Positions 1 through 64,000 of a stretch of 64,000 nt of DNA are shown here, in pieces. Source of the stretch: Dehalococcoidia bacterium (GTDB taxonomy: Bacteria; Chloroflexota; Dehalococcoidia; E44-bin15); NCBI GenBank assembly GCA_035528575.1, contig DATKYK010000020.1, positions 62,001-126,000 on the forward strand, given 5' to 3'. Every line of letters begins with the position of its first letter. The stretch's first letter is position 1. A model generated the notes under the pieces. It was given only the letters and a program-made list of their open reading frames with translations. It made no database searches and was not told the DNA's origin. The position numbers and the translations under genes were made by a program.

Positions 1-538
1 GCCATGCCAATAGGAAATCCTGATCAAGGTACTCCTTCTTTCTCTTATCGTCGCTGATAAAGGCTTCGTTTCTATCTTCCTCCGGCACAACGTATCTGTC
101 CTGTTTCGTAAATTTATTGTACTCCTCTTTTACCGTCTGTCGGGCTTTCTCATCGTCACCGGACTGTAGCAGTTTCGCGTCCCAATATAGCCCGGTCAGG
201 AAGTTCTCTATCACCGGCCTAAAGATTTGCATTGCATTTCTATAGTGGCCAGTAAATACTAGGAGTAAAACCGCCTTCAGGTCTCTTATACACTGATTAT
301 ACATTTCAAATGATAATTCATCCGAAATCTTTACTAACAACTTACAGAGACATTGAATCAGTACACCGAATTCGCATGGAAGATGAACCTTATTCTTGAC
401 TGTTGATTCGTAAAGGTAGAGCTCGCCACTCTCGTTGCTATCGACTTCGCGATAGAGATTCGTACATGGCACAACGCCACACTTCAGGCAATTGTGTCTG
501 TTGCCACTTCTCTTTAGGATTCGCAGCCAGCTTCCCAT
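1..538 (-). CDS. Unknown protein, partial (runs off the left edge)
   Basis: An open frame starts at ATG 538 and continues to base 1 without a stop, giving 179 codons of an incomplete protein. The N-terminal 25 residues carry three Cys (CLKCGVVPC), which could bind metal. The rest is helical and ends in a charged stretch rich in Lys, Asp and Glu. The segment around FRPVIENFLTGLYWDAKL vaguely recalls DUF5677-type helical proteins, but I do not recognise a family. Its AT-rich codon use matches the accessory island. Nothing visible indicates a function; the frame and length are the only support for it being a gene. Confidence 0.6.
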   Translation of the reverse strand, partial: MGSWLRILKRSGNRHNCLKCGVVPCTNLYREVDSNESGELYLYESTVKNKVHLPCEFGVLIQCLCKLLVKISDELSFEMYNQCIRDLKAVLLLVFTGHYRNAMQIFRPVIENFLTGLYWDAKLLQSGDDEKARQTVKEEYNKFTKQDRYVVPEEDRNEAFISDDKRKKEYLDQDFLLAW

Positions 539-801
539 ATCACGATACCTGTGTCTACTCAATCTGAATATATAGAGGAATGCCTAATGACTGAACTTGA
601 CCTGCCTCCGATCATTATAACATTGTGGAGACTTAGTCAAACGGGAATCATTAGAGATGGTGCAGTGCTATACTCGCTCAGTCAGCTTTGAGGATAGCTT
701 GAAGTTTTATAAGCCGCTGTTCGATATAATTTAGATACAGGTAGGCTATTGACATTACTATAGTAATCACATATGCTCCCCCACAGAAAGGCGGTGGATT
801 A

Positions 802-942
802 ATGCAAGCATATTGTATGAAGTGCCGAAAAAAGGTGGATATCAAGGACCCGAAGTCAATCACGATGAAGAATGGCCGACCGGCCACTCAGGGCGTGTGC
901 CCGAAATGCAACACCAAAGTATTTAGAATAGGGAAGAGTTAA
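802..942 (+). CDS. DUF5679-type small zinc-ribbon protein (46 aa)
   Basis: This 46-residue protein has two CxxC pairs (YCMKC at 4-8, CPKC at 33-36) separated by the phrase TMKNGRPATQG, and ends in FRIGK. This layout is what I know as DUF5679, a tiny zinc-ribbon family common in Chloroflexota and some archaea, with no established role. A purine-rich stretch (AGAAAGGCGG) lies 10-20 bases upstream of the ATG. A second, diverged copy with an ATT in place of ATG lies at 10465, so the two flank the accessory island. A minus-strand frame over the same bases is a shadow. Confidence 0.8.
   Translation: MQAYCMKCRKKVDIKDPKSITMKNGRPATQGVCPKCNTKVFRIGKS
805..842 (+). repeat. Direct repeat, left copy (pairs with 10468-10505)
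   Basis: These 38 bases in the 5' end of the DUF5679 gene match 10468-10505 at 35 positions (differences at repeat positions 12, 24 and 34). The right copy lies 36 bases past the stop of the serine recombinase, where an attachment site would be expected. The two copies also encode related proteins, so paralogy alone explains the match. An att role is inference. Confidence 0.5.
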
Positions 943-1122
943 AGCTGGTATTTGAGTATCTATAGTATGTAAGAAGTATGTAAGAGGCTGCGGCTGCCCG
1001 CTTTGATGATATGGTGAATCCAAGCCGTGAAAGGGGCGTTTGATAGTGCCCGCAAGTTGGCTTATAGTGCGAGTAGCCACCGTTATGTTACCAGAGAAAG
1101 AAAAACCGAAAAAGGGAAGACA

Positions 1123-1212
1123 ATGAGCATCAGTAAGATAAGGGGATGCCTCTACAAGACAGCCCAGCTCCTGGGTGATGACTTTTGTAAGGGGGTCATA
1201 TGGGATTCTTAG
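1123..1212 (+). CDS. Short peptide, possibly truncated (29 aa)
   Basis: An ATG at 1123 sits 7 bases after an AAAGGGAAG ribosome site and opens a 29-codon frame that overlaps the next gene by 13 bases. The start, SISKIRGCLYKTAQLLGD, resembles the N-terminus of a family of about 50-residue basic proteins that continue with a Lys/Arg-rich tail. Here the tail is replaced by DFCKGVIWDS and a stop. It may be a truncated relic or only a translational leader for the HNH gene. Confidence 0.35.
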   Translation: MSISKIRGCLYKTAQLLGDDFCKGVIWDS

Positions 1213-1694
1213 ATGCTTATGATAATAGAAAAAGAACATTAGGAATTCGGGACAAGCAGATTCTATATAGGAATGCCAATGGAATCTGCGACAACCCTAA
1301 ATGTGGTAGAAAGATTGATTTTGATGAGATGGAGGTAGGGCATAAGACGGCATTTTCAAAAGGAGGAAATATCACTCTCAAAACCGCGAAATGTCTCTGC
1401 CATCGATGTAACAAACTCCAGGGTACTGACAGTTGGGATACTTTCTTAAAGAAACAGCGAGTTATCGTTACAAACCCTAAAGCAGAAATGAAGGCCTCTT
1501 TGGCCAAATTAAAACTTGGCGAACTGAAACAACTTGCTAAGAAGCATGATGTCTCGGTCAAGGGAAAGATTGTTGAGTATTGGTTTCACGACGAGCACAA
1601 AGCTCCAACTAAGGCAGAGTATATTAACAAACTTTCAATTATTGTTACTGAAAAAGAGATAAAAACACTTTTAAAGGATAAACGGGAAACCTGA
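1200..1694 (+). CDS. HNH endonuclease with C-terminal SAP-like region
   Basis: The 164-residue protein holds an HNH nuclease core. Cys30 and Cys35 pair with Cys67 and Cys70 as a structural zinc site, His48 in EVGHKTAFS is the first catalytic His, and Asn57 in GGNITL is the central Asn. Residues 100-150 (LKLGELKQLAKKHDVSVKG, then TKAEYINKLS) look like a SAP-type or similar DNA-binding helical hairpin. HNH proteins of this size are stand-alone DNases in restriction, homing or phage contexts. The position inside an AT-rich island with a serine recombinase fits a mobile origin. The ATG follows GGGGG by a short spacer. Confidence 0.8.
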   Translation: MGFLDAYDNRKRTLGIRDKQILYRNANGICDNPKCGRKIDFDEMEVGHKTAFSKGGNITLKTAKCLCHRCNKLQGTDSWDTFLKKQRVIVTNPKAEMKASLAKLKLGELKQLAKKHDVSVKGKIVEYWFHDEHKAPTKAEYINKLSIIVTEKEIKTLLKDKRET

Positions 1695-2043
1695 CTTTCG
1701 GCACCCCTAAATAGGCTTCGCTTTGACTTCGTATCCTAGAGCGTCTCTTATTGTAAAGTAACGCTTTCATGATAGCTCCACGCTCACGGGGAAGCTACCA
1801 AACGCATCAGTAAGGCAAAAGAGCATCTGTGGACTCTCTTATTGTGAGCCAATGACGGGTGTGTAGTTCAAAATGCCATAAGATATGTCGCAGCCCATTG
1901 CGTTTGTTCAGCCTTTCTCATTTCCTGCTTCCTGCCCTTTTTGGATGCGATGATAATCCTGCGGGGGATAGCCTGTAAATAATTGCTACTGTGTGCTAAA
2001 TAACAGAATGGGCCACTATGAAGACACCATAGAGCCACTGAAT
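1695..2043. other. Intergenic, 349 bp, nothing recognised
   Basis: The gap separates the convergent HNH gene and the secreted metallo-beta-lactamase gene. No frame longer than about 20 codons with a ribosome site was found. Short G/C stems are present but none is followed by a T run, so I do not call a terminator. Confidence 0.5.
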
Positions 2044-3600
2044 TCAGCAGCCAGGTGGGTAGCTCATTCTGGATACCTCGTGCAACTCTGAATCATACAG
2101 CGCCGCACAATCTGGGCTGGTATTATTCCAAATGGCCGTTCCATAACCAAAACTGAAACCTCCCCATTCTGGATGATACTCATTAGTGTAAACTCGGATA
2201 GTTTCACCAGGCCCCAGAATATAGTGAGGGAATGTAAAAGAGGGATAACCTTCATCGATGTCTTTCAATACCCACCCAAGAAGGTCTTGAGAGGCATCAC
2301 CTAGGTTTTTTATCTCCACATATTCATCAGATTCTGTCTGGTAAACAACCCCGTCATAGAAGATACAAGTTATTTGAACACCAGACGTTGGAGTTGGAGT
2401 CGGCGTAGTAGAAGGTGTAGGGGTAGGTGTAATAGTTGGGGTTGGGGTTAGTGTAGGAGCGCATTCCGATACTTCATATTCAGTTCCGTCAGTTATTATG
2501 GTAATAGTGCCACACACATCTGTTCCATAAATCTCAGCACCTATCGCCTCCAAGGCCATAATAGTCTCCGAATGCGGATGCCCGTATGGATTACCTACGC
2601 CAGCCATGTATATAGCGACTTCAGGCTGGACAACATCGAGGAACGCTTGAGAGGAGGAACTATTAGACCCGTGATGTCCTACCTTGAGAATGTCAATATC
2701 GACGAGTATGCCTGCTGCTATCATGCTGGCCTCGGCTTCTTCCTCAGCATCCCCGGTAAATAAGAAGTCTATGTCGCCATAGCTCAGCATAAGGACTATG
2801 GAGTTGTTATTTATATCGTCAACCAAAGGCTCTACTGGGTGAAGCACATTAAAAATCAAGCTATCCACTGTAATAGTGTCTCCCCTCCTCGCTTCGTTGA
2901 CACTAGCACCCTCAGCGTTGACCTTGGTCATAAAATCACTGTAGGTATTGGAGGTCGAGGTATCGCCATTAAGCCAGATTTCTTCGACATCGAAATCTTC
3001 CAGGACTCTAATAAGCCCACCAATGTGGTCAGCATGGGGGTGAGTAGCTATCATCACTTCAAGGCTACCATTCACGTAGTCCTCAAGATATGCTGTGACA
3101 CCAGGTGATCTGCCACCCCCATCGATGAGCACCTCGGTATCGCCTAAGTCAATCAGGATGGCGTCGCCTTGGCCTACATCGATGAAGTGAACTGTCAGCG
3201 GAGTAGGTGTAGGTGTGGGTGTAGGCGTGGGTGTAGGTGTGGGAAACTCGATAATAGTCCCAACAAGGTATTGCGCTACCAGCTGTAGGTCCGCCGAATC
3301 AACTGTGCCACTGTCGTTGACATCAGCAGCGAGGAAATCATTGCCAGTCAGCGTTATTGTTCCAACTATATGCTGGGCTATTAGCTGAAAGTCTGCCGAG
3401 TCGATGATTCCGTTGCCACTGCCCAGCGGGTGAACGTCACCTTCCAGTCTTGGTGTTGATATAGGCATTGGCATTGCAGTAGTCGTAGGGGTAGGTGTTG
3501 GGGTAGGTTCTTCGTCAAACCCACCTGTAGCACCAATTGCAGCAACCCCAGCGACAGCAATTATTGAGATAGCTATTATCACAACAAGCGCAATTTTCAT
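2044..3600 (-). CDS. Secreted ComEC-type metallo-beta-lactamase with dockerin and lamin-tail domains
   Basis: The 518-residue protein begins with a hydrophobic signal/anchor (1-25). A Thr-Pro linker follows, then a dockerin-like pair of Ca-binding repeats (about 55-117, each with a D-x-N/S-x-D loop and a HIVGT or YLVGT helix). A second Thr-Pro linker leads to a metallo-beta-lactamase fold (about 135-385) with DVGQGDA at 141-147, HPHADH at 187-192 and VGHHGS. This is the ComEC/Rec2 C-terminal hydrolase type, for which nuclease activity is known in some members. A third linker precedes a lamin-tail domain (about 415-515). The order suggests a surface hydrolase attached through dockerin/LTD modules. 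The start has no obvious Shine-Dalgarno sequence. Confidence 0.85.
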   Translation of the reverse strand: MKIALVVIIAISIIAVAGVAAIGATGGFDEEPTPTPTPTTTAMPMPISTPRLEGDVHPLGSGNGIIDSADFQLIAQHIVGTITLTGNDFLAADVNDSGTVDSADLQLVAQYLVGTIIEFPTPTPTPTPTPTPTPLTVHFIDVGQGDAILIDLGDTEVLIDGGGRSPGVTAYLEDYVNGSLEVMIATHPHADHIGGLIRVLEDFDVEEIWLNGDTSTSNTYSDFMTKVNAEGASVNEARRGDTITVDSLIFNVLHPVEPLVDDINNNSIVLMLSYGDIDFLFTGDAEEEAEASMIAAGILVDIDILKVGHHGSNSSSSQAFLDVVQPEVAIYMAGVGNPYGHPHSETIMALEAIGAEIYGTDVCGTITIITDGTEYEVSECAPTLTPTPTITPTPTPSTTPTPTPTSGVQITCIFYDGVVYQTESDEYVEIKNLGDASQDLLGWVLKDIDEGYPSFTFPHYILGPGETIRVYTNEYHPEWGGFSFGYGTAIWNNTSPDCAALYDSELHEVSRMSYPPGC

Positions 3601-3733
3601 TGTCTATCACCTACTACTGCGGGTGTGATAATACTCTTGGGGCTAAGGGCTGTCGCACTGGGGAACTTCTGGAAATATTTGCATATTAGCCTTACTCTTC
3701 CGTACTACTAGCGTAACCTGACAGCAGGAATGA

Positions 3734-4441
3734 CTAATCCTTTCTTATGACCCTGGCATTTGGGTAGGTGTTTTCTAATCCCTTTTTCCATTCGTAGTAG
3801 CGTTTTTCTGAAACATCAAGTTCAAACAGAACAATTATTGGTCCGTCAAAGTGTTGTCCATAACGTATGCATTTATCTGCTATAGTTACTAAATCACTTG
3901 TTCTAGTTGGCCCCTTGACTTCAATCGCAATATTGTCAACAATAATATCTGGTCGTGATGAACCCCTTTGTATTTCTATTTTAGTAGAAGGAAATTGAGC
4001 TATTAACCAACCATGCAAATCAGTTTGATAGGGAAACTCATCTCTATACTTTCTTGCTGGTGGGAATCGCTCAATAGCACCCGTTATTCTATTGATTAGT
4101 TCCTCTGCTTTAGCCTCGTCGTGTGTTCCCCACCGTTCACGTCCAAATCTATCAACGAATTTGACTAGACCCTTTTTCATTTGTTCCTGTTCATAAGCTC
4201 TCTTTTTTGCTAATAATACTTCATTCCTCTTTGCTCTATAAATACGATAAAAAACAAATACAGTTACTAATACAACGATTATGACTCCAGAGACAACAGA
4301 TACTGTTACAATGTTTAGCTTTACCCACTCAATGAATGGTTGTAGTATAAATATCCATGCAAGAATACAGACAAAGATAACCCAAAATAGAATTTTCGCC
4401 CAACGTGGGAAACCTTCATCATCAAAATCGCTATTATCCAT
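3734..4441 (-). CDS. Membrane-anchored PD-(D/E)XK nuclease-like protein
   Basis: Two hydrophobic segments near the N-terminus place the protein in the membrane. A charged coiled stretch follows, then a soluble domain with RPDIIVDNIAIEVKGP. The D-(x)n-E-V-K pattern there is the signature of PD-(D/E)XK restriction-fold nucleases. The ATG at 4441 is 12 bases after AGGAGG; an upstream TTG at 4489 is possible but would put the ribosome site inside the coding region. Related proteins occur as stand-alone restriction-like or Mrr/NERD-like membrane nucleases, substrate unknown. Convergent and head-to-tail neighbours are unrelated, and the AT-rich bases fit the island. Confidence 0.7.
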   Translation of the reverse strand: MDNSDFDDEGFPRWAKILFWVIFVCILAWIFILQPFIEWVKLNIVTVSVVSGVIIVVLVTVFVFYRIYRAKRNEVLLAKKRAYEQEQMKKGLVKFVDRFGRERWGTHDEAKAEELINRITGAIERFPPARKYRDEFPYQTDLHGWLIAQFPSTKIEIQRGSSRPDIIVDNIAIEVKGPTRTSDLVTIADKCIRYGQHFDGPIIVLFELDVSEKRYYEWKKGLENTYPNARVIRKD

Positions 4442-4549
4442 GAATTGCGGCGACCTCCTTATCTCGCCAGCTATATTAACTACCGGCAAACTTCAGGGTT
4501 AAAAGCGGTCATCTGCTTATTTCAGGTTAATGCACTTGTCTTGCTACTG

Positions 4550-4810
4550 TTATCGATATTCTGGAGGTGGTTCTGCCCAGCCAGTGCCTTTACATCTCTT
4601 ACAACGTCTTACATCCGGGACAAATTCCCCTACATCTTTTTTGCCAGCTCCACCACAATCAGGACATTTTCTATAATTACTAGGAACACGGACTATACCG
4701 TGTCTTTTGCATATGGGGCAAGTTGCCTCTGACTCTACGAAATCTCCCTCGTATATTATCCCTGTACCGCCGCAATATCCACAAGGCCTATCTACAATCC
4801 TAGCACCCAC
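4550..4810 (-). CDS. Small DnaJ-type zinc-finger protein (86 aa)
   Basis: The protein consists of four Cys pairs arranged as CGYCGGTG, CPICKRHG, CPDCGGAG and CKRCKGTG. This is the CxxCxGxG arrangement of the DnaJ/HSP40 central zinc domain, here without J or substrate-binding domains. Such stand-alone domains bind two zinc ions and mediate protein contacts; the partner here is unknown. A GTG start at 4810 lies 6 bases after AGGAGG, which decides the start. It lies upstream of the membrane nuclease on the same strand with about 100 bases between them. Confidence 0.75.
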   Translation of the reverse strand: MGARIVDRPCGYCGGTGIIYEGDFVESEATCPICKRHGIVRVPSNYRKCPDCGGAGKKDVGEFVPDVRRCKRCKGTGWAEPPPEYR

Positions 4811-4897
4811 TTAACACCTCCTCTTTTAAATAAGGAATCGCCTTACCGTAATGATTGTTATGACGGAATAGACTATATGCTGATATATCGCTTCGGC

Positions 4898-5056
4898 CTA
4901 GCCTGTGCTGCGCTCCAGTTTCATCTGCTTGTATCCAGCCTTGCAATCAGGGTGACGATTGCAGCCGTTTCCTGAATAGAATCCATCACGACGGGTTTCA
5001 ATCTTCGTATAGCCTATCTTTACCCTTACCTTCTCTTCTTCAATAGTCACTTTCAC
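4898..5056 (-). CDS. Small protein, unknown (52 aa, GTG start)
   Basis: A GTG at 5056, preceded by GGAGGGGCAACA, opens a 52-codon frame. The product starts with a Lys/Glu/Val-rich strand-like segment and has a Cys pair with a His between (GCNRHPDC at 31-38), suggesting a single metal-binding knuckle. It lies between the SBBP gene and the zinc-finger gene on the same strand. No family was recognised. Confidence 0.5.
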   Translation of the reverse strand: MKVTIEEEKVRVKIGYTKIETRRDGFYSGNGCNRHPDCKAGYKQMKLERSTG

Positions 5057-5095
5057 TGTTGCCCCTCCCACTGTGCAGCATGTAAGGCCAGTGCC

Positions 5096-7048
5096 TTAAT
5101 CTCCCCAAATAGCCTCCGTGGCTTCTACTAACGAAGCAATTGGGTCAACCACTAGCTCCCTCACAACAGTCCTCAAAAGGCTGTTTTTCGATATGAAGTC
5201 AGCCACAGGCGGGCTTGCCTGGTAGTACAACTCCACAAGTTGAGAGCCTAATGTGCTTTCAAGCAGCACTTCATCCCTGAACGCTCGGAGAGTGTCGATT
5301 TCCTTGGCTGTCGATGTGCCGTAGGCTGCGGTGGCTATGAAGCAGCCGCCTTCTTCTTCGAGAGGACTGCCGGGACCTCCCTGGTCTATGATCATGCTAT
5401 CGGCAACCCACCAGTCATCCCCTAAACCGCCGTCGGTTAGGGTGATTGTGATTACGTTGTCCCCATCATCGCTGCCCATGACTATCTCATACCAGTGCGG
5501 CGTATGGTTGCCGGGGGTTGGACCGTACTTCCAGTACTGGGTCCCCACGGGGACAGGGTCGGGAAGCGTGATGGTAATATCTACCGACTGGCCTAGTGTC
5601 AGCCCCGTCACATTGAAGGAGAAGAACCCATGGGGGAAGACAATATCTGGCATAGTATCAGCCGCTTCAGGAGGTAGGTCATCTTCAGCTATGGCTGCTA
5701 GGTCTTCGATTGTGCCTGAACTAGACGAGAAGTAGGCGGTGCCTGTGCCAGTGGCTGTATCTACTGAAGTGCTAGGCGTAGGCGTTAGTGTTGGGGTGGG
5801 TGTGGGGCCGCCAGTCTGGACATACTTGATAGTAGCGTAGTCAGCAGAGTAGTAACCGCCAGTACCGACGCCATCGCTCCAGCCGGTGACGTAGACATTT
5901 CCTGAATCATCCACGGCTATGTCATAAGCCTCGTCACCATCGCTTGCGGAGCCGTCGTAACGTGCAACCCACAGCTGGTTGCCATCGCTATCGTACTTTA
6001 CAGTGACGTAGTCGTCGGAGTTGGGGTAGCAAAAGCTCAAGCCGGTGACGTAGACATTTCCTGAGTCATCAACGGCTAGCGCTGTAGCCACGTCTTGACA
6101 GTATCCCGGGCCTTCGTAGCGTGCCTCCCAGAGCTCGTTACCCTCGCTATCGTACTTCACAGTTGCGTAGTCGTCGGAGCTGATGTCGCTATAGCTGAAG
6201 CCAGTGACGTAGACATTTCCTGAGCCGTCCAAGGCCAACGCATAAGGGTAGTTAAACACGCTTCCCGAGCCATTGTAGCGTGCAACCCACAGCTCGTTAC
6301 CCGCGCTATCGTACTTCAAGGTTGCGTAGTCGTCGGAGCTGACGCTATTGCTCGAGCCAGTGACGTAGATATTTCCTGAGCCATCGACGGCTACATCCCG
6401 AGCTTCGTCGTTACTGTTTCCCGGGCCGTCGTAGCGTGCAACCCACAGCTCGTTACCCTCGCTATCGTACTTCACAGTAGCGTAGTCGCCGGAGCTGATG
6501 TCGCTATTGCTCGAGCCGGTGACGTAGACATTTCCTGAATCATCCACGGCTATGTCCCAAGCCTCGTCGTTATCGTTTCCCGGGCCGTCGTAGCGTGCAA
6601 CCCACAGCTCGTTACCCTCGCTATCGTACTTCACAGTTGCGTAATCCTGGGACATGTCGTCACCGTAGCTGTAGCCGGTGACGTACACATTTCCTGAGCT
6701 GTCCACGGCTATGTCCTGAGGTTCCTCATCGTAGCTTGCTGGGCCGTCGTAGCGTGCAACCCACAGCTCGTTACCCTCGCTATCGTACTTCACCGTGACG
6801 TAGTCTTCGCAGGTGTCATCGCCATAGCTGAAGCCAGTGACGTAGACATTTCCTGAGTCATCAACGGCCAGCGCTGTAGCCATGTCATTATCGCTTGCCG
6901 GGCCGTCGTAGCGTGCAACCCAGGCCTCTACAGCCGTTTCATCGGCATTGGCAGCGGAGGCAGGTATTATCATAGTCAATAAAGTCACTAGAACGACCGC
7001 TAGGGCCAAACCATAAAGAGAAGTATATACATGCTTCCTAATCATCAC
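5096..7048 (-). CDS. Secreted seven-repeat SBBP propeller protein with CFI-box C-terminus
   Basis: The 650-residue protein has a signal peptide (about 1-33, ending ASA). Seven near-identical blades of about 53 residues follow, each with WVARYDG, AVDDSGNVYVTG and DYxTVKYDSEGNEL: the SBBP (beta-propeller) repeat, consistent with one seven-bladed propeller. A Thr-Pro linker comes next, then a choice-of-anchor-U-like beta domain (about 420-560), and finally CFIATAAYGT followed by an amphipathic helix, known as the CFI-box C-terminal domain and thought to be a surface sorting signal. The ATG follows AAAGGAGGAAGTG. It is preceded by a structured leader ending in a terminator (7149-7365). Confidence 0.85.
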   Translation of the reverse strand: MMIRKHVYTSLYGLALAVVLVTLLTMIIPASAANADETAVEAWVARYDGPASDNDMATALAVDDSGNVYVTGFSYGDDTCEDYVTVKYDSEGNELWVARYDGPASYDEEPQDIAVDSSGNVYVTGYSYGDDMSQDYATVKYDSEGNELWVARYDGPGNDNDEAWDIAVDDSGNVYVTGSSNSDISSGDYATVKYDSEGNELWVARYDGPGNSNDEARDVAVDGSGNIYVTGSSNSVSSDDYATLKYDSAGNELWVARYNGSGSVFNYPYALALDGSGNVYVTGFSYSDISSDDYATVKYDSEGNELWEARYEGPGYCQDVATALAVDDSGNVYVTGLSFCYPNSDDYVTVKYDSDGNQLWVARYDGSASDGDEAYDIAVDDSGNVYVTGWSDGVGTGGYYSADYATIKYVQTGGPTPTPTLTPTPSTSVDTATGTGTAYFSSSSGTIEDLAAIAEDDLPPEAADTMPDIVFPHGFFSFNVTGLTLGQSVDITITLPDPVPVGTQYWKYGPTPGNHTPHWYEIVMGSDDGDNVITITLTDGGLGDDWWVADSMIIDQGGPGSPLEEEGGCFIATAAYGTSTAKEIDTLRAFRDEVLLESTLGSQLVELYYQASPPVADFISKNSLLRTVVRELVVDPIASLVEATEAIWGD

Positions 7049-7148
7049 TTCCTCCTTTAGCTTATTTTGTCTTAGGTACTACTCTGATCAAGAGCTGTCC
7101 GAGAAGAATGCGACAAGTTTTAAGCAGAATATAAAGTGAAGTTTAAAT

Positions 7149-7193
7149 AAAAAAACCTTCAGCGATAGGCTTATACGCCCCGCTTAAAGGTTT
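7149..7193 (-). terminator. Leader terminator upstream of the SBBP gene
   Basis: On the minus strand a stem built from AACCTT/AAGGTT plus AAGCG/CGCTT encloses a GC-rich loop and is followed by TTTTTTT. It lies about 100 bases upstream of the start of the SBBP gene and directly downstream of a structured leader, the geometry of transcription attenuation. Confidence 0.6.
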
Positions 7194-7365
7194 GTTTTGG
7201 GCAAAACCATAGATTCACCATACTTCCTTATCCGATATTCTTTTGTATGTGAATCCTCAGTTTTACCCGTCTGTGGCGATTTATAAAGAAGCGCCTATGG
7301 TTAAACGCTCATAGTAACGGTAACACAAGATGCGCCATTTGTCTGTCGGGAAAGTATGTATTTTT
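7194..7365 (-). promoter_or_regulatory. Structured, repeated 5' leader (riboswitch-like, ligand unknown)
   Basis: Read on the minus strand, bases 7365-7291 match 36100-36026 at roughly 85 percent by eye, and the similarity continues to 7251. The shared part contains a hairpin (GAGCG ... CGCTT here, CGCTC in the other copy) so pairing is kept. Next comes a long extended hairpin: 7268-7260 pairs with 7208-7199 (nine pairs), and an inner arm GATTCACATAC pairs with GTATGGTGAATC. The terminator follows at once. The other copy sits upstream of a c-di-GMP-I riboswitch candidate. I cannot match it to a named class. Confidence 0.5.
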
Positions 7366-7571
7366 TGTGGGGAAAGTATGTATTTATTGTTGTGGGGAAA
7401 ATCCTTACAAAAATGGGGATTATTGTAGGGAGGCTTCTCATGAGGCCTGTTTCGCTATCTGGGCATGCCTTCCAAGTTTAAGAAGGCCTTGATATTCACC
7501 TGTGACAAAGCGCTAACAGAAAATAAGGGCGTGTAAAATGTATTTGAAGCTTGAAGAAAGGAGGTCAAGAC

Positions 7572-7694
7572 ATGCCAACATTGAAACATTTGGTGGAAGA
7601 TGTCGAGAAGCTCGGAGCTAACCCCGAAGACATCCATATTCCTGGTGTGGTCTTCGATGATTTAGTCGAGCAGGCTGACGAACAAGAGGAGTAA
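7572..7694 (+). CDS. Small acidic protein, unknown (40 aa)
   Basis: An ATG at 7572 follows AAAGGAGGTCAAGAC, a very strong ribosome site. The 40-residue product is acidic, with two helix-like halves joined by IHIPGVVFDD, and ends in EQADEQEE. The ribosome site is the main support. It lies at the edge of the recombinase module. No family was recognised. Confidence 0.55.
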   Translation: MPTLKHLVEDVEKLGANPEDIHIPGVVFDDLVEQADEQEE

Positions 7695-7909
7695 CCTCGA
7701 TCCCTTCAATGTTGAGCCTTGCTAGCGGGCTCAGCTTAAGGGATAAAGAACTCTTTTTAGTGTTTTCACCCTTTCATACGCAATTACGATTCATTATTCG
7801 TTGAAAAACTCATTGGTTATTACATTTATGGCGTTGGAAACCACGAATTTTACATTGAAATGTTGTTATTAAACTCAATATTTATAGGAAAAGTTACTAG
7901 GAATATTAA

Positions 7910-8317
7910 ATGTGGATACCAAAGAAATACAAAAAGAAACTGGAAAAACGATATTCTAAGACAGAAATTGGCAGAAAACAGCTGAACTTTGCCTGTGATG
8001 TCGTCTTGATCGACCGGTTTAAATTTCTGGCTGAATATCTAGAAACTCCTCTCTACACTCTTGCCGAACATGCCTTAGAGTTGGGCTTAGGTGAACTTGC
8101 AATAACCTTGCAAGACAAGGCGTTAACTGAATTTCTACAAAGGCATCTGTTGAAAGAACATCTGTTAGTGGGACAGTTAAGCCCGGTAGATAAGCATGTA
8201 TCAGATAGAGTCAGGAGAATTAATAATGCACTAAAATTCCTGAAATTTGTTGAGGTGAAAGCGGGTAATCCTGAAGCTGTTGAAAAAATCATTGACCGGA
8301 TTATAAAAGAAGGATAG
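7910..8317 (+). CDS. Unknown basic/helical protein (135 aa)
   Basis: The ATG lies 6 bases after AGGAA. The N-terminus is strongly basic (WIPKKYKKKLEKRYSK). The middle, QLNFACDVVLIDRFKFLAEY followed by ETPLYTLAEHALELGLG, has the strand-helix-helix rhythm of ribbon-helix-helix regulators, and the C-terminal half is helical. A regulatory DNA-binding role is possible but unproven. It lies upstream of the HTH-recombinase pair on the same strand, 215 bases before the HTH start, in the same AT-rich composition. Confidence 0.55.
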   Translation: MWIPKKYKKKLEKRYSKTEIGRKQLNFACDVVLIDRFKFLAEYLETPLYTLAEHALELGLGELAITLQDKALTEFLQRHLLKEHLLVGQLSPVDKHVSDRVRRINNALKFLKFVEVKAGNPEAVEKIIDRIIKEG

Positions 8318-8428
8318 AGAAGTCATGGCTATCTCAGAAGCAGAGGCAGCCCATTAATCCCCTAGCAGATAATCTACTCCAATGCACCTATCCTCATCGA
8401 CACACCAAAGCGTTTGAGAGAAAAACAC

Positions 8429-8457
8429 TTGACTTTGTATGGCTTTTATGTTATTAT
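8429..8457 (+). promoter_or_regulatory. Sigma70-type promoter for the HTH-recombinase genes
   Basis: TTGACT at 8429-8434 is separated by exactly 17 bases from TATTAT at 8452-8457. Transcription would begin near 8465, about 85 bases before the HTH start. The leader between is AT-rich with no stem I can support. Confidence 0.6.
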
Positions 8458-8550
8458 AATCTTGTGAAGTTTATTATTACATAGTGCTCACAATTAGCCT
8501 CTTGCTATGTGCTTCACATATAGTATAATATAATGGTGGAGATAGATATT

Positions 8551-8778
8551 ATGACACCTACTCAAAAGTTCAAAAGGAAGAAGAATATACTACAGAATAT
8601 GCTGTCAGTCAAGCGTATAAGTAAGAAGTACGGCTTTCACCCGAATACGGTGCGGTCATGGGTTACTCGTGATGGTTTGAAGGCTGTTAGACATGGTCCT
8701 GGGAGGAAGATTTTTATTAAGCAAGATGATGTAGAAGCGTTTATCAAGCGGTGGTATGAGATAGATGAAGGGGAATGA
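8551..8778 (+). CDS. Helix-turn-helix (excisionase/MerR-like) protein
   Basis: The 75-residue product has the phrase SVKRISKKYGFHPNTVRSWV, a recognition helix, followed by a wing ending KIFIKQDDVEAFIKRWYE. This is the excisionase-type HTH seen in recombination directionality factors and small regulators. I chose ATG 8551 because GGAG lies 9 bases before it; ATG 8533 has no ribosome site. It ends 55 bases before the serine recombinase and is probably its partner or regulator. Confidence 0.75.
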   Translation: MTPTQKFKRKKNILQNMLSVKRISKKYGFHPNTVRSWVTRDGLKAVRHGPGRKIFIKQDDVEAFIKRWYEIDEGE

Positions 8779-8832
8779 TTTCTATATTATCCACAAAATT
8801 TTCAATAAAATTTGAGAAGGGGGTAGAGAAAA

Positions 8833-10431
8833 ATGAAAACAGTAATATACGCACGGGTCAGCTCCCAAGAGCAGGCAGACAACAAATTCAGTATTGAAAC
8901 ACAAATAGAAGATTGTCAAAATCACGCCCGCCGTCAGGAGGACGTTGTCGTAAAAACCTACGTTGATATTCAGTCGGGGCGTGATGCTCAAAAGGGCAGG
9001 CTACAATTTGAGCAGATGTTAAAGGATGCCAAGGCAGGGTTGTTTGAAAAAATCATTGTTTGGCGACCTGACCGATTGTTCCGAGGCTTGACCCCAGCGG
9101 CAAAATTAGCCAAAGTTTTAGATGAAACTGATGTCGATATCGAAGGCGTGCTTCAGCCTCTAACTAGACGGACGGTTGGTTTGTGGGCATGGGTAGCTGA
9201 GCAGGACGTCGAGAGCATGACGGATCGACTCGTCAGTGGTAAACGAGCTAACGCTAGGGAAATCGGTAAATGGGGTGGTGGTTTTGTAAAGTATGGGTAT
9301 CGCTACAATTGTGATAAGACGTCACCGGACTATACTGGCAAATTGGAGATAGATGAGGCTGAGGCTGGCGTTGTTCTGGGTCTTTTCCAGTGGGTGGATG
9401 AAGGAAAAACGGCTTCAAGCTGGTGTAGATGGGCAAACGAGCAAGCCATACCTACTAAGCGAAGGAGTCAGGGCTGGACACCACAAGAGGTCTCAGAAAT
9501 GCTGAGGAATAGATGTTACACAGGTAGCGGAGCTTATGGGAAATTGACACGGAGAGGCAATAGGCTTGTGCCTGCTAACAATCCCGTATCTTTGAGCTAT
9601 CCCCGAATTATTGACGATGACCTGTTTGAACGTGTGCAACAAAGGCTTTTAGAAAACAAACGAGGAAACCGGGGCTCAACCAGGTCAGACAGGACATATA
9701 TCCTTCAGCACATGGGCCAATGTGGAGTATGTGGCGGGCGGCTATGTTGCACAACCAACGGTATGGGTTATCGGTATATGTATTGTCTCAATCAGAGGCG
9801 CTTTCCTCATATTTATCGGTGCTATAAACCTCAAAACTGGCAGTTGGACTTGATTGAAGATTACATCTGGGACGAGGTTAACGGCGTGTTGTCGGGCTAT
9901 GTTAATGGGAGTTATGAGGCGCTTATTGAGCGACTTGATAATGGGCGGGATGATAGGCAGAAAGCCATAAGTAAAATTAGTGTTGAGCTAGAACACTTCC
10001 CAGTGGAAAAGCAACGAATCCTGACCATTCTGCGGAAGGGATATATCAACGAGGCAGAAGCCGAAATCCAGCTTACTGTGATAAACTCCGAAGAAGCACA
10101 CCTGCAACAAGAGCTTGCTCAGGCTGAGCACCTTCAAGCCAACTCAGTTGAGGTGTGGCAAGCCTTCAAGGCTCAGCTACACGAGCTTGACCGGTTCCGC
10201 TTCTTCGGCTTCCATCATATATCCGCCGACCAGAAAAAGCAGCTACTTCTTACCTTACTCCAAGGCTTTGTATTGTTTAAGGACGGCAAACTGGAAATCA
10301 GGTTCAAGTTGCCAGTCAAAGAACAAGTAGCCGATACTATTTTAACCCTATCAAGCAATGATACCATCTTCGGTAACAATAATTATGAGGCAATTCGGAC
10401 TATTGACATTTCCATAGCAAATGTTCCATAA
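8833..10431 (+). CDS. Large serine recombinase
   Basis: The 532-residue protein starts with a resolvase catalytic domain (about 1-140). The nucleophile Ser is in YARVSS (about position 10), with further conserved Arg residues in IVWRPDRLFRG. The recombinase domain follows (about 150-260, with KYGYR and a Trp-rich segment). A zinc ribbon (QCGVCGGRLCC ... YMYCLNQRR ... YRC) and a coiled-coil come next, ending in a beta-rich tail. Large serine recombinases insert and excise mobile elements. The ribosome site is GAGAAGGGGG before the ATG. It lies beside the 10468 direct repeat, as integrases usually lie beside att. Confidence 0.9.
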   Translation: MKTVIYARVSSQEQADNKFSIETQIEDCQNHARRQEDVVVKTYVDIQSGRDAQKGRLQFEQMLKDAKAGLFEKIIVWRPDRLFRGLTPAAKLAKVLDETDVDIEGVLQPLTRRTVGLWAWVAEQDVESMTDRLVSGKRANAREIGKWGGGFVKYGYRYNCDKTSPDYTGKLEIDEAEAGVVLGLFQWVDEGKTASSWCRWANEQAIPTKRRSQGWTPQEVSEMLRNRCYTGSGAYGKLTRRGNRLVPANNPVSLSYPRIIDDDLFERVQQRLLENKRGNRGSTRSDRTYILQHMGQCGVCGGRLCCTTNGMGYRYMYCLNQRRFPHIYRCYKPQNWQLDLIEDYIWDEVNGVLSGYVNGSYEALIERLDNGRDDRQKAISKISVELEHFPVEKQRILTILRKGYINEAEAEIQLTVINSEEAHLQQELAQAEHLQANSVEVWQAFKAQLHELDRFRFFGFHHISADQKKQLLLTLLQGFVLFKDGKLEIRFKLPVKEQVADTILTLSSNDTIFGNNNYEAIRTIDISIANVP

Positions 10432-10464
10432 TCCACGCGCACATATGGGAAAGGAGGTGAACTG

Positions 10465-10599
10465 ATTCAAGCATATTGCATGAAGTGCCGGAAAAAGGTG
10501 CATATTTCAGGTAAAGATGACTCTGGTGGTACTAAGCTAGCCACCGGCTGTTGTACTTGGCTGAGTTCCTGCTATTTCCGTATAATGAAAGGAGGGTGA
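10465..10599 (+). CDS. Diverged DUF5679-like small protein with probable ATT start (44 aa)
   Basis: The frame is homologous to the gene at 802: after the start the codons read QAYCMKCRKKV in both. The start codon position reads ATT, with AAGGAGG ending 7 bases before it, a textbook spacing. The in-frame ATG at 10480 would lose the first Cys and has poor spacing. The second half differs (LATGCCTWLSSCYFRIMK): it keeps ATG..C and FRI but lacks the CPxC knuckle. Either ATT is used as a rare start, as known for infC, or the gene is decaying. It ends 1 base before the next start. Confidence 0.5.
   Translation: MQAYCMKCRKKVHISGKDDSGGTKLATGCCTWLSSCYFRIMKGG
10468..10505 (+). repeat. Direct repeat, right copy (candidate att site)
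   Basis: Thirty-five of 38 bases match 805-842. It lies 36 bases after the recombinase stop codon and at the boundary where AT-rich island sequence ends. Its coding overlap with a DUF5679-like frame means simple paralogy remains the alternative explanation. Confidence 0.45.
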
Positions 10600-10600
10600 T

Positions 10601-10762
10601 ATGCTCTGGAATTTATTAGTATTTATCGTTGTTATTCTCTTGATTTTGTGGGTGCTGGGTTTTGTCTTCTCCTTTGGGGGTGGGCTGATCCATATATTAA
10701 TTGTTGTCGCAATTGTTCTCGCAATTATCTGGCTGGCACAGCGAGTGAGAGTGAGAAAGTAA
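10601..10762 (+). CDS. Lmo0937-family small membrane protein (53 aa)
   Basis: The product starts MLWNLLVFIVVILLILWVLG, then FVFSFGGGLIHILIVVAIV and a short basic tail QRVRVRK. Two membrane helices around a GGGLIH turn are characteristic of the Lmo0937 family, of unknown role and often linked to stress conditions. AAAGGAGGGTGAT precedes the ATG, which begins one base after the upstream stop, so the two genes are probably co-transcribed. Confidence 0.8.
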   Translation: MLWNLLVFIVVILLILWVLGFVFSFGGGLIHILIVVAIVLAIIWLAQRVRVRK

Positions 10763-10819
10763 AAGCATTAGAGTTGAAGCAAAACCAATACAATAATAAA
10801 AGCGGAAAGGAGATATGCT

Positions 10820-10960
10820 ATGGAAATTACTGGTCTTGTTGCGGGAATAATCGCTATCGTTGCTGGGGTACTGATATTGATAAAACCGAAGCTTCTTAAT
10901 TGGGTTGTCGCTATTTACCTCATTGTTGTTGGAGCAATTGCTGTCATAGACGCATTGTAG
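10820..10960 (+). CDS. DUF3096 small membrane protein (46 aa)
   Basis: The 46-residue product contains two membrane helices with the phrases AGVLILIKPKLLNWVVA and YLIVVGAIAVI, the pattern of DUF3096 (unknown function). GGAAAGGAG lies 7-15 bases before the ATG. It follows the Lmo0937 gene by 57 bases, an association of tiny membrane proteins I would expect to respond to envelope stress; that role is inference. Confidence 0.75.
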   Translation: MEITGLVAGIIAIVAGVLILIKPKLLNWVVAIYLIVVGAIAVIDAL

Positions 10961-11220
10961 ACACTACGTAAAACATTTTTCTTACTGATGACAGCACATA
11001 GATAACAAGTAGTATCAGGGCAATTATCACTGTAAATATCGACAGATCTACATGCTGGCGCTTATATCGCACTGTTGTCGCATGATAACATAACCTACCT
11101 TATTTCTCTATAAAAATTGCTCCCCAAAATCGTCAACCATAACCGAGCAGAACCCTCAGCAAGTAGCAGTTGCCTTTATAACCGGCCGTGGCTAAAATAG
11201 TAAGGTGAGGCCTTTGAGTC

Positions 11221-13209
11221 ATGCCGGAGCAAGCACAAAAAATGCCCTCGTTCAAGATCGTTTCCGATTTTCGGCCTACCGGGGACCAGCCCCAGGCGGT
11301 GGACAGGCTGGTGGAGGGGCTGGAGCGCGGCTATAAGCACCAGACGCTGCTGGGCGTGACCGGCAGCGGCAAGACCTTCACCATGGCCAACGTCATCGAG
11401 CGGGTTCAAAGGCCCACCCTGGTGATGTCCCACAACAAGACCCTCGCCGCCCAGCTCGCCACGGAGTTCAAGGAGTACCTTCCCGATAACGCCGTGGAGT
11501 ACTTCGTCAGCTACTATGACTACTACCAGCCCGAGGCCTATATCCCCAGAACCGATACCTATATCGAGAAGGAGAGCGATATTAATGAGGAGATCGATAA
11601 GATGCGCCACTCATCCACCAGGGCGCTCTTCACCCGAAGGGATGTTGTCATCGTGGCCTCGGTATCCTGTATCTACGGCCTGGGCTCCCCCGAAGAGTAC
11701 CACGGCTTCGTGTTGAGCCTCACCAGAGGCGAAAAGAGGAATCGAGACCGCATCGCCCGCCAACTGGTTAACATGCAGTACCAAAGAAACGATATAGACT
11801 TCACCCGCGGCCGCTTCCGCATCCGCGGCGACACGCTGGAAATTCAGCCAGCATACGAGGAGCTGGCGGTCAGGGTGCAGTTCTTCGGGGATGAGCTCGA
11901 GCGCATCGTGGAGGTCGACCCGCTGACCGGCGAGCTGCTGGCGGAGCGTGACTTCGTAGAAATCTACCCGGCGAAGCACTTCGTAACCTCCCCCGACAAG
12001 ATGATGGCGGCCATCGAGGACATAAAGGCGGAGCTGGAGCAGAGACTGGAGGAGCTACGGGGGCAGGGGAAGCCCCTTGAGGCGGCCAGGCTTGATGCCA
12101 GGACCAACTATGATATCGAGATGCTCCAGGAGGCGGGCTACTGCACCGGGGTGGAGAACTACTCGCGTCACCTGTCACGAAGGGCAGCGGGGAGCCCCCC
12201 CTGGACGCTGCTCGACTACTTCCCCGATGACCTCCTCCTCTTCGTCGATGAGTCGCACATGACCCTGCCCCAGGTGCGCGGCATGTATCACGGCGACCGC
12301 TCGCGGAAGGAGACGCTGGTGGAGTACGGCTTTCGCCTGCCCTCAGCGCTGGACAACCGCCCGCTTAACTTTGCAGAGTTCGCCGAGCACGTTAGTCAGG
12401 CAATCTATGTCTCGGCAACCCCCGGCCCCTACGAGTATGAGCACAGCGAGCAGATCGCGGAGCAGCTAATCAGGCCCACCGGGCTACTGGAGCCCAGCAT
12501 CGAGGTCAAGCCGACAAAGGGGCAGGTCGATGACCTCATGGAGCAGATAAGGACTCGTGTGGAGCGGGGGGAGCGCTGCCTGGTAACCACCATGACCAAG
12601 AGAATGGCAGAGCAGCTCTCCGATTACCTGAAGGAGATGGGGATCAAGACCCATCACCTGCACTCTGAGATCAATACCCTGGAGCGGGTGGAGATCCTGC
12701 GCGACCTGAGGCTGGGCGTCTACGATGTGGTGGTCGGCATCAACCTGCTTCGCGAGGGGCTCGACCTTCCCGAGGTGAGCCTGGTAGCTATCCTCGATGC
12801 CGATAAAGAGGGCTTTCTGAGATCGCGCGACTCGCTGATCCAGACCATGGGGCGCGCCGCCCGCCACATCGAGGGGAACGTAATAATGTATGCAGATACC
12901 ATCACCGGCTCGATGAAGGCGGCCATGGATGAGGTCTGCCGCCGCCGCAGTATCCAGCTAGAATATAACCAGGCGCATGGCATCACCCCACAGGGGATCA
13001 AGAAGGCTATCAAGGATATCACCGACCGGGTGAGGGTGGTGGCAGAGACCCGCACCCCCTATACCGCTACCCCCATACCCAGGGATGAGATGCTGCGCCT
13101 GATAAAGGAACTGGAATCTCAGATGAAAAAGGCAGCCAGGGACCTGGAGTTCGAGAAGGCGGCGCTGCTCAGGGACCGCATCGTCGAGCTGAGAAGGGAT
13201 ATGGAGTGA
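11221..13209 (+). CDS. uvrB: UvrABC excinuclease subunit B
   Basis: UvrB receives DNA from UvrA, verifies the lesion and recruits UvrC in nucleotide excision repair. The 662-residue length is normal. Walker A is GVTGSGKT at 45-52; the damage-checking beta-hairpin region reads [26 protein letters not shown] is the DEAD-type motif. The helicase C-terminal motifs include [16 protein letters not shown] and the Arg-finger block QTMGRAARH. The UVR domain that binds UvrC closes the protein. GC-rich codons mark the return to core genome after the island. An intrinsic terminator lies just downstream. Confidence 0.97.
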
Positions 13210-13211
13210 AG

Positions 13212-13241
13212 AGCTGCCCCGATTATATCGGGGCAGCTTTT
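13212..13241 (+). terminator. Intrinsic terminator after uvrB
   Basis: A perfect stem (AGCTGCCCCGAT, loop TAT, ATCGGGGCAGCT) is followed by TTT and begins 3 bases after the uvrB stop. Confidence 0.85.
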
Positions 13242-13327
13242 AAAAGTCCCCCAAGATTGGGGGATTAGGGGGTTGATTGATACTATTGCAGCAGTCTCCG
13301 AATAATAACTAGAGGCTCATTTTTCCC

Positions 13328-13465
13328 ATGAACGAAAAGACCAGGCAGGAGCGGCGCGAGAATCGCCTGCGGAAGAAACGGGAAAGGATGCCAAAGCACG
13401 GCAAGAGCCTGGCGAGAGTATATCGGGATGCTGTCCTCAAGCGGCTGAGGGGCAAGGCGAAGTAA
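13328..13465 (+). CDS. Small basic protein (45 aa), unknown
   Basis: ATG 13328 opens a 45-codon frame whose product is almost wholly Arg/Lys/Glu helix with the centre RMPKHGKSLARVYRDAV. The pattern fits a short, highly basic, probably RNA- or ribosome-binding peptide that I recall from other Chloroflexota, but I know no assigned function. The ribosome site is weak. It is convergent with accDA, 6 bases away. Confidence 0.55.
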   Translation: MNEKTRQERRENRLRKKRERMPKHGKSLARVYRDAVLKRLRGKAK

Positions 13466-13471
13466 GCGAGG

Positions 13472-15298
13472 CTATCCGTCCCCCGGTAACGGTTCCTTCT
13501 CCTCTTCCAGGGGAACCTCCTCCGCCCTCGAGGGGAGATACTCCTTTAACTCCTCCAGCCTCTGTGAGAGGAATTCCTGAAGCTGAGCGCTCTCCTTGGA
13601 GATGGCAACGCTCACACGAGAGCTGTAACGCCCCATAGCGCGAAACTTGTTGGAGCGCGCCCTTACCAGCCTGGCAGCAGAGACCCCTTGCACCTGAACC
13701 AGCTCATTTAAGAGAAACTTCTTGAGCTGGCGCGCTGCCTCATCGGGGGCGACATGCGCCCCTCCCCGGGGCTCAGGCACCAGCACATCCACCACGCCGA
13801 GCTTTATACAGTCCTCAGAGGTGAGCCTCAGGGCAGGGGCTACCTCATCCGCCCTGCTCGCGTCTCGATAGAGCAGGACAGCAGCCCGCTCCGGAGGGAT
13901 CACCGAGAAAATGGCATTCTCCATCATGAGGGTGCGGTCGGCAACCCCGAAAGCAAGCGCCGCCTCGCTGCCCCCCTCACCAATGATGGCAGCGATTATC
14001 GGCGTGGGCAGGTCAGACATCTGGGCCAGGCATTGGGCGATAGCGCTCCCTATCCCCCGCTCCTCAGCCTCCAGCCCGGGATAAGCCCCCGGGGTATCGA
14101 TTAAGGTGATAACGGGGAGCATAAACTTGGCTGCCAGGCTCATCGCCCGCTGCGCCTTGCGGAAGCCCTCAGGGTAGGGCCGCCCCGATTTCCCCTGCTC
14201 ACCATGGCCCCTCTCTTGAGCGATGATCACCACCGCCTCGCCACCGATGTCCCCCAGGCCACATACCACGGATTCATCATCGCCGTAGCAGCGGTCGCCG
14301 TGAAGCTCGATAAAGCTCGTGGTAATCCTGCCAATATAGTCCAGGGAGGTGGGTCGCTCCGCATGGCGAGCTAGCTGGACGCTCTGCCATGCCGACTCGC
14401 GCTCCGGAACTATCGGGGGATAGGGTCCGAACCTCCTCCTCCGGGTCAGTCGATACTTGGAAGAGAGCAGGTCGAGCAGAATGGCCAGTAAATCACGCTG
14501 CCTGGTGCGTTCCACGATACAGTCAATCATCCCATGCCTCAGGTGAGACTCAGCGGTGTGAGAATCCGGGGGAAGCTCCCTGCCCTCGGTCTCCATCACC
14601 AGCTTTAAGGGGGCGAAGCCGATAAGGGCATGGGGCTCGGCGATGATGATGTCGGCAAGGTTGGCAAAGCTGGAATAGACCTCCCCCGTGGTGGGGTTGG
14701 TCAGCACCGATATGAAGGGAAGGCCGGCAGCATATAACTGCTTGGCTGCCGCCGACGTCTTCGCCATCTGCATCAGGGAGAGCACCCCTTCCTGCACGCG
14801 GGCACCCCCACTGGAGACCACCGCCACCAGCGGAAGCCTCTTCCTGAGGGCATGCTCAAAGGCAAGGGTCACCTTCTCCCCCACTACGCAACCCATACTC
14901 CCACCCAAAAAGCCGAAGTCCAGCACTACCAAAACCGTAAGGGTGCCCTCGATCTGGCAAACGCCGGTAACCACTGCCTCGGATAGGCCGGTCCTCTTCT
15001 GCGCATCGAATACGCGCTTCTTGTAGGAGGAATCCCCGGAGAAAGAGAGGGGGTCAAGGGATGCCAGAGAGCGGTTTATCTCTATGAAGCTGCCGCTATC
15101 TGCCAGAAGCCCTATCCGCTCGTAGGCGGGGAGAAGATAATGAAACTGGCAACCGGGACAAATGCGATAGCGCTCAAAAAGCTCGGCAGAGGTAAGATCC
15201 ATTCCGCAATAGAGGCAGTTCTCTATTTCAGCCAGCACCCCTCTCTGCGCCATTTCCCGGCGCCGGCGGCTAATCCGTTCGAAAAATCCCTTCATCAA
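13472..15298 (-). CDS. accDA: Acetyl-CoA carboxylase carboxyltransferase, beta-alpha fusion
   Basis: The 608-residue protein joins the two carboxyltransferase subunits that move CO2 from carboxybiotin to acetyl-CoA, making malonyl-CoA for fatty acids. The beta half (1 to about 285) has the zinc ribbon CLYCGM ... CPGC and the crotonase-like GGSMGCVVGEK and SSGGARVQEG signatures. The alpha half (about 300 to the end) has LHGDRCYGDD and TLIDTPGAYPG. In Escherichia coli these are separate accD and accA genes. No biotin carboxylase or BCCP gene is in the window. The acidic C-terminal tail looks dispensable. Confidence 0.93.
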   Translation of the reverse strand: MMKGFFERISRRRREMAQRGVLAEIENCLYCGMDLTSAELFERYRICPGCQFHYLLPAYERIGLLADSGSFIEINRSLASLDPLSFSGDSSYKKRVFDAQKRTGLSEAVVTGVCQIEGTLTVLVVLDFGFLGGSMGCVVGEKVTLAFEHALRKRLPLVAVVSSGGARVQEGVLSLMQMAKTSAAAKQLYAAGLPFISVLTNPTTGEVYSSFANLADIIIAEPHALIGFAPLKLVMETEGRELPPDSHTAESHLRHGMIDCIVERTRQRDLLAILLDLLSSKYRLTRRRRFGPYPPIVPERESAWQSVQLARHAERPTSLDYIGRITTSFIELHGDRCYGDDESVVCGLGDIGGEAVVIIAQERGHGEQGKSGRPYPEGFRKAQRAMSLAAKFMLPVITLIDTPGAYPGLEAEERGIGSAIAQCLAQMSDLPTPIIAAIIGEGGSEAALAFGVADRTLMMENAIFSVIPPERAAVLLYRDASRADEVAPALRLTSEDCIKLGVVDVLVPEPRGGAHVAPDEAARQLKKFLLNELVQVQGVSAARLVRARSNKFRAMGRYSSRVSVAISKESAQLQEFLSQRLEELKEYLPSRAEEVPLEEEKEPLPGDG

Positions 15299-15320
15299 TT
15301 TACCTAAAACCTCCCTTCAT

Positions 15321-17621
15321 TCACTCCCCCTGCACCTTCCGCGACTTCCCCGGCTCCCCCGGGGCAACCACGCCCTGCTGCTCCAGGATGTCCATAATCC
15401 GCGCCGCCCGCGGGTAGCCGATGCCCAACCGCCTTTGCAGGAAAGAGGTGGAAATACTGCGATGCTCCATGGTGAGACGCTTCGCCTTCTCCAAAAGGGG
15501 GTCCTCATGGGAGACGTCGGCAGATTCCTGACCCACTTCCTGAACCAGTTGTGAGACATAGGCCTCCTGCGGTTGCTGGCTCACCCAGAAGCTTACCAGC
15601 CTCTCTACCTCGGCCTCGGTAACAAAGCTTCCCTGGAGCCGCTTCGGTTTGGGAGCATCGGGGGGCAGAAAGAGCATGTCCCCCCGACCCAGTAGCTTCT
15701 CGGCACCGCCGGTGTCCAGGACGGTACGCGAGTCCACCTGTGAGACCACCGCAAAGCTGATGCGCGCCGGAAAGTTGGCCTTTATCAGGCCGGTAACCAC
15801 ATCCACCGAAGGGCGCTGGGTGGCGACAATGAGATGAATGCCGGTGGCTCGAGACAGTTGGGCAAGGCGGCACAGCATGCGCTCCACCTCCTCAAGGGCG
15901 GTAGCCATCAGGTCAGCAAGCTCATCGATGACCAGCAACATGTGGGGGAATGGCCTCTCCACCCTGGGACTTTTATTATAGGCAGTAATATCCTTTGCAT
16001 TCACCGCAGCCATCATCTCGTAGCGATGGTCCATTTCACGGTTGAGCCACTTCAATGCCGTCACCGCCTTCTCCCGGTCCACGATCACCGGGGTAATCAG
16101 ATGGGGCACATTGCTAAACGACACCAGCTCCACCCTCTTGGGATCGACTAGGATGAGGCGCACCTCATCCGGGCTGGCAAAAAGCAGAATGGTGATGATT
16201 ACCGATGTTATGCACACGCTCTTGCCACTTCCGGTGGCACCGGCGATCAAGAGGTGGGGCATCTTGACCAGGTCGGCGACCACGCTCTCCCCCGAGACCC
16301 CCTTGCCCAGGGCCAGCGGAAGCTTGGTCTTGGACCTCAGCTTTTGGAAGGGAGCGCTCTCGATAATAGCCCTCAGGCCTACCACACCAGCTATACTATT
16401 GGGCACCTCGATCCCCACCATTGCCTTCCCCGGCACCGGGGCCTCGATCTTTATCGAGGGGGCGGACAGGGCTAATGCCAGGTCATTGGCCAGGGAGGCG
16501 ATGCGCTCCACCTTGACCCTGGTCTTGGAGACCTCCTCAAGGCGAACACTGATATTGCCATCCCTGTCTTTTTCCTTTATCTGCTTGAACTTGCGATCCC
16601 AGCCAGGCTCAACGCCGTACTGGGTGACGGCGGGGCCAACATTCACCTGGACTACCCTGGCCTCAACACCATAGCTCGCCAGGGCTTCCTCAATGATCCG
16701 TGTCCCCCGCTCCGTGTCCACCTGGACCGGCTCGGCCTCCGGAGCTCGCTCCAGCAGGCTGAGGGAGGGAAATTGCCATCTCCCACCCGCTTCCGCCACC
16801 CTTTCAACTGTTTCAATCTTTTCGCCCGCTGCCCCAGCTGTAGAGGGAACGGCCTCGGCTATCCTGTCCTTCTCAGGTTCACCAGCTACGGAAGGCGTCG
16901 CCTTGGGCTCAACCGCCCTGGGTGCTCCATACCCCACCCCCGCCACCGGCGCGGCGGCAGGCCTGGCTGGGCGCTGCGGCGGGGAAATCCTGGTGCGCTT
17001 CAGGGGATGACGGCGGTAAAATGCCCGGGGCCAGCATGCCAGGCGCCAGAGGTATCTATGGAGCGGATAGCGATGATAGGAATCCGCCAGAGCACGGAAA
17101 AAGCGCACGGACATGCGCCAGCTCCCTCGAGGCGCCACCAGAAATATGCCCACAATAACGATGCCGGCAAGCCTCAGCGCACCGATGGCATTGGGAGTTC
17201 CGATAACTGCCCTGCCAAACCCTCCCCCCAAATCGAAGAAGGCAAGAAGCCCGAAAATAGCGACACAGAAGGCGATGGCCCCCAGCCATCGGTTCCAACG
17301 ATGCAGTGCGAGTGAAGAAGCGATGGCCCTGAGCGACCGGTTCCCCCTTTGCAGAAACGCGGTAACCTGCTGCCGCCAAGTAATAAAGATCAGCAGCAAT
17401 ACCACCAGAACGGCTACAAGAATAACCCCGTAACCCAACGCCCCAAACACAGCATCCCAGGCGGTGCTAAACCCAGAGACTACTTGAGAACGGAAGATAA
17501 AAAGCAGCGCCAGCGCGATGAACAGAACCAGCAGCAACATCACCGGGCGCGAGAATAGATTGCGCCTGGTGCGAGAAGGCCCCCCCACCGCTGTACTCTT
17601 TGCCTGTTTAGCCCTTGCCAT
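15321..17621 (-). CDS. ftsK: DNA translocase FtsK/SpoIIIE
   Basis: FtsK pumps chromosome DNA through the division septum. Four to five membrane helices occupy the first 180 residues, followed by a Pro/Ala/Glu-rich linker, the alpha/beta motor with Walker A GATGSGKS and Walker B LLVIDELADL, and the C-terminal winged-helix gamma domain (SISTSFLQRRLGIGYPRA) that reads polar DNA repeats. I placed the start at ATG 17621 (MARAKQAK); a TTG 42 bases upstream at 17663 follows GGGCGGG and is possible. It lies 22 bases upstream of accDA on the same strand. Confidence 0.95.
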   Translation of the reverse strand: MARAKQAKSTAVGGPSRTRRNLFSRPVMLLLVLFIALALLFIFRSQVVSGFSTAWDAVFGALGYGVILVAVLVVLLLIFITWRQQVTAFLQRGNRSLRAIASSLALHRWNRWLGAIAFCVAIFGLLAFFDLGGGFGRAVIGTPNAIGALRLAGIVIVGIFLVAPRGSWRMSVRFFRALADSYHRYPLHRYLWRLACWPRAFYRRHPLKRTRISPPQRPARPAAAPVAGVGYGAPRAVEPKATPSVAGEPEKDRIAEAVPSTAGAAGEKIETVERVAEAGGRWQFPSLSLLERAPEAEPVQVDTERGTRIIEEALASYGVEARVVQVNVGPAVTQYGVEPGWDRKFKQIKEKDRDGNISVRLEEVSKTRVKVERIASLANDLALALSAPSIKIEAPVPGKAMVGIEVPNSIAGVVGLRAIIESAPFQKLRSKTKLPLALGKGVSGESVVADLVKMPHLLIAGATGSGKSVCITSVIITILLFASPDEVRLILVDPKRVELVSFSNVPHLITPVIVDREKAVTALKWLNREMDHRYEMMAAVNAKDITAYNKSPRVERPFPHMLLVIDELADLMATALEEVERMLCRLAQLSRATGIHLIVATQRPSVDVVTGLIKANFPARISFAVVSQVDSRTVLDTGGAEKLLGRGDMLFLPPDAPKPKRLQGSFVTEAEVERLVSFWVSQQPQEAYVSQLVQEVGQESADVSHEDPLLEKAKRLTMEHRSISTSFLQRRLGIGYPRAARIMDILEQQGVVAPGEPGKSRKVQGE

Positions 17622-17705
17622 GCTCTTTACCCGGCACGATAGATGCGATAATTCTAAACCCAATAATCCCGCCCTAACGGCTCGAAAACTTCGCCATGTC
17701 TCTTC

Positions 17706-18326
17706 CTAGAACATGGATAACTGCTCCGGTTTATGCTCCTCTTCCACCACCTCCGCAGCCTGAGCCATAAGGGGAGGGATCTTGAGCATATCCTCCATGA
17801 TGACCTGGCGCAGGCTCTGCTGGTGCAGCGCCGCCGCAGGGTGATACATGGCAAAGTAGATTATCCCATCCCTTTTTTGCGCTTTGCCGTGGACCTTCCC
17901 TATGGCATCGCCGGGGAGGAACTGAGCCAGCGAGTGGCGCCCCAGGGTAACGATCACCTTGGGGCTGATGAGTTCTATCTGACAGTCGAGCCACTTGCGG
18001 CACGCCCTTATCTCATCGGGCAGCGGGTCGCGATTTGAGGGCGGTCGGCACTTAATCACGTTGGCGATGTAAACATCCTCACGCCTCATTCCGATGGATC
18101 GGAGCAGCTCATCGAGGAAATGACCCGCAGGGCCCACGAAGGGACGCCCCTGCTGATCCTCATGCCAGCCCGGGGCCTCACCGATGAAGAGCAGGTCGGC
18201 ATCCTCAGCGCCCTCGCCGGGCACCACCTGTTTCCTATGCCGGGATAGCTCACACCCCTCACAACGGGCGATTTCCATGTATAGCTGGCTCAACGCACTC
18301 ACAACGCCTAACCCTCCGAACGCCAA
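17706..18326 (-). CDS. Family-4 uracil-DNA glycosylase with C-terminal clamp motif
   Basis: This enzyme removes uracil from DNA, the first step of base excision repair. The 4Fe-4S Cys are visible as CEGC near the N-terminus, KC in NVIKCRPP, and C in RACRKWLDC. Motif A is GEAPGWHED and the C-terminal motif is MYHPAAAL, both typical of family 4 (UDGa). The last six residues, EQLSMF, match the sliding-clamp binding pentapeptide, suggesting delivery by the DnaN clamp. The start overlaps the end of the TauE/SafE half gene by 19 bases, so the genes are probably co-transcribed. Confidence 0.92.
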   Translation of the reverse strand: MAFGGLGVVSALSQLYMEIARCEGCELSRHRKQVVPGEGAEDADLLFIGEAPGWHEDQQGRPFVGPAGHFLDELLRSIGMRREDVYIANVIKCRPPSNRDPLPDEIRACRKWLDCQIELISPKVIVTLGRHSLAQFLPGDAIGKVHGKAQKRDGIIYFAMYHPAAALHQQSLRQVIMEDMLKIPPLMAQAAEVVEEEHKPEQLSMF

Positions 18327-18673
18327 CCTCTAATCGCCATGAAAAAGCCCACCATGATTATGACACCACCCACAATCTGGCGCAAAATCGATGCATCCAG
18401 CACGTCCGCCACCATACCCCCGACAAAACTAAAGATGACTGCTGCGGGTATGATCCATAGAGCCATCCTGAGCCTGACATTATCCTGGCGATAATGGGTG
18501 ACCGTGCCTACCAGTGCCATTGCACTTATCACCGCCAGGGATACTCCCTGTGCTGTATGCTGCTCAACATCCATTAAAAAAACCATGCCCGGAATCAAGA
18601 TCACCCCTCCCCCTACCCCCAGCATCCCACCCAGCGTTCCTGCCAGAAGCCCAATCCCGATAGCTATGCCCAT
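18308..18673 (-). CDS. TauE/SafE (TSUP) permease, C-terminal half
   Basis: The product has four membrane helices and the phrase GTLGGMLGVGGGVILIPGMV, the repeat signature of the TauE/SafE anion exporter family (sulfite, sulfoacetate and related organosulfur compounds). Full-length members of about 250 residues have two such repeats; this ORF holds one. It is in the same frame as the upstream half, separated by a single TAG. ATG 18673, with GGAG 9 bases ahead, would allow independent translation. See the finding on the split. Confidence 0.8.
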   Translation of the reverse strand: MGIAIGIGLLAGTLGGMLGVGGGVILIPGMVFLMDVEQHTAQGVSLAVISAMALVGTVTHYRQDNVRLRMALWIIPAAVIFSFVGGMVADVLDASILRQIVGGVIIMVGFFMAIRGWRSEG

Positions 18674-18688
18674 ACTTAACCGCTCCAA

Positions 18689-19069
18689 CTAGGGGTTTAC
18701 GATCATAAAAGTGCCCACGACCACCAAAAAGATACCGAATATCCACCTGAGCTGCTTAGCCGGCACCCTCATCATCAATCTGGCTCCCAAAACCACCCCC
18801 ACTAAGCCGCCCAAAGCCAGCCCCAGGATGACCCCCCAATCCACTTGCCCCGGAATATATCCATGGACAGCATAGGTGATTGCGCCGACGAGGGCGATGG
18901 GAAACACTACGGCTAGAGAGGTGCCATGTGCCTGATGCTGCACCATGGCCAACAGCCCCACCATCAAAGGCACCAGGAACACCCCGCCACCCACACCCGT
19001 CAGCCCAGCGAGCATCCCGGCAGCGGCGCCGATCAGGAGGGATATGAGGACCTTCCTTCCCAAGCACAC
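18689..19069 (-). CDS. TauE/SafE (TSUP) permease, N-terminal half
   Basis: The 126-residue product has four helices and the phrase GMLAGLTGVGGGVFLVPLMV, then HQAHGTSLAVV. It starts at GTG 19069 after AAAGGTGG. It ends in a TAG directly abutting the downstream half in the same frame. Either two half-size subunits assemble into one carrier, as single-repeat TSUP proteins are known, or a nonsense mutation split the gene. No sulfur metabolism gene is adjacent to hint at the substrate. Confidence 0.8.
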   Translation of the reverse strand: MCLGRKVLISLLIGAAAGMLAGLTGVGGGVFLVPLMVGLLAMVQHQAHGTSLAVVFPIALVGAITYAVHGYIPGQVDWGVILGLALGGLVGVVLGARLMMRVPAKQLRWIFGIFLVVVGTFMIVNP

Positions 19070-19225
19070 CCACCTTTACCTTTCAAAGGATGATAGCACA
19101 GCAATATAGCTTAGTCAATTGAGCCTTATGCATAATATTATGTCTAGTATTTATAGCACTATTGAAACAACACAATGAGTACATGGAGGCAATAAGTCTG
19201 GTGGATGGGATATGTAAGCTAGAAC

Positions 19226-19492
19226 TTAAGGCAGGGATTTGTCGGCATTCTTGTAGATAGTAGCACGAAGACCAACAAGGTGAATGATCATCTCATCTGA
19301 AGTACTGTCATAACTGTACACAATCCGGTACTTGCCTATCGTCCGTTTTAGAAACCCGCTTAGATTCTCGCGTAACGGGAAATGCACAATCTCCATGCGA
19401 TGTTCCCACATCCAATCAATCTTCTTCATCAGACGCTTTGCATCGTGCCCTGTAATATCGTTGAAAGCGTCGGGGTCAAACAGGAGTGCCAT
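19226..19492 (-). CDS. RelE/ParE-like toxin-type protein (88 aa)
   Basis: The small protein has the helix-helix-beta layout of the RelE/ParE superfamily: a helical N-half (HDAKRLMKKIDWMWEHR), then NLSGFLKRTIGKYRIVYSYD, then HLVGLRATIYKN, which corresponds to the usual GxRxxIY end. RelE members cut mRNA in the ribosome and ParE members poison gyrase; which applies is not visible. It starts 7 bases after the stop of the deaminase-like gene, without a Shine-Dalgarno sequence, which implies translational coupling. No classic antitoxin gene is adjacent; the HTH gene at the head of the operon could serve. Confidence 0.7.
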   Translation of the reverse strand: MALLFDPDAFNDITGHDAKRLMKKIDWMWEHRMEIVHFPLRENLSGFLKRTIGKYRIVYSYDSTSDEMIIHLVGLRATIYKNADKSLP

Positions 19493-19499
19493 TATATTG

Positions 19500-20231
19500 T
19501 CAAAAGTTTAGCTTCTTGAGAACTTCGTTGGCTGAGATAAGAGAACTATGTTTAAGTTTAGACGATCGTAATAATCTTTCTTCTACCTCTGGTCTTAGTT
19601 CAAGACCTGCATCTGGATCGGGCAATCTCTCTTCGAGTTCCTCAATTAGGGTGCTAAGGCGCAAGATGTCCCGTCGCAATGTAGGGATTTCAGCCAGACT
19701 AGTAGACCTTGCTTGAAGGATGTAGTTATATTGATCGGCGGGGAAATCATCCTGATCTTGAAAAGGGCCAGAATATGGAACCATGGCAGGCTCTTCAAGT
19801 CGCTGGAATTCGACGCTAAATAAGGGTTCATTTAGGGTAATAGGTACTGGCTCTGGTCCTACATTCAAGAGGTTTAGTGTTAATCGACCTCTATACCCAG
19901 GATCAAGCTGTATTCCACCAAAGGCAATAATACCACGCCGAGCAAAAGCAGAGCGTATTCCAAATCTCCCACAGATATATAATGGAACTTTGATTTTTTC
20001 AAGGGAGATAACGCCAACCATTTGCCCAGGCTGGATATTGTAACTGGGACCAGTTTTAATTAAATCAATTACCTCCCCAAGAATCGCTGGACTAATAGGA
20101 GCAGCGAGGACCTTAGAACCGAGGAGGAGATCATACGTTGCAGGTTGAACTAGATTCTCATTAAATGGATCTATTATCAAATCTCTACTTTTTACAATCT
20201 CAGCGATTTGCTTTCCGGATAGCGTACTCAT
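19500..20231 (-). CDS. dCTP deaminase/dUTPase-fold protein lacking the deaminase Glu
   Basis: The 243-residue protein has the trimeric dUTPase/Dcd fold motifs: VQPATYDLLLG, then GIRSAFARRGI (the RSSxAR loop), then GIQLDPGYRGRLTLNLLN. In Dcd the last motif carries the catalytic Glu (LE); here that position is Asn120, so dCTP deamination is doubtful. The Asp before PGYRG, needed for dUTP hydrolysis in dUTPases, is kept. Residues 170-243 form a helical, Leu/Glu-rich extension not found in plain Dcd. The ATG follows AAAAGGAGGAGC. It overlaps the upstream HTH gene by 32 bases and precedes a RelE-like gene. Confidence 0.8.
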   Translation of the reverse strand: MSTLSGKQIAEIVKSRDLIIDPFNENLVQPATYDLLLGSKVLAAPISPAILGEVIDLIKTGPSYNIQPGQMVGVISLEKIKVPLYICGRFGIRSAFARRGIIAFGGIQLDPGYRGRLTLNLLNVGPEPVPITLNEPLFSVEFQRLEEPAMVPYSGPFQDQDDFPADQYNYILQARSTSLAEIPTLRRDILRLSTLIEELEERLPDPDAGLELRPEVEERLLRSSKLKHSSLISANEVLKKLNF

Positions 20232-20430
20232 ATGCTCCTCCTTTTCGCCTCTGGTATTCTCTGATTGCTTCTATATGGACCTCACTATAAATTCTCCAAC
20301 CCCTCCAATCTCTCTTTATGGAAGGTATAATGCCAAGAACTTCCCATTCGTATAGCGTCTTTTTTGATATATCGAGAAGTGTACATATTTCCTTAGGGCC
20401 ATATTCGCTTGGTGATCTGTTAATAGGCAT
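20200..20430 (-). CDS. MerR/excisionase-like helix-turn-helix protein (76 aa)
   Basis: The phrase GPKEICTLLDISKKTLYEWE followed by RDWRGWRIYSEVHIEAI is a MerR-type winged HTH with its wing, without the long coiled-coil or effector domain. It heads a three-gene minus-strand operon with the deaminase-fold and RelE-like genes and overlaps the second. Direct repeats in the AT-rich DNA just upstream (20498-20526) are a plausible self-binding site. Confidence 0.75.
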   Translation of the reverse strand: MPINRSPSEYGPKEICTLLDISKKTLYEWEVLGIIPSIKRDWRGWRIYSEVHIEAIREYQRRKGGAYEYAIRKANR

Positions 20431-20497
20431 AATGTCTATCCTAGGATCTCATTTAAACTTATATATTTTACAAGGTTACTATATTTACAGTATTTTA

Positions 20498-20526
20498 TAT
20501 ACTTAATATATTTAGTATACTTAATA
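20498..20526. repeat. Operator-like direct repeats upstream of the HTH operon
   Basis: TATACTTAATA occurs at 20498-20508 and again at 20516-20526, an 18-base step (nearly two helical turns). They lie about 70-95 bases before the HTH start in very AT-rich DNA that also holds likely promoter sequence. Autoregulation by the HTH protein is inference. Confidence 0.45.
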
Positions 20527-20570
20527 GCATTAATTTTGTCAAGCCGATATTTGCGGAACGATAAACTCTG

Positions 20571-20835
20571 TCAGGCCACCTTCCTCACTAATCCACCGTT
20601 GCCTGTAGCTAGCACCTGCGCTTGGAATACAATCACAGACATGAGACAATGCACTTTTACCTTGCGAATACCACGAACCCGAATACTATTTAGTTTACGA
20701 TGCCCCTTTAATCGCCCAAACAATCGCTCCACACTAGTACGGCGATTATAAATAAGCTGAAATTCAGGTGTTTCAGGATACGCATCAATTGAATATTCCC
20801 GTTGCAATTTTACTCGTTTTGTAGTACTATTATAT
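20571..20835 (-). pseudogene. Transposase C-terminal remnant
   Basis: The frame ends in a peptide with IYNRRTSVERLFGRLKGHRKL, the Glu-containing end of a DDE transposase (the E of DDE followed by K/R pattern), then NSIRVRGIRKVKVHC and a hydrophobic tail. The upstream catalytic Asp residues are missing, so it is a fragment. The readable frame runs on to 20939 only because it crosses the TPP riboswitch on the other strand. The thiC promoter candidate lies inside the remnant. Confidence 0.75.
20802..20830 (+). promoter_or_regulatory. Candidate sigma70 promoter for the thiC operon
   Basis: TTGCAA at 20802-20807, 17 bases, TACTAT at 20825-20830. The start of transcription would be near 20837, a few bases before the TPP aptamer, which is what a riboswitch leader needs. 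Confidence 0.55.
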
Positions 20836-20840
20836 TGCGC

Positions 20841-20925
20841 CGCGGGGGAGCGTAAGTGCTGAGAAGCCGATATATCGGCTAACCCCTCGAACCTGATCTC
20901 GGTAATGCGAGCGTAGGGAAGCGGG
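20841..20925 (+). promoter_or_regulatory. TPP riboswitch (THI element)
   Basis: The aptamer landmarks are all present and in order: GGGGGAGCG, TGCTGAGA, a variable hairpin (AGCCGATATATCGGCT), AACCCC, the core AACCTGATC, GGTAATGCGAGCGTAGGGA. Thiamine pyrophosphate binding would lower expression of thiC and thi4 downstream, probably through the hairpin at 20935. Confidence 0.95.
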
Positions 20926-20934
20926 TTTATCAAG

Positions 20935-20980
20935 ACCAAGGGTCTGGAACCGAGTACCTAGGCTCTTGGTTATTTTGTTT
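20935..20980 (+). terminator. Riboswitch expression-platform terminator
   Basis: ACCAAG at 20935-20940 pairs with CTTGGT at 20965-20970, enclosing a second GC-containing stem, and TATTTTGTTTT follows. Its position between the TPP aptamer and thiC fits ligand-dependent termination. Confidence 0.65.
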
Positions 20981-21065
20981 TAAACGGCATAAAAAACACA
21001 ACCCCAAAGCGGGTAGAGGGTTTATGGGGCTGGCAAACAGCCAGTTCTAAAAGAAGGAGGATGAG

Positions 21066-22361
21066 GTGACGCAGTTAGAGTTAGCAAGGAGCGGGAGCAT
21101 ATCGCCTGAGATGAAACTTGTCGCCGAGGCGGAAGGTGTATCTGCAGAGTTCATTCGGCAGGGGATCGCCGATGGTAATATAGTGATCCCGGCAAATCTA
21201 AACCACCAGCTCAGCCGGTACTGTGGCATAGGTAAGGGGCTGAGGGTGAAGGTCAACGCCAATATCGGCACCTCATCGGACTACGGCGACATGGAGAGCG
21301 AGCTGGAGAAGCTGAGGGTCGCTATCGAGTATAAGTCAGATACGGTGATGGACCTCAGCACCGGGGGCAACATAGGTGACATCCGCCGTGCCATCACCAA
21401 AGAAAGCGCCATCCCACTGGGGACCGTACCCATCTATCAGGCGGGAATCAATGCCATCGAAAGGAGGGGGGCGATTGTAAACATGACCCCCGATGACCTG
21501 TTCGGGGTGATCCAGGAGCATGCCTCGGAGGGCGTCGATTTCGTGACGGTGCACTGCGGGGTCACCCGCGCAGCGATTGAGCGGCTGAAACGCCAGGGAA
21601 GGGTGACCGATATCGTCTCGCGAGGGGGAGCGCTCCTCCTGGGCTGGATCATCCATAACGGGCAGGAGAACCCGCTATATGAGCAGTATGACCGCCTGCT
21701 GGAGATCGCAAGAAGGTCCGATGTGACGCTGAGCTTGGGCGACGGGCTGCGTCCGGGCAGCCTGGCCGATGCCACCGACAGGGCCCAGGTTGAGGAGCTC
21801 ATCATACTGGGAGAGCTGGTGGAGCGTGCCTGGGATGCCGGGGTCCAGGTAATAGTGGAGGGTCCGGGGCATGTACCGCTGGACCAGATTACCACCAATG
21901 TCCAGTTGCAAAAAAGCCTGTGCAAAGGGGCCCCGTTCTATGTATTGGGACCGCTGGTCACCGATATCGCTGCCGGCTACGACCATATCTCGGGCGCCAT
22001 CGGCGGTGCCATCGCTGCCCTGGCGGGTGCCGATTTCCTGTGCTATGTAACCCCCTCGGAGCACCTCGGACTCCCCGACCGGGATGATGTGAAGGAGGGA
22101 GTGATAGCCTCCCGGATTGCCGCCCACGCCGCCGATATCGCCAAGGGGGTAAAGGGCGCCCGTGAATGGGACCGCAGCATGTCCCAGGCGCGTAAGAGCC
22201 TGGATTGGGAGGAACAGGTGAGGCTGTGCCTGGACCCGGAAAACGCACGGCTGGTGCACGGAGAGCACGCCACTTCAGGGAATGCCTGTAGCATGTGCGG
22301 CGAGCTATGTGCCATGAAACTGGCATCCGACTTCCTGGTTGTTAAATCAGTAAAGTGCTAG
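21066..22361 (+). CDS. thiC: Phosphomethylpyrimidine synthase ThiC
   Basis: ThiC is a radical-SAM enzyme that rearranges aminoimidazole ribotide into the thiamine pyrimidine HMP-P. The 431-residue protein has [42 protein letters not shown] and [11 protein letters not shown], all diagnostic. The C-terminal [11 protein letters not shown] holds the CxxCxxxxC Fe-S cluster. The length is that of the shorter, non-proteobacterial type. The start is GTG 21066, 6 bases after AAGGAGG. A TPP riboswitch precedes it, and thi4 follows after a 36-base gap. Confidence 0.97.
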
Positions 22362-22397
22362 CTATGGATATACCAAACAGGACTTTTGGAGGAGCTT

Positions 22398-23192
22398 GTG
22401 AAGATTGATGATATAACCATATCCAAGGCGATAACAGAAAGCTTTATGAAAAGCTTTATCGATGCAATGGAGGTGGACGTGGCTATCGCTGGGGCAGGAC
22501 CGGCCGGTATGACGGCTGCTTACTATCTGGCAAAAGGGGGGGTTAAGACAGCGGTATTTGAGAGGAGTTTGAGGGTTGGCGGTGGCATGCCGGGAGGGGG
22601 GATGATGTTTAACCGCATCGTGGTACAAGAAGAGGGCAAGAGGATATTGGATGAATTTGACGTCCAAACGACGGAATACCAAAAGGGCTACTATATTGCC
22701 GATTCTCTAGAGACCATCTCCACTATCTGTTCAAAATCAATAAAGGCCGGGGCAAAGATATTTAACTTGATCGGCGTCGAGGACGTGCTGATCAGGGAAG
22801 GCGATAAGATTACTGGCCTGGTGCTGAATTGGAGTGCTACTTCACTGGCAAAATTGCATGTAGACCCCCTGGCTATAAGATCGAGGATGGTGATAGATGC
22901 TACCGGGCATGAAAGCGATATCTGCCACATAGTGGTGAAGAAGCTAGGGGCAAAGTTGAGAACAAAAACAGGCGAAGTAATGGGAGAGAAACCGATGTGG
23001 GCAGAAGTCGGGGAGAAAATGTTAATAGAGAACACCAAAGAGGTGTATCCAGGTTTAATAGTCGCCGGGATGGCGGCTAACGCTGTTTTCGGCTCTCCCA
23101 GAATGGGGGCTATCTTTGGCGGGATGCTCCTCTCGGGGAAGAAAGCGGCGGAGGTCGCTGGGCAAATCCTTCAAAAGCCTGCCACATCGTAG
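22398..23192 (+). CDS. thi4: Sulfide-dependent thiazole synthase (Thi4 family)
   Basis: Thi4 makes the thiamine thiazole adenylate from NAD and glycine. The FAD/NAD-type fold shows as [18 protein letters not shown], and [19 protein letters not shown] closes the protein. In yeast and plants a Cys in the segment before DP donates its sulfur and the enzyme is suicidal; here the segment reads KLHVDP, with His in the Cys position as in Methanocaldococcus. The protein should therefore be a true catalyst using sulfide, fitting anoxic life. I chose GTG 22398 (GGAGG 5 bases ahead) over TTG 22386, which overlaps the ribosome site. Confidence 0.92.
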
Positions 23193-23205
23193 AGGAGAGG
23201 AATAG

Positions 23206-24456
23206 ATGAAGGCTGAAATAGTCTCCATCGGCACCGAACTCCTCTTGGGAGAGATTACCGACACCAATGCCTCCTACCTGGCCTCACAACTGCCGCTACA
23301 GGGAATCGACCTCCTCTGGGTCACCCAGGTGGGGGATAACCTCAAGCGGCTCACGGAGTGCCTGGAGCGGGCCTGGGGCCGCTCCGATATCGTGCTCACC
23401 ACCGGGGGGCTGGGGCCCACCGATGACGACCTCACCCGTGAGGCCATAGCCGCCATGCTTGGCGAGGAGCTGAGCGTGGACCCGGAGCTGGAGCGATGGC
23501 TGAGGGAGCTATTCTCCTGTCTCGGCTTCCCCATGCCCGAAAACAATATCAAGCAGGCCACCCTCATCCCATCGGCCCGGGCCATCCCCAACCACTCGGG
23601 CACCGCACCCGGCTGGTGGGTGGAGAAAGGGCGAGGGGGGCAGGGAGAACCAAAAATCCTGATTGCCATGCCCGGCCCGCCATCGGAGATGAAGCGCATG
23701 TGGGAGACGGGGGTAGTGGGGAGGCTGAGGGAGCTGCTGCAAGGCGAGGTCATTCTGTCACGGACTATAAAGACCCTGGGCATGACCGAATCGGGCACCG
23801 CCGAGGTGGTAAAACCCCTGCTATCATCCAACAACCCAACCCTCGCCGTATACGCCAAGACCGACGGCATTCACCTGCGCCTGACCGCTAAAGCCCCAAC
23901 GAGGGAGGAGGCGGAGGTTCTGATCGCCCAAAGGGAAGCCGAGCTCCGCTCCCTTCTCGGCGATATCGTCTGGGGCATCGATGAGGAAACACTGGAGGAA
24001 CTGGTGGGGGCGCTCCTTGTACAAAGGGCGCTCACCCTCGCAACGATGGAATCGTGCAGCGGGGGGCTACTAGCCAGCACCATAACCGATGTTCCCGGAA
24101 GCTCGAGATACTTCAAAGGGGGGCTGGTCGCCTACACCAACGAGGCTAAGATCTCCTACGGTGTAAGTCCCTCACTCATCGCCCGGCACGGCGCCATCAG
24201 CCCCGAGGTGGCTGGGGACATGGCCAGGGCGGCACGGGAGCTGCTGGGGGCCGACATCGGGGTTGGTATCACCGGGGTAGCCGGCCCCACCGAGGATGAG
24301 GGGAAGCCTGTGGGCACCGTCCACATCGCCATCGACGATGGAAGGGAGAACAGGCCGGTCCTGGGACATTACCCCCCCATGCGACACCAGGTGAAGCGCC
24401 GCGCCACCTATCATGCCCTTTTTGAACTGAGGCGATCGCTGCTCTCCATGAAGTAG
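23206..24456 (+). CDS. cinA: CinA family protein (competence/damage-inducible; NMN deamidase domain)
   Basis: The N-terminal half is a MoaB/MogA-like domain (SIGTELLLGEITDTN, TTGGLGPTDDD) with COG1058 ADP-ribose pyrophosphatase relatives. The C-terminal half is the PncC nicotinamide-mononucleotide deamidase (ESCSGGLLASTITDVPGSS, GGLVAYTNEAK, GITGVAGP). The protein recycles pyridine nucleotides. Length 416 is standard. It starts 13 bases after thi4 with GGAGAGG ahead, so it may share the thiamine transcript, possibly linked by NAD consumption in Thi4 (inference). Confidence 0.93.
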   Translation: MKAEIVSIGTELLLGEITDTNASYLASQLPLQGIDLLWVTQVGDNLKRLTECLERAWGRSDIVLTTGGLGPTDDDLTREAIAAMLGEELSVDPELERWLRELFSCLGFPMPENNIKQATLIPSARAIPNHSGTAPGWWVEKGRGGQGEPKILIAMPGPPSEMKRMWETGVVGRLRELLQGEVILSRTIKTLGMTESGTAEVVKPLLSSNNPTLAVYAKTDGIHLRLTAKAPTREEAEVLIAQREAELRSLLGDIVWGIDEETLEELVGALLVQRALTLATMESCSGGLLASTITDVPGSSRYFKGGLVAYTNEAKISYGVSPSLIARHGAISPEVAGDMARAARELLGADIGVGITGVAGPTEDEGKPVGTVHIAIDDGRENRPVLGHYPPMRHQVKRRATYHALFELRRSLLSMK

Positions 24457-24696
24457 TCACCTATTAAGTCCCATGCACCCTTTTACCGGGACGCTAAGCA
24501 CGCAAATGCTGCGGCGAACGCCGCCCCTCTATCCATTTTATTAAGGCCATAGCGGGCTCATAACTACTACTCGGTGAGCGGACCAAACCTCAATCCGTGA
24601 GGCCAGATTCAAAAAGCCTAATCATTGGTGCTAATCTAAGCGAATCAGCTTAGCTTTGCGTTCTACTCTTTATTAAGGGGTAATCATCCGGCAAGG

Positions 24697-24819
24697 GGTC
24701 ATCATCCGGCTTGACCGGATGATCCAGGAAGCATGCTGAGCCAGTTTCTGGATTGCCTGATCTCCGAGCAAAGCATCGGAGTCCGATATTTCATTCGGAC
24801 AAGTCGGGCAATGACAGGT
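24697..24819. repeat. 123-bp dispersed repeat, copy A
   Basis: Identical in length to 49454-49576 with about three mismatches by eye. It contains a terminal hairpin (CATCATCCGG, then CCGGATGATCC) and internal stems (CTCCGAG..., GTCCGATATTTCATTCGGAC, TTGCC...GGGCAA). Partial copies lie at 48996-49027 and 49313-49352. It carries no coding frame, like a short MITE or REP-type element. Confidence 0.8.
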
Positions 24820-24879
24820 ACTGTAGCGATCGCCCTTGCCAGAGTCATCATCCTCTCCTCCTTTTTTCTTTTTTCTGGG

Positions 24880-24911
24880 GGTTAGGCTGGCCGACGTCGG
24901 CCAGCCTAACC
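24880..24911. repeat. 32-bp perfect palindrome, copy 1 of 4
   Basis: Centre GGCCGACGTCGGCC with arms GGTTAGGCT and AGCCTAACC, giving a perfect 16+16 palindrome. Other copies: 28624, 35484, 36287. The base pair at one arm position varies between copies but always with its partner. Confidence 0.9.
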
Positions 24912-24984
24912 GTGGATACACGGATTAAGGACCAAAGCGGAGGGCTTGTCATGCTCCGCGAGATCTGATATTTTAAGATTCTCG

Positions 24985-25686
24985 ATGAGACCGGATTTTA
25001 TCAGGCTGATGGTTTTGTGGCGTGTGGTTATCGCCTTAATTTTTATATTACCGCTTTGCCCAATCGGCTCTCTCCCGGCAGCAGCCTGGAGCGCGGAGGA
25101 TTATTTCCAGATTAGCTATGAACCGGTTAGCTACAGTAAGACCGAAATCCACGGTGACGAGGTTTTCTATGCCACAATCCAGGGTAGCGCGACCTGTACC
25201 AATGACCTGCCACTACCGGTAAGTGAAGCCAGGATCAACGCCCGTGTCATAGCCGAACATACTGAGAGTGGCAACAGGGTGACGCTAAACTCCAGCTATA
25301 CCACAACAATAGAGCCCTTCCCCGACAGTGCTGGTGAGACGATTGAAATAAGCAGGATTATCCCCCTGCAATTCCCTGCCCAGAGTGAATCGGGCGATTA
25401 CCGTATCACAGGGGAAATCGAAGAAGCTAAAGTAAAGGCTATTTTGTGGTGGATTGACGTCCCCGGTGACATTAGCCAGGACCAGCCTATGGGCTCGCTA
25501 AGGTATATCGCCGAGGGTGAGTCGCCCACGCCCAGCTTGACCCCTACGGTAACGCCAACCGCAACGTCGGATCTTTCCACAGCAGCTGGCTTGGGTATAG
25601 GAACGTGGGTTGGCATCGGGATTGCGATCATTATATTCATAGCGTCGATTGTGGCAATCTGGCTTATAAAGCGGCGGAGGAAATGA
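24985..25686 (+). CDS. Secreted, C-terminally anchored protein, unknown
   Basis: A signal peptide (about 1-35 from ATG 24985, ending PAAAWS) is followed by a beta-rich extracellular domain of about 150 residues with one Cys. A Thr-Pro linker (ESPTPSLTPTVTPT), a membrane helix (GTWVGIGIAIIIFIASIVAI) and the basic stop-transfer KRRRK close it. I chose 24985 because the longer frame upstream adds residues without signal character. The fold is not recognised. Similar anchored proteins with Thr-Pro linkers occur at 2044 and 5096, suggesting a shared export style. Confidence 0.7.
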   Translation: MRPDFIRLMVLWRVVIALIFILPLCPIGSLPAAAWSAEDYFQISYEPVSYSKTEIHGDEVFYATIQGSATCTNDLPLPVSEARINARVIAEHTESGNRVTLNSSYTTTIEPFPDSAGETIEISRIIPLQFPAQSESGDYRITGEIEEAKVKAILWWIDVPGDISQDQPMGSLRYIAEGESPTPSLTPTVTPTATSDLSTAAGLGIGTWVGIGIAIIIFIASIVAIWLIKRRRK

Positions 25687-25701
25687 CAAGGTTGTAAAGT
25701 A

Positions 25702-25730
25702 TTGCATTATGCTGAAAAGGATGCTATTAT
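25702..25730 (+). promoter_or_regulatory. Candidate sigma70 promoter before the HTH/polyamine region
   Basis: TTGCAT at 25702-25707, exactly 17 bases, TATTAT at 25725-25730. It lies about 50 bases before the GTG of the HTH gene. Confidence 0.5.
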
Positions 25731-25784
25731 CAGCAAAACGTTGGTGTCCCGATATTAGGGGCAAAAAAGGGGGACTGGTTATTT

Positions 25785-25973
25785 GTGGACGAAGGTGAAT
25801 TATTGTCCGTAGAGGAGATGACCAGAATCCTGAAGGTGAGTAGGCCCACCATCCAACGGTGGTGCCGCGACCGTAAGCTTCCTGCGGCAAAGATCGGCAA
25901 AGCCTATCGCATCAGGAGAGAAGACCTGGACAAGTGGTACGAGGGTAAGCTTATCGAAGCAGTGAAGCAATAG
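25785..25973 (+). CDS. Excisionase-type helix-turn-helix protein (62 aa)
   Basis: The product LLSVEEMTRILKVSRPTIQR ... WCRDRKLPAAKIGKAYRI is a compact DNA-binding HTH_17 domain with its wing, and nothing more. It starts at GTG and stops 143 bases before speD. Such proteins are either recombination accessory factors or small local regulators. With no recombinase beside it, regulation of the polyamine genes downstream is possible but unproven. Confidence 0.8.
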   Translation: MDEGELLSVEEMTRILKVSRPTIQRWCRDRKLPAAKIGKAYRIRREDLDKWYEGKLIEAVKQ

Positions 25974-26116
25974 TTGGGCCTTTAAAATCTATTAAACTCC
26001 ACTCTCTCCAGTAAATGGAGGGGTGGATGTGTTTTGTTTGTTCGTCCCAGTCGCTAAAGCCAAGGTTTCTTCCCAAAAGAACACCTGTTAAGGGCGAAAA
26101 AAGAAAGGGGGTTGAA

Positions 26117-26500
26117 ATGCACCTGATTATCGATGGTTTTGGGGCCAATCGCAAGACGCTGGAGAGTGAAGACCTGATATTCGAGATCCTGGATAACTAC
26201 CCATCCAGGATCGGGATGACCAAGGTGGCACCACCACAGGTCTTTAAATATATCGGCTCAAAACCCGATGATTGGGGGATATCGGGCTTCGTGCTTATCG
26301 CGGAGAGCCATATCAGCATCCACACCTTCCCCGATAGATGTTATGTCAATATAGATATCTTCTCCTGTAAGGACTTTGACTCAGAGCAAGCGATCAGGGA
26401 TCTCAAGGACACCTTTGAATTCGACAAAGTGGACACCCACCTCCTAAATAGAGGCCTGGAATACACCAATATAGAAACGGTAGGCTCTAAGGCAACATAG
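26117..26500 (+). CDS. speD: S-adenosylmethionine decarboxylase proenzyme
   Basis: SpeD decarboxylates S-adenosylmethionine to the aminopropyl donor of spermidine-type polyamines. The 127-residue length is that of the short Thermotoga/Bacillus class. The self-cleavage site AESHISIHTFPD is intact: cutting between Glu63 and Ser64 would create the pyruvoyl group. ATG 26117 follows AAAGGGGG and gives the usual N-terminus; a longer in-frame start at 26015 has no support. It is first of three polyamine genes, but no aminopropyltransferase (speE) is in the window. Confidence 0.95.
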   Translation: MHLIIDGFGANRKTLESEDLIFEILDNYPSRIGMTKVAPPQVFKYIGSKPDDWGISGFVLIAESHISIHTFPDRCYVNIDIFSCKDFDSEQAIRDLKDTFEFDKVDTHLLNRGLEYTNIETVGSKAT

Positions 26501-26648
26501 CCTGCTGGCCCTATTCGACGTAACTGGAGAGTAACCAGACATCGTTTTAGGAGGCCAGGGAGCCGCGCCGGGCATAGTTCGAAAAACTGGAGCAACAGAC
26601 TTAACGGTGGGGATTGTCTCTCCTTGAAGTAGCGACGAGGACGAAAAA

Positions 26649-27671
26649 GTGCATAAAAACGAAAGGCCGGTCACCCCTTTCCCCATCTCCCCGGGATGCT
26701 CCGTCACCGAGCTGGTTCAGCGGATGGCGGGGACATCCTTCCAGGCAAGAAATATAGCGCTCGGCGTTGAGATATGGTCGCAAATGCTGGAGGGGGAGCG
26801 CACTATACTTCTGGGACTTGCCGGAGCCATGGTACCCGCGGGCATGCGCCAGATTATAGTCCACCTCATCGAGAATCGCCTCATCGACTGCCTGGTATCG
26901 ACCGGCGCCAACCTCGTCCACGACCTACACGAGAGCCTGGGAAGACTCCACTGGCAGGGAGATAGCTGTACCGACGACCGGGAGCTGGCGAACTCTAATG
27001 TCTATCGCATCTATGATACACTCCTGTCGGCTGAGGAGTTCGACCAGACCGAGAATTTTGTAATCGACTTTTCCTCCTCCCTGGAAAAGAACCGGGCCTA
27101 CACCACCAGGGAGTTTTTCTTTCTACTGGGCCAAGCGCTCTTGAGCCAGGGGAAGGAGGCAGGTATACTGACCACCGCGGCCAAAGCCAACCTCCCCATC
27201 TACTGCCCGGCACCAGCAGATAGCGTCTTTGGCACCGCGCTCGCTGCGGCGCGGGTGAAAGGGAAAAGCAGCCTCCTCTTCGATGTGATTAAGGATACCG
27301 TCGAGTTGATCCAGGTCGTCTGCTCCGCTCCCTCCACTGGTGTGATCTTCATCGGCGGCGGGACCCCGAAGAATTACATCCAGCAGGTGGAGCTTTGCGG
27401 CGATATCTTCGGCAAGAAGCTTAAGGGGCACCAGTACGCCATCCAGGTCACTACCGACTCCCCACAATGGGGGGGCTTAAGCGGCTGCACCTTCGACGAG
27501 GCCCGCTCCTGGCGCAAGGTCACCACCGATGCGGCTACCGTCACCATAAACTCCGATGCCACCATCGCCCTTCCCATCATGGTAAGTGCCCTTAGCGAGA
27601 GCTGCGCCAGGATAATCCAAAGTAGAAAGAAGCCCTGTTTCATCCTGGGAAAAGAACTAGTAATCCGATGA
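26649..27671 (+). CDS. Deoxyhypusine-synthase-like protein
   Basis: The 340-residue protein shows the NAD-binding DHS fold: GLAGAMVPAGMRQI, STGANLVHDLHE, PIYCPAPADS, IFIGGGTPKNY and SGCTFDEARSWRKV. Lys290 in SWRK corresponds to the Lys that forms the enzyme-imine intermediate. In eukaryotes and archaea DHS modifies eIF5A/aIF5A, which bacteria lack. Bacterial homologues are known or suspected to make polyamines, such as homospermidine, by the same NAD-dependent aminobutyl transfer. Its setting between speD and an agmatinase supports a polyamine role. The start is GTG 26649; the stop overlaps the next gene by 4 bases. Confidence 0.88.
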   Translation: MHKNERPVTPFPISPGCSVTELVQRMAGTSFQARNIALGVEIWSQMLEGERTILLGLAGAMVPAGMRQIIVHLIENRLIDCLVSTGANLVHDLHESLGRLHWQGDSCTDDRELANSNVYRIYDTLLSAEEFDQTENFVIDFSSSLEKNRAYTTREFFFLLGQALLSQGKEAGILTTAAKANLPIYCPAPADSVFGTALAAARVKGKSSLLFDVIKDTVELIQVVCSAPSTGVIFIGGGTPKNYIQQVELCGDIFGKKLKGHQYAIQVTTDSPQWGGLSGCTFDEARSWRKVTTDAATVTINSDATIALPIMVSALSESCARIIQSRKKPCFILGKELVIR

Positions 27672-28555
27672 GCCGTGAACCCTTTTACCCCCCTCGAAAC
27701 TTCGCCGCCCTCCCCCCCCAATATACCGACTTTGAAACATCAAAGGTGGTGATCCTCCCCATCCCCTACGACAGTACCACCACTTGGCGGAGCGGCTCAC
27801 GGGATGGCCCCGTGGCAATCATCGATGCCTCTCAACACCTGGAGCTCTATGACCATGAGCTTGACCGGGAGAGCTACCTGGTGGGGATTCATACCCTCCC
27901 CGAACTCCAGCCCTCCATGAAGGGGCCGGAAGAGACTGTGGAGCGGGTCTATGAGGTGGCCAGGGAGCTTGTTAAAGGGCGAAAATTTGTGATAATGCTG
28001 GGTGGAGAGCACTCGCTCACCGTGGGCATGGTGGGGGCATTCAGGGAGCGGTTCGATGGTCTCTCGGTATTACAACTGGACGCCCATACCGACCTCAGGG
28101 ATGTGTATGAGGATTCAAGATACAGCCACGCCTGTGTGATGCGGAGGGTTCTGGAGTGCTGCCCCATTGTTCAGGTGGGAATCCGCAGCCTGAGCCAGGA
28201 AGAGCACCTTTTCCTTACTCAGAATCAAATGCACCCCTTTTTCGCCCAGGGGCTTCCTTTGGATGAAGAAGCTATCGTCTCCGCCCTCTCACCGGATGTT
28301 TATATCACCATTGACCTCGATGTCCTCGATCCGTCGATCATGTCAGCGGTAGGCACCCCGCAGCCTGGGGGCATGAGCTGGCACGAGCTATTGAGGGTAT
28401 TGCGGCGGGTGGCGGAGCAAAAACACATCGTAGGCTGCGACCTGGTAGAGCTCTGCCCCGGGGAGGGGCCCTCATCCTGTGCCTTCCTCGCCGCAAAGCT
28501 AGCCTACAAGCTCATCGGTTTCCTGTCCCTTTCGCCCCAGCCCAAAGGCTACTAA
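27668..28555 (+). CDS. speB: Agmatinase/arginase family ureohydrolase
   Basis: The 295-residue enzyme carries the two-manganese site: GGEHS, QLDAHTDLRD and TIDLDVLDPS. Family members hydrolyse agmatine, arginine or related guanidines to urea and an amine. The overlap with the DHS-like gene and the nearby speD make agmatine to putrescine the natural guess, but aminopropyl- or aminobutyl-agmatine is equally possible. GYEATG-type start context: ATG 27668 within ATGA of the preceding stop. Confidence 0.88.
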   Translation: MSREPFYPPRNFAALPPQYTDFETSKVVILPIPYDSTTTWRSGSRDGPVAIIDASQHLELYDHELDRESYLVGIHTLPELQPSMKGPEETVERVYEVARELVKGRKFVIMLGGEHSLTVGMVGAFRERFDGLSVLQLDAHTDLRDVYEDSRYSHACVMRRVLECCPIVQVGIRSLSQEEHLFLTQNQMHPFFAQGLPLDEEAIVSALSPDVYITIDLDVLDPSIMSAVGTPQPGGMSWHELLRVLRRVAEQKHIVGCDLVELCPGEGPSSCAFLAAKLAYKLIGFLSLSPQPKGY

Positions 28556-29006
28556 AAGCCTGCCTCCACCTTCAATTCTATTCAAGGCTGAGGGTATGTG
28601 TTTAATAGCCATAAGCCATGAGCGGTTAGGCTGGCCGACGTCGGCCAGCCTAACCCCGGACCTCCACTTTTGGATTCTGCTCATTATTATTTGTTCTTGT
28701 TTCGGGATCTCAGGATTAATACAATGGACTATTATGAAACAGGGGATGCTGAAACAAGTTCAGCATGACAATTATGTCATGGAAGCAGGAACCCGGAGAC
28801 CGATGGGCCTGGATTCCCGCCTGCGCGGGGATGACACGGGCTTTCAGCTTGTCCCGACATATCAGGGCGGGCGGGTAGAAAAAGATGAGTTTCTCCTCAT
28901 TTTCTTCGTTTCTAGACTCTGACGAATGTACCGGACGATTACAGAAAATTGACACTGATTTACCGTTGATGTAGTGTGAACTGAAACCCCTGGGTTAGAG
29001 TGAGAA
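28556..29006. other. Intergenic, 451 bp, repeats
   Basis: The gap holds palindrome copy 2 (28624-28655), a hairpin GCTGAAACAAGTTCAGC near 28750, and a block at about 28780-28850 (GATTCCCGCCTGCGCGGG, then CTTGTCCCGA) that recurs near 41790-41860. No gene was supported. Confidence 0.6.
28624..28655. repeat. 32-bp perfect palindrome, copy 2 of 4
   Basis: The same 32 bases as 24880-24911, flanked on the left by ATAGCCATAAGCCATGAGC, which also precedes the copy at 36287, so the repeated unit is larger than the palindrome. Confidence 0.9.
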
Positions 29007-30125
29007 ATGGGTAAGTCGATTCAACTGGGCAGGATATTTGGCATCCCCTTCCGGCTGGACTATAGCTGGTTTCTCATATTTATCTTTATCACTCTCCTCC
29101 TCTCACTATCCGTCTTCCCCAGTGGCTATCCTGACTGGTCTCCGGTCTCCTACTGGGTGGTGGGCATCGCCACAAGCCTGCTCTTCTTTTCATCGGTTCT
29201 GGCCCATGAGCTGGCTCACTGCCTGGTGGGCAGGAGAATGGGAATCCCGGCAAAGAGCATCACCCTTTTCTTCTTCGGTGGTATTGCCCACATCGGGAAA
29301 GAGGCATCCCGCCCCACCGCTGAGCTCAAAATGGCTATCGCCGGGCCACTATGTAGCCTGGCTCTCGCCGGTATATTCTACGGAATTTCCTGGCTGTGCA
29401 GCGGATTCAGCGAACACCTGACCGCCTTAACCGAGTGGCTTTACCTGATCAACGGAATCTTGGCCGTGTTCAACATGATACCGGGCTTCCCCCTCGATGG
29501 TGGAAGGGTGCTACGCTCCATCATCTGGCTTGTCACCGGAAACTATCTGCGGGCGTCACGTATTGCCACCATAGCGGGGTATGGGGTTTCATATATATTC
29601 ATCCTCGGTGGCATTCTACTTCTTCTCCTGCTGGGCCGGCTCGATGGCCTTTGGTTCATATTCCTCGGCTTTTTCCTCAACAGCACCACCCGCACGACCT
29701 ATCGCCAGGCCACGCTACGCGACTCGCTAAAAGGGTTCACCGCTCAAGACGTGATGACCAAGGATTTCCCCCGTGTTCCTCGCCACATCACCATCCGGGA
29801 ACTGGTAAAAGGGCCACTTCTCACCTCCTCAAGCCAGTGCTACCTGGTTGCCGATGGAGATAGGTTGGCCGGGCTGCTTACCGTGCAACAGGTGAAGGAG
29901 GTGCCCCGGGATTACTGGGATCTCACCACCACCGGACAGGCGATGACCCCTGTGGAAAAAATGCAGATAGTCCAGCCCTCGGATAATGCCCTCGGTCTGC
30001 TGGAGAGAATGGATGAGGAGAACCTTGAGCTGGTAGCTGTGGTCAGGGAGGGCAGGATTATGGGGATTATTCTGCGCGATAACCTGGTTCGCTTTTCCCA
30101 GAGACTCCGTGAGTTCAAGACCTAG
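29007..30125 (+). CDS. Site-2-type zinc metalloprotease (M50) with CBS domains
   Basis: The 372-residue membrane protein has six or so helices. The metal motif HELAH and the third ligand in NMIPGFPLDGGR identify an M50B intramembrane protease of the SpoIVFB/rhomboid-like-free class. Two CBS domains follow (about 245-365: AQDVMTKDFPRVP, GQAMTPVEKM, VVREGRIMGII), which often sense adenine nucleotides. Such enzymes release membrane-held regulators; the substrate is not evident. ATG 29007 is preceded by AGAGTGAGAA. It converges on and overlaps the ADP-ribosylglycohydrolase end by 11 bases. Confidence 0.92.
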   Translation: MGKSIQLGRIFGIPFRLDYSWFLIFIFITLLLSLSVFPSGYPDWSPVSYWVVGIATSLLFFSSVLAHELAHCLVGRRMGIPAKSITLFFFGGIAHIGKEASRPTAELKMAIAGPLCSLALAGIFYGISWLCSGFSEHLTALTEWLYLINGILAVFNMIPGFPLDGGRVLRSIIWLVTGNYLRASRIATIAGYGVSYIFILGGILLLLLLGRLDGLWFIFLGFFLNSTTRTTYRQATLRDSLKGFTAQDVMTKDFPRVPRHITIRELVKGPLLTSSSQCYLVADGDRLAGLLTVQQVKEVPRDYWDLTTTGQAMTPVEKMQIVQPSDNALGLLERMDEENLELVAVVREGRIMGIILRDNLVRFSQRLREFKT

Positions 30126-31032
30126 ACTGCGCCAGCCCATAAATCCCGGTGGCCAGCTCGATTATCTCCAGCCTGCCGTCAAGCGGCTGCTGCCACCTCG
30201 ATGGTATCTGCTCCAGACCGTAGTAGGCACCAGCAAGGGCGCCACATACCGCCCCGATGGTATCGGTATCGCCACCCAGGTTCACCGCAGATACAACGGC
30301 ATCCTCAAATGAGTCGGTATTCATGAAGCACCATATCGCAGCCTGAAGGGTGTCCAGAACGAAGCCCGAGGGCACCAGGTCCTCCATTCTCATCCCCCCG
30401 ACCCCGGCTACCGACTCCCTCACCTCGGGCTCCAGGATCCTGCCCACAAGCCGCTCCAGAAGTGCCTCCCTCCCCTCACAGAGTAGCTGGGCGATGGCCA
30501 GGTTCAGCGCTGCCGCACCCCAGCAAGCCCTGGGGTCCCAATGGGTGATCATGGAGCTATCGATGCTATCCCCTATCAACCGCTCCGCATTATTGGCATT
30601 CAGGAGGGCAATGGGGGCGCACCGCATGATGCTGCCATTACCCGCGGAGAGCCCCCCCAGCCTTTCATGGGCAATCCTCCCTGCTTCCCGTCAGGAGGCG
30701 CCTCCCCCAAGCGCATCAAGGGCGACCCAGGTGGTGCGCCCTATCCCCAAAGCCCCGGCTCTGAACCAGCCCAGAAACTTTTGCGCGACATCCTCGGGGT
30801 TAAAGCGCCCCTTTTCCACAATGCTGCGGGCAATGCAGAGCATCATTGCAGTATCATCGGTCCACTCCCCCGGTCCCAGCCCCAGCCAGCCCCCGCTAAA
30901 AAGATCCCGCACCCTACCGTACCGCCGCGCTATCTCCTCCCGCCCCATCCCCTCCACCGGGGCTCCCAGGGCGTCGCCTACGGCAACCCCCACCAGACAC
31001 CCTCGAAAGCGCTCCAGAGTACAGCTCTCCAA
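30115..31032 (-). pseudogene. ADP-ribosylglycohydrolase with one in-frame TGA
   Basis: Two frames on the same strand and in the same phase are separated only by TGA at 30691-30693. The first (31032-30691) has VGVAVGDALGAPVEGM and GEWTDDTAMMLCIA, the first metal half-site. The second reads on as AHERLGGLSAGNGSIMRCAP and ends with NLGGDTDTIGAVCGALAG, the second half-site. Joined, they give a normal-length (about 305 aa) dinuclear-Mg ADP-ribosyl hydrolase of the DraG/ADPRH family. Without readthrough neither half can be active. A CGA-to-TGA or TGG-to-TGA change, sequencing error, or real readthrough could all explain it. Confidence 0.85.
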
Positions 31033-31438
31033 TCACTCCTCCTCAAACGGGCGGCGCAATTATACCCCGCCCCCAACATTGGGTCAACATCGAATCCCCC
31101 TATGAAGGGGAGTCCCCCGAGGCCGACAGGTCGGCCGACGCTTCGGCCCATATCCAAGCTCTATTTTCGTGGCAACGACAGAAAACAGCCTGCGGCGCTT
31201 TATGACAGGGAAACTAATTCGAAGTTACAAAGGGTTTGGTAGAGTTACACATGCTAAACTGTGTGTTCCATCTAAAACAGCTATGAAGGAGAGTCCAGAG
31301 GGGAGTCCCCCAAATAAAACATCCCAGGGCGGGCGGGTGGGAAAATTGCGTTTGCTTCGCCTACGGCTGGCAACGGCGATAGGGGTCGGAACGACAATGG
31401 GGATTCTGAAGGGTGTATTCGTCCAGGGGTGGGCGAGA
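31033..31438. other. Intergenic, 406 bp, repeats
   Basis: A block at about 31116-31190 (CGAGGCCGACAGGTCGGCCG ... CTATTTTCGTGGCAACGACA) recurs at 41851-41918 and, in part, at 52934-52988. No gene was supported in the rest. Confidence 0.55.
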
Positions 31439-34400
31439 CTACTCTGAAGCCGGTTTCCCTTTCTTGCCCTGGCGGTTATCCCCATTCATGGCACGGCAAA
31501 ACGCCTCCATCAGCTCGGGGTCGAACTGGGTGCCCGAGCACCGTCTGAGCTCCTCAGAAGCCTCCTTGTGAGATACGACTTCTCGATAGGGGCGCGCCGT
31601 GGTCATGGTGTCATAGGCATCGGCCACGCTTATAATCCTGGCAGCTAAGGGTATCCCCTCGCCCTTAAGTCCATCGGGGTATCCCGTCCCGTCGTACCAC
31701 TCGTGGTGGTGCAGGATTACCGGTACCAGCGCCCCCAATCCCCTAACGTAGCCGACTATCCTCGCCCCTTCAGAGGAGTGCTTCTTAATGGCTACCCACT
31801 CCTCCGCAGTCAGTGCACCCGGCTTGGTCAGGATTGCGTCGGGGACACCCACCTTGCCCACATCGTGGAGGAGGGAGGCGGCGTACAGGTTCGCCAGTTC
31901 CTTTTCCGACAGCCCTGTGGCTCTGCCTATCTTTTGTGCTATATCGGCGACCCTCCCTGAGTGGCCGTATGTATAGGGGTCTCTAGCATCAACCGTGGCC
32001 GCCAGGGCGTAGACCTGGTCCAGCGTTGCCGTTCCCAGGATCTCCGGCGGGATCGCGCTCAGTGAAGCCACCAGTATATCTCTGCCTCCCCCCTCCTTCT
32101 TGGCGTAGTAGAGAGCTGAATCGGCCAGGAATACCAGGCCATCTGCCTTATCAGCATTCTCGGGGAACTGGGCAATGCCGGTGCTGAACCCGAGTGGAGT
32201 TTCCAGTGGGGCATACTGCGCTTCAACCAGTTTAAGCCATCTCGCTCTGATACGGTCCATGATCTGCCTGGCCCTGTTGGCATCCGTCTCCGGCAGGATG
32301 ATAATGAACTCATCGCCGCCGTAGCGGAAAGCAGTATCGCTCTTGCGCAATGATGACTCGACGGTTTGGGCAAAGGATTGTAGCACGCCATCGCCGCTGG
32401 CGTGGCCCATCCTGTCATTGTATTCCTTGAACCCGTCAAGGTCGAGCATTACCAGGCAGAAGGAGCGGCCTTTACGCAGCGTGCGGTACATCTCAGGCTC
32501 AAGCATATGGTAGAAGTGGCGGCGGTTATAGAGCCCGGTCAGCTCATCGGTTAGCGATAGCTCTCTCGTTCTCTGGAGTAGCAGGGCGTTCTCTATGCCC
32601 ACCGCTACCTCGTTGCCTATGCCCACGAGCAGTTCTACCTCATCATCGCTGAACTGGCGCTCACGTCGGTCGGCGAGCAACAACGCCCCTATCGGCATGT
32701 CCCTGGACCGGATGGGCACAGTGATGTGCGCTCGCATCCCTTCCTTTTCTATTGTCGCTGCTATCCGGGTGGCATTGGCCCCGGTGGACAAGCTGAACGG
32801 TGTCAAGACAGGCTCCTGCCATTCCAGGACACGCTTGATTTCCTTCTCCTTCAGCTTTATAAGTCCAATGCTGCCAACAGCATCCTCTGAAACCCCGATG
32901 TGGGCCTTTAGGGTAAATTCGCCAGATTGCAGGTCTAAAAGGTAGATGCCGCCAATATCGGTCTGCATGACATCGAGAACAGTTGCCAGGGACTCATTTA
33001 AGAGCTCGTCCAGTTCGAGGGAACGGTTCACTGCCTGGGCAACATCACGAAGGGCCTCCACCCGCCGGGCAGCGCTCTCGCGCTCCTCCTCCGCCTGCTT
33101 GCGCTCGGTGATGTCACGGTAGTTGATGACTACACCATTTACTCGACTATCTTCGAGAAGATTCCTTCCTATACATTCCATCCAATGCCATGAGCCGTTT
33201 TTGTGCCTGCTACGAATTACCACGGTTGCAGCCTCACCAGGATTGTCCACGACGAATTGATACGCTTTTATAGCTTCTGATACGTCGTCTGGGTGAATCG
33301 TTTCAAAGGCCGGCTTTCCAACCCAATCATCCGGCCCATATCCCAAGATCCGTTCAACGGAGGGGCTTTCGTAAAGTACGTTTCCGTCGGCACCAATGAT
33401 GGTGATGCCATCTGAGGACTTCTCGGTAAGCGTTCGGAAACGTTCCGCGCTTTCCCGAAGTGCCTCCTCCGCCCGCTTGCGCTCGGTGATATCATAAGAA
33501 ACGTTCTGAACAGAGATAACTTTACCACTTGTATCTTTGACAGGTTGAATATTCGAGTAGAACCATCTATTGCCGGTAGGAAGTGGAACCTCATCCTCAA
33601 ATTCAAGCCGTACCCCTGACTCGAAAATACGGCGAGCCCTCTCTACGTAAACATCAGCCGTGTCAGGGAAGAAATCGTAGAGTGACTTTCCGACAACATC
33701 TTCAGGAATTGAACCAAGATTCTTGGCTCCCGTAACATTTATCAATAAAATACGACCATTGGAGTCATATGCTGTTAATGGCTCGATAAGATTATCGATT
33801 AGCAATCGGTACTTCTCCTCGCTATCCTTCAGCTCCTCCTCAGCCCGCTTGCGCTCGGTGATGTCTGTGACAACTTCAATTGCTTTAAGGACCCTTCCAT
33901 CCGGGTCTGGCAGTGGTGCCGAAACCACTTCATAATATCTTCCGTTGACACCTAGCAATTCAACTCTCTCTATCTGTTTGCTCTTTATTGCTTCTATCAT
34001 GGGACAGGGATCACAAGGCTTTTTCAATCCCATATAAGCCTCATAGCACAATCGTCCCATTAAGTCACCGAATCTCTGTTGCAGAGTTTCGTTTTGGAAC
34101 AGGACTTTGTAATCAATTCCAACAATGTCAATGCCAATTTCTATAGTGGCCAGGCCATCCATAAGAGACTGCAACCTGTCTCTTTCTGAACGTATGGTTT
34201 GCTCCGCCCGCTTGCGCTCGGTGATGTCCACAAAGGAAGCGACCATGCCTTTAGGGTTGCCTTCCCCGTCAGTTAGCAGGCTGGCAGAAATCTGTGCATT
34301 GAAAGTTGAGTCATCTGCCTTCCGCGCTGTAAGTTCGCCAAACCAGTCCCTCTTTTCCAGCAAGGCCTTCTGAATCTCAGCAGCTTGCTCCTCCATCTGC

Positions 34401-35458
34401 CAGAATTGAATCGCGGGTCTGCCCAGAATCTCCTTGTCGCCGACATATCCCCACATCTGTAGGAAAGATGGATTGACATATGTCAGATTCCCTTCTATGT
34501 CACTGAGTGCAATAGCACTTAGCGAGGATTCGATGGCATCATCTTTTGTTTTTAATTCTTCCTCCGCCCGCTTGCGCTCGGTGATGTCTTCATAGGTACC
34601 GAGGACACCTATGACATTGCCCTCCGTGTCTCGCAGCGGCACCTTGTTGGTCCTGGCCCATGCTTGGGTGTCGTCAGCTCGGAGATAAGGCTCGATAATG
34701 TCGTATTCGGGAATACCTGATTCCATAACCCTCCTATCGTACTCCAGAAACGAATCCGCCTGCTCTTTTTCCCATGGAAGATCGAAGTCGCTCTTTCCGA
34801 CAACCTCCTCTGAAGACTTCAGTCCTACCACCTCCAGCCAGGTGCGGTTGCCGCCGAGGTAAATTGAATCACGATCTTTCCAGAAGACTGCAGCAGGGAT
34901 TGAGTCCAATACAGTCTGCAACATGTACCGTGAATTACGCAGCTCTTCCTCCGCCCGCTTGCGCTCGGCAACTTCTCTCTCCAGCTGAGCCACCTTCTTA
35001 TCTAGCATGGTGATAAGGCGTTTACTATATTCGGCAAAATAGAGGGATGGCTCAAGAGGGGCAACCCCGGGAGGCGATGGGAGACCAGACTTAGCTTTTT
35101 CATATATTTCAGATAGTATCTGGACAAAGGCGTCAGGCCTAGCAGCCCTGCGGATGAAAGCGTTAGCCCCCAGGCTCCGGGCAAACTGCTCATCCTCGTC
35201 AGAGGTGTAGGTAGCTGTGTAGAATATGAATGGGATATGCCGTAGTTGCTTATCCCGCTTCCACAAGTGGCATAGCTGAAAACCATCCATGCTAGGCATC
35301 AGAATATCGGCTACAAGGATGTCCGGCTTTTCCTTAAAGGCTTGCTCCAATGCCTCCGCACCGTTGGCCACAGCGATTACCTCATGACCATAGACCTGGA
35401 GCTGTTTCACTAATAAATTGCGGCTGTCTTCATTACCTTCGGCTACTAACACCTTCAT
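31439..35458 (-). CDS. REC-PAS(x5)-GAF-GGDEF-HD-GYP c-di-GMP signalling protein
   Basis: The roughly 1340-residue protein begins with a receiver domain (phospho-acceptor Asp in LVADILMPSMDG, about residue 51). Five PAS domains follow (about 175-790), each introduced by the coiled linker ITERKRAEEELK, then a GAF domain (about 810-960), a diguanylate cyclase with intact RYGGDEF, and an HD-GYP phosphodiesterase (LLHDVGKVGVPD, HHHEWYDGTGYP). It could both make and break c-di-GMP depending on signals. The start is ATG 35458, 5 bases after AGGTGG; a GTG 9 bases earlier overlaps that site. A c-di-GMP-I riboswitch candidate lies about 300 bases upstream on the same strand. Confidence 0.93.
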   Translation of the reverse strand: MKVLVAEGNEDSRNLLVKQLQVYGHEVIAVANGAEALEQAFKEKPDILVADILMPSMDGFQLCHLWKRDKQLRHIPFIFYTATYTSDEDEQFARSLGANAFIRRAARPDAFVQILSEIYEKAKSGLPSPPGVAPLEPSLYFAEYSKRLITMLDKKVAQLEREVAERKRAEEELRNSRYMLQTVLDSIPAAVFWKDRDSIYLGGNRTWLEVVGLKSSEEVVGKSDFDLPWEKEQADSFLEYDRRVMESGIPEYDIIEPYLRADDTQAWARTNKVPLRDTEGNVIGVLGTYEDITERKRAEEELKTKDDAIESSLSAIALSDIEGNLTYVNPSFLQMWGYVGDKEILGRPAIQFWQMEEQAAEIQKALLEKRDWFGELTARKADDSTFNAQISASLLTDGEGNPKGMVASFVDITERKRAEQTIRSERDRLQSLMDGLATIEIGIDIVGIDYKVLFQNETLQQRFGDLMGRLCYEAYMGLKKPCDPCPMIEAIKSKQIERVELLGVNGRYYEVVSAPLPDPDGRVLKAIEVVTDITERKRAEEELKDSEEKYRLLIDNLIEPLTAYDSNGRILLINVTGAKNLGSIPEDVVGKSLYDFFPDTADVYVERARRIFESGVRLEFEDEVPLPTGNRWFYSNIQPVKDTSGKVISVQNVSYDITERKRAEEALRESAERFRTLTEKSSDGITIIGADGNVLYESPSVERILGYGPDDWVGKPAFETIHPDDVSEAIKAYQFVVDNPGEAATVVIRSRHKNGSWHWMECIGRNLLEDSRVNGVVINYRDITERKQAEEERESAARRVEALRDVAQAVNRSLELDELLNESLATVLDVMQTDIGGIYLLDLQSGEFTLKAHIGVSEDAVGSIGLIKLKEKEIKRVLEWQEPVLTPFSLSTGANATRIAATIEKEGMRAHITVPIRSRDMPIGALLLADRRERQFSDDEVELLVGIGNEVAVGIENALLLQRTRELSLTDELTGLYNRRHFYHMLEPEMYRTLRKGRSFCLVMLDLDGFKEYNDRMGHASGDGVLQSFAQTVESSLRKSDTAFRYGGDEFIIILPETDANRARQIMDRIRARWLKLVEAQYAPLETPLGFSTGIAQFPENADKADGLVFLADSALYYAKKEGGGRDILVASLSAIPPEILGTATLDQVYALAATVDARDPYTYGHSGRVADIAQKIGRATGLSEKELANLYAASLLHDVGKVGVPDAILTKPGALTAEEWVAIKKHSSEGARIVGYVRGLGALVPVILHHHEWYDGTGYPDGLKGEGIPLAARIISVADAYDTMTTARPYREVVSHKEASEELRRCSGTQFDPELMEAFCRAMNGDNRQGKKGKPASE

Positions 35459-35483
35459 AACTACCACCTCATTTCATGGAGCG

Positions 35484-35515
35484 GTTAGTCTGGCCGACGT
35501 CGGCCAGACTAACCC
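35484..35515. repeat. 32-bp perfect palindrome, copy 3 of 4 (compensated variant)
   Basis: One arm reads TTAGTCTGGCC and the other GGCCAGACTAA, where copies 1 and 2 have TTAGGCTGG/CCAGCCTAA. The changed base is matched by its partner, so the palindrome stays perfect. It lies 26 bases upstream of the REC-PAS start. Confidence 0.9.
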
Positions 35516-35576
35516 CGAACCCCCGCTTTTGGATTTTGCTCATTATTTGTTCTAGGGAAGTACGAGCGACAGGCTT

Positions 35577-35693
35577 CTACAATTGCTCTCTGTGTTTTCC
35601 CAGTTCCTCCTCCGCCTGCTTGCGTTGGGCTTTCCCCTTCCATAACTCGGCGACCCGCCTACGCAGCTCTTTGGTCTCAGTCTATTTCTTCAT
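35577..35693 (-). pseudogene. Remnant of a sensor-protein N-terminus
   Basis: From ATG 35693 the frame reads MKK, a stop, then TETKELRRRVAELWKGKAQR and KQAEEELGKHREQL before a second stop. That coiled linker is typical of the N-terminus of PAS sensor kinases and cyclases. Everything after it is gone. It sits directly downstream of a c-di-GMP-I aptamer and terminator, so it was probably the riboswitch-controlled gene. Confidence 0.7.
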
Positions 35694-35711
35694 AAGCGTG
35701 CCCTAACAAGC

Positions 35712-35742
35712 AAAAAGCCTTCCTCCTACGAGAAAGGCTTTA
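35712..35742 (-). terminator. Terminator of the c-di-GMP-I riboswitch
   Basis: On the minus strand AAAGCCTTTCTC, loop GTAG, GAGGAAGGCTTTTT forms a strong stem followed by T residues, directly 3' of the aptamer. Confidence 0.8.
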
Positions 35743-35754
35743 ACCTTCTCAATC

Positions 35755-35842
35755 TTCGGTAGCCCGGCAGTCCTGGTCCGGTCTTCTAACATTGGTCCCA
35801 TGTCTTTGCACCCCGCGAATTCTCGCGGTTTGCCTTTCCCGG
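35755..35842 (-). promoter_or_regulatory. Cyclic di-GMP-I (GEMM) riboswitch candidate
   Basis: On the minus strand the conserved blocks are present in order: GGCAAACC (35834-35827), a GC hairpin (CCGCGA GAAT TCGCGG), GTGCAAAG (35811-35804), CATGGGACC, then a stem closed by GCCGGGCTACCG (35768-35757). In the known class the two base contacts to c-di-GMP lie in the GGCAAACC and GGGxTACCG blocks. The loop GAAT is not a standard GNRA, a small departure. The downstream terminator suggests an off/on switch of transcription. Confidence 0.8.
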
Positions 35843-36025
35843 AGCCTTATACTTATTTGTTAATCTGGGCTATTCGCTATTGAGCCTCCTTTTGGGAAAA
35901 AATACTACTTATTATGCTTTTTGTCAAATCTGCGAACGTGCCCAGCACATTGGTAATACATCACCGCTAGCCCATTTCTGTGTGAAGCCTCAGTTTTCCC
36001 GTCTATTAATAGATCATTGCATAGA

Positions 36026-36100
36026 GCGCCTCGGGCTAAACGCTCACATTGACGATAACATAAGATGCGCCTTTTGTCTGTCGGGAAAGTATGTATTTTT
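36026..36100 (-). promoter_or_regulatory. Repeated leader element, second copy
   Basis: These 75 bases match 7291-7365 (about 85 percent by eye), with similarity reaching to 35984. The hairpin GAGCG ... CGCTC is kept. It lies about 180 bases upstream of the c-di-GMP-I aptamer in the same transcript direction. Its function is unknown. Confidence 0.5.
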
Positions 36101-36118
36101 AGTGTAGGGAAACCTTGA

Positions 36119-36688
36119 CAAAATTGTGATTTTTTTTGTGGGGAGGGTTTGATATTCTGGCCGCCCGCCGGCTTTCCCCCCCCACCTGCCTTGAGATGTG
36201 TTTAATATCGGGTAGCCTTGAGCATCCAATCCAGGCGTTGTTGGAACCGATGCTCCAACCTACCCAAATAGCCATAAGCCATGAGCGGGTAGGCTGGCCG
36301 ACGTCGGCCAGCCTACCCGGCGGATCGAGGCCACGCGGCGGATATTGGGTCTCAATGTTGTTCTGTCAGGAGACGTGGGGATTGCCACGTCCCCCGACCC
36401 CAATCTATCGGGGGACACTTCGGCCCAAACCGTCCGATAAATCGGACTCTCGCAAGGCGGAGGGGTCCTCGCAATGACTGAGAACATAATTGTATTTGCT
36501 TATCAATAATAGAATTTATGAATTAATGTTGAAGAATCACCGTTCATCTGGTCGACCACAGGCGCTAGAAATATCAGCCTCGTCGGTTTATAATAATCGC
36601 TGGCGATATTTTGTTCACAGCGCTCCGTTATAAAAAACCTGGCTCTAGTTTCAACGGAGATTTTTAAAAGTGGGTTAAGGGTGAAAAA
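36119..36688. other. Intergenic, 570 bp
   Basis: Contains palindrome copy 4 (36287-36318) and hairpin-rich repeat sequence (CCCCGACCCCAATCTATCGG, then GGACACTTCGGCCC). 36490-36660 is AT-rich and probably holds the promoter of the peptidase gene, but no clear -35/-10 pair was found. A 294-codon minus-strand frame starting at 37387 and ending here is a shadow of the peptidase gene. Confidence 0.55.
36287..36318. repeat. 32-bp perfect palindrome, copy 4 of 4 (compensated variant)
   Basis: Outer arms read GGGTAGGCT and AGCCTACCC, against GGTTAGGCT/AGCCTAACC in copies 1 and 2. Again both arms changed together. It is preceded by ATAGCCATAAGCCATGAGC as in copy 2. Confidence 0.9.
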
Positions 36689-37855
36689 TTGGCTATGGAG
36701 AAGCTGAAAGCGCTTACTATCGAGGGAGTGGATGCTCGCCGGGAGGAGCTTATCGAGCTGAGCCTGAGGATCCACAACAGCCCCGAGCTGGGCTTCCAGG
36801 AGGTAAAGGCATCCGGCTGGCTCACCGAATACCTGGAGAGAAACGCTTTCGAGGTCGAAAAGGGGATATGCCAGTTGCCAACCGCCTTTCGCGGGAGCTA
36901 CGGCTCGGGGAAACCGACCATCGCTCTTCTGGCCGAATACGATGCCCTGCCAGAGGTGGGACACGCCTGTGGACACAACATAATCGCTACCGCTGCGGTG
37001 GGCGCTGCCGTTGCCCTGAAGGGTATCATCGACCAGGCAGGGGGTAGCGTGGTTGTTATCGGCACACCCGCCGAGGAGCTCTACGGGGGCAAGGTGCTCA
37101 TGGCAGAACGGGGCGCCTTTGACGATATAGATGCCGCCATGATCGTGCACCCCAGCGTGGTGGACATGGTAAGCATCCAGGCACTGGCCTGTATCGGACT
37201 GGAGGTGGAGTTCAGGGGCAAAGCGGCCCACGCCGCCGCCTTTCCCCAGGAAGGGGTCAATGCACTGGAGGCGATGATCCAGGCCTTTAACGGGATAAAT
37301 TCCCTCAGGCAGCATATCAGGGAGCGGGCACGCATCCACGGCATCATCACCCGGGGCGGCGACGCAGCAAACGTCGTGCCTGCTCACACCGAGGGGAGCT
37401 TCCTGGTAAGAGCCGTGGATGAGAACTACCTTGATGAATTGAAGCGTAAAGTGCTAAACTGTTTCGAGGCAGCAGCTCTGGCTACGGGGGCTAGCCTGGA
37501 GTATAAGTGGACCACATACTACGCCCCGCTCAATACCAACTCTGCCCTGGCAGAGGTTTTCACCCGGAACATGGAGGCCCTGGGGCGCAATCTAGCCCCC
37601 ACCCTGGAGAGAGCACTTGGCTCAAGCGATGTGGGAAATGTCAGCCTGCTGGTGCCCACAATTCACCCCATGGTAAGAATCGCCCCGCTGGATGTCTTGC
37701 CCCACTCCCCGGAGTTCGCCGCGGCGGCAGCCTCGGCGGAGGGAAATCGCGGTCTCCTCGATGGGGCAAAGGCCCTGGCGATGACGGTGGTGGACCTGGT
37801 TACCAAATCGGATATAATGGACCGGATCAAGGGGGAGTTTCTTGCCACCGGTTAA
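36689..37855 (+). CDS. M20 family amidohydrolase/peptidase
   Basis: The 388-residue protein is of the AbgB/hippurate-hydrolase-like M20D group: LLAEYDALPEVGHACGHNI holds metal ligands, GTPAEELYGGK the catalytic Glu-Glu, and a dimerisation domain (VEFRGKAAHAAAFPQEGVNA) sits in the middle. These enzymes cleave amide bonds of acyl- or aminobenzoyl-amino acids. The start is TTG 36689 following AAGGGTGAAAAA; the ATG two codons later is also possible. It overlaps the activase gene by 14 bases, so they are translated as a unit. Confidence 0.88.
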   Translation: MAMEKLKALTIEGVDARREELIELSLRIHNSPELGFQEVKASGWLTEYLERNAFEVEKGICQLPTAFRGSYGSGKPTIALLAEYDALPEVGHACGHNIIATAAVGAAVALKGIIDQAGGSVVVIGTPAEELYGGKVLMAERGAFDDIDAAMIVHPSVVDMVSIQALACIGLEVEFRGKAAHAAAFPQEGVNALEAMIQAFNGINSLRQHIRERARIHGIITRGGDAANVVPAHTEGSFLVRAVDENYLDELKRKVLNCFEAAALATGASLEYKWTTYYAPLNTNSALAEVFTRNMEALGRNLAPTLERALGSSDVGNVSLLVPTIHPMVRIAPLDVLPHSPEFAAAAASAEGNRGLLDGAKALAMTVVDLVTKSDIMDRIKGEFLATG

Positions 37856-38816
37856 CGGGATATACCTGGGCATCGATGTGGGATCGGTGACCACCAAGTT
37901 TGCCGCGCTCGATGAAGAGGACCGGCTGGTCACCTCCCTCTATCTGCGCACCCAGGGCAGGCCCATCGCCATGATCCAGCAGGGGCTAAGGGAGCTGGCG
38001 ACAAGGCTACCTCCAGGGGCACAGATAAAAGGCGTAGGCACCACCGGGAGCGCACGCTACCTGGCGGGGGTCATATTGAGCGCCGATGTGGTCAAGAACG
38101 AGATAACCGCCCAGGCGGTGTCAGCCCTCCACTTCGTCCCCGATGTGAAGACGGTTATCGAGATCGGGGGGCAGGACTCAAAGATGATTGTTATTAAAGA
38201 GGGGTTGGTTAGCCAATTTGGGATGAACACGGTTTGCGCTGCGGGCACGGGAAGCTTCCTGGACCAGCAGGCACAGCGCCTGAATATGCCCATCGAGGAT
38301 TTGGGCAAGGAGGCACTTAAGAGCAAGAAACCAGTTAGCATAGCCGGTAGGTGCACCGTCTTTGCCGAGTCGGATATGATCCATAAGCAGCAAATGGGGC
38401 ACAGCGTCGCCGATATTGCCTACGGACTCTGCCGGGCACTGGCACGAAATTTCCTTCACAATGTCGGCCTGGGAATGGAGATCCGGCCTCCCATCGTGTT
38501 TCAGGGGGGTGTCGCCTTCAACCGGGGCATGGTGAGGGCTTTCGAGGAAACCCTGGGAACCGGGGTAATTGTGCCCCCCCACCATGAGGTGATGGGGGCT
38601 ATCGGGGCGGCGCTTCTTACCCATGAGGAGATGTCGATCGGCGGCAACGGGACGAGCTTCAGCGGGTTCGCCTTAGCGGAAGCCGATTTTCGTACCTCCT
38701 CCTTCGAATGCAAGGCCTGCCCCGGTGTATGCGAGATCTCCCAGGTCTTCGGGGACGGCAAGGTGCTTGCCAGGTGGGGTGGGCGATGCGACCTGTGGGA
38801 AGGCATGAGGACTTGA
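37842..38816 (+). CDS. BadF/HgdC-type CoA-dehydratase activase
   Basis: The protein has the ASKHA ATPase fold: LGIDVGSVTTKFAAL, GVGTTGSARYL, IGGQDSKMI, FGMNTVCAAGTGSFLDQQA, AGRCTVFAESDMIH and a GGVAFNRG end. The Cys in the NTVCAAG and AGRCTVF phrases bind the dimer-bridging 4Fe-4S cluster. Family members use ATP to push an electron into 2-hydroxyacyl-CoA dehydratases or benzoyl-CoA reductases. A C-terminal tail (FECKACPGVCEISQV ... GGRCDLWE) resembles the first part of the region that continues into DUF2229 in longer activases, and stops there. No dehydratase subunit is in the window. Confidence 0.9.
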   Translation: MPPVNGIYLGIDVGSVTTKFAALDEEDRLVTSLYLRTQGRPIAMIQQGLRELATRLPPGAQIKGVGTTGSARYLAGVILSADVVKNEITAQAVSALHFVPDVKTVIEIGGQDSKMIVIKEGLVSQFGMNTVCAAGTGSFLDQQAQRLNMPIEDLGKEALKSKKPVSIAGRCTVFAESDMIHKQQMGHSVADIAYGLCRALARNFLHNVGLGMEIRPPIVFQGGVAFNRGMVRAFEETLGTGVIVPPHHEVMGAIGAALLTHEEMSIGGNGTSFSGFALAEADFRTSSFECKACPGVCEISQVFGDGKVLARWGGRCDLWEGMRT

Positions 38817-38817
38817 G

Positions 38818-39792
38818 ATGAGAATCGCCCTGGATGCTATGGGTGGGGAAAATGCTCCCCGTGAGGTGGTACGGGGAGCGGTGGCGGCGGCCCGGGAGCA
38901 GGGCGTTGAGGTGGTTCTGGTAGGCAAGCGTAGCGCCATCGAGGCGGAGCTGGGAAACCATCGCACTAAAATCGCCATTGTAGATGCCAGCGAGGTGGTG
39001 GAGTTCGCCGACCACCCCGCTCAGGCGATTCGACATAAGCAGGATTCATCCATTGTGGTGGGCATGAACCTTCTGAAAAACGGCGAGGCATCTGCCTTTG
39101 TCTCGGCGGGCAGTACCGGGGCGGTGATGGCAGCCGCCACGCTTACGCTGAAGCGTATCAAGGGGATTGAGCGTCCCGCCCTGGGCTTCCTCTTTGTCCT
39201 CCCCTGGCACTCCGTGCTCCTGATCGATGTGGGAGCCAACGCCGATTGCAGGCCGAGCCAGCTTGTACAGTTTGCACAAATGGGAAGCGTTTATATGGAA
39301 AGGATCTTCGGGCTGTCGCGCCCCAGGATCGGACTCCTCTCTAACGGGGAGGAAGAGACCAAGGGGAACCTTCTGGTGAACGAGACCCACCGGCTGCTGA
39401 AGGACACCGGACTTAACTTCATAGGGAATGTGGAGGGAAACGATATACCCCGCAGTATCGCCGATGTTATCGTCACCGATGGCTTCACCGGCAATGTGGT
39501 GCTCAAGACTGGCGAGGGGATTGGTGAGATGGTACTCGAGTCGCTGCATAATGCGGTCATGAGACGCCTCTACACCAAGGCGATCGGCTTCACGTTGAAG
39601 CGTACCCTGCGCAGCGCCATCCAGTCCCTGGACTACGCCGAGCACGGTGGGGCGCCCCTCCTGGGGGTAAACGGTAATGTAATCATCGCCCATGGGCACA
39701 GCGAGGCCAAGGCGATTAAGAACGCCGTCTTTATTGCCAAAAGGTCGGTGGAGCAGGATATAGTGGAGGCAATAAAGACGGGGGTTAGCTAA
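38818..39792 (+). CDS. plsX: Phosphate acyltransferase PlsX
   Basis: PlsX converts acyl-ACP to acyl-phosphate for phospholipid synthesis. Diagnostic phrases are ALDAMGGENAPREVVRGA, SAGSTGAVMAAA, DVGANADCRP, GLLSNGEEETKG and ADVIVTDGFTGNVVLKTGEG. Length 324 is normal. The ATG is 1 base after the activase stop, with overlap-type spacing. Elsewhere plsX usually sits with rpmF, fabD and acpP; here that cluster is 3.5 kb away on the other strand, so the usual operon is divided. Confidence 0.95.
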   Translation: MRIALDAMGGENAPREVVRGAVAAAREQGVEVVLVGKRSAIEAELGNHRTKIAIVDASEVVEFADHPAQAIRHKQDSSIVVGMNLLKNGEASAFVSAGSTGAVMAAATLTLKRIKGIERPALGFLFVLPWHSVLLIDVGANADCRPSQLVQFAQMGSVYMERIFGLSRPRIGLLSNGEEETKGNLLVNETHRLLKDTGLNFIGNVEGNDIPRSIADVIVTDGFTGNVVLKTGEGIGEMVLESLHNAVMRRLYTKAIGFTLKRTLRSAIQSLDYAEHGGAPLLGVNGNVIIAHGHSEAKAIKNAVFIAKRSVEQDIVEAIKTGVS

Positions 39793-39807
39793 CGGAAAGG
39801 GGTAATT

Positions 39808-40134
39808 ATGGAAAAACCAGTCGAAGTCGATGACAACACCTTCGACCAGAGTGTGCTTCAGGCTAAAACGCCGATGCTGGTGGACTTCTGGGCACCCTCG
39901 TGTGCCCCATGTAAAGCGGTGGCCCCCATACTGGACGACCTGGCAGAGGAGTACAAGGGGCGGCTGGGCATCGTCAGGCTCAATGTGGATGAGGGTCCAC
40001 GAAGTGCCACCAGGTACGGCATTTCCGCCATTCCAACCATGCTCCTTTTTAAGGACGGCAAGCCGGCAGGTCAGATCGTGGGCTTCAGACCCAAAGCCGA
40101 GCTCAAGAAGGCTTTGGACGAAATACTCACCTGA
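39808..40134 (+). CDS. trxA: Thioredoxin with CAPC active site
   Basis: The 108-residue protein has the thioredoxin fold with WAPSCAPCKAVAP and the cis-Pro in SAIPTML. The usual CGPC is CAPC here, which in other thioredoxins shifts redox potential. It acts as a cytoplasmic disulfide reductant. A reductase gene follows 57 bases later and is presumably its electron source. GGAAAGGGG precedes the ATG by 7 bases. Confidence 0.93.
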   Translation: MEKPVEVDDNTFDQSVLQAKTPMLVDFWAPSCAPCKAVAPILDDLAEEYKGRLGIVRLNVDEGPRSATRYGISAIPTMLLFKDGKPAGQIVGFRPKAELKKALDEILT

Positions 40135-40191
40135 CGCCAGAGGGGAAATGGCGGCTCAAGCACCAATTAGTGACACCAAAGGGAGTTAGCT

Positions 40192-41115
40192 ACGGATAGA
40201 GCCTATGATGTGATCATTGTCGGGGGCGGGCCGGCGGGGTTGACCGCCGGGCTATATGCCTCACGGGCCAGGTTGCGCAGCCTGCTGATCGAAAAGGTGA
40301 TCTTTGGCGGTCAGATCACCAATGCCCCGCATGTGGAGAACTACCCCGGCTTCCCCGAAGGCATATCCGGGCTGGAGCTGGGCGAGCTCATGCACCGGCA
40401 GGCGATACAACATGGTCTGGAGACCATCACCGCCGAGGTGCACCGGATCGGGCGTGAGGGGGGTGGAAACACAATCGAAACCACCGAGGGCGAGTTTTCC
40501 GCAAGAGCGGTGATAGTCGCCGCAGGTGCGGAGCTCAAAAGGCTGGGGGTCCCCGGGGAGGAACGGCTCTCGGGCAGAGGGGTCTCCTATTGTGCTACCT
40601 GCGATGGCCCCTTCTTCAAGGATAGGGTGGTAGCGGTAATAGGTGGCGGGGACTCAGCGGTGGAGGAAGGGCTGGTGCTCACCAGATTCGCCTCCAGGGT
40701 AATCCTGATTCACCGCCGCGATCAGCTTCGCTCCTCAAGGCTGCTCCAGGAGAGAGCCTTCGCCAGTGAGAAAATGACCTTCCTCTGGGACAGCGTGGTA
40801 GATGAGATTCTGGGCGATGACCGGGTCACCGGGCTCGCCGTGCGCAACGTAAAAACCGGAGATTGCTCCAGACCGGATGTATCCGCGGCCTTTATCTATG
40901 TGGGACAAAGCCCCAACACCGACTGCCTGGGGAATCTCATCAAACTGGATGAAGAGGGACGCATTCCCACCGACGGGCGACTGGAAACGGAGATAGGGGG
41001 AATCTTTGCTGCGGGCGATATCCGTAAAAGCTCAGCACGACAGGCTATCACTGCCGCCGGGGATGGGGCTACCGCTGCCCTTTCAGCAGATAAATTCCTT
41101 GCCGAACAGAAATAA
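40192..41115 (+). CDS. trxB: Thioredoxin reductase; probable ACG start
   Basis: The FAD/NADPH flavoprotein shows IIVGGGPAGLTAGLYASRA, the redox pair SYCATCDGPFF, AVIGGGDSAVEEGLVL and GGIFAAGDIR. The first conventional start is GTG 40210, which begins inside the FAD-binding strand. Homologues start about six residues earlier with a phrase like DRAYDVIIVGG, and exactly those codons are present back to ACG 40192. GGGAG lies 6 bases before the ACG and 24 before the GTG. No ATG, GTG or TTG exists between the upstream stop (40171) and 40210. The start codon is therefore unusual or mutated. Confidence 0.9.
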   Translation, partial: TDRAYDVIIVGGGPAGLTAGLYASRARLRSLLIEKVIFGGQITNAPHVENYPGFPEGISGLELGELMHRQAIQHGLETITAEVHRIGREGGGNTIETTEGEFSARAVIVAAGAELKRLGVPGEERLSGRGVSYCATCDGPFFKDRVVAVIGGGDSAVEEGLVLTRFASRVILIHRRDQLRSSRLLQERAFASEKMTFLWDSVVDEILGDDRVTGLAVRNVKTGDCSRPDVSAAFIYVGQSPNTDCLGNLIKLDEEGRIPTDGRLETEIGGIFAAGDIRKSSARQAITAAGDGATAALSADKFLAEQK

Positions 41116-41214
41116 TCCTTTCACTTCTCATACTCCGCACCCTTCTACTTAAGACAGAAGGTGGCACCTGCACCGCTTTCATCTCCTATCCATTCTCCCC
41201 CGCTACCATTACCT

Positions 41215-41300
41215 TACGTCTGTAATCGCCTAACCTATGCCCCACGGCCATAATAAGCCCAAAACGGGTACAGGCAGTCAGAGTTTAGGCTACAGACGTA
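41215..41300. repeat. Inverted repeat / large hairpin
   Basis: Left arm TACGTCTGTAATCGCCTAA (41215-41233) pairs with right arm TTAGGCTACAGACGTA (41285-41300), 16 pairs with a three-base bulge, around a 51-base loop. No T run follows. It could be a structured RNA, a degenerate element end, or recombination scar. Confidence 0.6.
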
Positions 41301-41607
41301 GAAGACATCGCGCTTTACCAGGTACACATAACTGATCTATGAATATTCTCTTCAGCACCTCTAAGACAGCGCTTCACCGAATAGTCGGGCACTGGCAGAG
41401 GTACACTGTTATAGAAACCTTAAGCGACATGACATCGCATCCGCCCTGGCGGCATGCTCCATGCCATTGTAACCATCAACACTATATATTAATAGCTCTA
41501 AGGGCTAAATTTCTTAAATTTGGTGCGTTTTAAGGGAGTTTGGAGCGACGGCGCAGGCATAAAGTAGAGTCCTTAATGGTTAGAGGTATTAAAGCCTCCC
41601 CGCATCA

Positions 41608-41760
41608 CTAACTCCGATGTGCCAGGTCGTATGAAAACTCCACCTGCTCCCCTTTCACAGAGACGGGTTGATAGAATCTTGATATAGCCTTTTGGACTAT
41701 AATACTCTGGGATTTGCCACCACAAACGATTTCCTGAGGATATCCAGCAGGCTTCCCCAT
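41608..41760 (-). CDS. Doubtful small protein (50 aa)
   Basis: ATG 41760 with AGGAG only 1 base ahead opens a 50-codon frame whose product (MGKPAGYPQEIVCGGKSQSI...) has plausible composition but no recognisable family. The ribosome site is too close. It may be a relic between repeats. Confidence 0.25.
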   Translation of the reverse strand: MGKPAGYPQEIVCGGKSQSIIVQKAISRFYQPVSVKGEQVEFSYDLAHRS

Positions 41761-42287
41761 CTCCTGAAGATTAAAAAATGGAAGCAGGAACCTAAAGACC
41801 CATGGGCCTGGATTCCCGCCTGCGCGGGAATGACATGGGCGTTGAGCTTGTCCCGAGGCCAACAGGTCGGCCGACGCTTCGGCCCATATCAGGGCTCTAT
41901 TTTCATGGCAATTACAGAGAAACACACCCCATATTGTCATTGCCACCCTGTCATGCTGAAACAAGTTCAGCATCCCCTAATGACGATTTTATTTGTGTCG
42001 ACTGCGGCTCGCAATGATATATGGATACAACCAATCCTCGTGAGGTAATCGAAATGCCGCACCACCTCCATCACCACCATATACCTGTATTCACCCTCGG
42101 TGGTGACGTTGGCAAGCGGCATGATGTATTACGAGGTATATTTTTCTGAAGTTCTACACCGGGGTATTCGCTTTTCCTGATTTCCTCACAAAATCCACAC
42201 ACTAGGAAAAATTCCAGCCCAAACTATAGGAGCACCAGCAAGGGCCTGTTTAGGAACGGGGACGAGAGTTTAATTCAACCTGCTTAA

Positions 42288-42548
42288 CTACTCGTCCTCT
42301 ATCCCCAGTTCCTTAATATAATCGACAGCTTCCTGCACCGTCTTTATCCCCTCTGCTTCCTCGTCCGGTATCCGTATCTCCCTGCTGTCATCGCTGAACT
42401 CCTCCTCCATGGCCATAATAAGCTCCACCAGGTCCAGGGAGTCAGCGTTAAGGTCATCGACAAAGGAGACAGCGGGCTCCACCTGATTCTCCTCGACGCC
42501 TAGCTGATCGATGATGATTTTCTTCAGCCTTTCGAAGACGGTGGCCAC
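42288..42548 (-). CDS. acpP: Acyl carrier protein
   Basis: The 86-residue acidic protein carries the phosphopantetheine Ser in [18 protein letters not shown], the standard ACP motif. GTG 42548 is the start (AAAGGGGGTGAAAAG ahead); extending to 42581 would overlap the nusB stop. It carries growing fatty acids between Fab enzymes. It is the last gene of yceD-rpmF-fabD-nusB-acpP. Confidence 0.95.
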
Positions 42549-42552
42549 CTTT

Positions 42553-42969
42553 TCACCCCCTTTCTCCACTTGACTGGGCACTCACCGTGCCTAAAACCCC
42601 GTTTATGAATTTCGGGGAATTGTCGCTGCCAAAGGTCTTGGCCAGCTCTACGGCCTCATTAATGGCCGCTCTCACGGGCACCTCATTATTGAATAAAATC
42701 TCGAAGATGGCAAGCCTCAGGATGTTCCTATCGATAGTCGCCAGTTGTGCCACCGGCCATGCGGGGGCATAGGTTTGAATCATGCTATCAATCCTGTCTT
42801 TGTTTGTCAACACGCCTTCCACCAGTTCCCAAACGAAAACCACCCCATCCTCAGGCAGCGACGACTCCGCCACCTGCCGCGATACCACCCCCTCGATATC
42901 ATGGCCTACCGAGTCCACCTCGAATAGTGCCTGAAGCGCAATAACCCTCGCCTTTCTCCTGGTCCCCAT
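42553..42969 (-). CDS. nusB: Transcription antitermination factor NusB
   Basis: The all-helical product has the NusB landmarks [30 protein letters not shown] and [26 protein letters not shown]. NusB joins the rRNA antitermination complex with S10. ATG 42969 gives the usual N-terminus MGTRRKAR; the frame upstream to 43026 is not supported by similarity. Its stop is 4 bases before acpP. Confidence 0.95.
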
Positions 42970-43102
42970 CTTCGCCCTGTTTATCTGCTCGCCTGACCTC
43001 TGGATACTGGCCTTGGCCCCCAGCACACCCCGCCATTATAACAATCGTTCTAGCAGGCATACTCATGGTGAAATTAGTCTAGCAGATAATATGCAGGGGC
43101 CT

Positions 43103-44035
43103 CTAGATGCTCATCACCCTTAACGAGCTTGCATCCTCGACGTTTAAAATCTGCGCTTCCTGGTTAATCCTCTTGATCAGCCCATTCAAAACCTGTCCGG
43201 GACCGATCTCAACAAAGGTGGAAACTCCCGCGCTCACCATATACTCTACGCTCTTCTGCCATTGCACACAACTGGAGAGCTGCAGAAGGAGCTCCTGCTT
43301 AATTTCAGCAGCGTCGGTCACTGGCCGAGCGGTGCTATTTACCACGATGGGCACGCTGGAATCGCGGAAGTTAAGCTGGGAGATCTCCTGAGCCATCCCC
43401 TCAGCGGCGGGCTGCATCAGGTGGGAGTGGAAGGCACCGCTTACCCTGAGCGGCACTATACGTCGTGCCCCCATAGCCCGGGCCAGGTCCATAGCCCGAA
43501 CCAGCGTTTCCCTGGAACCCCCGATCACGATCTGAGCGGGTGAGTTCAGGTTGGCGATCTGAGCCCCGGTCTCCTGGCATACCTCCTCAACGGATAACTC
43601 ATCGAGCCCTATGATTGCCGCCATGCCCCCGGGGACCCTCTCCCCTGCCTCCTGCATCAACCTCCCCCTTTGCCTGGTAAGCTGAACTGCTTCCTTGAAA
43701 TCGAGCACCCCGGCGGCTACCAGGGCGGTATACTCACCAAGGCTATGCCCCGCCATAAACGCGGGAAAGAGCAGCCCCCCGGCCATGCTGGAAGCGGCTT
43801 TCAGGCAGGCCACGCTCACGGTGAGGATCGCCGGCTGGGCATTAACTGTTTGCGCCAGCTCCTCCGCAGGTCCCTCAAAGCAAAGCCTGGATAGGGGTAA
43901 CCCCAGCGCATCGTCTGCCTCCTCAAAAACCTCCCTGGCCGGAATAAAGGTATCATAAAGGTCACGCCCCATCCCCACCCGCTGCGAGCCCTGCCCGGGG
44001 AACACATAGGCAAGATTGCCTCGTTGCTCAGCCAA
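43103..44035 (-). CDS. fabD: Malonyl-CoA:ACP transacylase FabD
   Basis: FabD loads malonyl from CoA onto ACP. Landmarks are FPGQGSQRVGMG, the nucleophile Ser in AGHSLGEYTALVAAG, the Arg in RGRLMQEA, and GAFHSHLM with the catalytic His. Length 310 is normal. It follows rpmF by 30 bases on the same strand. The malonyl-CoA comes from the carboxylase whose fused subunit is at 13472. Confidence 0.96.
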   Translation of the reverse strand: MAEQRGNLAYVFPGQGSQRVGMGRDLYDTFIPAREVFEEADDALGLPLSRLCFEGPAEELAQTVNAQPAILTVSVACLKAASSMAGGLLFPAFMAGHSLGEYTALVAAGVLDFKEAVQLTRQRGRLMQEAGERVPGGMAAIIGLDELSVEEVCQETGAQIANLNSPAQIVIGGSRETLVRAMDLARAMGARRIVPLRVSGAFHSHLMQPAAEGMAQEISQLNFRDSSVPIVVNSTARPVTDAAEIKQELLLQLSSCVQWQKSVEYMVSAGVSTFVEIGPGQVLNGLIKRINQEAQILNVEDASSLRVMSI

Positions 44036-44065
44036 AGTCCACTCCTGAAAATGCGGTGCGCATAT

Positions 44066-44257
44066 TTATTCCTTCTTCTTTGCCTTTATCTCGATCACTT
44101 CCCGCCCCTCATAGGTTCCGCAGGTGAGGCAAACATGATGTGCCAGCTTAGGGCTGTGGCACTGGGGGCAGTAATCGATGGGTGGCAAACGCAACGCCTG
44201 GTGCGCACGCCGCTTTCCCTGACGCTCCTTAGCCGTCTTCTTTTTGGGTAGCGCCAT
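44066..44257 (-). CDS. rpmF: Ribosomal protein bL32
   Basis: The 63-residue protein opens MALPKKKTAKERQGKRRAHQ and carries a zinc ribbon CPQC ... CLTC, the zinc-type L32. It lies between yceD and fabD, the classical position in bacteria. Confidence 0.97.
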   Translation of the reverse strand: MALPKKKTAKERQGKRRAHQALRLPPIDYCPQCHSPKLAHHVCLTCGTYEGREVIEIKAKKKE

Positions 44258-44308
44258 TCTTTCTTCCTTTAGACCAATCCTCTATTAAAGCTTAACTTAA
44301 AACTCCGG

Positions 44309-44785
44309 TTAAGAGCGCCCATCCTCATCCCGCAAACCGTAGACCACTACCGGCGCCAAACCGGCTTCGACGCCGCCATTGGGGCAATCACAGGGGCCAA
44401 GATTCAGGTTGTGCCCACAACGAGGGCATAGCCCGGAGCAATCCTTACGGCAGAGAGGTTTCATCGGTTGAGCCAGAAGTGAATACTGGCGCACCGCCTC
44501 ATTCAGGTCAATCTCCTTGTGCTCATCTATGGTAAAAGCGTCTCCCTCAGCCTCCGATAAATACTCCTCCTCGATCCTCAGGGTCAAGGGCTGGCCAAAG
44601 GAACCGAGGCACCGGCTACAAACCACCTTAAGCGTGGTCTCGATGGTACCCCCGACAAAGATGCCGCGATCGGTGCGGTGCAGGCTCACCTCCCCATGGA
44701 TGGGGGAATCGCCGCTTTCGCTTATACTGTAATGGCGCTCAGAGCCTACCTTCTCCTTAAGCTGCTGCGAGACATCGATTATCAT
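44309..44785 (-). CDS. YceD/DUF177 family protein
   Basis: The N-terminal part contains VVCSRCLGSF and the acidic block EEEYLSE, typical of DUF177. The C-terminus carries CRKDCSGLCPRCGHNL and CDC, a zinc-knuckle variant. In E. coli YceD is linked to 23S rRNA accumulation and always precedes rpmF, as here. It is first in its operon; a sigma70 promoter lies 20 bases upstream, giving a leader of about 15 bases. Confidence 0.92.
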   Translation of the reverse strand: MIIDVSQQLKEKVGSERHYSISESGDSPIHGEVSLHRTDRGIFVGGTIETTLKVVCSRCLGSFGQPLTLRIEEEYLSEAEGDAFTIDEHKEIDLNEAVRQYSLLAQPMKPLCRKDCSGLCPRCGHNLNLGPCDCPNGGVEAGLAPVVVYGLRDEDGRS

Positions 44786-44807
44786 GGCTCTTCAGTAGAG
44801 TTGGCTT

Positions 44808-44836
44808 ATTATAGCTACAACACCACCACCTGTCAA
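44808..44836 (-). promoter_or_regulatory. Consensus sigma70 promoter of the yceD-acpP operon
   Basis: On the minus strand TTGACA (44836-44831), 17 bases, TATAAT (44813-44808): both hexamers match the consensus exactly. Confidence 0.9.
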
Positions 44837-44842
44837 GTGCGG

Positions 44843-44871
44843 TTGCCAACCATACGCCTGTATGCTAACAT
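44843..44871 (+). promoter_or_regulatory. Divergent promoter of the homocitrate-synthase-like gene
   Basis: TTGCCA at 44843-44848, 17 bases, TAACAT at 44866-44871 with TGC just before (extended -10). It lies back-to-back with the yceD promoter, 6 bases between the -35 boxes. Confidence 0.55.
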
Positions 44872-44911
44872 AAGGCATTATTACTTGGCAAGTCAAGCTA
44901 AGGAGGATTAA

Positions 44912-46135
44912 ATGCCAAAATTGTATTTTCTTGACGTGACCAATCGGGATGCGGTACAGGCATCGCGCATCATCATGGCCAAGCTACAAAAGACCATGCT
45001 CAACTTCTACCTCGCGGAGATGGGTATCCATCAATCGGAGTTCGCCTTCCCCACGGTAAGACACGAGCGAAACTATATTCAGGGTAATCTAGAGCTAAAA
45101 GAGCAGGGGATTTTCGGAGACCTGGTGCTGGAGGGCTGGTGCCGTGCCATCGTTAGGGATGTGAAGGATTCACTTGCCTCCGGTGTACGCGACCTCAACA
45201 TCTCCATCTCCACGTCGGATCAAATGATCCTTCACAAGTTCCGCGGCAAGCTGGACCGGGAGCAGGTTATCCGTGAGATGACGGAGGCCGCAAACTACGC
45301 CAAGAGCAACGGGGTAAAGACCCTGGGGGTGAATGCCGAGGACGCCTCACGCACCGATATGGGTTATCTCACCGAGTTCGCCCAGGCAGCCAGGGAGGCC
45401 GGGGCCGACCGCATAAGGTACTGTGATACCCTGGGCTACGATACCCCCATGAGCATTTATGAGCGGATAAAAGCACTGGCGGAAAAGGTGAAGATACCCA
45501 TTGAACTCCATTGCCACAATGACCTGGGCATGGCGGTAGCCAACTCCATTGCCGGGGCTAAAGGAGCGCTCGACGCCGGCGTGGATAGCTATATCAATAC
45601 CTCGGTGAACGGGGTTGGCGAGCGAGCGGGGCAGACGGACCTCATAAGCTGCATCCTGGCCCTCAAGTTTGGCCGGGATATGCAAGACTGTGAGATCGCC
45701 GACCCCCTCGATCTCACCGTGGCCGACAAGCTGGCTAAATATGTCTCCTATGCATTTGGCATCCCCATCCCCATAAACCAGCCCGGGGTAGGGTTCAATA
45801 TCTTCGCCCATGAGGCCGGCATCCACGCCGATGGCGCCCTGAAGGACCGCCGCAACTATGAGCTTTTCGAGTACGAGATACTGGGGCGGGGGGAGGATGC
45901 GCGTATCCCAACCGGCCGCATAATCACCACCGGCGAGTTTGGCGGTATCGCCGGGTTCCGCCATGTCTGCGAGGATATTGGCATAACCTTACCCGACGAC
46001 GAGAGTGCCAAACCTATCCTGGAACTGGTGCAGTTCGCCAGCGCCCATACCCAACTGCCGCTCACCAACGATGAGCTTTGCTTCATCGCCAGCCATCCCG
46101 AGGAGTCGAGGAAGATCCTTACCCTAAATCCTTAG
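44912..46135 (+). CDS. Homocitrate/isopropylmalate synthase family protein
   Basis: The 407-residue enzyme is a DRE-TIM metallolyase: VTNRDAVQ near the N-terminus (replacing the common TTLRDGEQ), RIRYCDTLGYDTP, HCHNDLGMAVAN with the metal His pair, GVGERAG and NIFAHEAGIHADG. Members condense acetyl-CoA with a 2-oxo acid. The NRD variant and total length fit homocitrate-synthase-like or NifV/AksA-like proteins rather than LeuA, and the LeuA regulatory domain is absent. The substrate is not decidable by eye. AAGGAGG precedes the ATG. No leucine or lysine pathway gene is adjacent. Confidence 0.8.
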   Translation: MPKLYFLDVTNRDAVQASRIIMAKLQKTMLNFYLAEMGIHQSEFAFPTVRHERNYIQGNLELKEQGIFGDLVLEGWCRAIVRDVKDSLASGVRDLNISISTSDQMILHKFRGKLDREQVIREMTEAANYAKSNGVKTLGVNAEDASRTDMGYLTEFAQAAREAGADRIRYCDTLGYDTPMSIYERIKALAEKVKIPIELHCHNDLGMAVANSIAGAKGALDAGVDSYINTSVNGVGERAGQTDLISCILALKFGRDMQDCEIADPLDLTVADKLAKYVSYAFGIPIPINQPGVGFNIFAHEAGIHADGALKDRRNYELFEYEILGRGEDARIPTGRIITTGEFGGIAGFRHVCEDIGITLPDDESAKPILELVQFASAHTQLPLTNDELCFIASHPEESRKILTLNP

Positions 46136-46362
46136 GATGGCGGGGCTCCCCTATATAAAAAAGGGCTGCAAAACAACAAATGCCAGCCTCCGCCAAATAT
46201 AGTGAATAGGGCCGATGATAGGCGAGCCCCCAGGAAAACCAGCCCCGCCGCCTAGGGAGCCGCCACCTTCGCCCCAAGGAGACGAATATCGTTCAGATAG
46301 ATAATCGATAAGTTTAAAAAATAGGCTACAATATATTCTATCACCCATAAAGGAGAGTTAGC

Positions 46363-47520
46363 TTGGAGTATTTCTTAACTGAACAGCAAAAGCTCGTAAA
46401 GAGCCTGGCTCGAAGGATTGCCGAGGAAAGGATACTGCCGGTGCGGGCCGAGCTGGACCAGAAGGAGGAGTTTCCCTGGGCAATTGTCAGGGATATGGCC
46501 GATTCAGACCTGTTCAGGATCTTCATACCCGAGCAGTATGAGGGCCTGGGAGAGGGCAGCTTCGCCCTATGCATAGCCGTTGAGGAGCTGAGTCGGGCCT
46601 GCTGCGGCGTTGCCCTGATCTACGCTGCAGACGCACTGGGCTCTTTGCCCATACTGCTCTACGGAAGTGACGAACAGAAGCAGAAGTACCTCCCCGATAT
46701 TGCCGCTGGAACCAAGCTTACCGGCTTTGGCCTGACCGAGTCCGGAGCGGGAAGCGACGCTGCTGCGATAAAGACAACCGCCACCCGCGATGGCGACGAC
46801 TACATCATCAACGGTACCAAGCAGTTCATAACCAATGGCGGTGAGGCTGAGATATACACCATCATCGCGCTGACCGACCCCTCAAGGGGCAACCGCGGCT
46901 CCAGCGCCTTCATTGTAGAGAAAGGAATGCCCGGGTTCACCTTCGGCAAGAAGGAGCAGAAGATGGGAATCCGCACCTCTGCCACCTGTGAGCTTGTTTT
47001 CCATAACTGCCGGGTGCCCAGGGAGAATCTGGTGGGCAAAGAGGGACTGGGGTTTATCGTGACCATGAAAACCCTGGACGTATCCCGCCCCGGTGTCGGT
47101 GCCCTGTCGGTTGGGCTGGCCCAGGGTGCACTGGAAGCGGCGGTGGCCTATGCCCAACAGCGGAGACAGTTCGGGCAGCCGGTCTCCGCCTTCCAGGCAA
47201 TTCAGCACATGCTGGCCAACATGGCTATGGAGCTGGAAGCGGCAAGGGCGCTGGTCTATGCTGCAGCTAAAACCATAGACAGCGGAGCCAGGGACTTCAC
47301 CGAGGAAGGGGCTATGGCCAAGGTATTCGCCACAGACATGGCGATGAAGGTAACCACGGACGCGCTGCAGGTATTCGGTGGCGTGGGCTACATGCGCGAC
47401 TACCCCGCGGAGAAGATGATGCGCGACGCCAAGATCAACCAGATATACGAGGGCACCAATCAGGTACTGAGAAACGTTATCGCCATCCAATTACTCAAAA
47501 GGAAGGCACAGCGCGAATGA
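46363..47520 (+). CDS. Acyl-CoA dehydrogenase (canonical short-chain type)
   Basis: The 385-residue flavoenzyme shows GFGLTESGAGSDA, FITNGGEA, RRQFGQPVSAFQAI and KINQIYEGTNQVLRN. Glu363 in YEGTNQ is the catalytic base of butyryl-type dehydrogenases, so the enzyme should oxidise short, possibly branched, acyl-CoA and pass electrons to Etf. The start is TTG 46363 after AAGGAGAG. The etfB start overlaps its stop by 4 bases. The 226-base gap upstream holds a long-range inverted repeat (GGCGGGGCT at 46139, AGCCCCGCC at 46242). Confidence 0.94.
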   Translation: MEYFLTEQQKLVKSLARRIAEERILPVRAELDQKEEFPWAIVRDMADSDLFRIFIPEQYEGLGEGSFALCIAVEELSRACCGVALIYAADALGSLPILLYGSDEQKQKYLPDIAAGTKLTGFGLTESGAGSDAAAIKTTATRDGDDYIINGTKQFITNGGEAEIYTIIALTDPSRGNRGSSAFIVEKGMPGFTFGKKEQKMGIRTSATCELVFHNCRVPRENLVGKEGLGFIVTMKTLDVSRPGVGALSVGLAQGALEAAVAYAQQRRQFGQPVSAFQAIQHMLANMAMELEAARALVYAAAKTIDSGARDFTEEGAMAKVFATDMAMKVTTDALQVFGGVGYMRDYPAEKMMRDAKINQIYEGTNQVLRNVIAIQLLKRKAQRE

Positions 47521-48296
47521 ATATCGTGGTATGTATTAAGCAGGTGCCGGGCACGACGGAGATCAAGATAGACCCCCAGACCAACACGCTGGTGCGGGAG
47601 GGGGTAGAGAGCATCATCAACCCGTTTGATTGTTATGCCCTGGAGGAAGCTGTTCGCCTGCGGGAAAGGTGCGGCGGCAAGGTCACCGTCATAAGCATGG
47701 GGCCTCCCCAGGCGGAGGAGGCGTTAAGGGAGACCATCTCCCTCGGCGCCGATGAGGCCATCCTGCTAAGCGACCGAGCCTTCGCCGGCTCCGATACCTG
47801 GGCCACCGCCTATGTCCTCTCCAGGGCTATGACCAGGATAGCTGACTACGATGTCATTATCTGCGGCAGGCAGACACTGGACGGGGACACCGGCCAGGTA
47901 GGTCCCGGGCTTTCCGAGATGCTTAGGATACCATTTGTCGCTTATGTGAGCAGGGTGGAGGAGATAAGGGACGGGTATATCAGGGTTCAGCGGATGGTCG
48001 AGGAGGGCTACGAGACCATCGAGATGGCCCTTCCCGCGGTGATAACCGTGGTCAAAGAGATAAACGTGCCCCGCCTGCCATCGCTGCGCGGGTCGATGAA
48101 GGCCAAGACAGCACAGATACCCGTATGGTCAGCTGGGGATATCGGGGTAGAGGAGGACAAGGCCGGCATCGCCGGCTCTCCCACCCGGGTGGTCAAGATA
48201 TTCTTCCCCAAGAGAGAGAGGAAGAGTGAAATGCTAGACGGGAGCGTGGAAGAGCAGGTGGAACAACTCGTGCAGAAGCTGGAGGGTATAGCCTAG
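47517..48296 (+). CDS. etfB: Electron transfer flavoprotein beta subunit
   Basis: EtfB begins NIVVCIKQVPGTTEIKID and contains GRQTLDGDTGQVGP and the recognition-loop region LPAVITVVKEINVPRLPSL. It accepts electrons from acyl-CoA dehydrogenases with EtfA. It overlaps the dehydrogenase gene (ATGA). EtfA usually follows at once but here lies 1.4 kb further on, behind pseudogenes and repeats. Confidence 0.95.
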   Translation: MNIVVCIKQVPGTTEIKIDPQTNTLVREGVESIINPFDCYALEEAVRLRERCGGKVTVISMGPPQAEEALRETISLGADEAILLSDRAFAGSDTWATAYVLSRAMTRIADYDVIICGRQTLDGDTGQVGPGLSEMLRIPFVAYVSRVEEIRDGYIRVQRMVEEGYETIEMALPAVITVVKEINVPRLPSLRGSMKAKTAQIPVWSAGDIGVEEDKAGIAGSPTRVVKIFFPKRERKSEMLDGSVEEQVEQLVQKLEGIA

Positions 48297-48337
48297 CCTC
48301 TATTGTATACCACATCCTCAAAATTGGGGGAACGCTT

Positions 48338-48715
48338 ACGACAAATGATATCTTACTCTACATTGGCTCTACGGTAATCATTCTGTGGGGATTAGCTCAC
48401 ATTGCCTTTACTAAAGGGATCGTTAGCGGTTTTGAGCCCATATCAAGAGACAACAAGCTTGTTTTTACAATGGAGTGGATCGCAGAGGGTCTAACGCTTT
48501 GCTTCATAGGCATGCTCGTACTGCTAATCACCGCCCTGGAAGGAACTGAAAACTCAGTATCGATTTTTATGTACAGGGCATCCGCCGTGATGCTCATCTT
48601 TATGGCGGTATTAAGTTTATTTACTGGGGCTAGAACACCAAATATACCTTATAAGCTTTGTCCACCCATATTTACGACTGCTGCAATACTGTTTATCGTG
48701 GGTAGTGTGGTGTGA
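48338..48715 (+). CDS. Four-helix membrane protein, unknown; start codon non-standard
   Basis: The frame to stop 48715 encodes four membrane helices. The conventional start ATG 48470 would omit the first helix (NDILLYIGSTVIILWGLAHI) and a loop that read as one continuous natural protein. No ATG, GTG or TTG is in frame between the etfB stop and 48470. A ribosome site GGGGGA lies 7 bases before ACG 48338, which I take as the probable start. An alternative is a frameshift near an out-of-phase ATG at 48345. Function unknown; the interruption of etfBA suggests insertion. Confidence 0.6.
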   Translation, partial: TTNDILLYIGSTVIILWGLAHIAFTKGIVSGFEPISRDNKLVFTMEWIAEGLTLCFIGMLVLLITALEGTENSVSIFMYRASAVMLIFMAVLSLFTGARTPNIPYKLCPPIFTTAAILFIVGSVV

Positions 48716-48831
48716 ACAGGCGGCTGTGCAAAAAAGGGCGCTGACAGGTTGACATAGCACTAAACAGCTAGATGGCCGTCAGGACAGTCGCGGATACATA
48801 TATCAAAGTGATCAACGCAAGCATTACTGAC

Positions 48832-48940
48832 TCACCTACCCTCGTGGTCCAGGTCCTCTTCCCCGAGAGAGAGGAAGAGCGAGATGCTCCAGGGGAGCAC
48901 GGAAGAGCAGGTGGAGCAACTGCTGAAGAGGATTATTTAG
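48832..48940 (+). pseudogene. Remnant of a second etfB 3' end
   Basis: The translation reads SPTLVVQVLFPEREEE in one frame, then SEMLQGSTEEQVEQLLKRII and a stop in another. The intact etfB ends SPTRVVKIFFPKRERK, SEMLDGSVEEQVEQLVQKLE. The match across the frameshift shows a decayed copy of only the last 40 codons. Confidence 0.85.
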
Positions 48941-49030
48941 GAGTCGCGTATATAGGAAATGAACAGCTATGTTGAGATAAAGCGTAACGCTCCGAGGTCA
49001 TCATCCGGCTTGACCGGATGATCCAGGGAA

Positions 49031-49348
49031 ATGGATAAAGACTACTACGTTTACGTCCTGGCAAGCCAGAGGAATGGGGCTCTATATGTTGGGGTTACTT
49101 CAAATCTGCTTAAAAGGATATAGGAACACAAGAACAAGGCGATGGAAGGTTTTACACAGAAATATAGTGTTAATAAGTTAGTGTATTTTGAACAGTATAG
49201 TGATCCGGAGAATGCGATTAAACGGGAAAAGAGGTTAAAGAAATACAACCGCCAGTGAAAATTGGAATTGATAGAAAAAGAGAATCCAGAATGGAGGGAT
49301 TTGTATACTGACTTAGTTTCTGAATTGCCCGATCAAGTCGGGCAATGA
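49031..49348 (+). pseudogene. GIY-YIG nuclease-family pseudogene with two stops
   Basis: The frame reads DYYVYVLASQRNGALYVGVT, then SNLLKRI, TAG, EHKNKAMEGFTQKYSVNKLV, later KRLKKYNRQ, TGA, KLELIEKENPEWRDL. This is a small UPF0213/URI-type GIY-YIG nuclease. At both stops the family normally has Trp (RIWEH, RxWKL), so TGG became TAG and TGA. A repeat fragment (49313-49352) forms its 3' end. A repeat copy (48996-49027) touches its 5' end. Confidence 0.85.
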
Positions 49349-49453
49349 CAGGTATGGTGGAAGTCGTGCAGTGATAAATATTACATGGGTAAGGTGAACA
49401 TAGATATGTTGGATATAAAAAGGGGACAACATAACAAGATGATAACACCCCAA

Positions 49454-49576
49454 GGTCATCATCCGGCTTGACCGGATGATCCAGGAAGCATGCTGAGTCA
49501 ATTTCTGGATTGCCCGATCTCCGAGCAAAGCATCGGAGTCCGATATTTCATTCGGACAAGTCGGGCAATGACAGGT
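49454..49576. repeat. 123-bp dispersed repeat, copy B
   Basis: Matches 24697-24819 over its full length with about three differences. It lies between the GIY-YIG pseudogene and etfA, together with a partial copy at 48996-49027, so the element has accumulated in this gap. Confidence 0.85.
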
Positions 49577-49685
49577 TCGGTGGATACCGAGCAACGATAG
49601 GTAGAGACTGTTGAAGGGTGAGCCTATCTCCGCAATAATCACAGGGGTTGATGAAGTTAAGTACTAGCCCATTTTAGGTAGAATA

Positions 49686-50873
49686 TTGACAATCAAGATC
49701 GACCTTGAAAAATGTACCGGCTGTGGCTCGTGTGAGCCTGCCTGCCCCTTCGGCCTGGTCGAGATAGAGAACGATAAGGCGCGTATCAATGAAGGCTGCA
49801 ACCTGTGCGGCGCCTGCGTGGAGGCCTGCCCCGAGGAAGCCATAATCATAGAGGTGGTGGTGCAGGAGGTCAGCGAGGGCTTCAGCGGGGTTTGGGTATT
49901 CGCCGAGCAGCGGGATGGCAGGCTGAAAAGCGTAGCTTACGAACTGCTTGCCGAGGGCAGAAAGCTTGCCGACAAGCTGGGGACGGAGGTATGCGCAGTA
50001 TGCCTCGGCCATAACGTAGAAGGAGCAGAACAGCTTGTTACCTACGGCGCCGACAGGGTCTATCTGGCAGACGACCCCGCGCTGGCAGACCACCAGGAGG
50101 ACTACTACACCCGGGCGCTAGTCGATCTGATCCGCAAGCACAGGCCGGAGATACTTCTCGCCGGTGCCACCGCGATGGGACGTTCCTTCATCCCCAGGGT
50201 TGCCTCTATCCTCTATACCGGGCTTACCGCCGACTGCACCGGCCTAGACATTGACCCCGAGAGCAAGCTCCTGCTGCAGACACGCCCCACCTTCGGCGGC
50301 AACGTCATGGCCACCATCGTGTGCCAGGCGAGAAGGCCGCAGATGGCTACCGTCCGCCCCCACGTGTTCAAGAAGGGAGCGCCTGACGAGAATAATCAAG
50401 GAGAGGTAATAAAGGTGGACTTCGACAGGGAAGCCATCACGGCAAGGACCAAACTTCTCGATTTCGTTGAGGATCTATCCGAGAAGGTCAAGCTGGATGA
50501 TGCCGATGTCATTGTATCCGGCGGCCGCGGGCTGGGGAGGCCGGAGAACTTCCAGATCGTGAAGGAGCTGGCCGATTCCTTGGGGGCAGCGCTGGGTTCC
50601 TCACGTCCGCCTGTGGACGAGGGCTGGATTCCCTATTCACATCAGGTCGGGCAGACGGGGAAGACCGTATGCCCCAGGCTCTACATCGCCTGCGGCATCT
50701 CCGGGGCGGTCCAGCACCTGGCTGGCATGCAGACCTCCGATGTCATTGTCGCCATCAATGAAGACCCCAACGCGCCCATCTTCGAGGTAGCCACCTATGG
50801 AATCGTCGGAGACCTGTTCCAAGTAGTTCCCATGCTGACCGACAGATTAAGGAAGTCCCGGGGGCTGGCGTAG
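49686..50873 (+). CDS. etfA: Electron transfer flavoprotein alpha subunit with N-terminal ferredoxin domain
   Basis: Residues 1-60 form a two-cluster ferredoxin ([12 protein letters not shown] and [12 protein letters not shown]), followed by an ordinary EtfA. The FAD site is visible as [34 protein letters not shown] and [10 protein letters not shown]. The added Fe-S domain is known in EtfA of some anaerobes and points to electron exchange with a ferredoxin or membrane Fe-S protein. The start is TTG 49686; the ribosome site is weak. Its partner EtfB is at 47517. Confidence 0.94.
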
Positions 50874-51000
50874 CACAACCCACATCGGCTTTTCAATCGC
50901 CAGTGGAGCAAGCCCCTCACTCCTACGGCTCAGCACGCTGTTACTCCCACGCTGAAAAAGGGGATGCCAGAACCATGAATATAGTTCTCTGGAGAAAGCG

Positions 51001-51462
51001 ATGACGCAGATAGTACTAAAGCCTATCGGGATAGTGCGCAGCGAGGTCAAGGAACACAAGAGGGGAGGCTGGCAGGAGGTGACCTCGGAGATCGTGATCG
51101 ACGAGGAATGGACAGAGCACCTCGATGGCCTCGATGAATTTTCGCATATCATGGTGGTCTTCTGGATGCATCTGGTACCAAGAGAAAATCGACCTCCGAC
51201 GAGAATCCATCCCAGGGGCCGCGCCGACCTGCCCCTGGTTGGCCTGTTCGCCACCCGTGCACCCTCTCGCCCCAATCCCATCGGCGTGAGCGTTGTGAAG
51301 CTGCTACGTCGACATGACAACATCCTCACGGTGGCTGGACTGGACGCCATCGACGGCACCCCCGTGCTCGACATCAAATCATACATGACTCCGGTCGATA
51401 AACCTGAGGACATAAGGATGCCGGATTGGGTATCGAAGATAAGGACACAGCCGCGGCCTTAA
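51001..51462 (+). CDS. trmO: tRNA (N6-threonylcarbamoyladenosine37-N6)-methyltransferase TrmO
   Basis: The compact beta-barrel protein has KPIGIVRSEVKE, EFSHIMVVFWMH, GLFATRAPSRPNPIGVSVVK and a LDIKSYMTPVD end, the TsaA/YaeB signature. TrmO methylates t6A37 of tRNA-Thr using SAM. Length 153 lacks the extra C-terminal domain of the E. coli protein. Its end overlaps the glycosylase start by 37 bases, implying coupled translation. Confidence 0.9.
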   Translation: MTQIVLKPIGIVRSEVKEHKRGGWQEVTSEIVIDEEWTEHLDGLDEFSHIMVVFWMHLVPRENRPPTRIHPRGRADLPLVGLFATRAPSRPNPIGVSVVKLLRRHDNILTVAGLDAIDGTPVLDIKSYMTPVDKPEDIRMPDWVSKIRTQPRP

Positions 51463-52091
51463 TCGACATCTACAATCGCCTGTTTGACAGGTACGGCCCG
51501 CAGGATTGGTGGCCCGCCGATGGACCCTTCGAGGTGGTCGTGGGGGCGATCCTCACCCAGTCGGCAGCCTGGACCAATGTGGAGCAGGCTATCTCCAACC
51601 TGAAGGGGGGAAATGCCCTAACCCCGGAGGCGCTTCATGATCTCCCCGTAGAGAGGCTAGCATTCCTCATCCGACCCTCCGGCTACTTTAACGCCAAGGC
51701 TCTGAAGCTCAAATCGTTCGTCGAAAGGCTCGATCGTAAATACGGAGGCGACCTCAATAGGCTATTTACTCTCGATACCGCCTCGCTACGCCAGGAGCTT
51801 CTGTCCATTCACGGGGTGGGGGAGGAGACCGCGGACTCCATACTGCTCTACGCCGCCCGGCGGCCCAGCTTCGTTATCGACGCCTACACCAAGAGGATAG
51901 TGAGTCGCCTCGGCCTCGCCCCCTCAAAGGATAGCTACGGGGATTTCCAGGCGCTCTTTGCCCAAAACCTCCCCCGGGATGAGCGCCTGTTTAACGAATA
52001 CCACGCCCTGCTGGTGCGCCACGGCAAGGAGGTCTGCCGAAAAACTCCAGACTGTCCCCGCTGCTGCCTTAGAACCCTCTGTCCCTATTAG
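51426..52091 (+). CDS. Endonuclease-III-superfamily DNA glycosylase, MagIII-like
   Basis: The 221-residue protein is a helix-hairpin-helix GPD glycosylase with a C-terminal 4Fe-4S loop (CRKTPDCPRCCLRTLC). The hairpin reads SIHGVGEETADSILLYAA. In Nth the Lys that does the lyase step follows VGRK; here Glu stands there, while the catalytic Asp in FVIDAYT is kept. This matches monofunctional enzymes such as Helicobacter MagIII (3-methyladenine) rather than Nth. The substrate is inferred. It overlaps trmO. Confidence 0.85.
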   Translation: MGIEDKDTAAALIDIYNRLFDRYGPQDWWPADGPFEVVVGAILTQSAAWTNVEQAISNLKGGNALTPEALHDLPVERLAFLIRPSGYFNAKALKLKSFVERLDRKYGGDLNRLFTLDTASLRQELLSIHGVGEETADSILLYAARRPSFVIDAYTKRIVSRLGLAPSKDSYGDFQALFAQNLPRDERLFNEYHALLVRHGKEVCRKTPDCPRCCLRTLCPY

Positions 52092-52100
52092 ATAATCCAC

Positions 52101-52835
52101 TTACAACGGGCGCTTCCCCGGGATGCCGGGACGCCTAGGGTAGCGCTGGGGGGTGGGGGTGAGCTTATCAACGACCACCAGCGCCCTTTCCTCCCCAAGC
52201 TCACCCAGGCTAACCCGCTTGACCTCCCTAAGCTGGCCCCCGAGCATGCCTATTGCTCTTGCTGCCGCCGCGACCTCATCGTCTATCTCCCCCTTCTTCA
52301 TGGCGATAAAGGCGCCCCCCGGGGTACAAAAGGGCAGGGCCAGCTCAGCGAGCGTGGAAAGCTTGGCCACCCCCCGGGATAGCACGACATCGAACCCCTG
52401 GCGGTACCTCTCATCATGAGCCAGGTGCTCTGCGCGCTCGGCCAAGACCTCCACCCCCTCGAGACCGAGCGCGCCGGTGAGATGATGGAGAAAGGCAGCC
52501 TTCTTATGGACGGAGTCAACCAGTGTCAGGCCTATATCAGGGTAGAGGATTTTAAGCGGAACTCCGGGGAGGCCGGCACCGCTACCTATATCGAGTACAT
52601 GCGAAGGCACCCCTTCAAGGGCAAGTGCGACGGTGAGGGAGTCGAGGAAGTGCTTCAACTGCACCTCCTCGTAGTCCACGATGGCAGTGAGGTTCACCCT
52701 CCTGTTCCAGCGGATAAGCTCTTCATAGTAGAGTTTAAAACGCGCCACCTGTTCCGGGTTGAGGGAGAGCCCCAGCCTATTGGCCCCGTCTACAAGCCTT
52801 TCCACGATAGGTATTATATTACTCCGACCGAGCAT
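52101..52835 (-). CDS. rsmG: 16S rRNA (guanine527-N7)-methyltransferase RsmG
   Basis: The SAM-binding fold shows VLDIGSGAGLPGVPLKI, LTLVDSVHKKAAFL and VVLSRGVAKLSTLAELAL. RsmG methylates G527 of 16S rRNA. ATG 52835 lies 6 bases after GGGGG; the upstream start at 52874 would include the ribosome site. It converges on the glycosylase gene, 9 bases between stops. Confidence 0.94.
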   Translation of the reverse strand: MLGRSNIIPIVERLVDGANRLGLSLNPEQVARFKLYYEELIRWNRRVNLTAIVDYEEVQLKHFLDSLTVALALEGVPSHVLDIGSGAGLPGVPLKILYPDIGLTLVDSVHKKAAFLHHLTGALGLEGVEVLAERAEHLAHDERYRQGFDVVLSRGVAKLSTLAELALPFCTPGGAFIAMKKGEIDDEVAAAARAIGMLGGQLREVKRVSLGELGEERALVVVDKLTPTPQRYPRRPGIPGKRPL

Positions 52836-53107
52836 GGGACACCCCCCTGTCCAGGCGTTTACAGCACGGGTCAATATTTAGGAGCTATAAAGGGGAATCC
52901 ATAGGGGAATCCCCTCTAGCAGGGGTATGGGGGTGGGCCGAAGTGTCGGCCCATATCAGGGCTCAGTTTTCGCGGCAATGACGGGTAAAAGCGGGCAAAC
53001 GGTGACGTGTGGCTAATGTACTGTACGATTACAGAGCGTTTGACCTGGCTGCCCGTATCAAGGTAAAATAGGGATGCTTTGCATCAGATAATAGAGAGGA
53101 GCGAAAA
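52836..53107. other. Intergenic with repeat block
   Basis: 52934-52988 carries GGGCCGAAGTGTCGGCCCAT and CAGTTTTCGCGGCAATGACG, related to repeats at 31116 and 41851. The stretch 53030-53100 is AT-rich with AGAGAGGAGCG before the next start. The divergent genes rsmG and the HMG-CoA-synthase-like gene probably both start here. Confidence 0.5.
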
Positions 53108-54526
53108 GTGATCGGTATTAAATCGTACGGCGCTTATATACCGGTGTATAGACTTAGCGCAAATGAACTCGCCCGAGCCTGGGGGAGAAGAGGGGGAAAG
53201 GGGGAGAGAGCGGTGGCCAACTACGATGAGGACAGCATTACCATGGCGGTGGAGGCAGCCATCGATTGCCTCAGCGGCATGGAGCATGGCATCGTGGATG
53301 GCCTTTACTTCGCCTCCACCACGCCCCCTTACGATGAGAAGCTGTCCGCCAGCATCGTGGCCGCAGCGGCTGATATGCGCGACGACCTCTTCACCCTGGA
53401 CCTGGGGAACACGTTAAGGGCAGGCACCAGCGCCATTAAGGCTGCCCACGACGCCATCAAGAGCGGCTCGGCAAAGAACATCCTGGTAACCGCAGCCGAC
53501 TGCCGCCTGGCCCCGCCAAGCTCCGAATTCGAGCCCGTATTCGGCGATGGTGCCGCCGCTTTCCTCATCGGAGATTCGGATGTCGCCGTAGCCATCGAGT
53601 GCAGCCATTCCATCTCCAGTGACTTCCTCGATGTGTGGAAAAGGAGCGAGGATACCTACGTCCGCACCTGGGAGGACCGCTTTGTCCTGGAGCACGGCTA
53701 TAGCGAAAAGCTGCAGCAGGTGGTCTCAGAGCTGCTCAAGAAGTGCGGCTTGACCCTCCAGGATTTCGCCAAGGTCGTATATTACGCTCCCGATGCCAGG
53801 AGTCACGGGAGGATGGTGAGGCGGCTTAAGCTTGACCCTGACAGGGTTCAGGACCCGATGTTCGATTCGGTGGGCAACACCGGCGCTGCTTTTGCCCCCA
53901 TGATGCTGGTGGCCGCTCTGGAAGAGGCCAAGCCGGGGGACAGGATCCTGTGGGCGAGCTATGGCGACGGAGCCGATGCCCTCGTCCTGCAGGTAACCGA
54001 CGGGATAGAGAAGGTCAGGGAGCGGCGCGGGGTAAGGCGCCACCGGGATTCGAAGATGGAGATACCCAACTATGAGAAATACGTCCGCTTCCGCAATCTC
54101 ATGCAGGGAGAGGCGGACCGCCGACCCCAGTATATCAGCTCCCTGCCCATTATGTGGCGCGACCGCAAACAGGTTCTTTCACTTCACGGCTGCCGCTGCC
54201 GCAGTTGCGGAAACATCCAGTTCCCCATACAGCGGGTATGCGCCTACTGTCAGGCTAAAGACGATTACGAGGAGGTGAGGCTTGCCGACAGGAAGGCCAC
54301 CGTCTTTACCTTTAGCATGGACGAGCGGGCAGTGGAAGTAGACCCGCCCCGTGTCTGGACAATAGATGACTTCGACGATGGCGGCCGAATCTACTGCACC
54401 ATGACCGACCGCGATACCACACAGATCGAAATCGGCATGCGGGTGGAGATGACCTTCAGGAAGATCCACGATGGGGCTGGACTTCACAACTATTTCTGGA
54501 AATGCCGCCCGATAAGGGTATCATAG
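53108..54526 (+). CDS. HMG-CoA-synthase-like/DUF35 fusion, copy 1 (catalytic Cys absent)
   Basis: Residues 1 to about 310 have the thiolase fold of archaeal HMG-CoA synthase (GIKSYGAYIPVYRL, VANYDEDSITMAVEAA, GDGAAAFLIGD, VGNTGAAFAPMMLVAAL). The active-site segment, FACKAGTA in archaeal enzymes, is NTLRAGTSA here, so Leu103 replaces the nucleophilic Cys. Residues about 345-472 are a DUF35 module with a zinc ribbon (CRCRSCG ... CAYC) and OB-fold. In archaea DUF35 holds thiolase and HMG-CoA synthase together and channels acyl-CoA. GTG 53108 follows GAGAGGAG. A thiolase starts 12 bases after the stop. Confidence 0.88.
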   Translation: MIGIKSYGAYIPVYRLSANELARAWGRRGGKGERAVANYDEDSITMAVEAAIDCLSGMEHGIVDGLYFASTTPPYDEKLSASIVAAAADMRDDLFTLDLGNTLRAGTSAIKAAHDAIKSGSAKNILVTAADCRLAPPSSEFEPVFGDGAAAFLIGDSDVAVAIECSHSISSDFLDVWKRSEDTYVRTWEDRFVLEHGYSEKLQQVVSELLKKCGLTLQDFAKVVYYAPDARSHGRMVRRLKLDPDRVQDPMFDSVGNTGAAFAPMMLVAALEEAKPGDRILWASYGDGADALVLQVTDGIEKVRERRGVRRHRDSKMEIPNYEKYVRFRNLMQGEADRRPQYISSLPIMWRDRKQVLSLHGCRCRSCGNIQFPIQRVCAYCQAKDDYEEVRLADRKATVFTFSMDERAVEVDPPRVWTIDDFDDGGRIYCTMTDRDTTQIEIGMRVEMTFRKIHDGAGLHNYFWKCRPIRVS

Positions 54527-54537
54527 GAGGAAAAGAC

Positions 54538-55734
54538 ATGTCAGAGAGCATTAAAGATAAGGTTGCCATCATCGGGATGGGCTGCACCAAGTTCGGCGAG
54601 CTTTGGGATAAGGATGCCTATGACCTGGTTATCGATTCCGCCTATGAGGCCTATGAGGATGCCGGCATCGACCCCAAGGATATACAGGCAGCCTGGGTGG
54701 GCACCCTGATGGGCTCAACAGCGACACAGTTATCAGCACCGCTGAAGACCGACTACATCCCGGTCACCAGGCTGGAGAATGTTTGCGCAACCGGAATGGA
54801 GACGCTGAGGGCAGCGACCTTCGCCTTGATCGCCAAGGCGTATGACCTGGTGCTAGCTGTCGGCTTCGACAAGCTCAAGGACACCGGCTACGGTGGACTG
54901 CCCATGGCGGTGCAATCAGCGGGCAGCGAGAAGTGGCACCCAGTAATCGGCTCCGGGGATTCCGCCCCAGGGCGCTATGCCATGGCCGCTACCAGGTACT
55001 TCCACCGCTTTGGCCTGAGCGGGGAGGAGGGGAAGAGAACCCTGGCCAAGATATCGGTGAAGAGCCATCATAACGGCTTCCTCAACCCGCGGGCCCACCT
55101 GCGTATGGAGGTTACCGAGGAGCAGGTGATGAGCGCCCCCATGATCGCCTGGCCCCTTGGCCTGTTCGATGCCTGCGGGGTGACCGATGGTGGCTCGGCA
55201 GCCATCCTTTGTCGCACCGAGGACGCCAAGAAATACAAGGATGAATACATCACCATCAAGTCCTTCGGCCTCGCAGCAGGCCCGGGAATGGGCAAGGTAC
55301 GCACCGACTACGACTACACCCACTGGGAGGAAACCATAAGGGCGGCACAGCAGGCATACGCCGATGCCGGCATAAAGGACCCCAAAAAGGAGATCGATAT
55401 GTGTGAGGTCCATGACTGCTTCTCTATAGCCGAGCTGATGTGCTACGAAGACCTGGGCTTCTGCGAGAAGGGAAAGGCGAAGGAGCACATCGAAGCGGGT
55501 GAATTCGCCCTCGACGGTAAAAACCCCTTTAACGTCGGCGGCGGCCTGAAATCCTTCGGTCATCCCATCGGAGCCAGTGGTATCCGGGAGGTCTTCGAAG
55601 GTTATGTAGAGATCCTGGGACGCGCCCAGTTGCCCGAGCGCCAGTTGAAGGATGTGAGGCTGGCGCTGGCCCATAATCAGGGGGGCAACCCCGGCCGGTT
55701 CATATGCAGCATCTGCATCGTCGGCGCCCCTTAG
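54538..55734 (+). CDS. Non-classical (SCP-x-like) thiolase, copy 1
   Basis: The 398-residue protein has the thiolase nucleophile in ENVCATGMETLRAA, HDCFSIAELM in place of the classical NEAFA, and FGHPIGASG with the catalytic His. The third classical motif (CxGGG) is replaced by HNQGGNPG. This is the SCP-x/archaeal acetoacetyl-CoA thiolase-like branch, which cleaves or forms 3-ketoacyl-CoA or performs aldol-type cleavage of branched side chains. ATG 54538 follows AGGAGGAAAAGAC. Partner of the DUF35 fusion just upstream. Confidence 0.9.
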   Translation: MSESIKDKVAIIGMGCTKFGELWDKDAYDLVIDSAYEAYEDAGIDPKDIQAAWVGTLMGSTATQLSAPLKTDYIPVTRLENVCATGMETLRAATFALIAKAYDLVLAVGFDKLKDTGYGGLPMAVQSAGSEKWHPVIGSGDSAPGRYAMAATRYFHRFGLSGEEGKRTLAKISVKSHHNGFLNPRAHLRMEVTEEQVMSAPMIAWPLGLFDACGVTDGGSAAILCRTEDAKKYKDEYITIKSFGLAAGPGMGKVRTDYDYTHWEETIRAAQQAYADAGIKDPKKEIDMCEVHDCFSIAELMCYEDLGFCEKGKAKEHIEAGEFALDGKNPFNVGGGLKSFGHPIGASGIREVFEGYVEILGRAQLPERQLKDVRLALAHNQGGNPGRFICSICIVGAP

Positions 55735-55756
55735 ATAACGCTTGAGGAGGTGCCCT

Positions 55757-56251
55757 ATGGAAATCGGCGGGCATTGGGATACTATCTCAAAGGTTGTTCA
55801 GGAAGCGTTCAACAGTTGCTTGCATTGTGCGATAGCCACTGTAAACGACGATGGGGCGCCACACATTACACCGATAGGCTCTTTAATACTCCGTGACGAT
55901 GCCACAGGATTCTATTTTGAAGAGTTCCTCAGCACCACGCTAAAAAATCTAGAGCGAAATAAGCGGGTATGTGTATTGGCTGTTAACAGCGACAAGAAAT
56001 TCTGGTTTGAGTCTCTTCTCAGTGGAGAATTTACATCACCGCCTGCTGTGAGGATTATGGGTGTCGTAGGGGAAAAGCGAGAGGCAACGGAACAAGAAAT
56101 CGCGCTATGGCAGAAAAAAGTACAAGCAGCAAGCCAGCTCAAAGGATATGAGATACTATGGAAAAACATGAGAACCGTCCGGGACATATACTTTGATTCG
56201 TTTGAACCTGTCCATACGGGATCTATGACCGGAAACCTTTGGGAAGATTAG
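55757..56251 (+). CDS. Pyridoxamine 5'-phosphate oxidase-like flavin-binding protein
   Basis: The 164-residue split-barrel protein has CLHCAIATVNDDGAPHITPI, TGFYFEEF and NKRVCVLAVN, typical of PNPOx-like FMN or F420/heme-binding proteins. ATG 55757 lies 6 bases after GAGGAGG, so the TTG at 55742 is rejected. The substrate is unknown. It follows the thiolase in the same direction and may be a redox accessory of the pathway. Confidence 0.85.
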   Translation: MEIGGHWDTISKVVQEAFNSCLHCAIATVNDDGAPHITPIGSLILRDDATGFYFEEFLSTTLKNLERNKRVCVLAVNSDKKFWFESLLSGEFTSPPAVRIMGVVGEKREATEQEIALWQKKVQAASQLKGYEILWKNMRTVRDIYFDSFEPVHTGSMTGNLWED

Positions 56252-56506
56252 TCGGGGTTATTACAGGCCTAAAAGGGATTATCAGCTTCGGGCAAGTGGC
56301 CTGTCCCCTGCCTTAGTACCAACCCGAATGTGAGGACCGGTGTCTCATAGCTAAGCTGGCCACTGTTCAACTGTTTTGAGAGAATTGCTCTCATCCCTGC
56401 TACCTCAATCCCAACTTCAGATAGCTACACATGCTGGGACTACTGCCCTTCGGTCTTGACACCCAACTGGCAGAGATGTAAAAGGTTAACCACCGGACGT
56501 AGCACG

Positions 56507-56911
56507 ATGAAAAAATACCTGAAGAGACCAACTCTATGCAATTTGAGAAATCGACTGCTGACCCTTGCAGGAACCATCTCTTTAGGGCTTGCTATCCTTG
56601 GCATATTCCTGCCCCTTTTACCCACTACTCCCTTCCTCTTGCTAGCTGCAGCGTGCTATGCCAGAAGTTCAAGAAGGTTTAGCAATTGGCTTTTAAGTAA
56701 CCGCTTTTTTGGAAAATTCATCAAGAACTACCAAGAGGGAAAGGGAGTCCCGTTAAAACTGAAGGCTTTCTCCATTTTACTACTGTGGATAACGATAGGA
56801 TGTTCAGTCGCTTTTGCGGTTCAGATTATTGCCGTTAGAATCATCCTGGTTTTCATCGCTTTTGGCGTCACCATACATATTCTCTCGATTCGCACTCAAC
56901 ATCAATTATAG
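56507..56911 (+). CDS. YbaN/DUF454 small membrane protein
   Basis: Four helices with the phrase GIFLPLLPTTPFLLLAAACYARSS, then NWLLSNRFFGKFIKNYQEG, are the DUF454 (YbaN) signature; function unknown. ATG 56507 gives a product of 134 residues with the usual basic start MKKYLKRP; upstream codons to 56456 are not supported. It separates the two thiolase units. Confidence 0.88.
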   Translation: MKKYLKRPTLCNLRNRLLTLAGTISLGLAILGIFLPLLPTTPFLLLAAACYARSSRRFSNWLLSNRFFGKFIKNYQEGKGVPLKLKAFSILLLWITIGCSVAFAVQIIAVRIILVFIAFGVTIHILSIRTQHQL

Positions 56912-57227
56912 GTGATGTCCCTAAGAGTGCCAGGGCTCGTCTAAATGACGGTTAAAATGAGGGTCAGCGGCAATCTCAGCGTCCCGCTACCACCGAGGTC
57001 GCTTCGTCGCTAGGGCTCCTTGCGATGACGGTGAAAAGCCGGCTAGCTGTACTGTGTCACTAATTTGCTAGACGAGTGCACCTGCTTGACGCCACATCAA
57101 GCAGTAATGTATACTGAACAACTGGGATCACGTTTTTTCCAGCTTTCGCTAGCCGCCTTTTTCCCAACCCCCTGCATCTTTGAGCGATGCGGCTAGGCCA
57201 AAAAAAGGAAGTATAGAAAGGAAGTAT
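56912..57227. other. Intergenic, 316 bp
   Basis: Contains hairpin-rich repeat sequence (GCTAGGGCTCCTTGCGATGA) of the kind seen elsewhere in the window, and an A/T-rich stretch up to AAAGGAAG before the next start. No gene supported. Confidence 0.5.
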
Positions 57228-58679
57228 ATGGCAGCAGGAATAACATCGTATGGCGCTTATGTCCCCTTGCACCGGATGTCACGCGAAATATTCTACAAAT
57301 CCTGGGGCGGCGCAAAGATGGCGGGGGAAAGGAGCGTCTGCAATTTCGATGAAGACACCATGACCATGGCAATGGAATCGGCCATCGACTGTTTAACGGG
57401 CACCGACTCGAAGACAATCGATGGCCTGTTTTTTGCCACCACCACCGCTACCTACAAGGAGAGGCTATGCGCCAGCATACTGGCCACCGCACTCGACATG
57501 CGCCGTGATATCCGCACCCTGGATATTACCGATACGCTCAGGGCGGGTACCAGCGCCGTGGCCACCGCCATAGATACAGTCAATGCCGGCTCCTCAAGTA
57601 GCATACTGGTAACCTGTAGCGAACACCGAATGGCGGCTCCGGCGGGCGACTTCGAAATGGCCCTGGGGGACGGCGCCGCTGCCCTGCTCATAGGTGATAA
57701 GAATGTCATAGCCACCATCGAAGGAAGCTATCATATCTCAGATGAGTTCTCCGGCATATGGCGCTCGGATCAGGACGAATTCATCCGTGTATGGGAAGAC
57801 CGCATGACCTATGACAAGGGCTATTCCCTGATACTACCGGAGGCGATCAAGGGGCTGATGAAAAAGTACGATGCATCAGCGGGGGATTTCGCCAAGGTAG
57901 TGTACAACACAACGCTGGAAGCTAGAAGGCATGGGCAGGTTGCCAAGTCGCTGAAATTCGAGCCCGAGCAGGTGCAGGACCCGCTGTTTACCACCGTGGG
58001 CAACACCGGCTCCGCCCAGTCCCTGATGATCCTTGTGGCCGCTCTTGAGGATGCGAAGCCGGGCGATAAGATCCTGTGGGCCAGCTACGGTAACGGTGCC
58101 GATGCCTTCATCCTGAAGGTAACCGACGAGATAAAGAAGCTCGGGGAGCGGCGTGGGATCAAGAGACACCTCGAGTCCAAGAGGATGCTGGAGAACTACG
58201 ACCGTTACCTGCGCTGGCGCAAGCTGGTAACCCTGGAGAGGGCACGTCGCTCCGAGCAGACCCCGGTCTCCATAGCGGCGCTGCACCGGGATGCCGCGAT
58301 AGCCCTGGCCCTGTACGGAGTGAAGTGCAAGGCCTGCGGCACCCCCCAGTTCAGCCAGGGCGGCAGCTACGGCTATTTTACCCCCCTGCGGGTATGCGTC
58401 GATTGCCAGGCGGTAGACCAGATGGAACCCTACAAGTTCTCCGATAAGAGGTCCAAGATATTTACCTACACCGAGGACAGTTTGGCAGATTCAAACGACC
58501 CTCCTACCACCGTTAACGTGGTAGACTTCGACGGCGGGGGCAGGGGTATATTCGACATGACCGACCGCGGAGGCAAAGAGCTTAGTGTGGGAACGGAGGT
58601 GGAGATGACCTTCAGGAAACTCTTTACCGACCGCGGCATTCACCAATATTTCTGGAAGACACGCCCCATCAGGTGCTAG
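57228..58679 (+). CDS. HMG-CoA-synthase-like/DUF35 fusion, copy 2 (catalytic Cys absent)
   Basis: Same design as the copy at 53108: thiolase-fold half with AAGITSYGAYVPLHRM, CNFDEDTMTMAMESA, GDGAAALLIGD and VGNTGSAQSLMILVAAL, then a DUF35 zinc ribbon (CKACG ... CVDC) and OB-fold. The active-site phrase is DTLRAGTSA, again without Cys. The two copies are clearly related but well diverged, so the duplication is old or they were acquired separately. ATG 57228 follows AAAGGAAG; the in-frame extension to 57180 has no ribosome site. A thiolase gene starts 12 bases after the stop, repeating the pair. Confidence 0.88.
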   Translation: MAAGITSYGAYVPLHRMSREIFYKSWGGAKMAGERSVCNFDEDTMTMAMESAIDCLTGTDSKTIDGLFFATTTATYKERLCASILATALDMRRDIRTLDITDTLRAGTSAVATAIDTVNAGSSSSILVTCSEHRMAAPAGDFEMALGDGAAALLIGDKNVIATIEGSYHISDEFSGIWRSDQDEFIRVWEDRMTYDKGYSLILPEAIKGLMKKYDASAGDFAKVVYNTTLEARRHGQVAKSLKFEPEQVQDPLFTTVGNTGSAQSLMILVAALEDAKPGDKILWASYGNGADAFILKVTDEIKKLGERRGIKRHLESKRMLENYDRYLRWRKLVTLERARRSEQTPVSIAALHRDAAIALALYGVKCKACGTPQFSQGGSYGYFTPLRVCVDCQAVDQMEPYKFSDKRSKIFTYTEDSLADSNDPPTTVNVVDFDGGGRGIFDMTDRGGKELSVGTEVEMTFRKLFTDRGIHQYFWKTRPIRC

Positions 58680-58691
58680 AGAGAGGATGAA

Positions 58692-59879
58692 ATGACAGGA
58701 AGTATTAAAGATAGAGTCGCCATTATCGGGATGGGCTGCACCCAGTTCGGTGAGCTATGGGATAAGAGCCGTGTTGACCTTATAGTAGAGGCAGCCCAGG
58801 AGGCATATAAGGATGCCGGCGTTGAGCAGAAGGACATCCAGGCTGCCTGGTTCGGCAACTACTACGATACCACCGGCCTGACCGGCCAGGGTTTGGCCGG
58901 GCCGCTCAGGTTGCAGTATATACCGGTTAGTCGAGTGGAGAACGCCTGCGCCACCGCCTCCGACGCCCTCAGGAATGCCAGCTACGCTGTAGCCGCCGGC
59001 ATCTACGACCTGGTACTGGTACTGGGTGCTGAGAAGATAAAGGACCAGGGCCTCAGCGGGCTGGCGGTGCGGAACCTGGATATGAACGGGCTTATATTCA
59101 CCATGACTATGCCGGGCATGTTCTCGATGTTAGCCACCAAGTATTTCGACCGCTATAACATCAGTCCCGAAGACGGGAAGCATATGCTGGCACACGTTTC
59201 ATGGAAGAGCCACCACAATGGCACGATGAGCCCCAAGGCCCACTTCCGCAGGGAGGTAAGCATAGAGCAGATCATGAAGGCGCCCATAATCGCCTGGCCG
59301 CTGGGACTGTTCGATTGCTGCGGCGTATCCGACGGGTCGGCGGCCGCAATAATAGTGCCTGCAGATCAGGCCAAGAAGTACCGCGACGATCCGGTTTACA
59401 TCAAGGCGATGCAGCTGAGCGTAGCGCCGGCAGACGGCAGTACTACGGTCAAGTACGATTATACTCATGTCGAGTCCACCTACCGTGCGGGCATTGCCGC
59501 TTACGCGGAGGCAGGAGTGAAAAACCCCAGAGAGGAGATCAGCATGGCCGAGGTCCATGACTGCTTCTCCATAACCGAGGCTGTAACCATGGAGGACCTC
59601 CAGTTCAGCAAGCGCGGCGGGATGAGGGAAGACATCGAGTCCGGGTTCTTCGATCTCGATGGTGGATTGCCGGTGCAGCCGGATGGCGGGCTTAAGTGCT
59701 TCGGCCACCCCATCGGGGCATCCGGGCTGAGAATGATATACGAGATGTACAAGCAGCTTCAGGGAAAGGCTGACCAACGCCAGTTAAAGGACCCCAAGCT
59801 GGGGCTGACCCATAACCTGGGCGGACAGCCCCCGCACTGTACCATGTTTTGTGGCATCTTCGGCAAGGAGCTTGGCTGA
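58692..59879 (+). CDS. Non-classical (SCP-x-like) thiolase, copy 2
   Basis: The 395-residue protein parallels copy 1: ENACATASDALRNA (nucleophile Cys), HDCFSITEAV, CFGHPIGASG, and HNLGGQPPHC in the last motif. The start MTGSIKDRVAIIGMG matches copy 1 (SIKDKVAIIGMG). AGAGAGGATGAA precedes the ATG. With its DUF35 fusion partner it would form a second thiolase complex with different chain or ring specificity (inference). Confidence 0.9.
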   Translation: MTGSIKDRVAIIGMGCTQFGELWDKSRVDLIVEAAQEAYKDAGVEQKDIQAAWFGNYYDTTGLTGQGLAGPLRLQYIPVSRVENACATASDALRNASYAVAAGIYDLVLVLGAEKIKDQGLSGLAVRNLDMNGLIFTMTMPGMFSMLATKYFDRYNISPEDGKHMLAHVSWKSHHNGTMSPKAHFRREVSIEQIMKAPIIAWPLGLFDCCGVSDGSAAAIIVPADQAKKYRDDPVYIKAMQLSVAPADGSTTVKYDYTHVESTYRAGIAAYAEAGVKNPREEISMAEVHDCFSITEAVTMEDLQFSKRGGMREDIESGFFDLDGGLPVQPDGGLKCFGHPIGASGLRMIYEMYKQLQGKADQRQLKDPKLGLTHNLGGQPPHCTMFCGIFGKELG

Positions 59880-59917
59880 TTATTTAATACTACTGGACTC
59901 GAGGATGGGAGGAGGCC

Positions 59918-60157
59918 ATGGCAGTAAAGGCCTTTGTGCTTATCTGGGTTGATACGGCCAGGAGGAGGTAGTGGTCACCAGCCTCACTGCTCTTCAGCAG
60001 GAGATGGATGAGATAAGGTCGGTGGATATGATTGCCGATCCCTATGACGTAATTGCCGTACTCCAATGGCCAGATGTGGACGCCCTCGGCGACCTGGTAA
60101 CCAAGAACATTAAACATTGCCAGGACAGTAACCCGCCTCACCGTGAATCTCAAATGA
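59918..60157 (+). pseudogene. Lrp/AsnC ligand-binding (RAM) domain, two frameshifts
   Basis: Three frames join into one RAM domain: MAVKAFVLIWVDTARR, then VVTSLTALQQEMDEIRSVDM and ADPYDVIAVLQWPDVDALGD and LVTKNI, then IARTVTRLTVNLK and a stop. Stand-alone RAM domains are common in Dehalococcoidia and sense amino acids or acyl compounds. Two single-base slips (near 59970 and 60110) break it. GGGAGGAGGCC still stands before the ATG. Confidence 0.8.
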
Positions 60158-60268
60158 TTATTTCGCCACCCTCAAACCTTTTATGAAGATACACCTGTCC
60201 CCGGCTTGAAGGGGGATGGAAAAGCATATAGAGCAGAAAATAGCGCGTAACTGAAGAAGGGAGTAGAA

Positions 60269-61465
60269 ATGGACTTCAAACTCACCCCGGAGCAAGAGGC
60301 GCTTAAGAAGGGCTTTGAGGATTTCTTCGAGGAGGAGATGAAGAATGCGCCCGAGGACTGGGTATGGGGGCTGGAGGGCCTTTTTAACGACGTAGGCTGG
60401 CCGTTCAATGTACACATGGCAAAAAGGCTAGCGGAGAAGGGCTGGCTGGTAAGGCCCTGGCCCGAGGAATACGGCGGGTGCAGTGCCCCCATGATGGAGC
60501 AGCTCATATTCAGCGATGTGATCGGGTACTACTGCGCACCCGGTGTCGACCCCCTTGGGGTCGGTATGATAGGTCCCACCCTGCTGGCGGTGGGAACCGA
60601 GGACCAGAAGAAGGAGCACCTGCCCCCCATCGCCAGGGCAGAGAGGTTCTGGTGCCAGGGGTGGAGCGAGCCCGACGCCGGCTCCGACTTGGCCTCGCTG
60701 ACCACCAAGGCGGTGAAGGACGGCGACGACTGGATCATAAACGGGCAGAAGTGCTGGAACACCGGCGCCCACCGCGCCGACTGGTGCTTCACGCTTGCCA
60801 GGACCAACCCGGAGGAGAAAAGGGGGAAGGGGCTCACCTTCTTCATCCTGGACATGAAGAGCCCCGGGGTCAGTGTTGTTCCCATCGAGGGCATGGACGG
60901 CTCTACACACTTCAATGAGATATACTTCGACGACGTTCGTGTCCCTTCGAAGAACATCATCGGCGAGGTGAACGGGGGTTGGTCGGTCACCCAGACAACC
61001 ATGAACTTCGAGCGCTCCAGCGTGGGCGTGATCTCCGGCGTGAAGCGCGCCCTGGTCGAGCTGGTGAACTACTGCAAGGAGACCACGATGAAGGGCAAAC
61101 CCCTAGCCGAAAACCCCTTCGTGCGCCACCGGCTGGCCCAACTGGCGATCGATATCGATGTGGGACGCGCCATGAGCTACCGTTGCGGCTGGCTACAGGA
61201 GAAGGGGGATATTATGGCGGCGGCCGCGGCGTCGTGTGGGGCAAAGGTCAACAGCACCGAACTGTGGCAGAGACTCGCCTTCACCGGCATCGAGATAATG
61301 GGCCTCTATGGTACGGTGGCAAAAGGCTCGAAGTGGGCGGTGCTCAAGGGCCAGTTCGAGAACCTGGCTCAGATAACGCCCGGGTACAAGCTGGGGGGCG
61401 GCACATCGGAAATCATGAGGAGTATCATCGCCTGGGTCGGTCTGGGACTGCCCAGGATTAAGTAA
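60269..61465 (+). CDS. Acyl-CoA dehydrogenase, alpha-type, pair 1
   Basis: The 398-residue flavoenzyme has CQGWSEPDAGSDLASL, INGQKCWNTGAH, NFERSSVGVISGV and KLGGGTSEIMRSIIA. The position of the usual catalytic Glu (YEGTN) is Gly here. It is followed after 11 bases by a shorter, different dehydrogenase, an arrangement known from steroid side-chain FadE pairs that form alpha2beta2 heteromers. ATG follows GAAGGGAG. Not like the canonical enzyme at 46363. Confidence 0.9.
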   Translation: MDFKLTPEQEALKKGFEDFFEEEMKNAPEDWVWGLEGLFNDVGWPFNVHMAKRLAEKGWLVRPWPEEYGGCSAPMMEQLIFSDVIGYYCAPGVDPLGVGMIGPTLLAVGTEDQKKEHLPPIARAERFWCQGWSEPDAGSDLASLTTKAVKDGDDWIINGQKCWNTGAHRADWCFTLARTNPEEKRGKGLTFFILDMKSPGVSVVPIEGMDGSTHFNEIYFDDVRVPSKNIIGEVNGGWSVTQTTMNFERSSVGVISGVKRALVELVNYCKETTMKGKPLAENPFVRHRLAQLAIDIDVGRAMSYRCGWLQEKGDIMAAAAASCGAKVNSTELWQRLAFTGIEIMGLYGTVAKGSKWAVLKGQFENLAQITPGYKLGGGTSEIMRSIIAWVGLGLPRIK

Positions 61466-61476
61466 AGGAGCGAAAC

Positions 61477-62610
61477 ATGGATCTCGATTTTACTGAAGAG
61501 CAGGACATGCTGCGTAACTCGGCCCGTGATTTCCTGTCCACCGAGTGCGACAAGGCGATGGTGCGAACCATAGAGGAGAGCGAGGAGGGCTACTCGGCGG
61601 AGATATGGAGCAAGATGGCAGAGCTGGGGTGGCAGGGGCTGATGATACCAGAGCAGTACGACGGAATGGGCATGGGATTTTTTGACCTGGTGGTCGTTTT
61701 CGAGGAGATAGGTCGAAACATACTGCCCAGCCCGTACTTCGCCACAGCGGTGCTGGGTTCGCCACCGATCGTCGAGGCGGGTCCAGAGGAGATGAAGAAG
61801 AAGATACTGCCCAGGGTGGCAACCGGCGAGGCGATACTGACCATGGCGCTCACCGAGCCCAGCGCGGGCTATACCGCAGACTGCGTGGAGCTTGAGGCAG
61901 AGGACCGGGGGGATAGCTTCGTGCTAAACGGCACCAAGCTGTTTGTCGAATTCGCCAGCGCCTCAGACTACATGGTGGTCGTCGCCAGGACCGGGAGCGG
62001 TGGCGACCCGGAGGATGGCATCACCCTGCTCCTGGTGGAATCCAATAGCCCCGGCATCAAGATAGATGCCTTCGCCACAACGGGTACGGACAAGCAGTGC
62101 GAGGTGGTATTCGATAATGTCAGCGTTCCCAAGAGCAACGTGATTGGGGAGGTGAATAAGGGGTGGCCCATCGTGGCAAAAACCCTCAAGATGGCCACTA
62201 TGACCAAGTGCGCCGAGATGATCGGCGGCATGCAGGCAGTACTGGACATGAGCGTGGCCTATGCCAAGGAGCGGGTGCAGTACGGCAGGCCCATCGGCTC
62301 ATACCAGGCGATACAGCACATGCTGGCGGATATGTTTATCAGGACGGACACATCGAAGAACATCGTCTACGAGGCTGCCTGGATGGTTTCCGAGGGTCTG
62401 GAGTGCGCCGACAAGGTATCCATCGCTAAGGCGTGGTGCAACGAGGCCTATAAGAAGGTCAGCGAGGATGGGGTGGAGGTGCACGGGGCCATCGGCACAT
62501 CCAGGGACCACGATATGGGCCTGTACTATAGAAGGTCCATGGCTGCCGACCCCGCCTTCGGCAATACTGAAGATCACAGAGAGGTGGTCGCCCGGTCGCT
62601 TGGCCTTTAG
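61477..62610 (+). CDS. Acyl-CoA dehydrogenase, beta-type, pair 1
   Basis: The 377-residue protein has DLDFTEEQDMLRNSARDFLS, ALTEPSAGYTAD, KERVQYGRPIGSYQAIQH and an end FGNTEDHREVVA, where the catalytic Glu position is Gly. This divergent, FadE28/29-like form usually partners an alpha-type subunit; the neighbour at 60269 fits. AAAGGAGCG precedes the ATG. Confidence 0.9.
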   Translation: MDLDFTEEQDMLRNSARDFLSTECDKAMVRTIEESEEGYSAEIWSKMAELGWQGLMIPEQYDGMGMGFFDLVVVFEEIGRNILPSPYFATAVLGSPPIVEAGPEEMKKKILPRVATGEAILTMALTEPSAGYTADCVELEAEDRGDSFVLNGTKLFVEFASASDYMVVVARTGSGGDPEDGITLLLVESNSPGIKIDAFATTGTDKQCEVVFDNVSVPKSNVIGEVNKGWPIVAKTLKMATMTKCAEMIGGMQAVLDMSVAYAKERVQYGRPIGSYQAIQHMLADMFIRTDTSKNIVYEAAWMVSEGLECADKVSIAKAWCNEAYKKVSEDGVEVHGAIGTSRDHDMGLYYRRSMAADPAFGNTEDHREVVARSLGL

Positions 62611-62650
62611 AACGTTAAACATTTAAAACGTTGATGGGAAAGGTAGGAGA

Positions 62651-63832
62651 ATGGATTTTAGCTTCACTCCAGAGCAAGAGAGGTTCAGGCGGGAGATACG
62701 GGACTTTATAAAGAAGGAGCTGCCCCCTGGCTTCGAGGCTGGCGTGGGCGGGCACGTGGAGACGGATGAGGACTGGCTGGTCGCACGCTCCATGACCAGG
62801 AAGCTGGCGGAAAGGGGCTGGCTCAACATAGGGTGGCCCAAGGAATACGGCGGGCAGGACGAGCATATGCTGAGCGTCATCCTGAACGAGGAGTTGAACT
62901 ACTACGGTGCCCCCGGTCTGGACTTCGGCGGAGTCGGCATGCTGGCCCCGGCGCTCATGACCCACGGCAACGAGGAGCAGAAGAAGGAGCACCTGTCCAA
63001 GATAGCTACAGGAGAGGTGGTGTGGTGTCAGGGATGGAGCGAGCCAGAGGCTGGCTCGGACCTGCCGAACCTGAAGACCAGGGCGGTGGATGACGGAGAC
63101 GACTGGGTCATCAACGGGCAAAAGGTATGGACCAGCCTGGCGCATCACGCCGACTGGTGCTTCCTGCTAGCCAAGACCGACCCCGACGCCGAGCCCAAAC
63201 ACCGCGGGATTACCTTCTTCCTGATAGACTTCAGGACCCCGGGGATTACCGTCAGCCCGCTGGTCACCATGTCCAAGGAGCGCTCTTTCTCTGAGGTTTT
63301 CTACGATAACGTCAGAGTCCCCAAGAGGAACGTCGTGGGGGAGATAAACCGCGGATGGAAGGTAGCGATGACCGCTGCCGGCTTCGAGCGCTCCGGCATC
63401 TACCGTATCGCCCTCGCTCTGCGGAACGTCGACCGCCTGATAGAATGGTCGAAGAAGCCGCAGCCAGACGGACACACCCCCGTAAAGAACCCTGTAGTGA
63501 GGCAGAAGCTGGCAAACCTCTACATCGAGGGGCGTATAGCCCGCATGCTGGCCTACCGGGTTGCCTGGCTGCAGACCCTGGGCCAGGAGCCCGAGTGGGA
63601 GGCATCGATAGCGAGGGTTTTCGGCTCCGAGTTCCAGCAGCACGCGGGCCACACCGGAGCGGAGCTTATGGGGCTCTACGGGATGCTGATGAGGGACTCT
63701 AAATGGGCCGACCCAGAATGCAACATGGCGCTGCAGTCCATACTCGGCGTGGGCGCTACCATAGCAGCCGGAACCTCCGAGGTACAGCGAAATGCCATTG
63801 CCACAAGGGGCCTGGGCCTGCCCCGAGGCTGA
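62651..63832 (+). CDS. Acyl-CoA dehydrogenase, alpha-type, pair 2
   Basis: The 393-residue protein resembles the 60269 product in layout (WCQGWSEPEAGSDLPNL, INGQKVWTSLAH, GFERSGIYRIA, AAGTSEVQRNAIATRGLGLP). The canonical Glu position is Ala. The following beta-type gene is cut by the window edge, so the same pair order recurs. AGGTAGGAG precedes the ATG. Confidence 0.9.
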   Translation: MDFSFTPEQERFRREIRDFIKKELPPGFEAGVGGHVETDEDWLVARSMTRKLAERGWLNIGWPKEYGGQDEHMLSVILNEELNYYGAPGLDFGGVGMLAPALMTHGNEEQKKEHLSKIATGEVVWCQGWSEPEAGSDLPNLKTRAVDDGDDWVINGQKVWTSLAHHADWCFLLAKTDPDAEPKHRGITFFLIDFRTPGITVSPLVTMSKERSFSEVFYDNVRVPKRNVVGEINRGWKVAMTAAGFERSGIYRIALALRNVDRLIEWSKKPQPDGHTPVKNPVVRQKLANLYIEGRIARMLAYRVAWLQTLGQEPEWEASIARVFGSEFQQHAGHTGAELMGLYGMLMRDSKWADPECNMALQSILGVGATIAAGTSEVQRNAIATRGLGLPRG

Positions 63833-63934
63833 ATCTCTTAAACTACATTAATTGTCCAAATAACATATGTCAATGAAAAATAACCGGGCGTAAGTATATA
63901 AAAGTTCTAAAAAGTTCAAAAAAAGGAGCGTATT

Positions 63935-64000
63935 ATGGACCTAGGCTTTAGCGAAGAACAGGAGATGCTACGAACTTCAGCACGCGACTTCCTTACTACG
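63935..64000 (+). CDS. Acyl-CoA dehydrogenase, beta-type, pair 2 (5' part only)
   Basis: The 22 visible codons (MDLGFSEEQEMLRTSARDFL...) match the start of the beta-type protein at 61477 (MDLDFTEEQDMLRNSARDFL). AAAAAAGGAGCG precedes the ATG. It continues beyond the window. Confidence 0.85.
   Translation, partial: MDLGFSEEQEMLRTSARDFLTT

Follow-up and report, generated by a model that had tools for sequence, protein, structure and literature searches.

We studied a c-di-GMP-I riboswitch on the minus strand of a 64-kb stretch of DNA (the window) together with the gene downstream of it, which codes for a putative bifunctional c-di-GMP enzyme. The RNA belongs to an established riboswitch class, and its aptamer-terminator element would be the 5' leader of the enzyme gene. 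Our preferred explanation, held with somewhat more confidence than doubt, is that this leader is an OFF switch feeding back on its own enzyme, that switch and enzyme are ancestral partners, and that the N-terminus of the enzyme has been replaced.

The aptamer and its expression platform

The covariance search called for by the initial annotation gave a match to Rfam RF01051 at positions 35844-35755 (minus strand), covering the full model (1-87 of 87) with 49.9 bits against a curated gathering score of 35 and an E-value of 9.4e-7 (64 kb against 4,227 families). It was the only c-di-GMP-I aptamer that Rfam detected in the window, where a TPP riboswitch (73.8 bits) was also present at 20834-20937 of the positive strand. 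The predicted fold of the riboswitch region beat 200 of 200 shuffled sequences (z = -3.5). Five c-di-GMP-I matches, four of them over the cutoff, occurred in the source genome (G000), and 31 of 60 related genomes had at least one (E up to 0.001). Scores across the family ranged from 32 to 88 bits, and the window aptamer lay in the lower part of this range, many relatives scoring 80 bits or more. One relative (locus L060, G013:C72) presented two aptamers on the same strand, at 2310-2399 and 2872-2964, about 470 nt apart.

Upstream of the aptamer, a motif scan found the promoter-like sequence TTGACA-17-TATTTT (10/12) at 35899-35927 (minus strand), the only site at the 10/12 threshold in 35400-36100. 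Downstream, at 35714-35741 of the same strand, there is a 12-bp intrinsic terminator with loop GUAG and a T-rich tail; both riboswitch and terminator, which had been claimed by inspection of the sequence, are thus real. The strand CGGGAAAGGC on the 5' side of the aptamer (35832-35841, minus strand) is complementary to the 5' arm of the terminator, GCCUUUCUCG, with a duplex energy of -17.4 kcal/mol that none of 500 shuffles equalled. Pairing of the aptamer 5' strand with the terminator 5' arm is a usual OFF-switch design, and the presence here of a terminator and of an antiterminator that takes its strand from the aptamer, so that only one of the two can form, predicts a switch of the transcriptional OFF type. 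Most relatives had the same pairing, weak in some of them, and in the duplex comparison it was absent from loci L053 and L036. Since the terminator state was favoured at equilibrium by about 9 kcal/mol (-64.2 vs -55.2 kcal/mol), and the antiterminator state was not recovered by equilibrium folding alone, antitermination would be kinetic, taking place during transcription. Four switches (L041, L042, L051 and L054, in G002, G003, G008 and G010) showed a different platform by eye, with a terminator arm complementary to the aptamer 3' strand, and preceded a sensor kinase (GAF-HisKA_3 in G002) and a response regulator.

A point against control by readthrough is the length of untranslated leader, about 255 nt, that would separate the terminator from the enzyme start and be exposed to Rho. 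A loose scan of this segment revealed no promoter of at least 9/12 and no other terminator; this includes the interval between 35577 and 35458, where, according to the initial annotation, a promoter would make the enzyme independent of the switch. These results make control of the enzyme by readthrough from the switch plausible. The segment also contains a dispersed 75-bp repeat (35479-35553, minus strand) with a 32-nt perfect palindrome, GGTTAGTCTGGCCGACGTCGGCCAGACTAACC, whose interpretation as a second intrinsic terminator we discarded because it had no T tail. The repeat core, CTGGCCGACGTCGGCCAG, had 11 exact copies in the genome, unevenly spread over the contigs (9 of the 11 on contig C20). 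Copies of the repeat in the window were located at 24878-24911, 28620-28697, 35479-35553 and 36283-36318, and the core recurred in G001, G009 and G013, with a single occurrence in G008, genus g2 genomes included.

Conservation within the aptamer was uneven. The equivalents of A18, G20 and A47 of Vibrio cholerae Vc2, which are ligand contacts, were kept according to the residue table of the alignment, and the equivalent of C92 was kept by reading of the Rfam alignment. The supporting motifs were altered: neither a GNRA tetraloop docked in a P3 receptor nor the C44-G83 tertiary pair was present, the tetraloop being GAAU instead of GAAA (last base A to U), the receptor CCAAU, P3 positions 42 and 49 changed from C to A and from U to A, and the C44 equivalent a U. 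At four conserved positions (the last tetraloop base, C44 and the two in P3) the window aptamer stood alone against 22 usable aligned relatives (23 sequences; row L028 of alignment A1 was excluded from the counts). Tetraloop, receptor and the connecting G-C pair hold P2 against P3 (PMC4759541). Membership in RF01051 stands because these motifs stabilise the fold and do not define the ligand, and because variant relatives exist, some of them also being without one or other of the tertiary motifs. The four unique changes do put the affinity in doubt, and the aptamer may be weakened or dead, with poor or no binding of c-di-GMP.

The main rival to our explanation starts from this point: the leader would be a relic with a decayed, unresponsive aptamer, and the enzyme would be expressed either through partial readthrough at a constitutive level or from a promoter that is weak and not sigma-70-like. 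We regard it as possible, at a clearly lower probability than the preferred explanation. It draws on the fact that the unique changes hit the tetraloop-receptor contact and the C44-G83 pair, and on the low score among family copies. The stub adjoining the switch is certainly dead (see below), and C. difficile, where five c-di-GMP-I switches have no detectable downstream gene, has switches of this kind that are judged nonfunctional (PMC6200980); against decay, the score is still 15 bits over the Rfam cutoff, and the ligand-contact residues, P2, terminator, antiterminator pairing and promoter-like site are all kept in the window. Another switch of the same genome (L036, minus strand of G000:C15:1-4000) reads AACAAAACC where GGCAAACC is found elsewhere, i.e., G20 and G21 are changed to A. 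It has a weak terminator of its own and precedes an intact PAS-GAF-GGDEF paralogue; its change could represent an altered ligand preference or decay.

The enzyme gene and the dead stub

The enzyme gene occupies 31439-35458 of the minus strand. Its start, ATG 35458, follows the Shine-Dalgarno sequence GAGGTGG with a 5-nt spacer (read from the sequence) and gives a protein of 1,339 aa; an alternative in-frame GTG at 35467, which would give 1,342 aa, sits inside the Shine-Dalgarno sequence. Pfam assigned to the product a receiver (REC), five PAS stretches, a GAF domain, GGDEF (2e-43) and HD/HD_5 (HD_5, 5e-36), so that the REC-PAS-GGDEF-HD-GYP order first proposed for this gene was borne out except for the GAF domain, which had been omitted. 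Reading of the sequence showed an intact GGDEF motif, an intact RxxD I-site (RKSD) and intact HD and HHHEWYDGTGYP motifs. With intact catalytic motifs in both domains, the enzyme is predicted to both make and degrade c-di-GMP. For the front of the protein, a search of 84,980 genomes with the receiver plus first linker gave no ortholog, the matches being distant or confined to part of the receiver, and the search for the receiver within the family gave at most 40% identity. Receivers are carried as well by the homologues G009:C55 and G011:C62, and these are not closely related to that of the window. Past the enzyme gene, at 30115-31032 (minus strand), two adjacent ORFs looked by eye like the parts of one ADP-ribosylglycohydrolase gene that a stop or frameshift has divided.

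A G at Vc2 position 20 marks the c-di-GMP form of the aptamer, and the Asp of GGDEF is Ser in cGAMP-making enzymes. The window aptamer has G at the equivalent position and the window enzyme keeps the Asp (read from the sequence); these features and the OFF type of the alternative pairing make it improbable that we are dealing with an ON switch or with an aptamer for another cyclic dinucleotide such as 3',3'-cGAMP. In favour of such a reading, among the solved structures, where relatives of both GGDEF and HD-GYP were found, the best HD-GYP relative (5z7c) is a 3',3'-cGAMP phosphodiesterase. It has precedents in the Geobacter cGAMP switches that exist among GEMM-I RNAs (PMC4418906) and in C. difficile Cdi-1-1, which is positively regulated (PMC6200980).

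Between the terminator and the repeat there is a dead stub of 39 codons beginning MKK*TETKE, from ATG 35693 to TAG 35577 (35577-35693, minus strand). It reads MKK*TETKELRRRVAELWKGKAQRKQAEEELGKHREQL*, with an in-frame TAG at codon 4, where both an intact paralogue on contig C15 of the same genome and the G001 homologue (see below) have Gln. Aligned with the start of the C15 paralogue (MKKQTEIKEHLVNELAEMRQRIAEL...) the stub scored 89, the best of 300 shuffles scoring 57, and with the start of the G001 protein (MKRQTKTKEHL...) it scored 80; both alignments showed one clean 8-codon gap. The ribosome site GGGAGGT of G001 appeared by eye weakened to GGG in the window. The stub had been described as a PAS-type coiled linker with stops, and it is indeed an N-terminal coil and dead, but it has no PAS residues. 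In view of the G001 comparison below, it is best read as an N-terminus severed from the same enzyme gene lineage and not as the relic of a separate target.

Related loci and history of the pairing

The most informative comparison was with locus G001:C186, from genus g2 of the same family. There, a switch of 85.7 bits under a promoter of the same type (TTGACA-17-TATAAA, 11/12) is followed, after about 69 nt, by an intact ORF of about 414 aa, a coil-GGDEF-HD-GYP protein starting MKRQTKTKE that is 72% identical over 374 aa to the catalytic part of the window enzyme. Two DNA blocks were collinear: positions 3683-3873 of L182 (G001) with window 35851-35668 (75.4%), comprising aptamer, terminator and first codons, and positions 3967-5154 with window 32564-31377 (78.9%), comprising the catalytic half and continuing past the stop codon into the 3' flank. 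The spacing between both blocks is 93 nt in G001 vs 3,103 nt in the window. The loci thus share promoter type, a homologous aptamer, terminator, start context, catalytic domains and collinear DNA; G001 differs in its higher-scoring aptamer and in its single intact ORF, with no REC, PAS or GAF. Because of the collinearity at both ends and the 72% identity, the window enzyme therefore carries the catalytic half that belongs to the leader.

Other members of the family point in the same direction. At seven family loci the first long same-strand gene after a switch was a GGDEF(-HD-GYP) gene: the window, G000:C15, G001:C186, G005:C55, G011:C73, G006:C215 and G012:C29, of which C15 and G011:C73 stop at contig edges before HD-GYP. 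A rough estimate, with some 16 genes of this kind among 18.7 Mb, put the chance of this pairing at about 1e-15, a figure that shows strong enrichment only and is not a true probability, since the loci are related. No switch was present beside G011:C62 (a close relative), G012:C51 or G005:C81 within the sequence stretch examined. The C15 paralogue presents a switch, then coil, PAS, GAF and the first part of GGDEF, where its contig ends, and G005 presents a switch, then PAS, GAF, GGDEF and HD-GYP; these arrangements suggest, as far as the order of events can be inferred from them, that PAS and GAF were present in the ancestral gene and that G001 lost both. A tree built from 11 GGDEF-HD-GYP proteins placed the window enzyme with G001 and G009:C55 at moderate support (84/74). 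Presence of the switch was not clustered in this tree, in which the association was not shown to follow enzyme phylogeny; the tree therefore speaks neither for nor against a single origin of the pairing.

The partnership of switch and catalytic half is probably ancestral, and the feedback is probably ancestral too. The initial annotation had instead proposed that the original target decayed and stranded the switch, which may now control the enzyme by readthrough; the stranding is contradicted by the G001 leader and start, fused to a homologous enzyme within collinear DNA, and a new, accidental origin of the feedback is at odds with the several family members that, like G001, keep the switch-enzyme pair. 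We thus consider it the least probable reading that the switch first served an unrelated sensor gene, since decayed, and now reads by accident into an independent c-di-GMP enzyme: the coil MKKQ-TKE also starts a histidine kinase behind another switch of the same genome (L035), which makes the stub's own continuation uncertain, and the receiver front is absent from intact switch-led relatives, but the fusion in G001 and the succession of domains behind the switch in the C15 paralogue both oppose it.

HD-GYP C-terminus fragments were located just upstream of switches in G009 (L173, 2530-2616) and G013 (L181, 2919-3005), and the C20:35k switch has a GAF/HD-GYP fragment (G000:C20:37109-37357) some 2 kb upstream; the enzyme family seems to decay repeatedly beside its switches. 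Outside this family but within the class, the first genes behind the switches at L183, L192, L199, L203, L209 and L210 also included GGDEF or HD-GYP genes, so that the feedback design may recur more widely.

Proposed mechanism and comparison with known systems

From the homology, collinearity and complementarity described above we infer the following course of transcription, ligand binding and switching for the preferred OFF-switch leader. Transcription would start near 35892 and yield the c-di-GMP-I aptamer. Without ligand, CGGGAAAGGC would pair with the terminator 5' arm and the polymerase would pass the stub and the repeat into the enzyme gene; with c-di-GMP bound, the strand would be held in the aptamer, the terminator would form and the enzyme would not be made. 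The feedback would act on the enzyme responsible for the level of the ligand, and its sign would depend on the catalytic balance: a predominant cyclase activity would make it damping, a predominant phosphodiesterase activity reinforcing. As to the history of the locus, the original N-terminus would have been severed, leaving the dead stub, and the lost part would have been replaced by a sensory front that begins with the receiver and has a ribosome site of its own, with the repeat in between.

Most metabolite riboswitches feed back on their own pathway. We incline, if not strongly, to the view that c-di-GMP switches off the GGDEF-HD-GYP enzyme in a long-conserved autoregulatory circuit present family-wide, and that here the circuit survived the loss of the N-terminus and its replacement by a phospho-receiver. 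A family with such recurrent control at several loci would be a direct test case for RNA-level homeostasis of a second messenger, and the locus would show a riboswitch staying with its gene while the protein N-terminus was broken and replaced. A c-di-GMP metabolic enzyme is a rare target for c-di-GMP-I switches, according to a 2019 review (PMC6366702), and we found no account of such a switch on GGDEF-HD-GYP genes in the open-licence papers that we searched.

The window RNA shares with known c-di-GMP-I (GEMM-I) riboswitches, such as V. cholerae Vc2 and C. difficile Cd1, the whole-model match, the ligand contacts and the P2 and P3 arms. Its platform is an OFF-type terminator like those of the C. 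difficile class I switches, which are mostly OFF (PMC6200980; PMC6366702). Unlike the Vc2/Cd1 type, it has a degenerate tetraloop and receptor, U in place of C44, and a c-di-GMP metabolic enzyme as its target. This enzyme, in turn, resembles hybrid GGDEF-HD-GYP response regulators in that it joins the two catalytic domains of c-di-GMP metabolism to sensory domains of the REC and PAS/GAF types.
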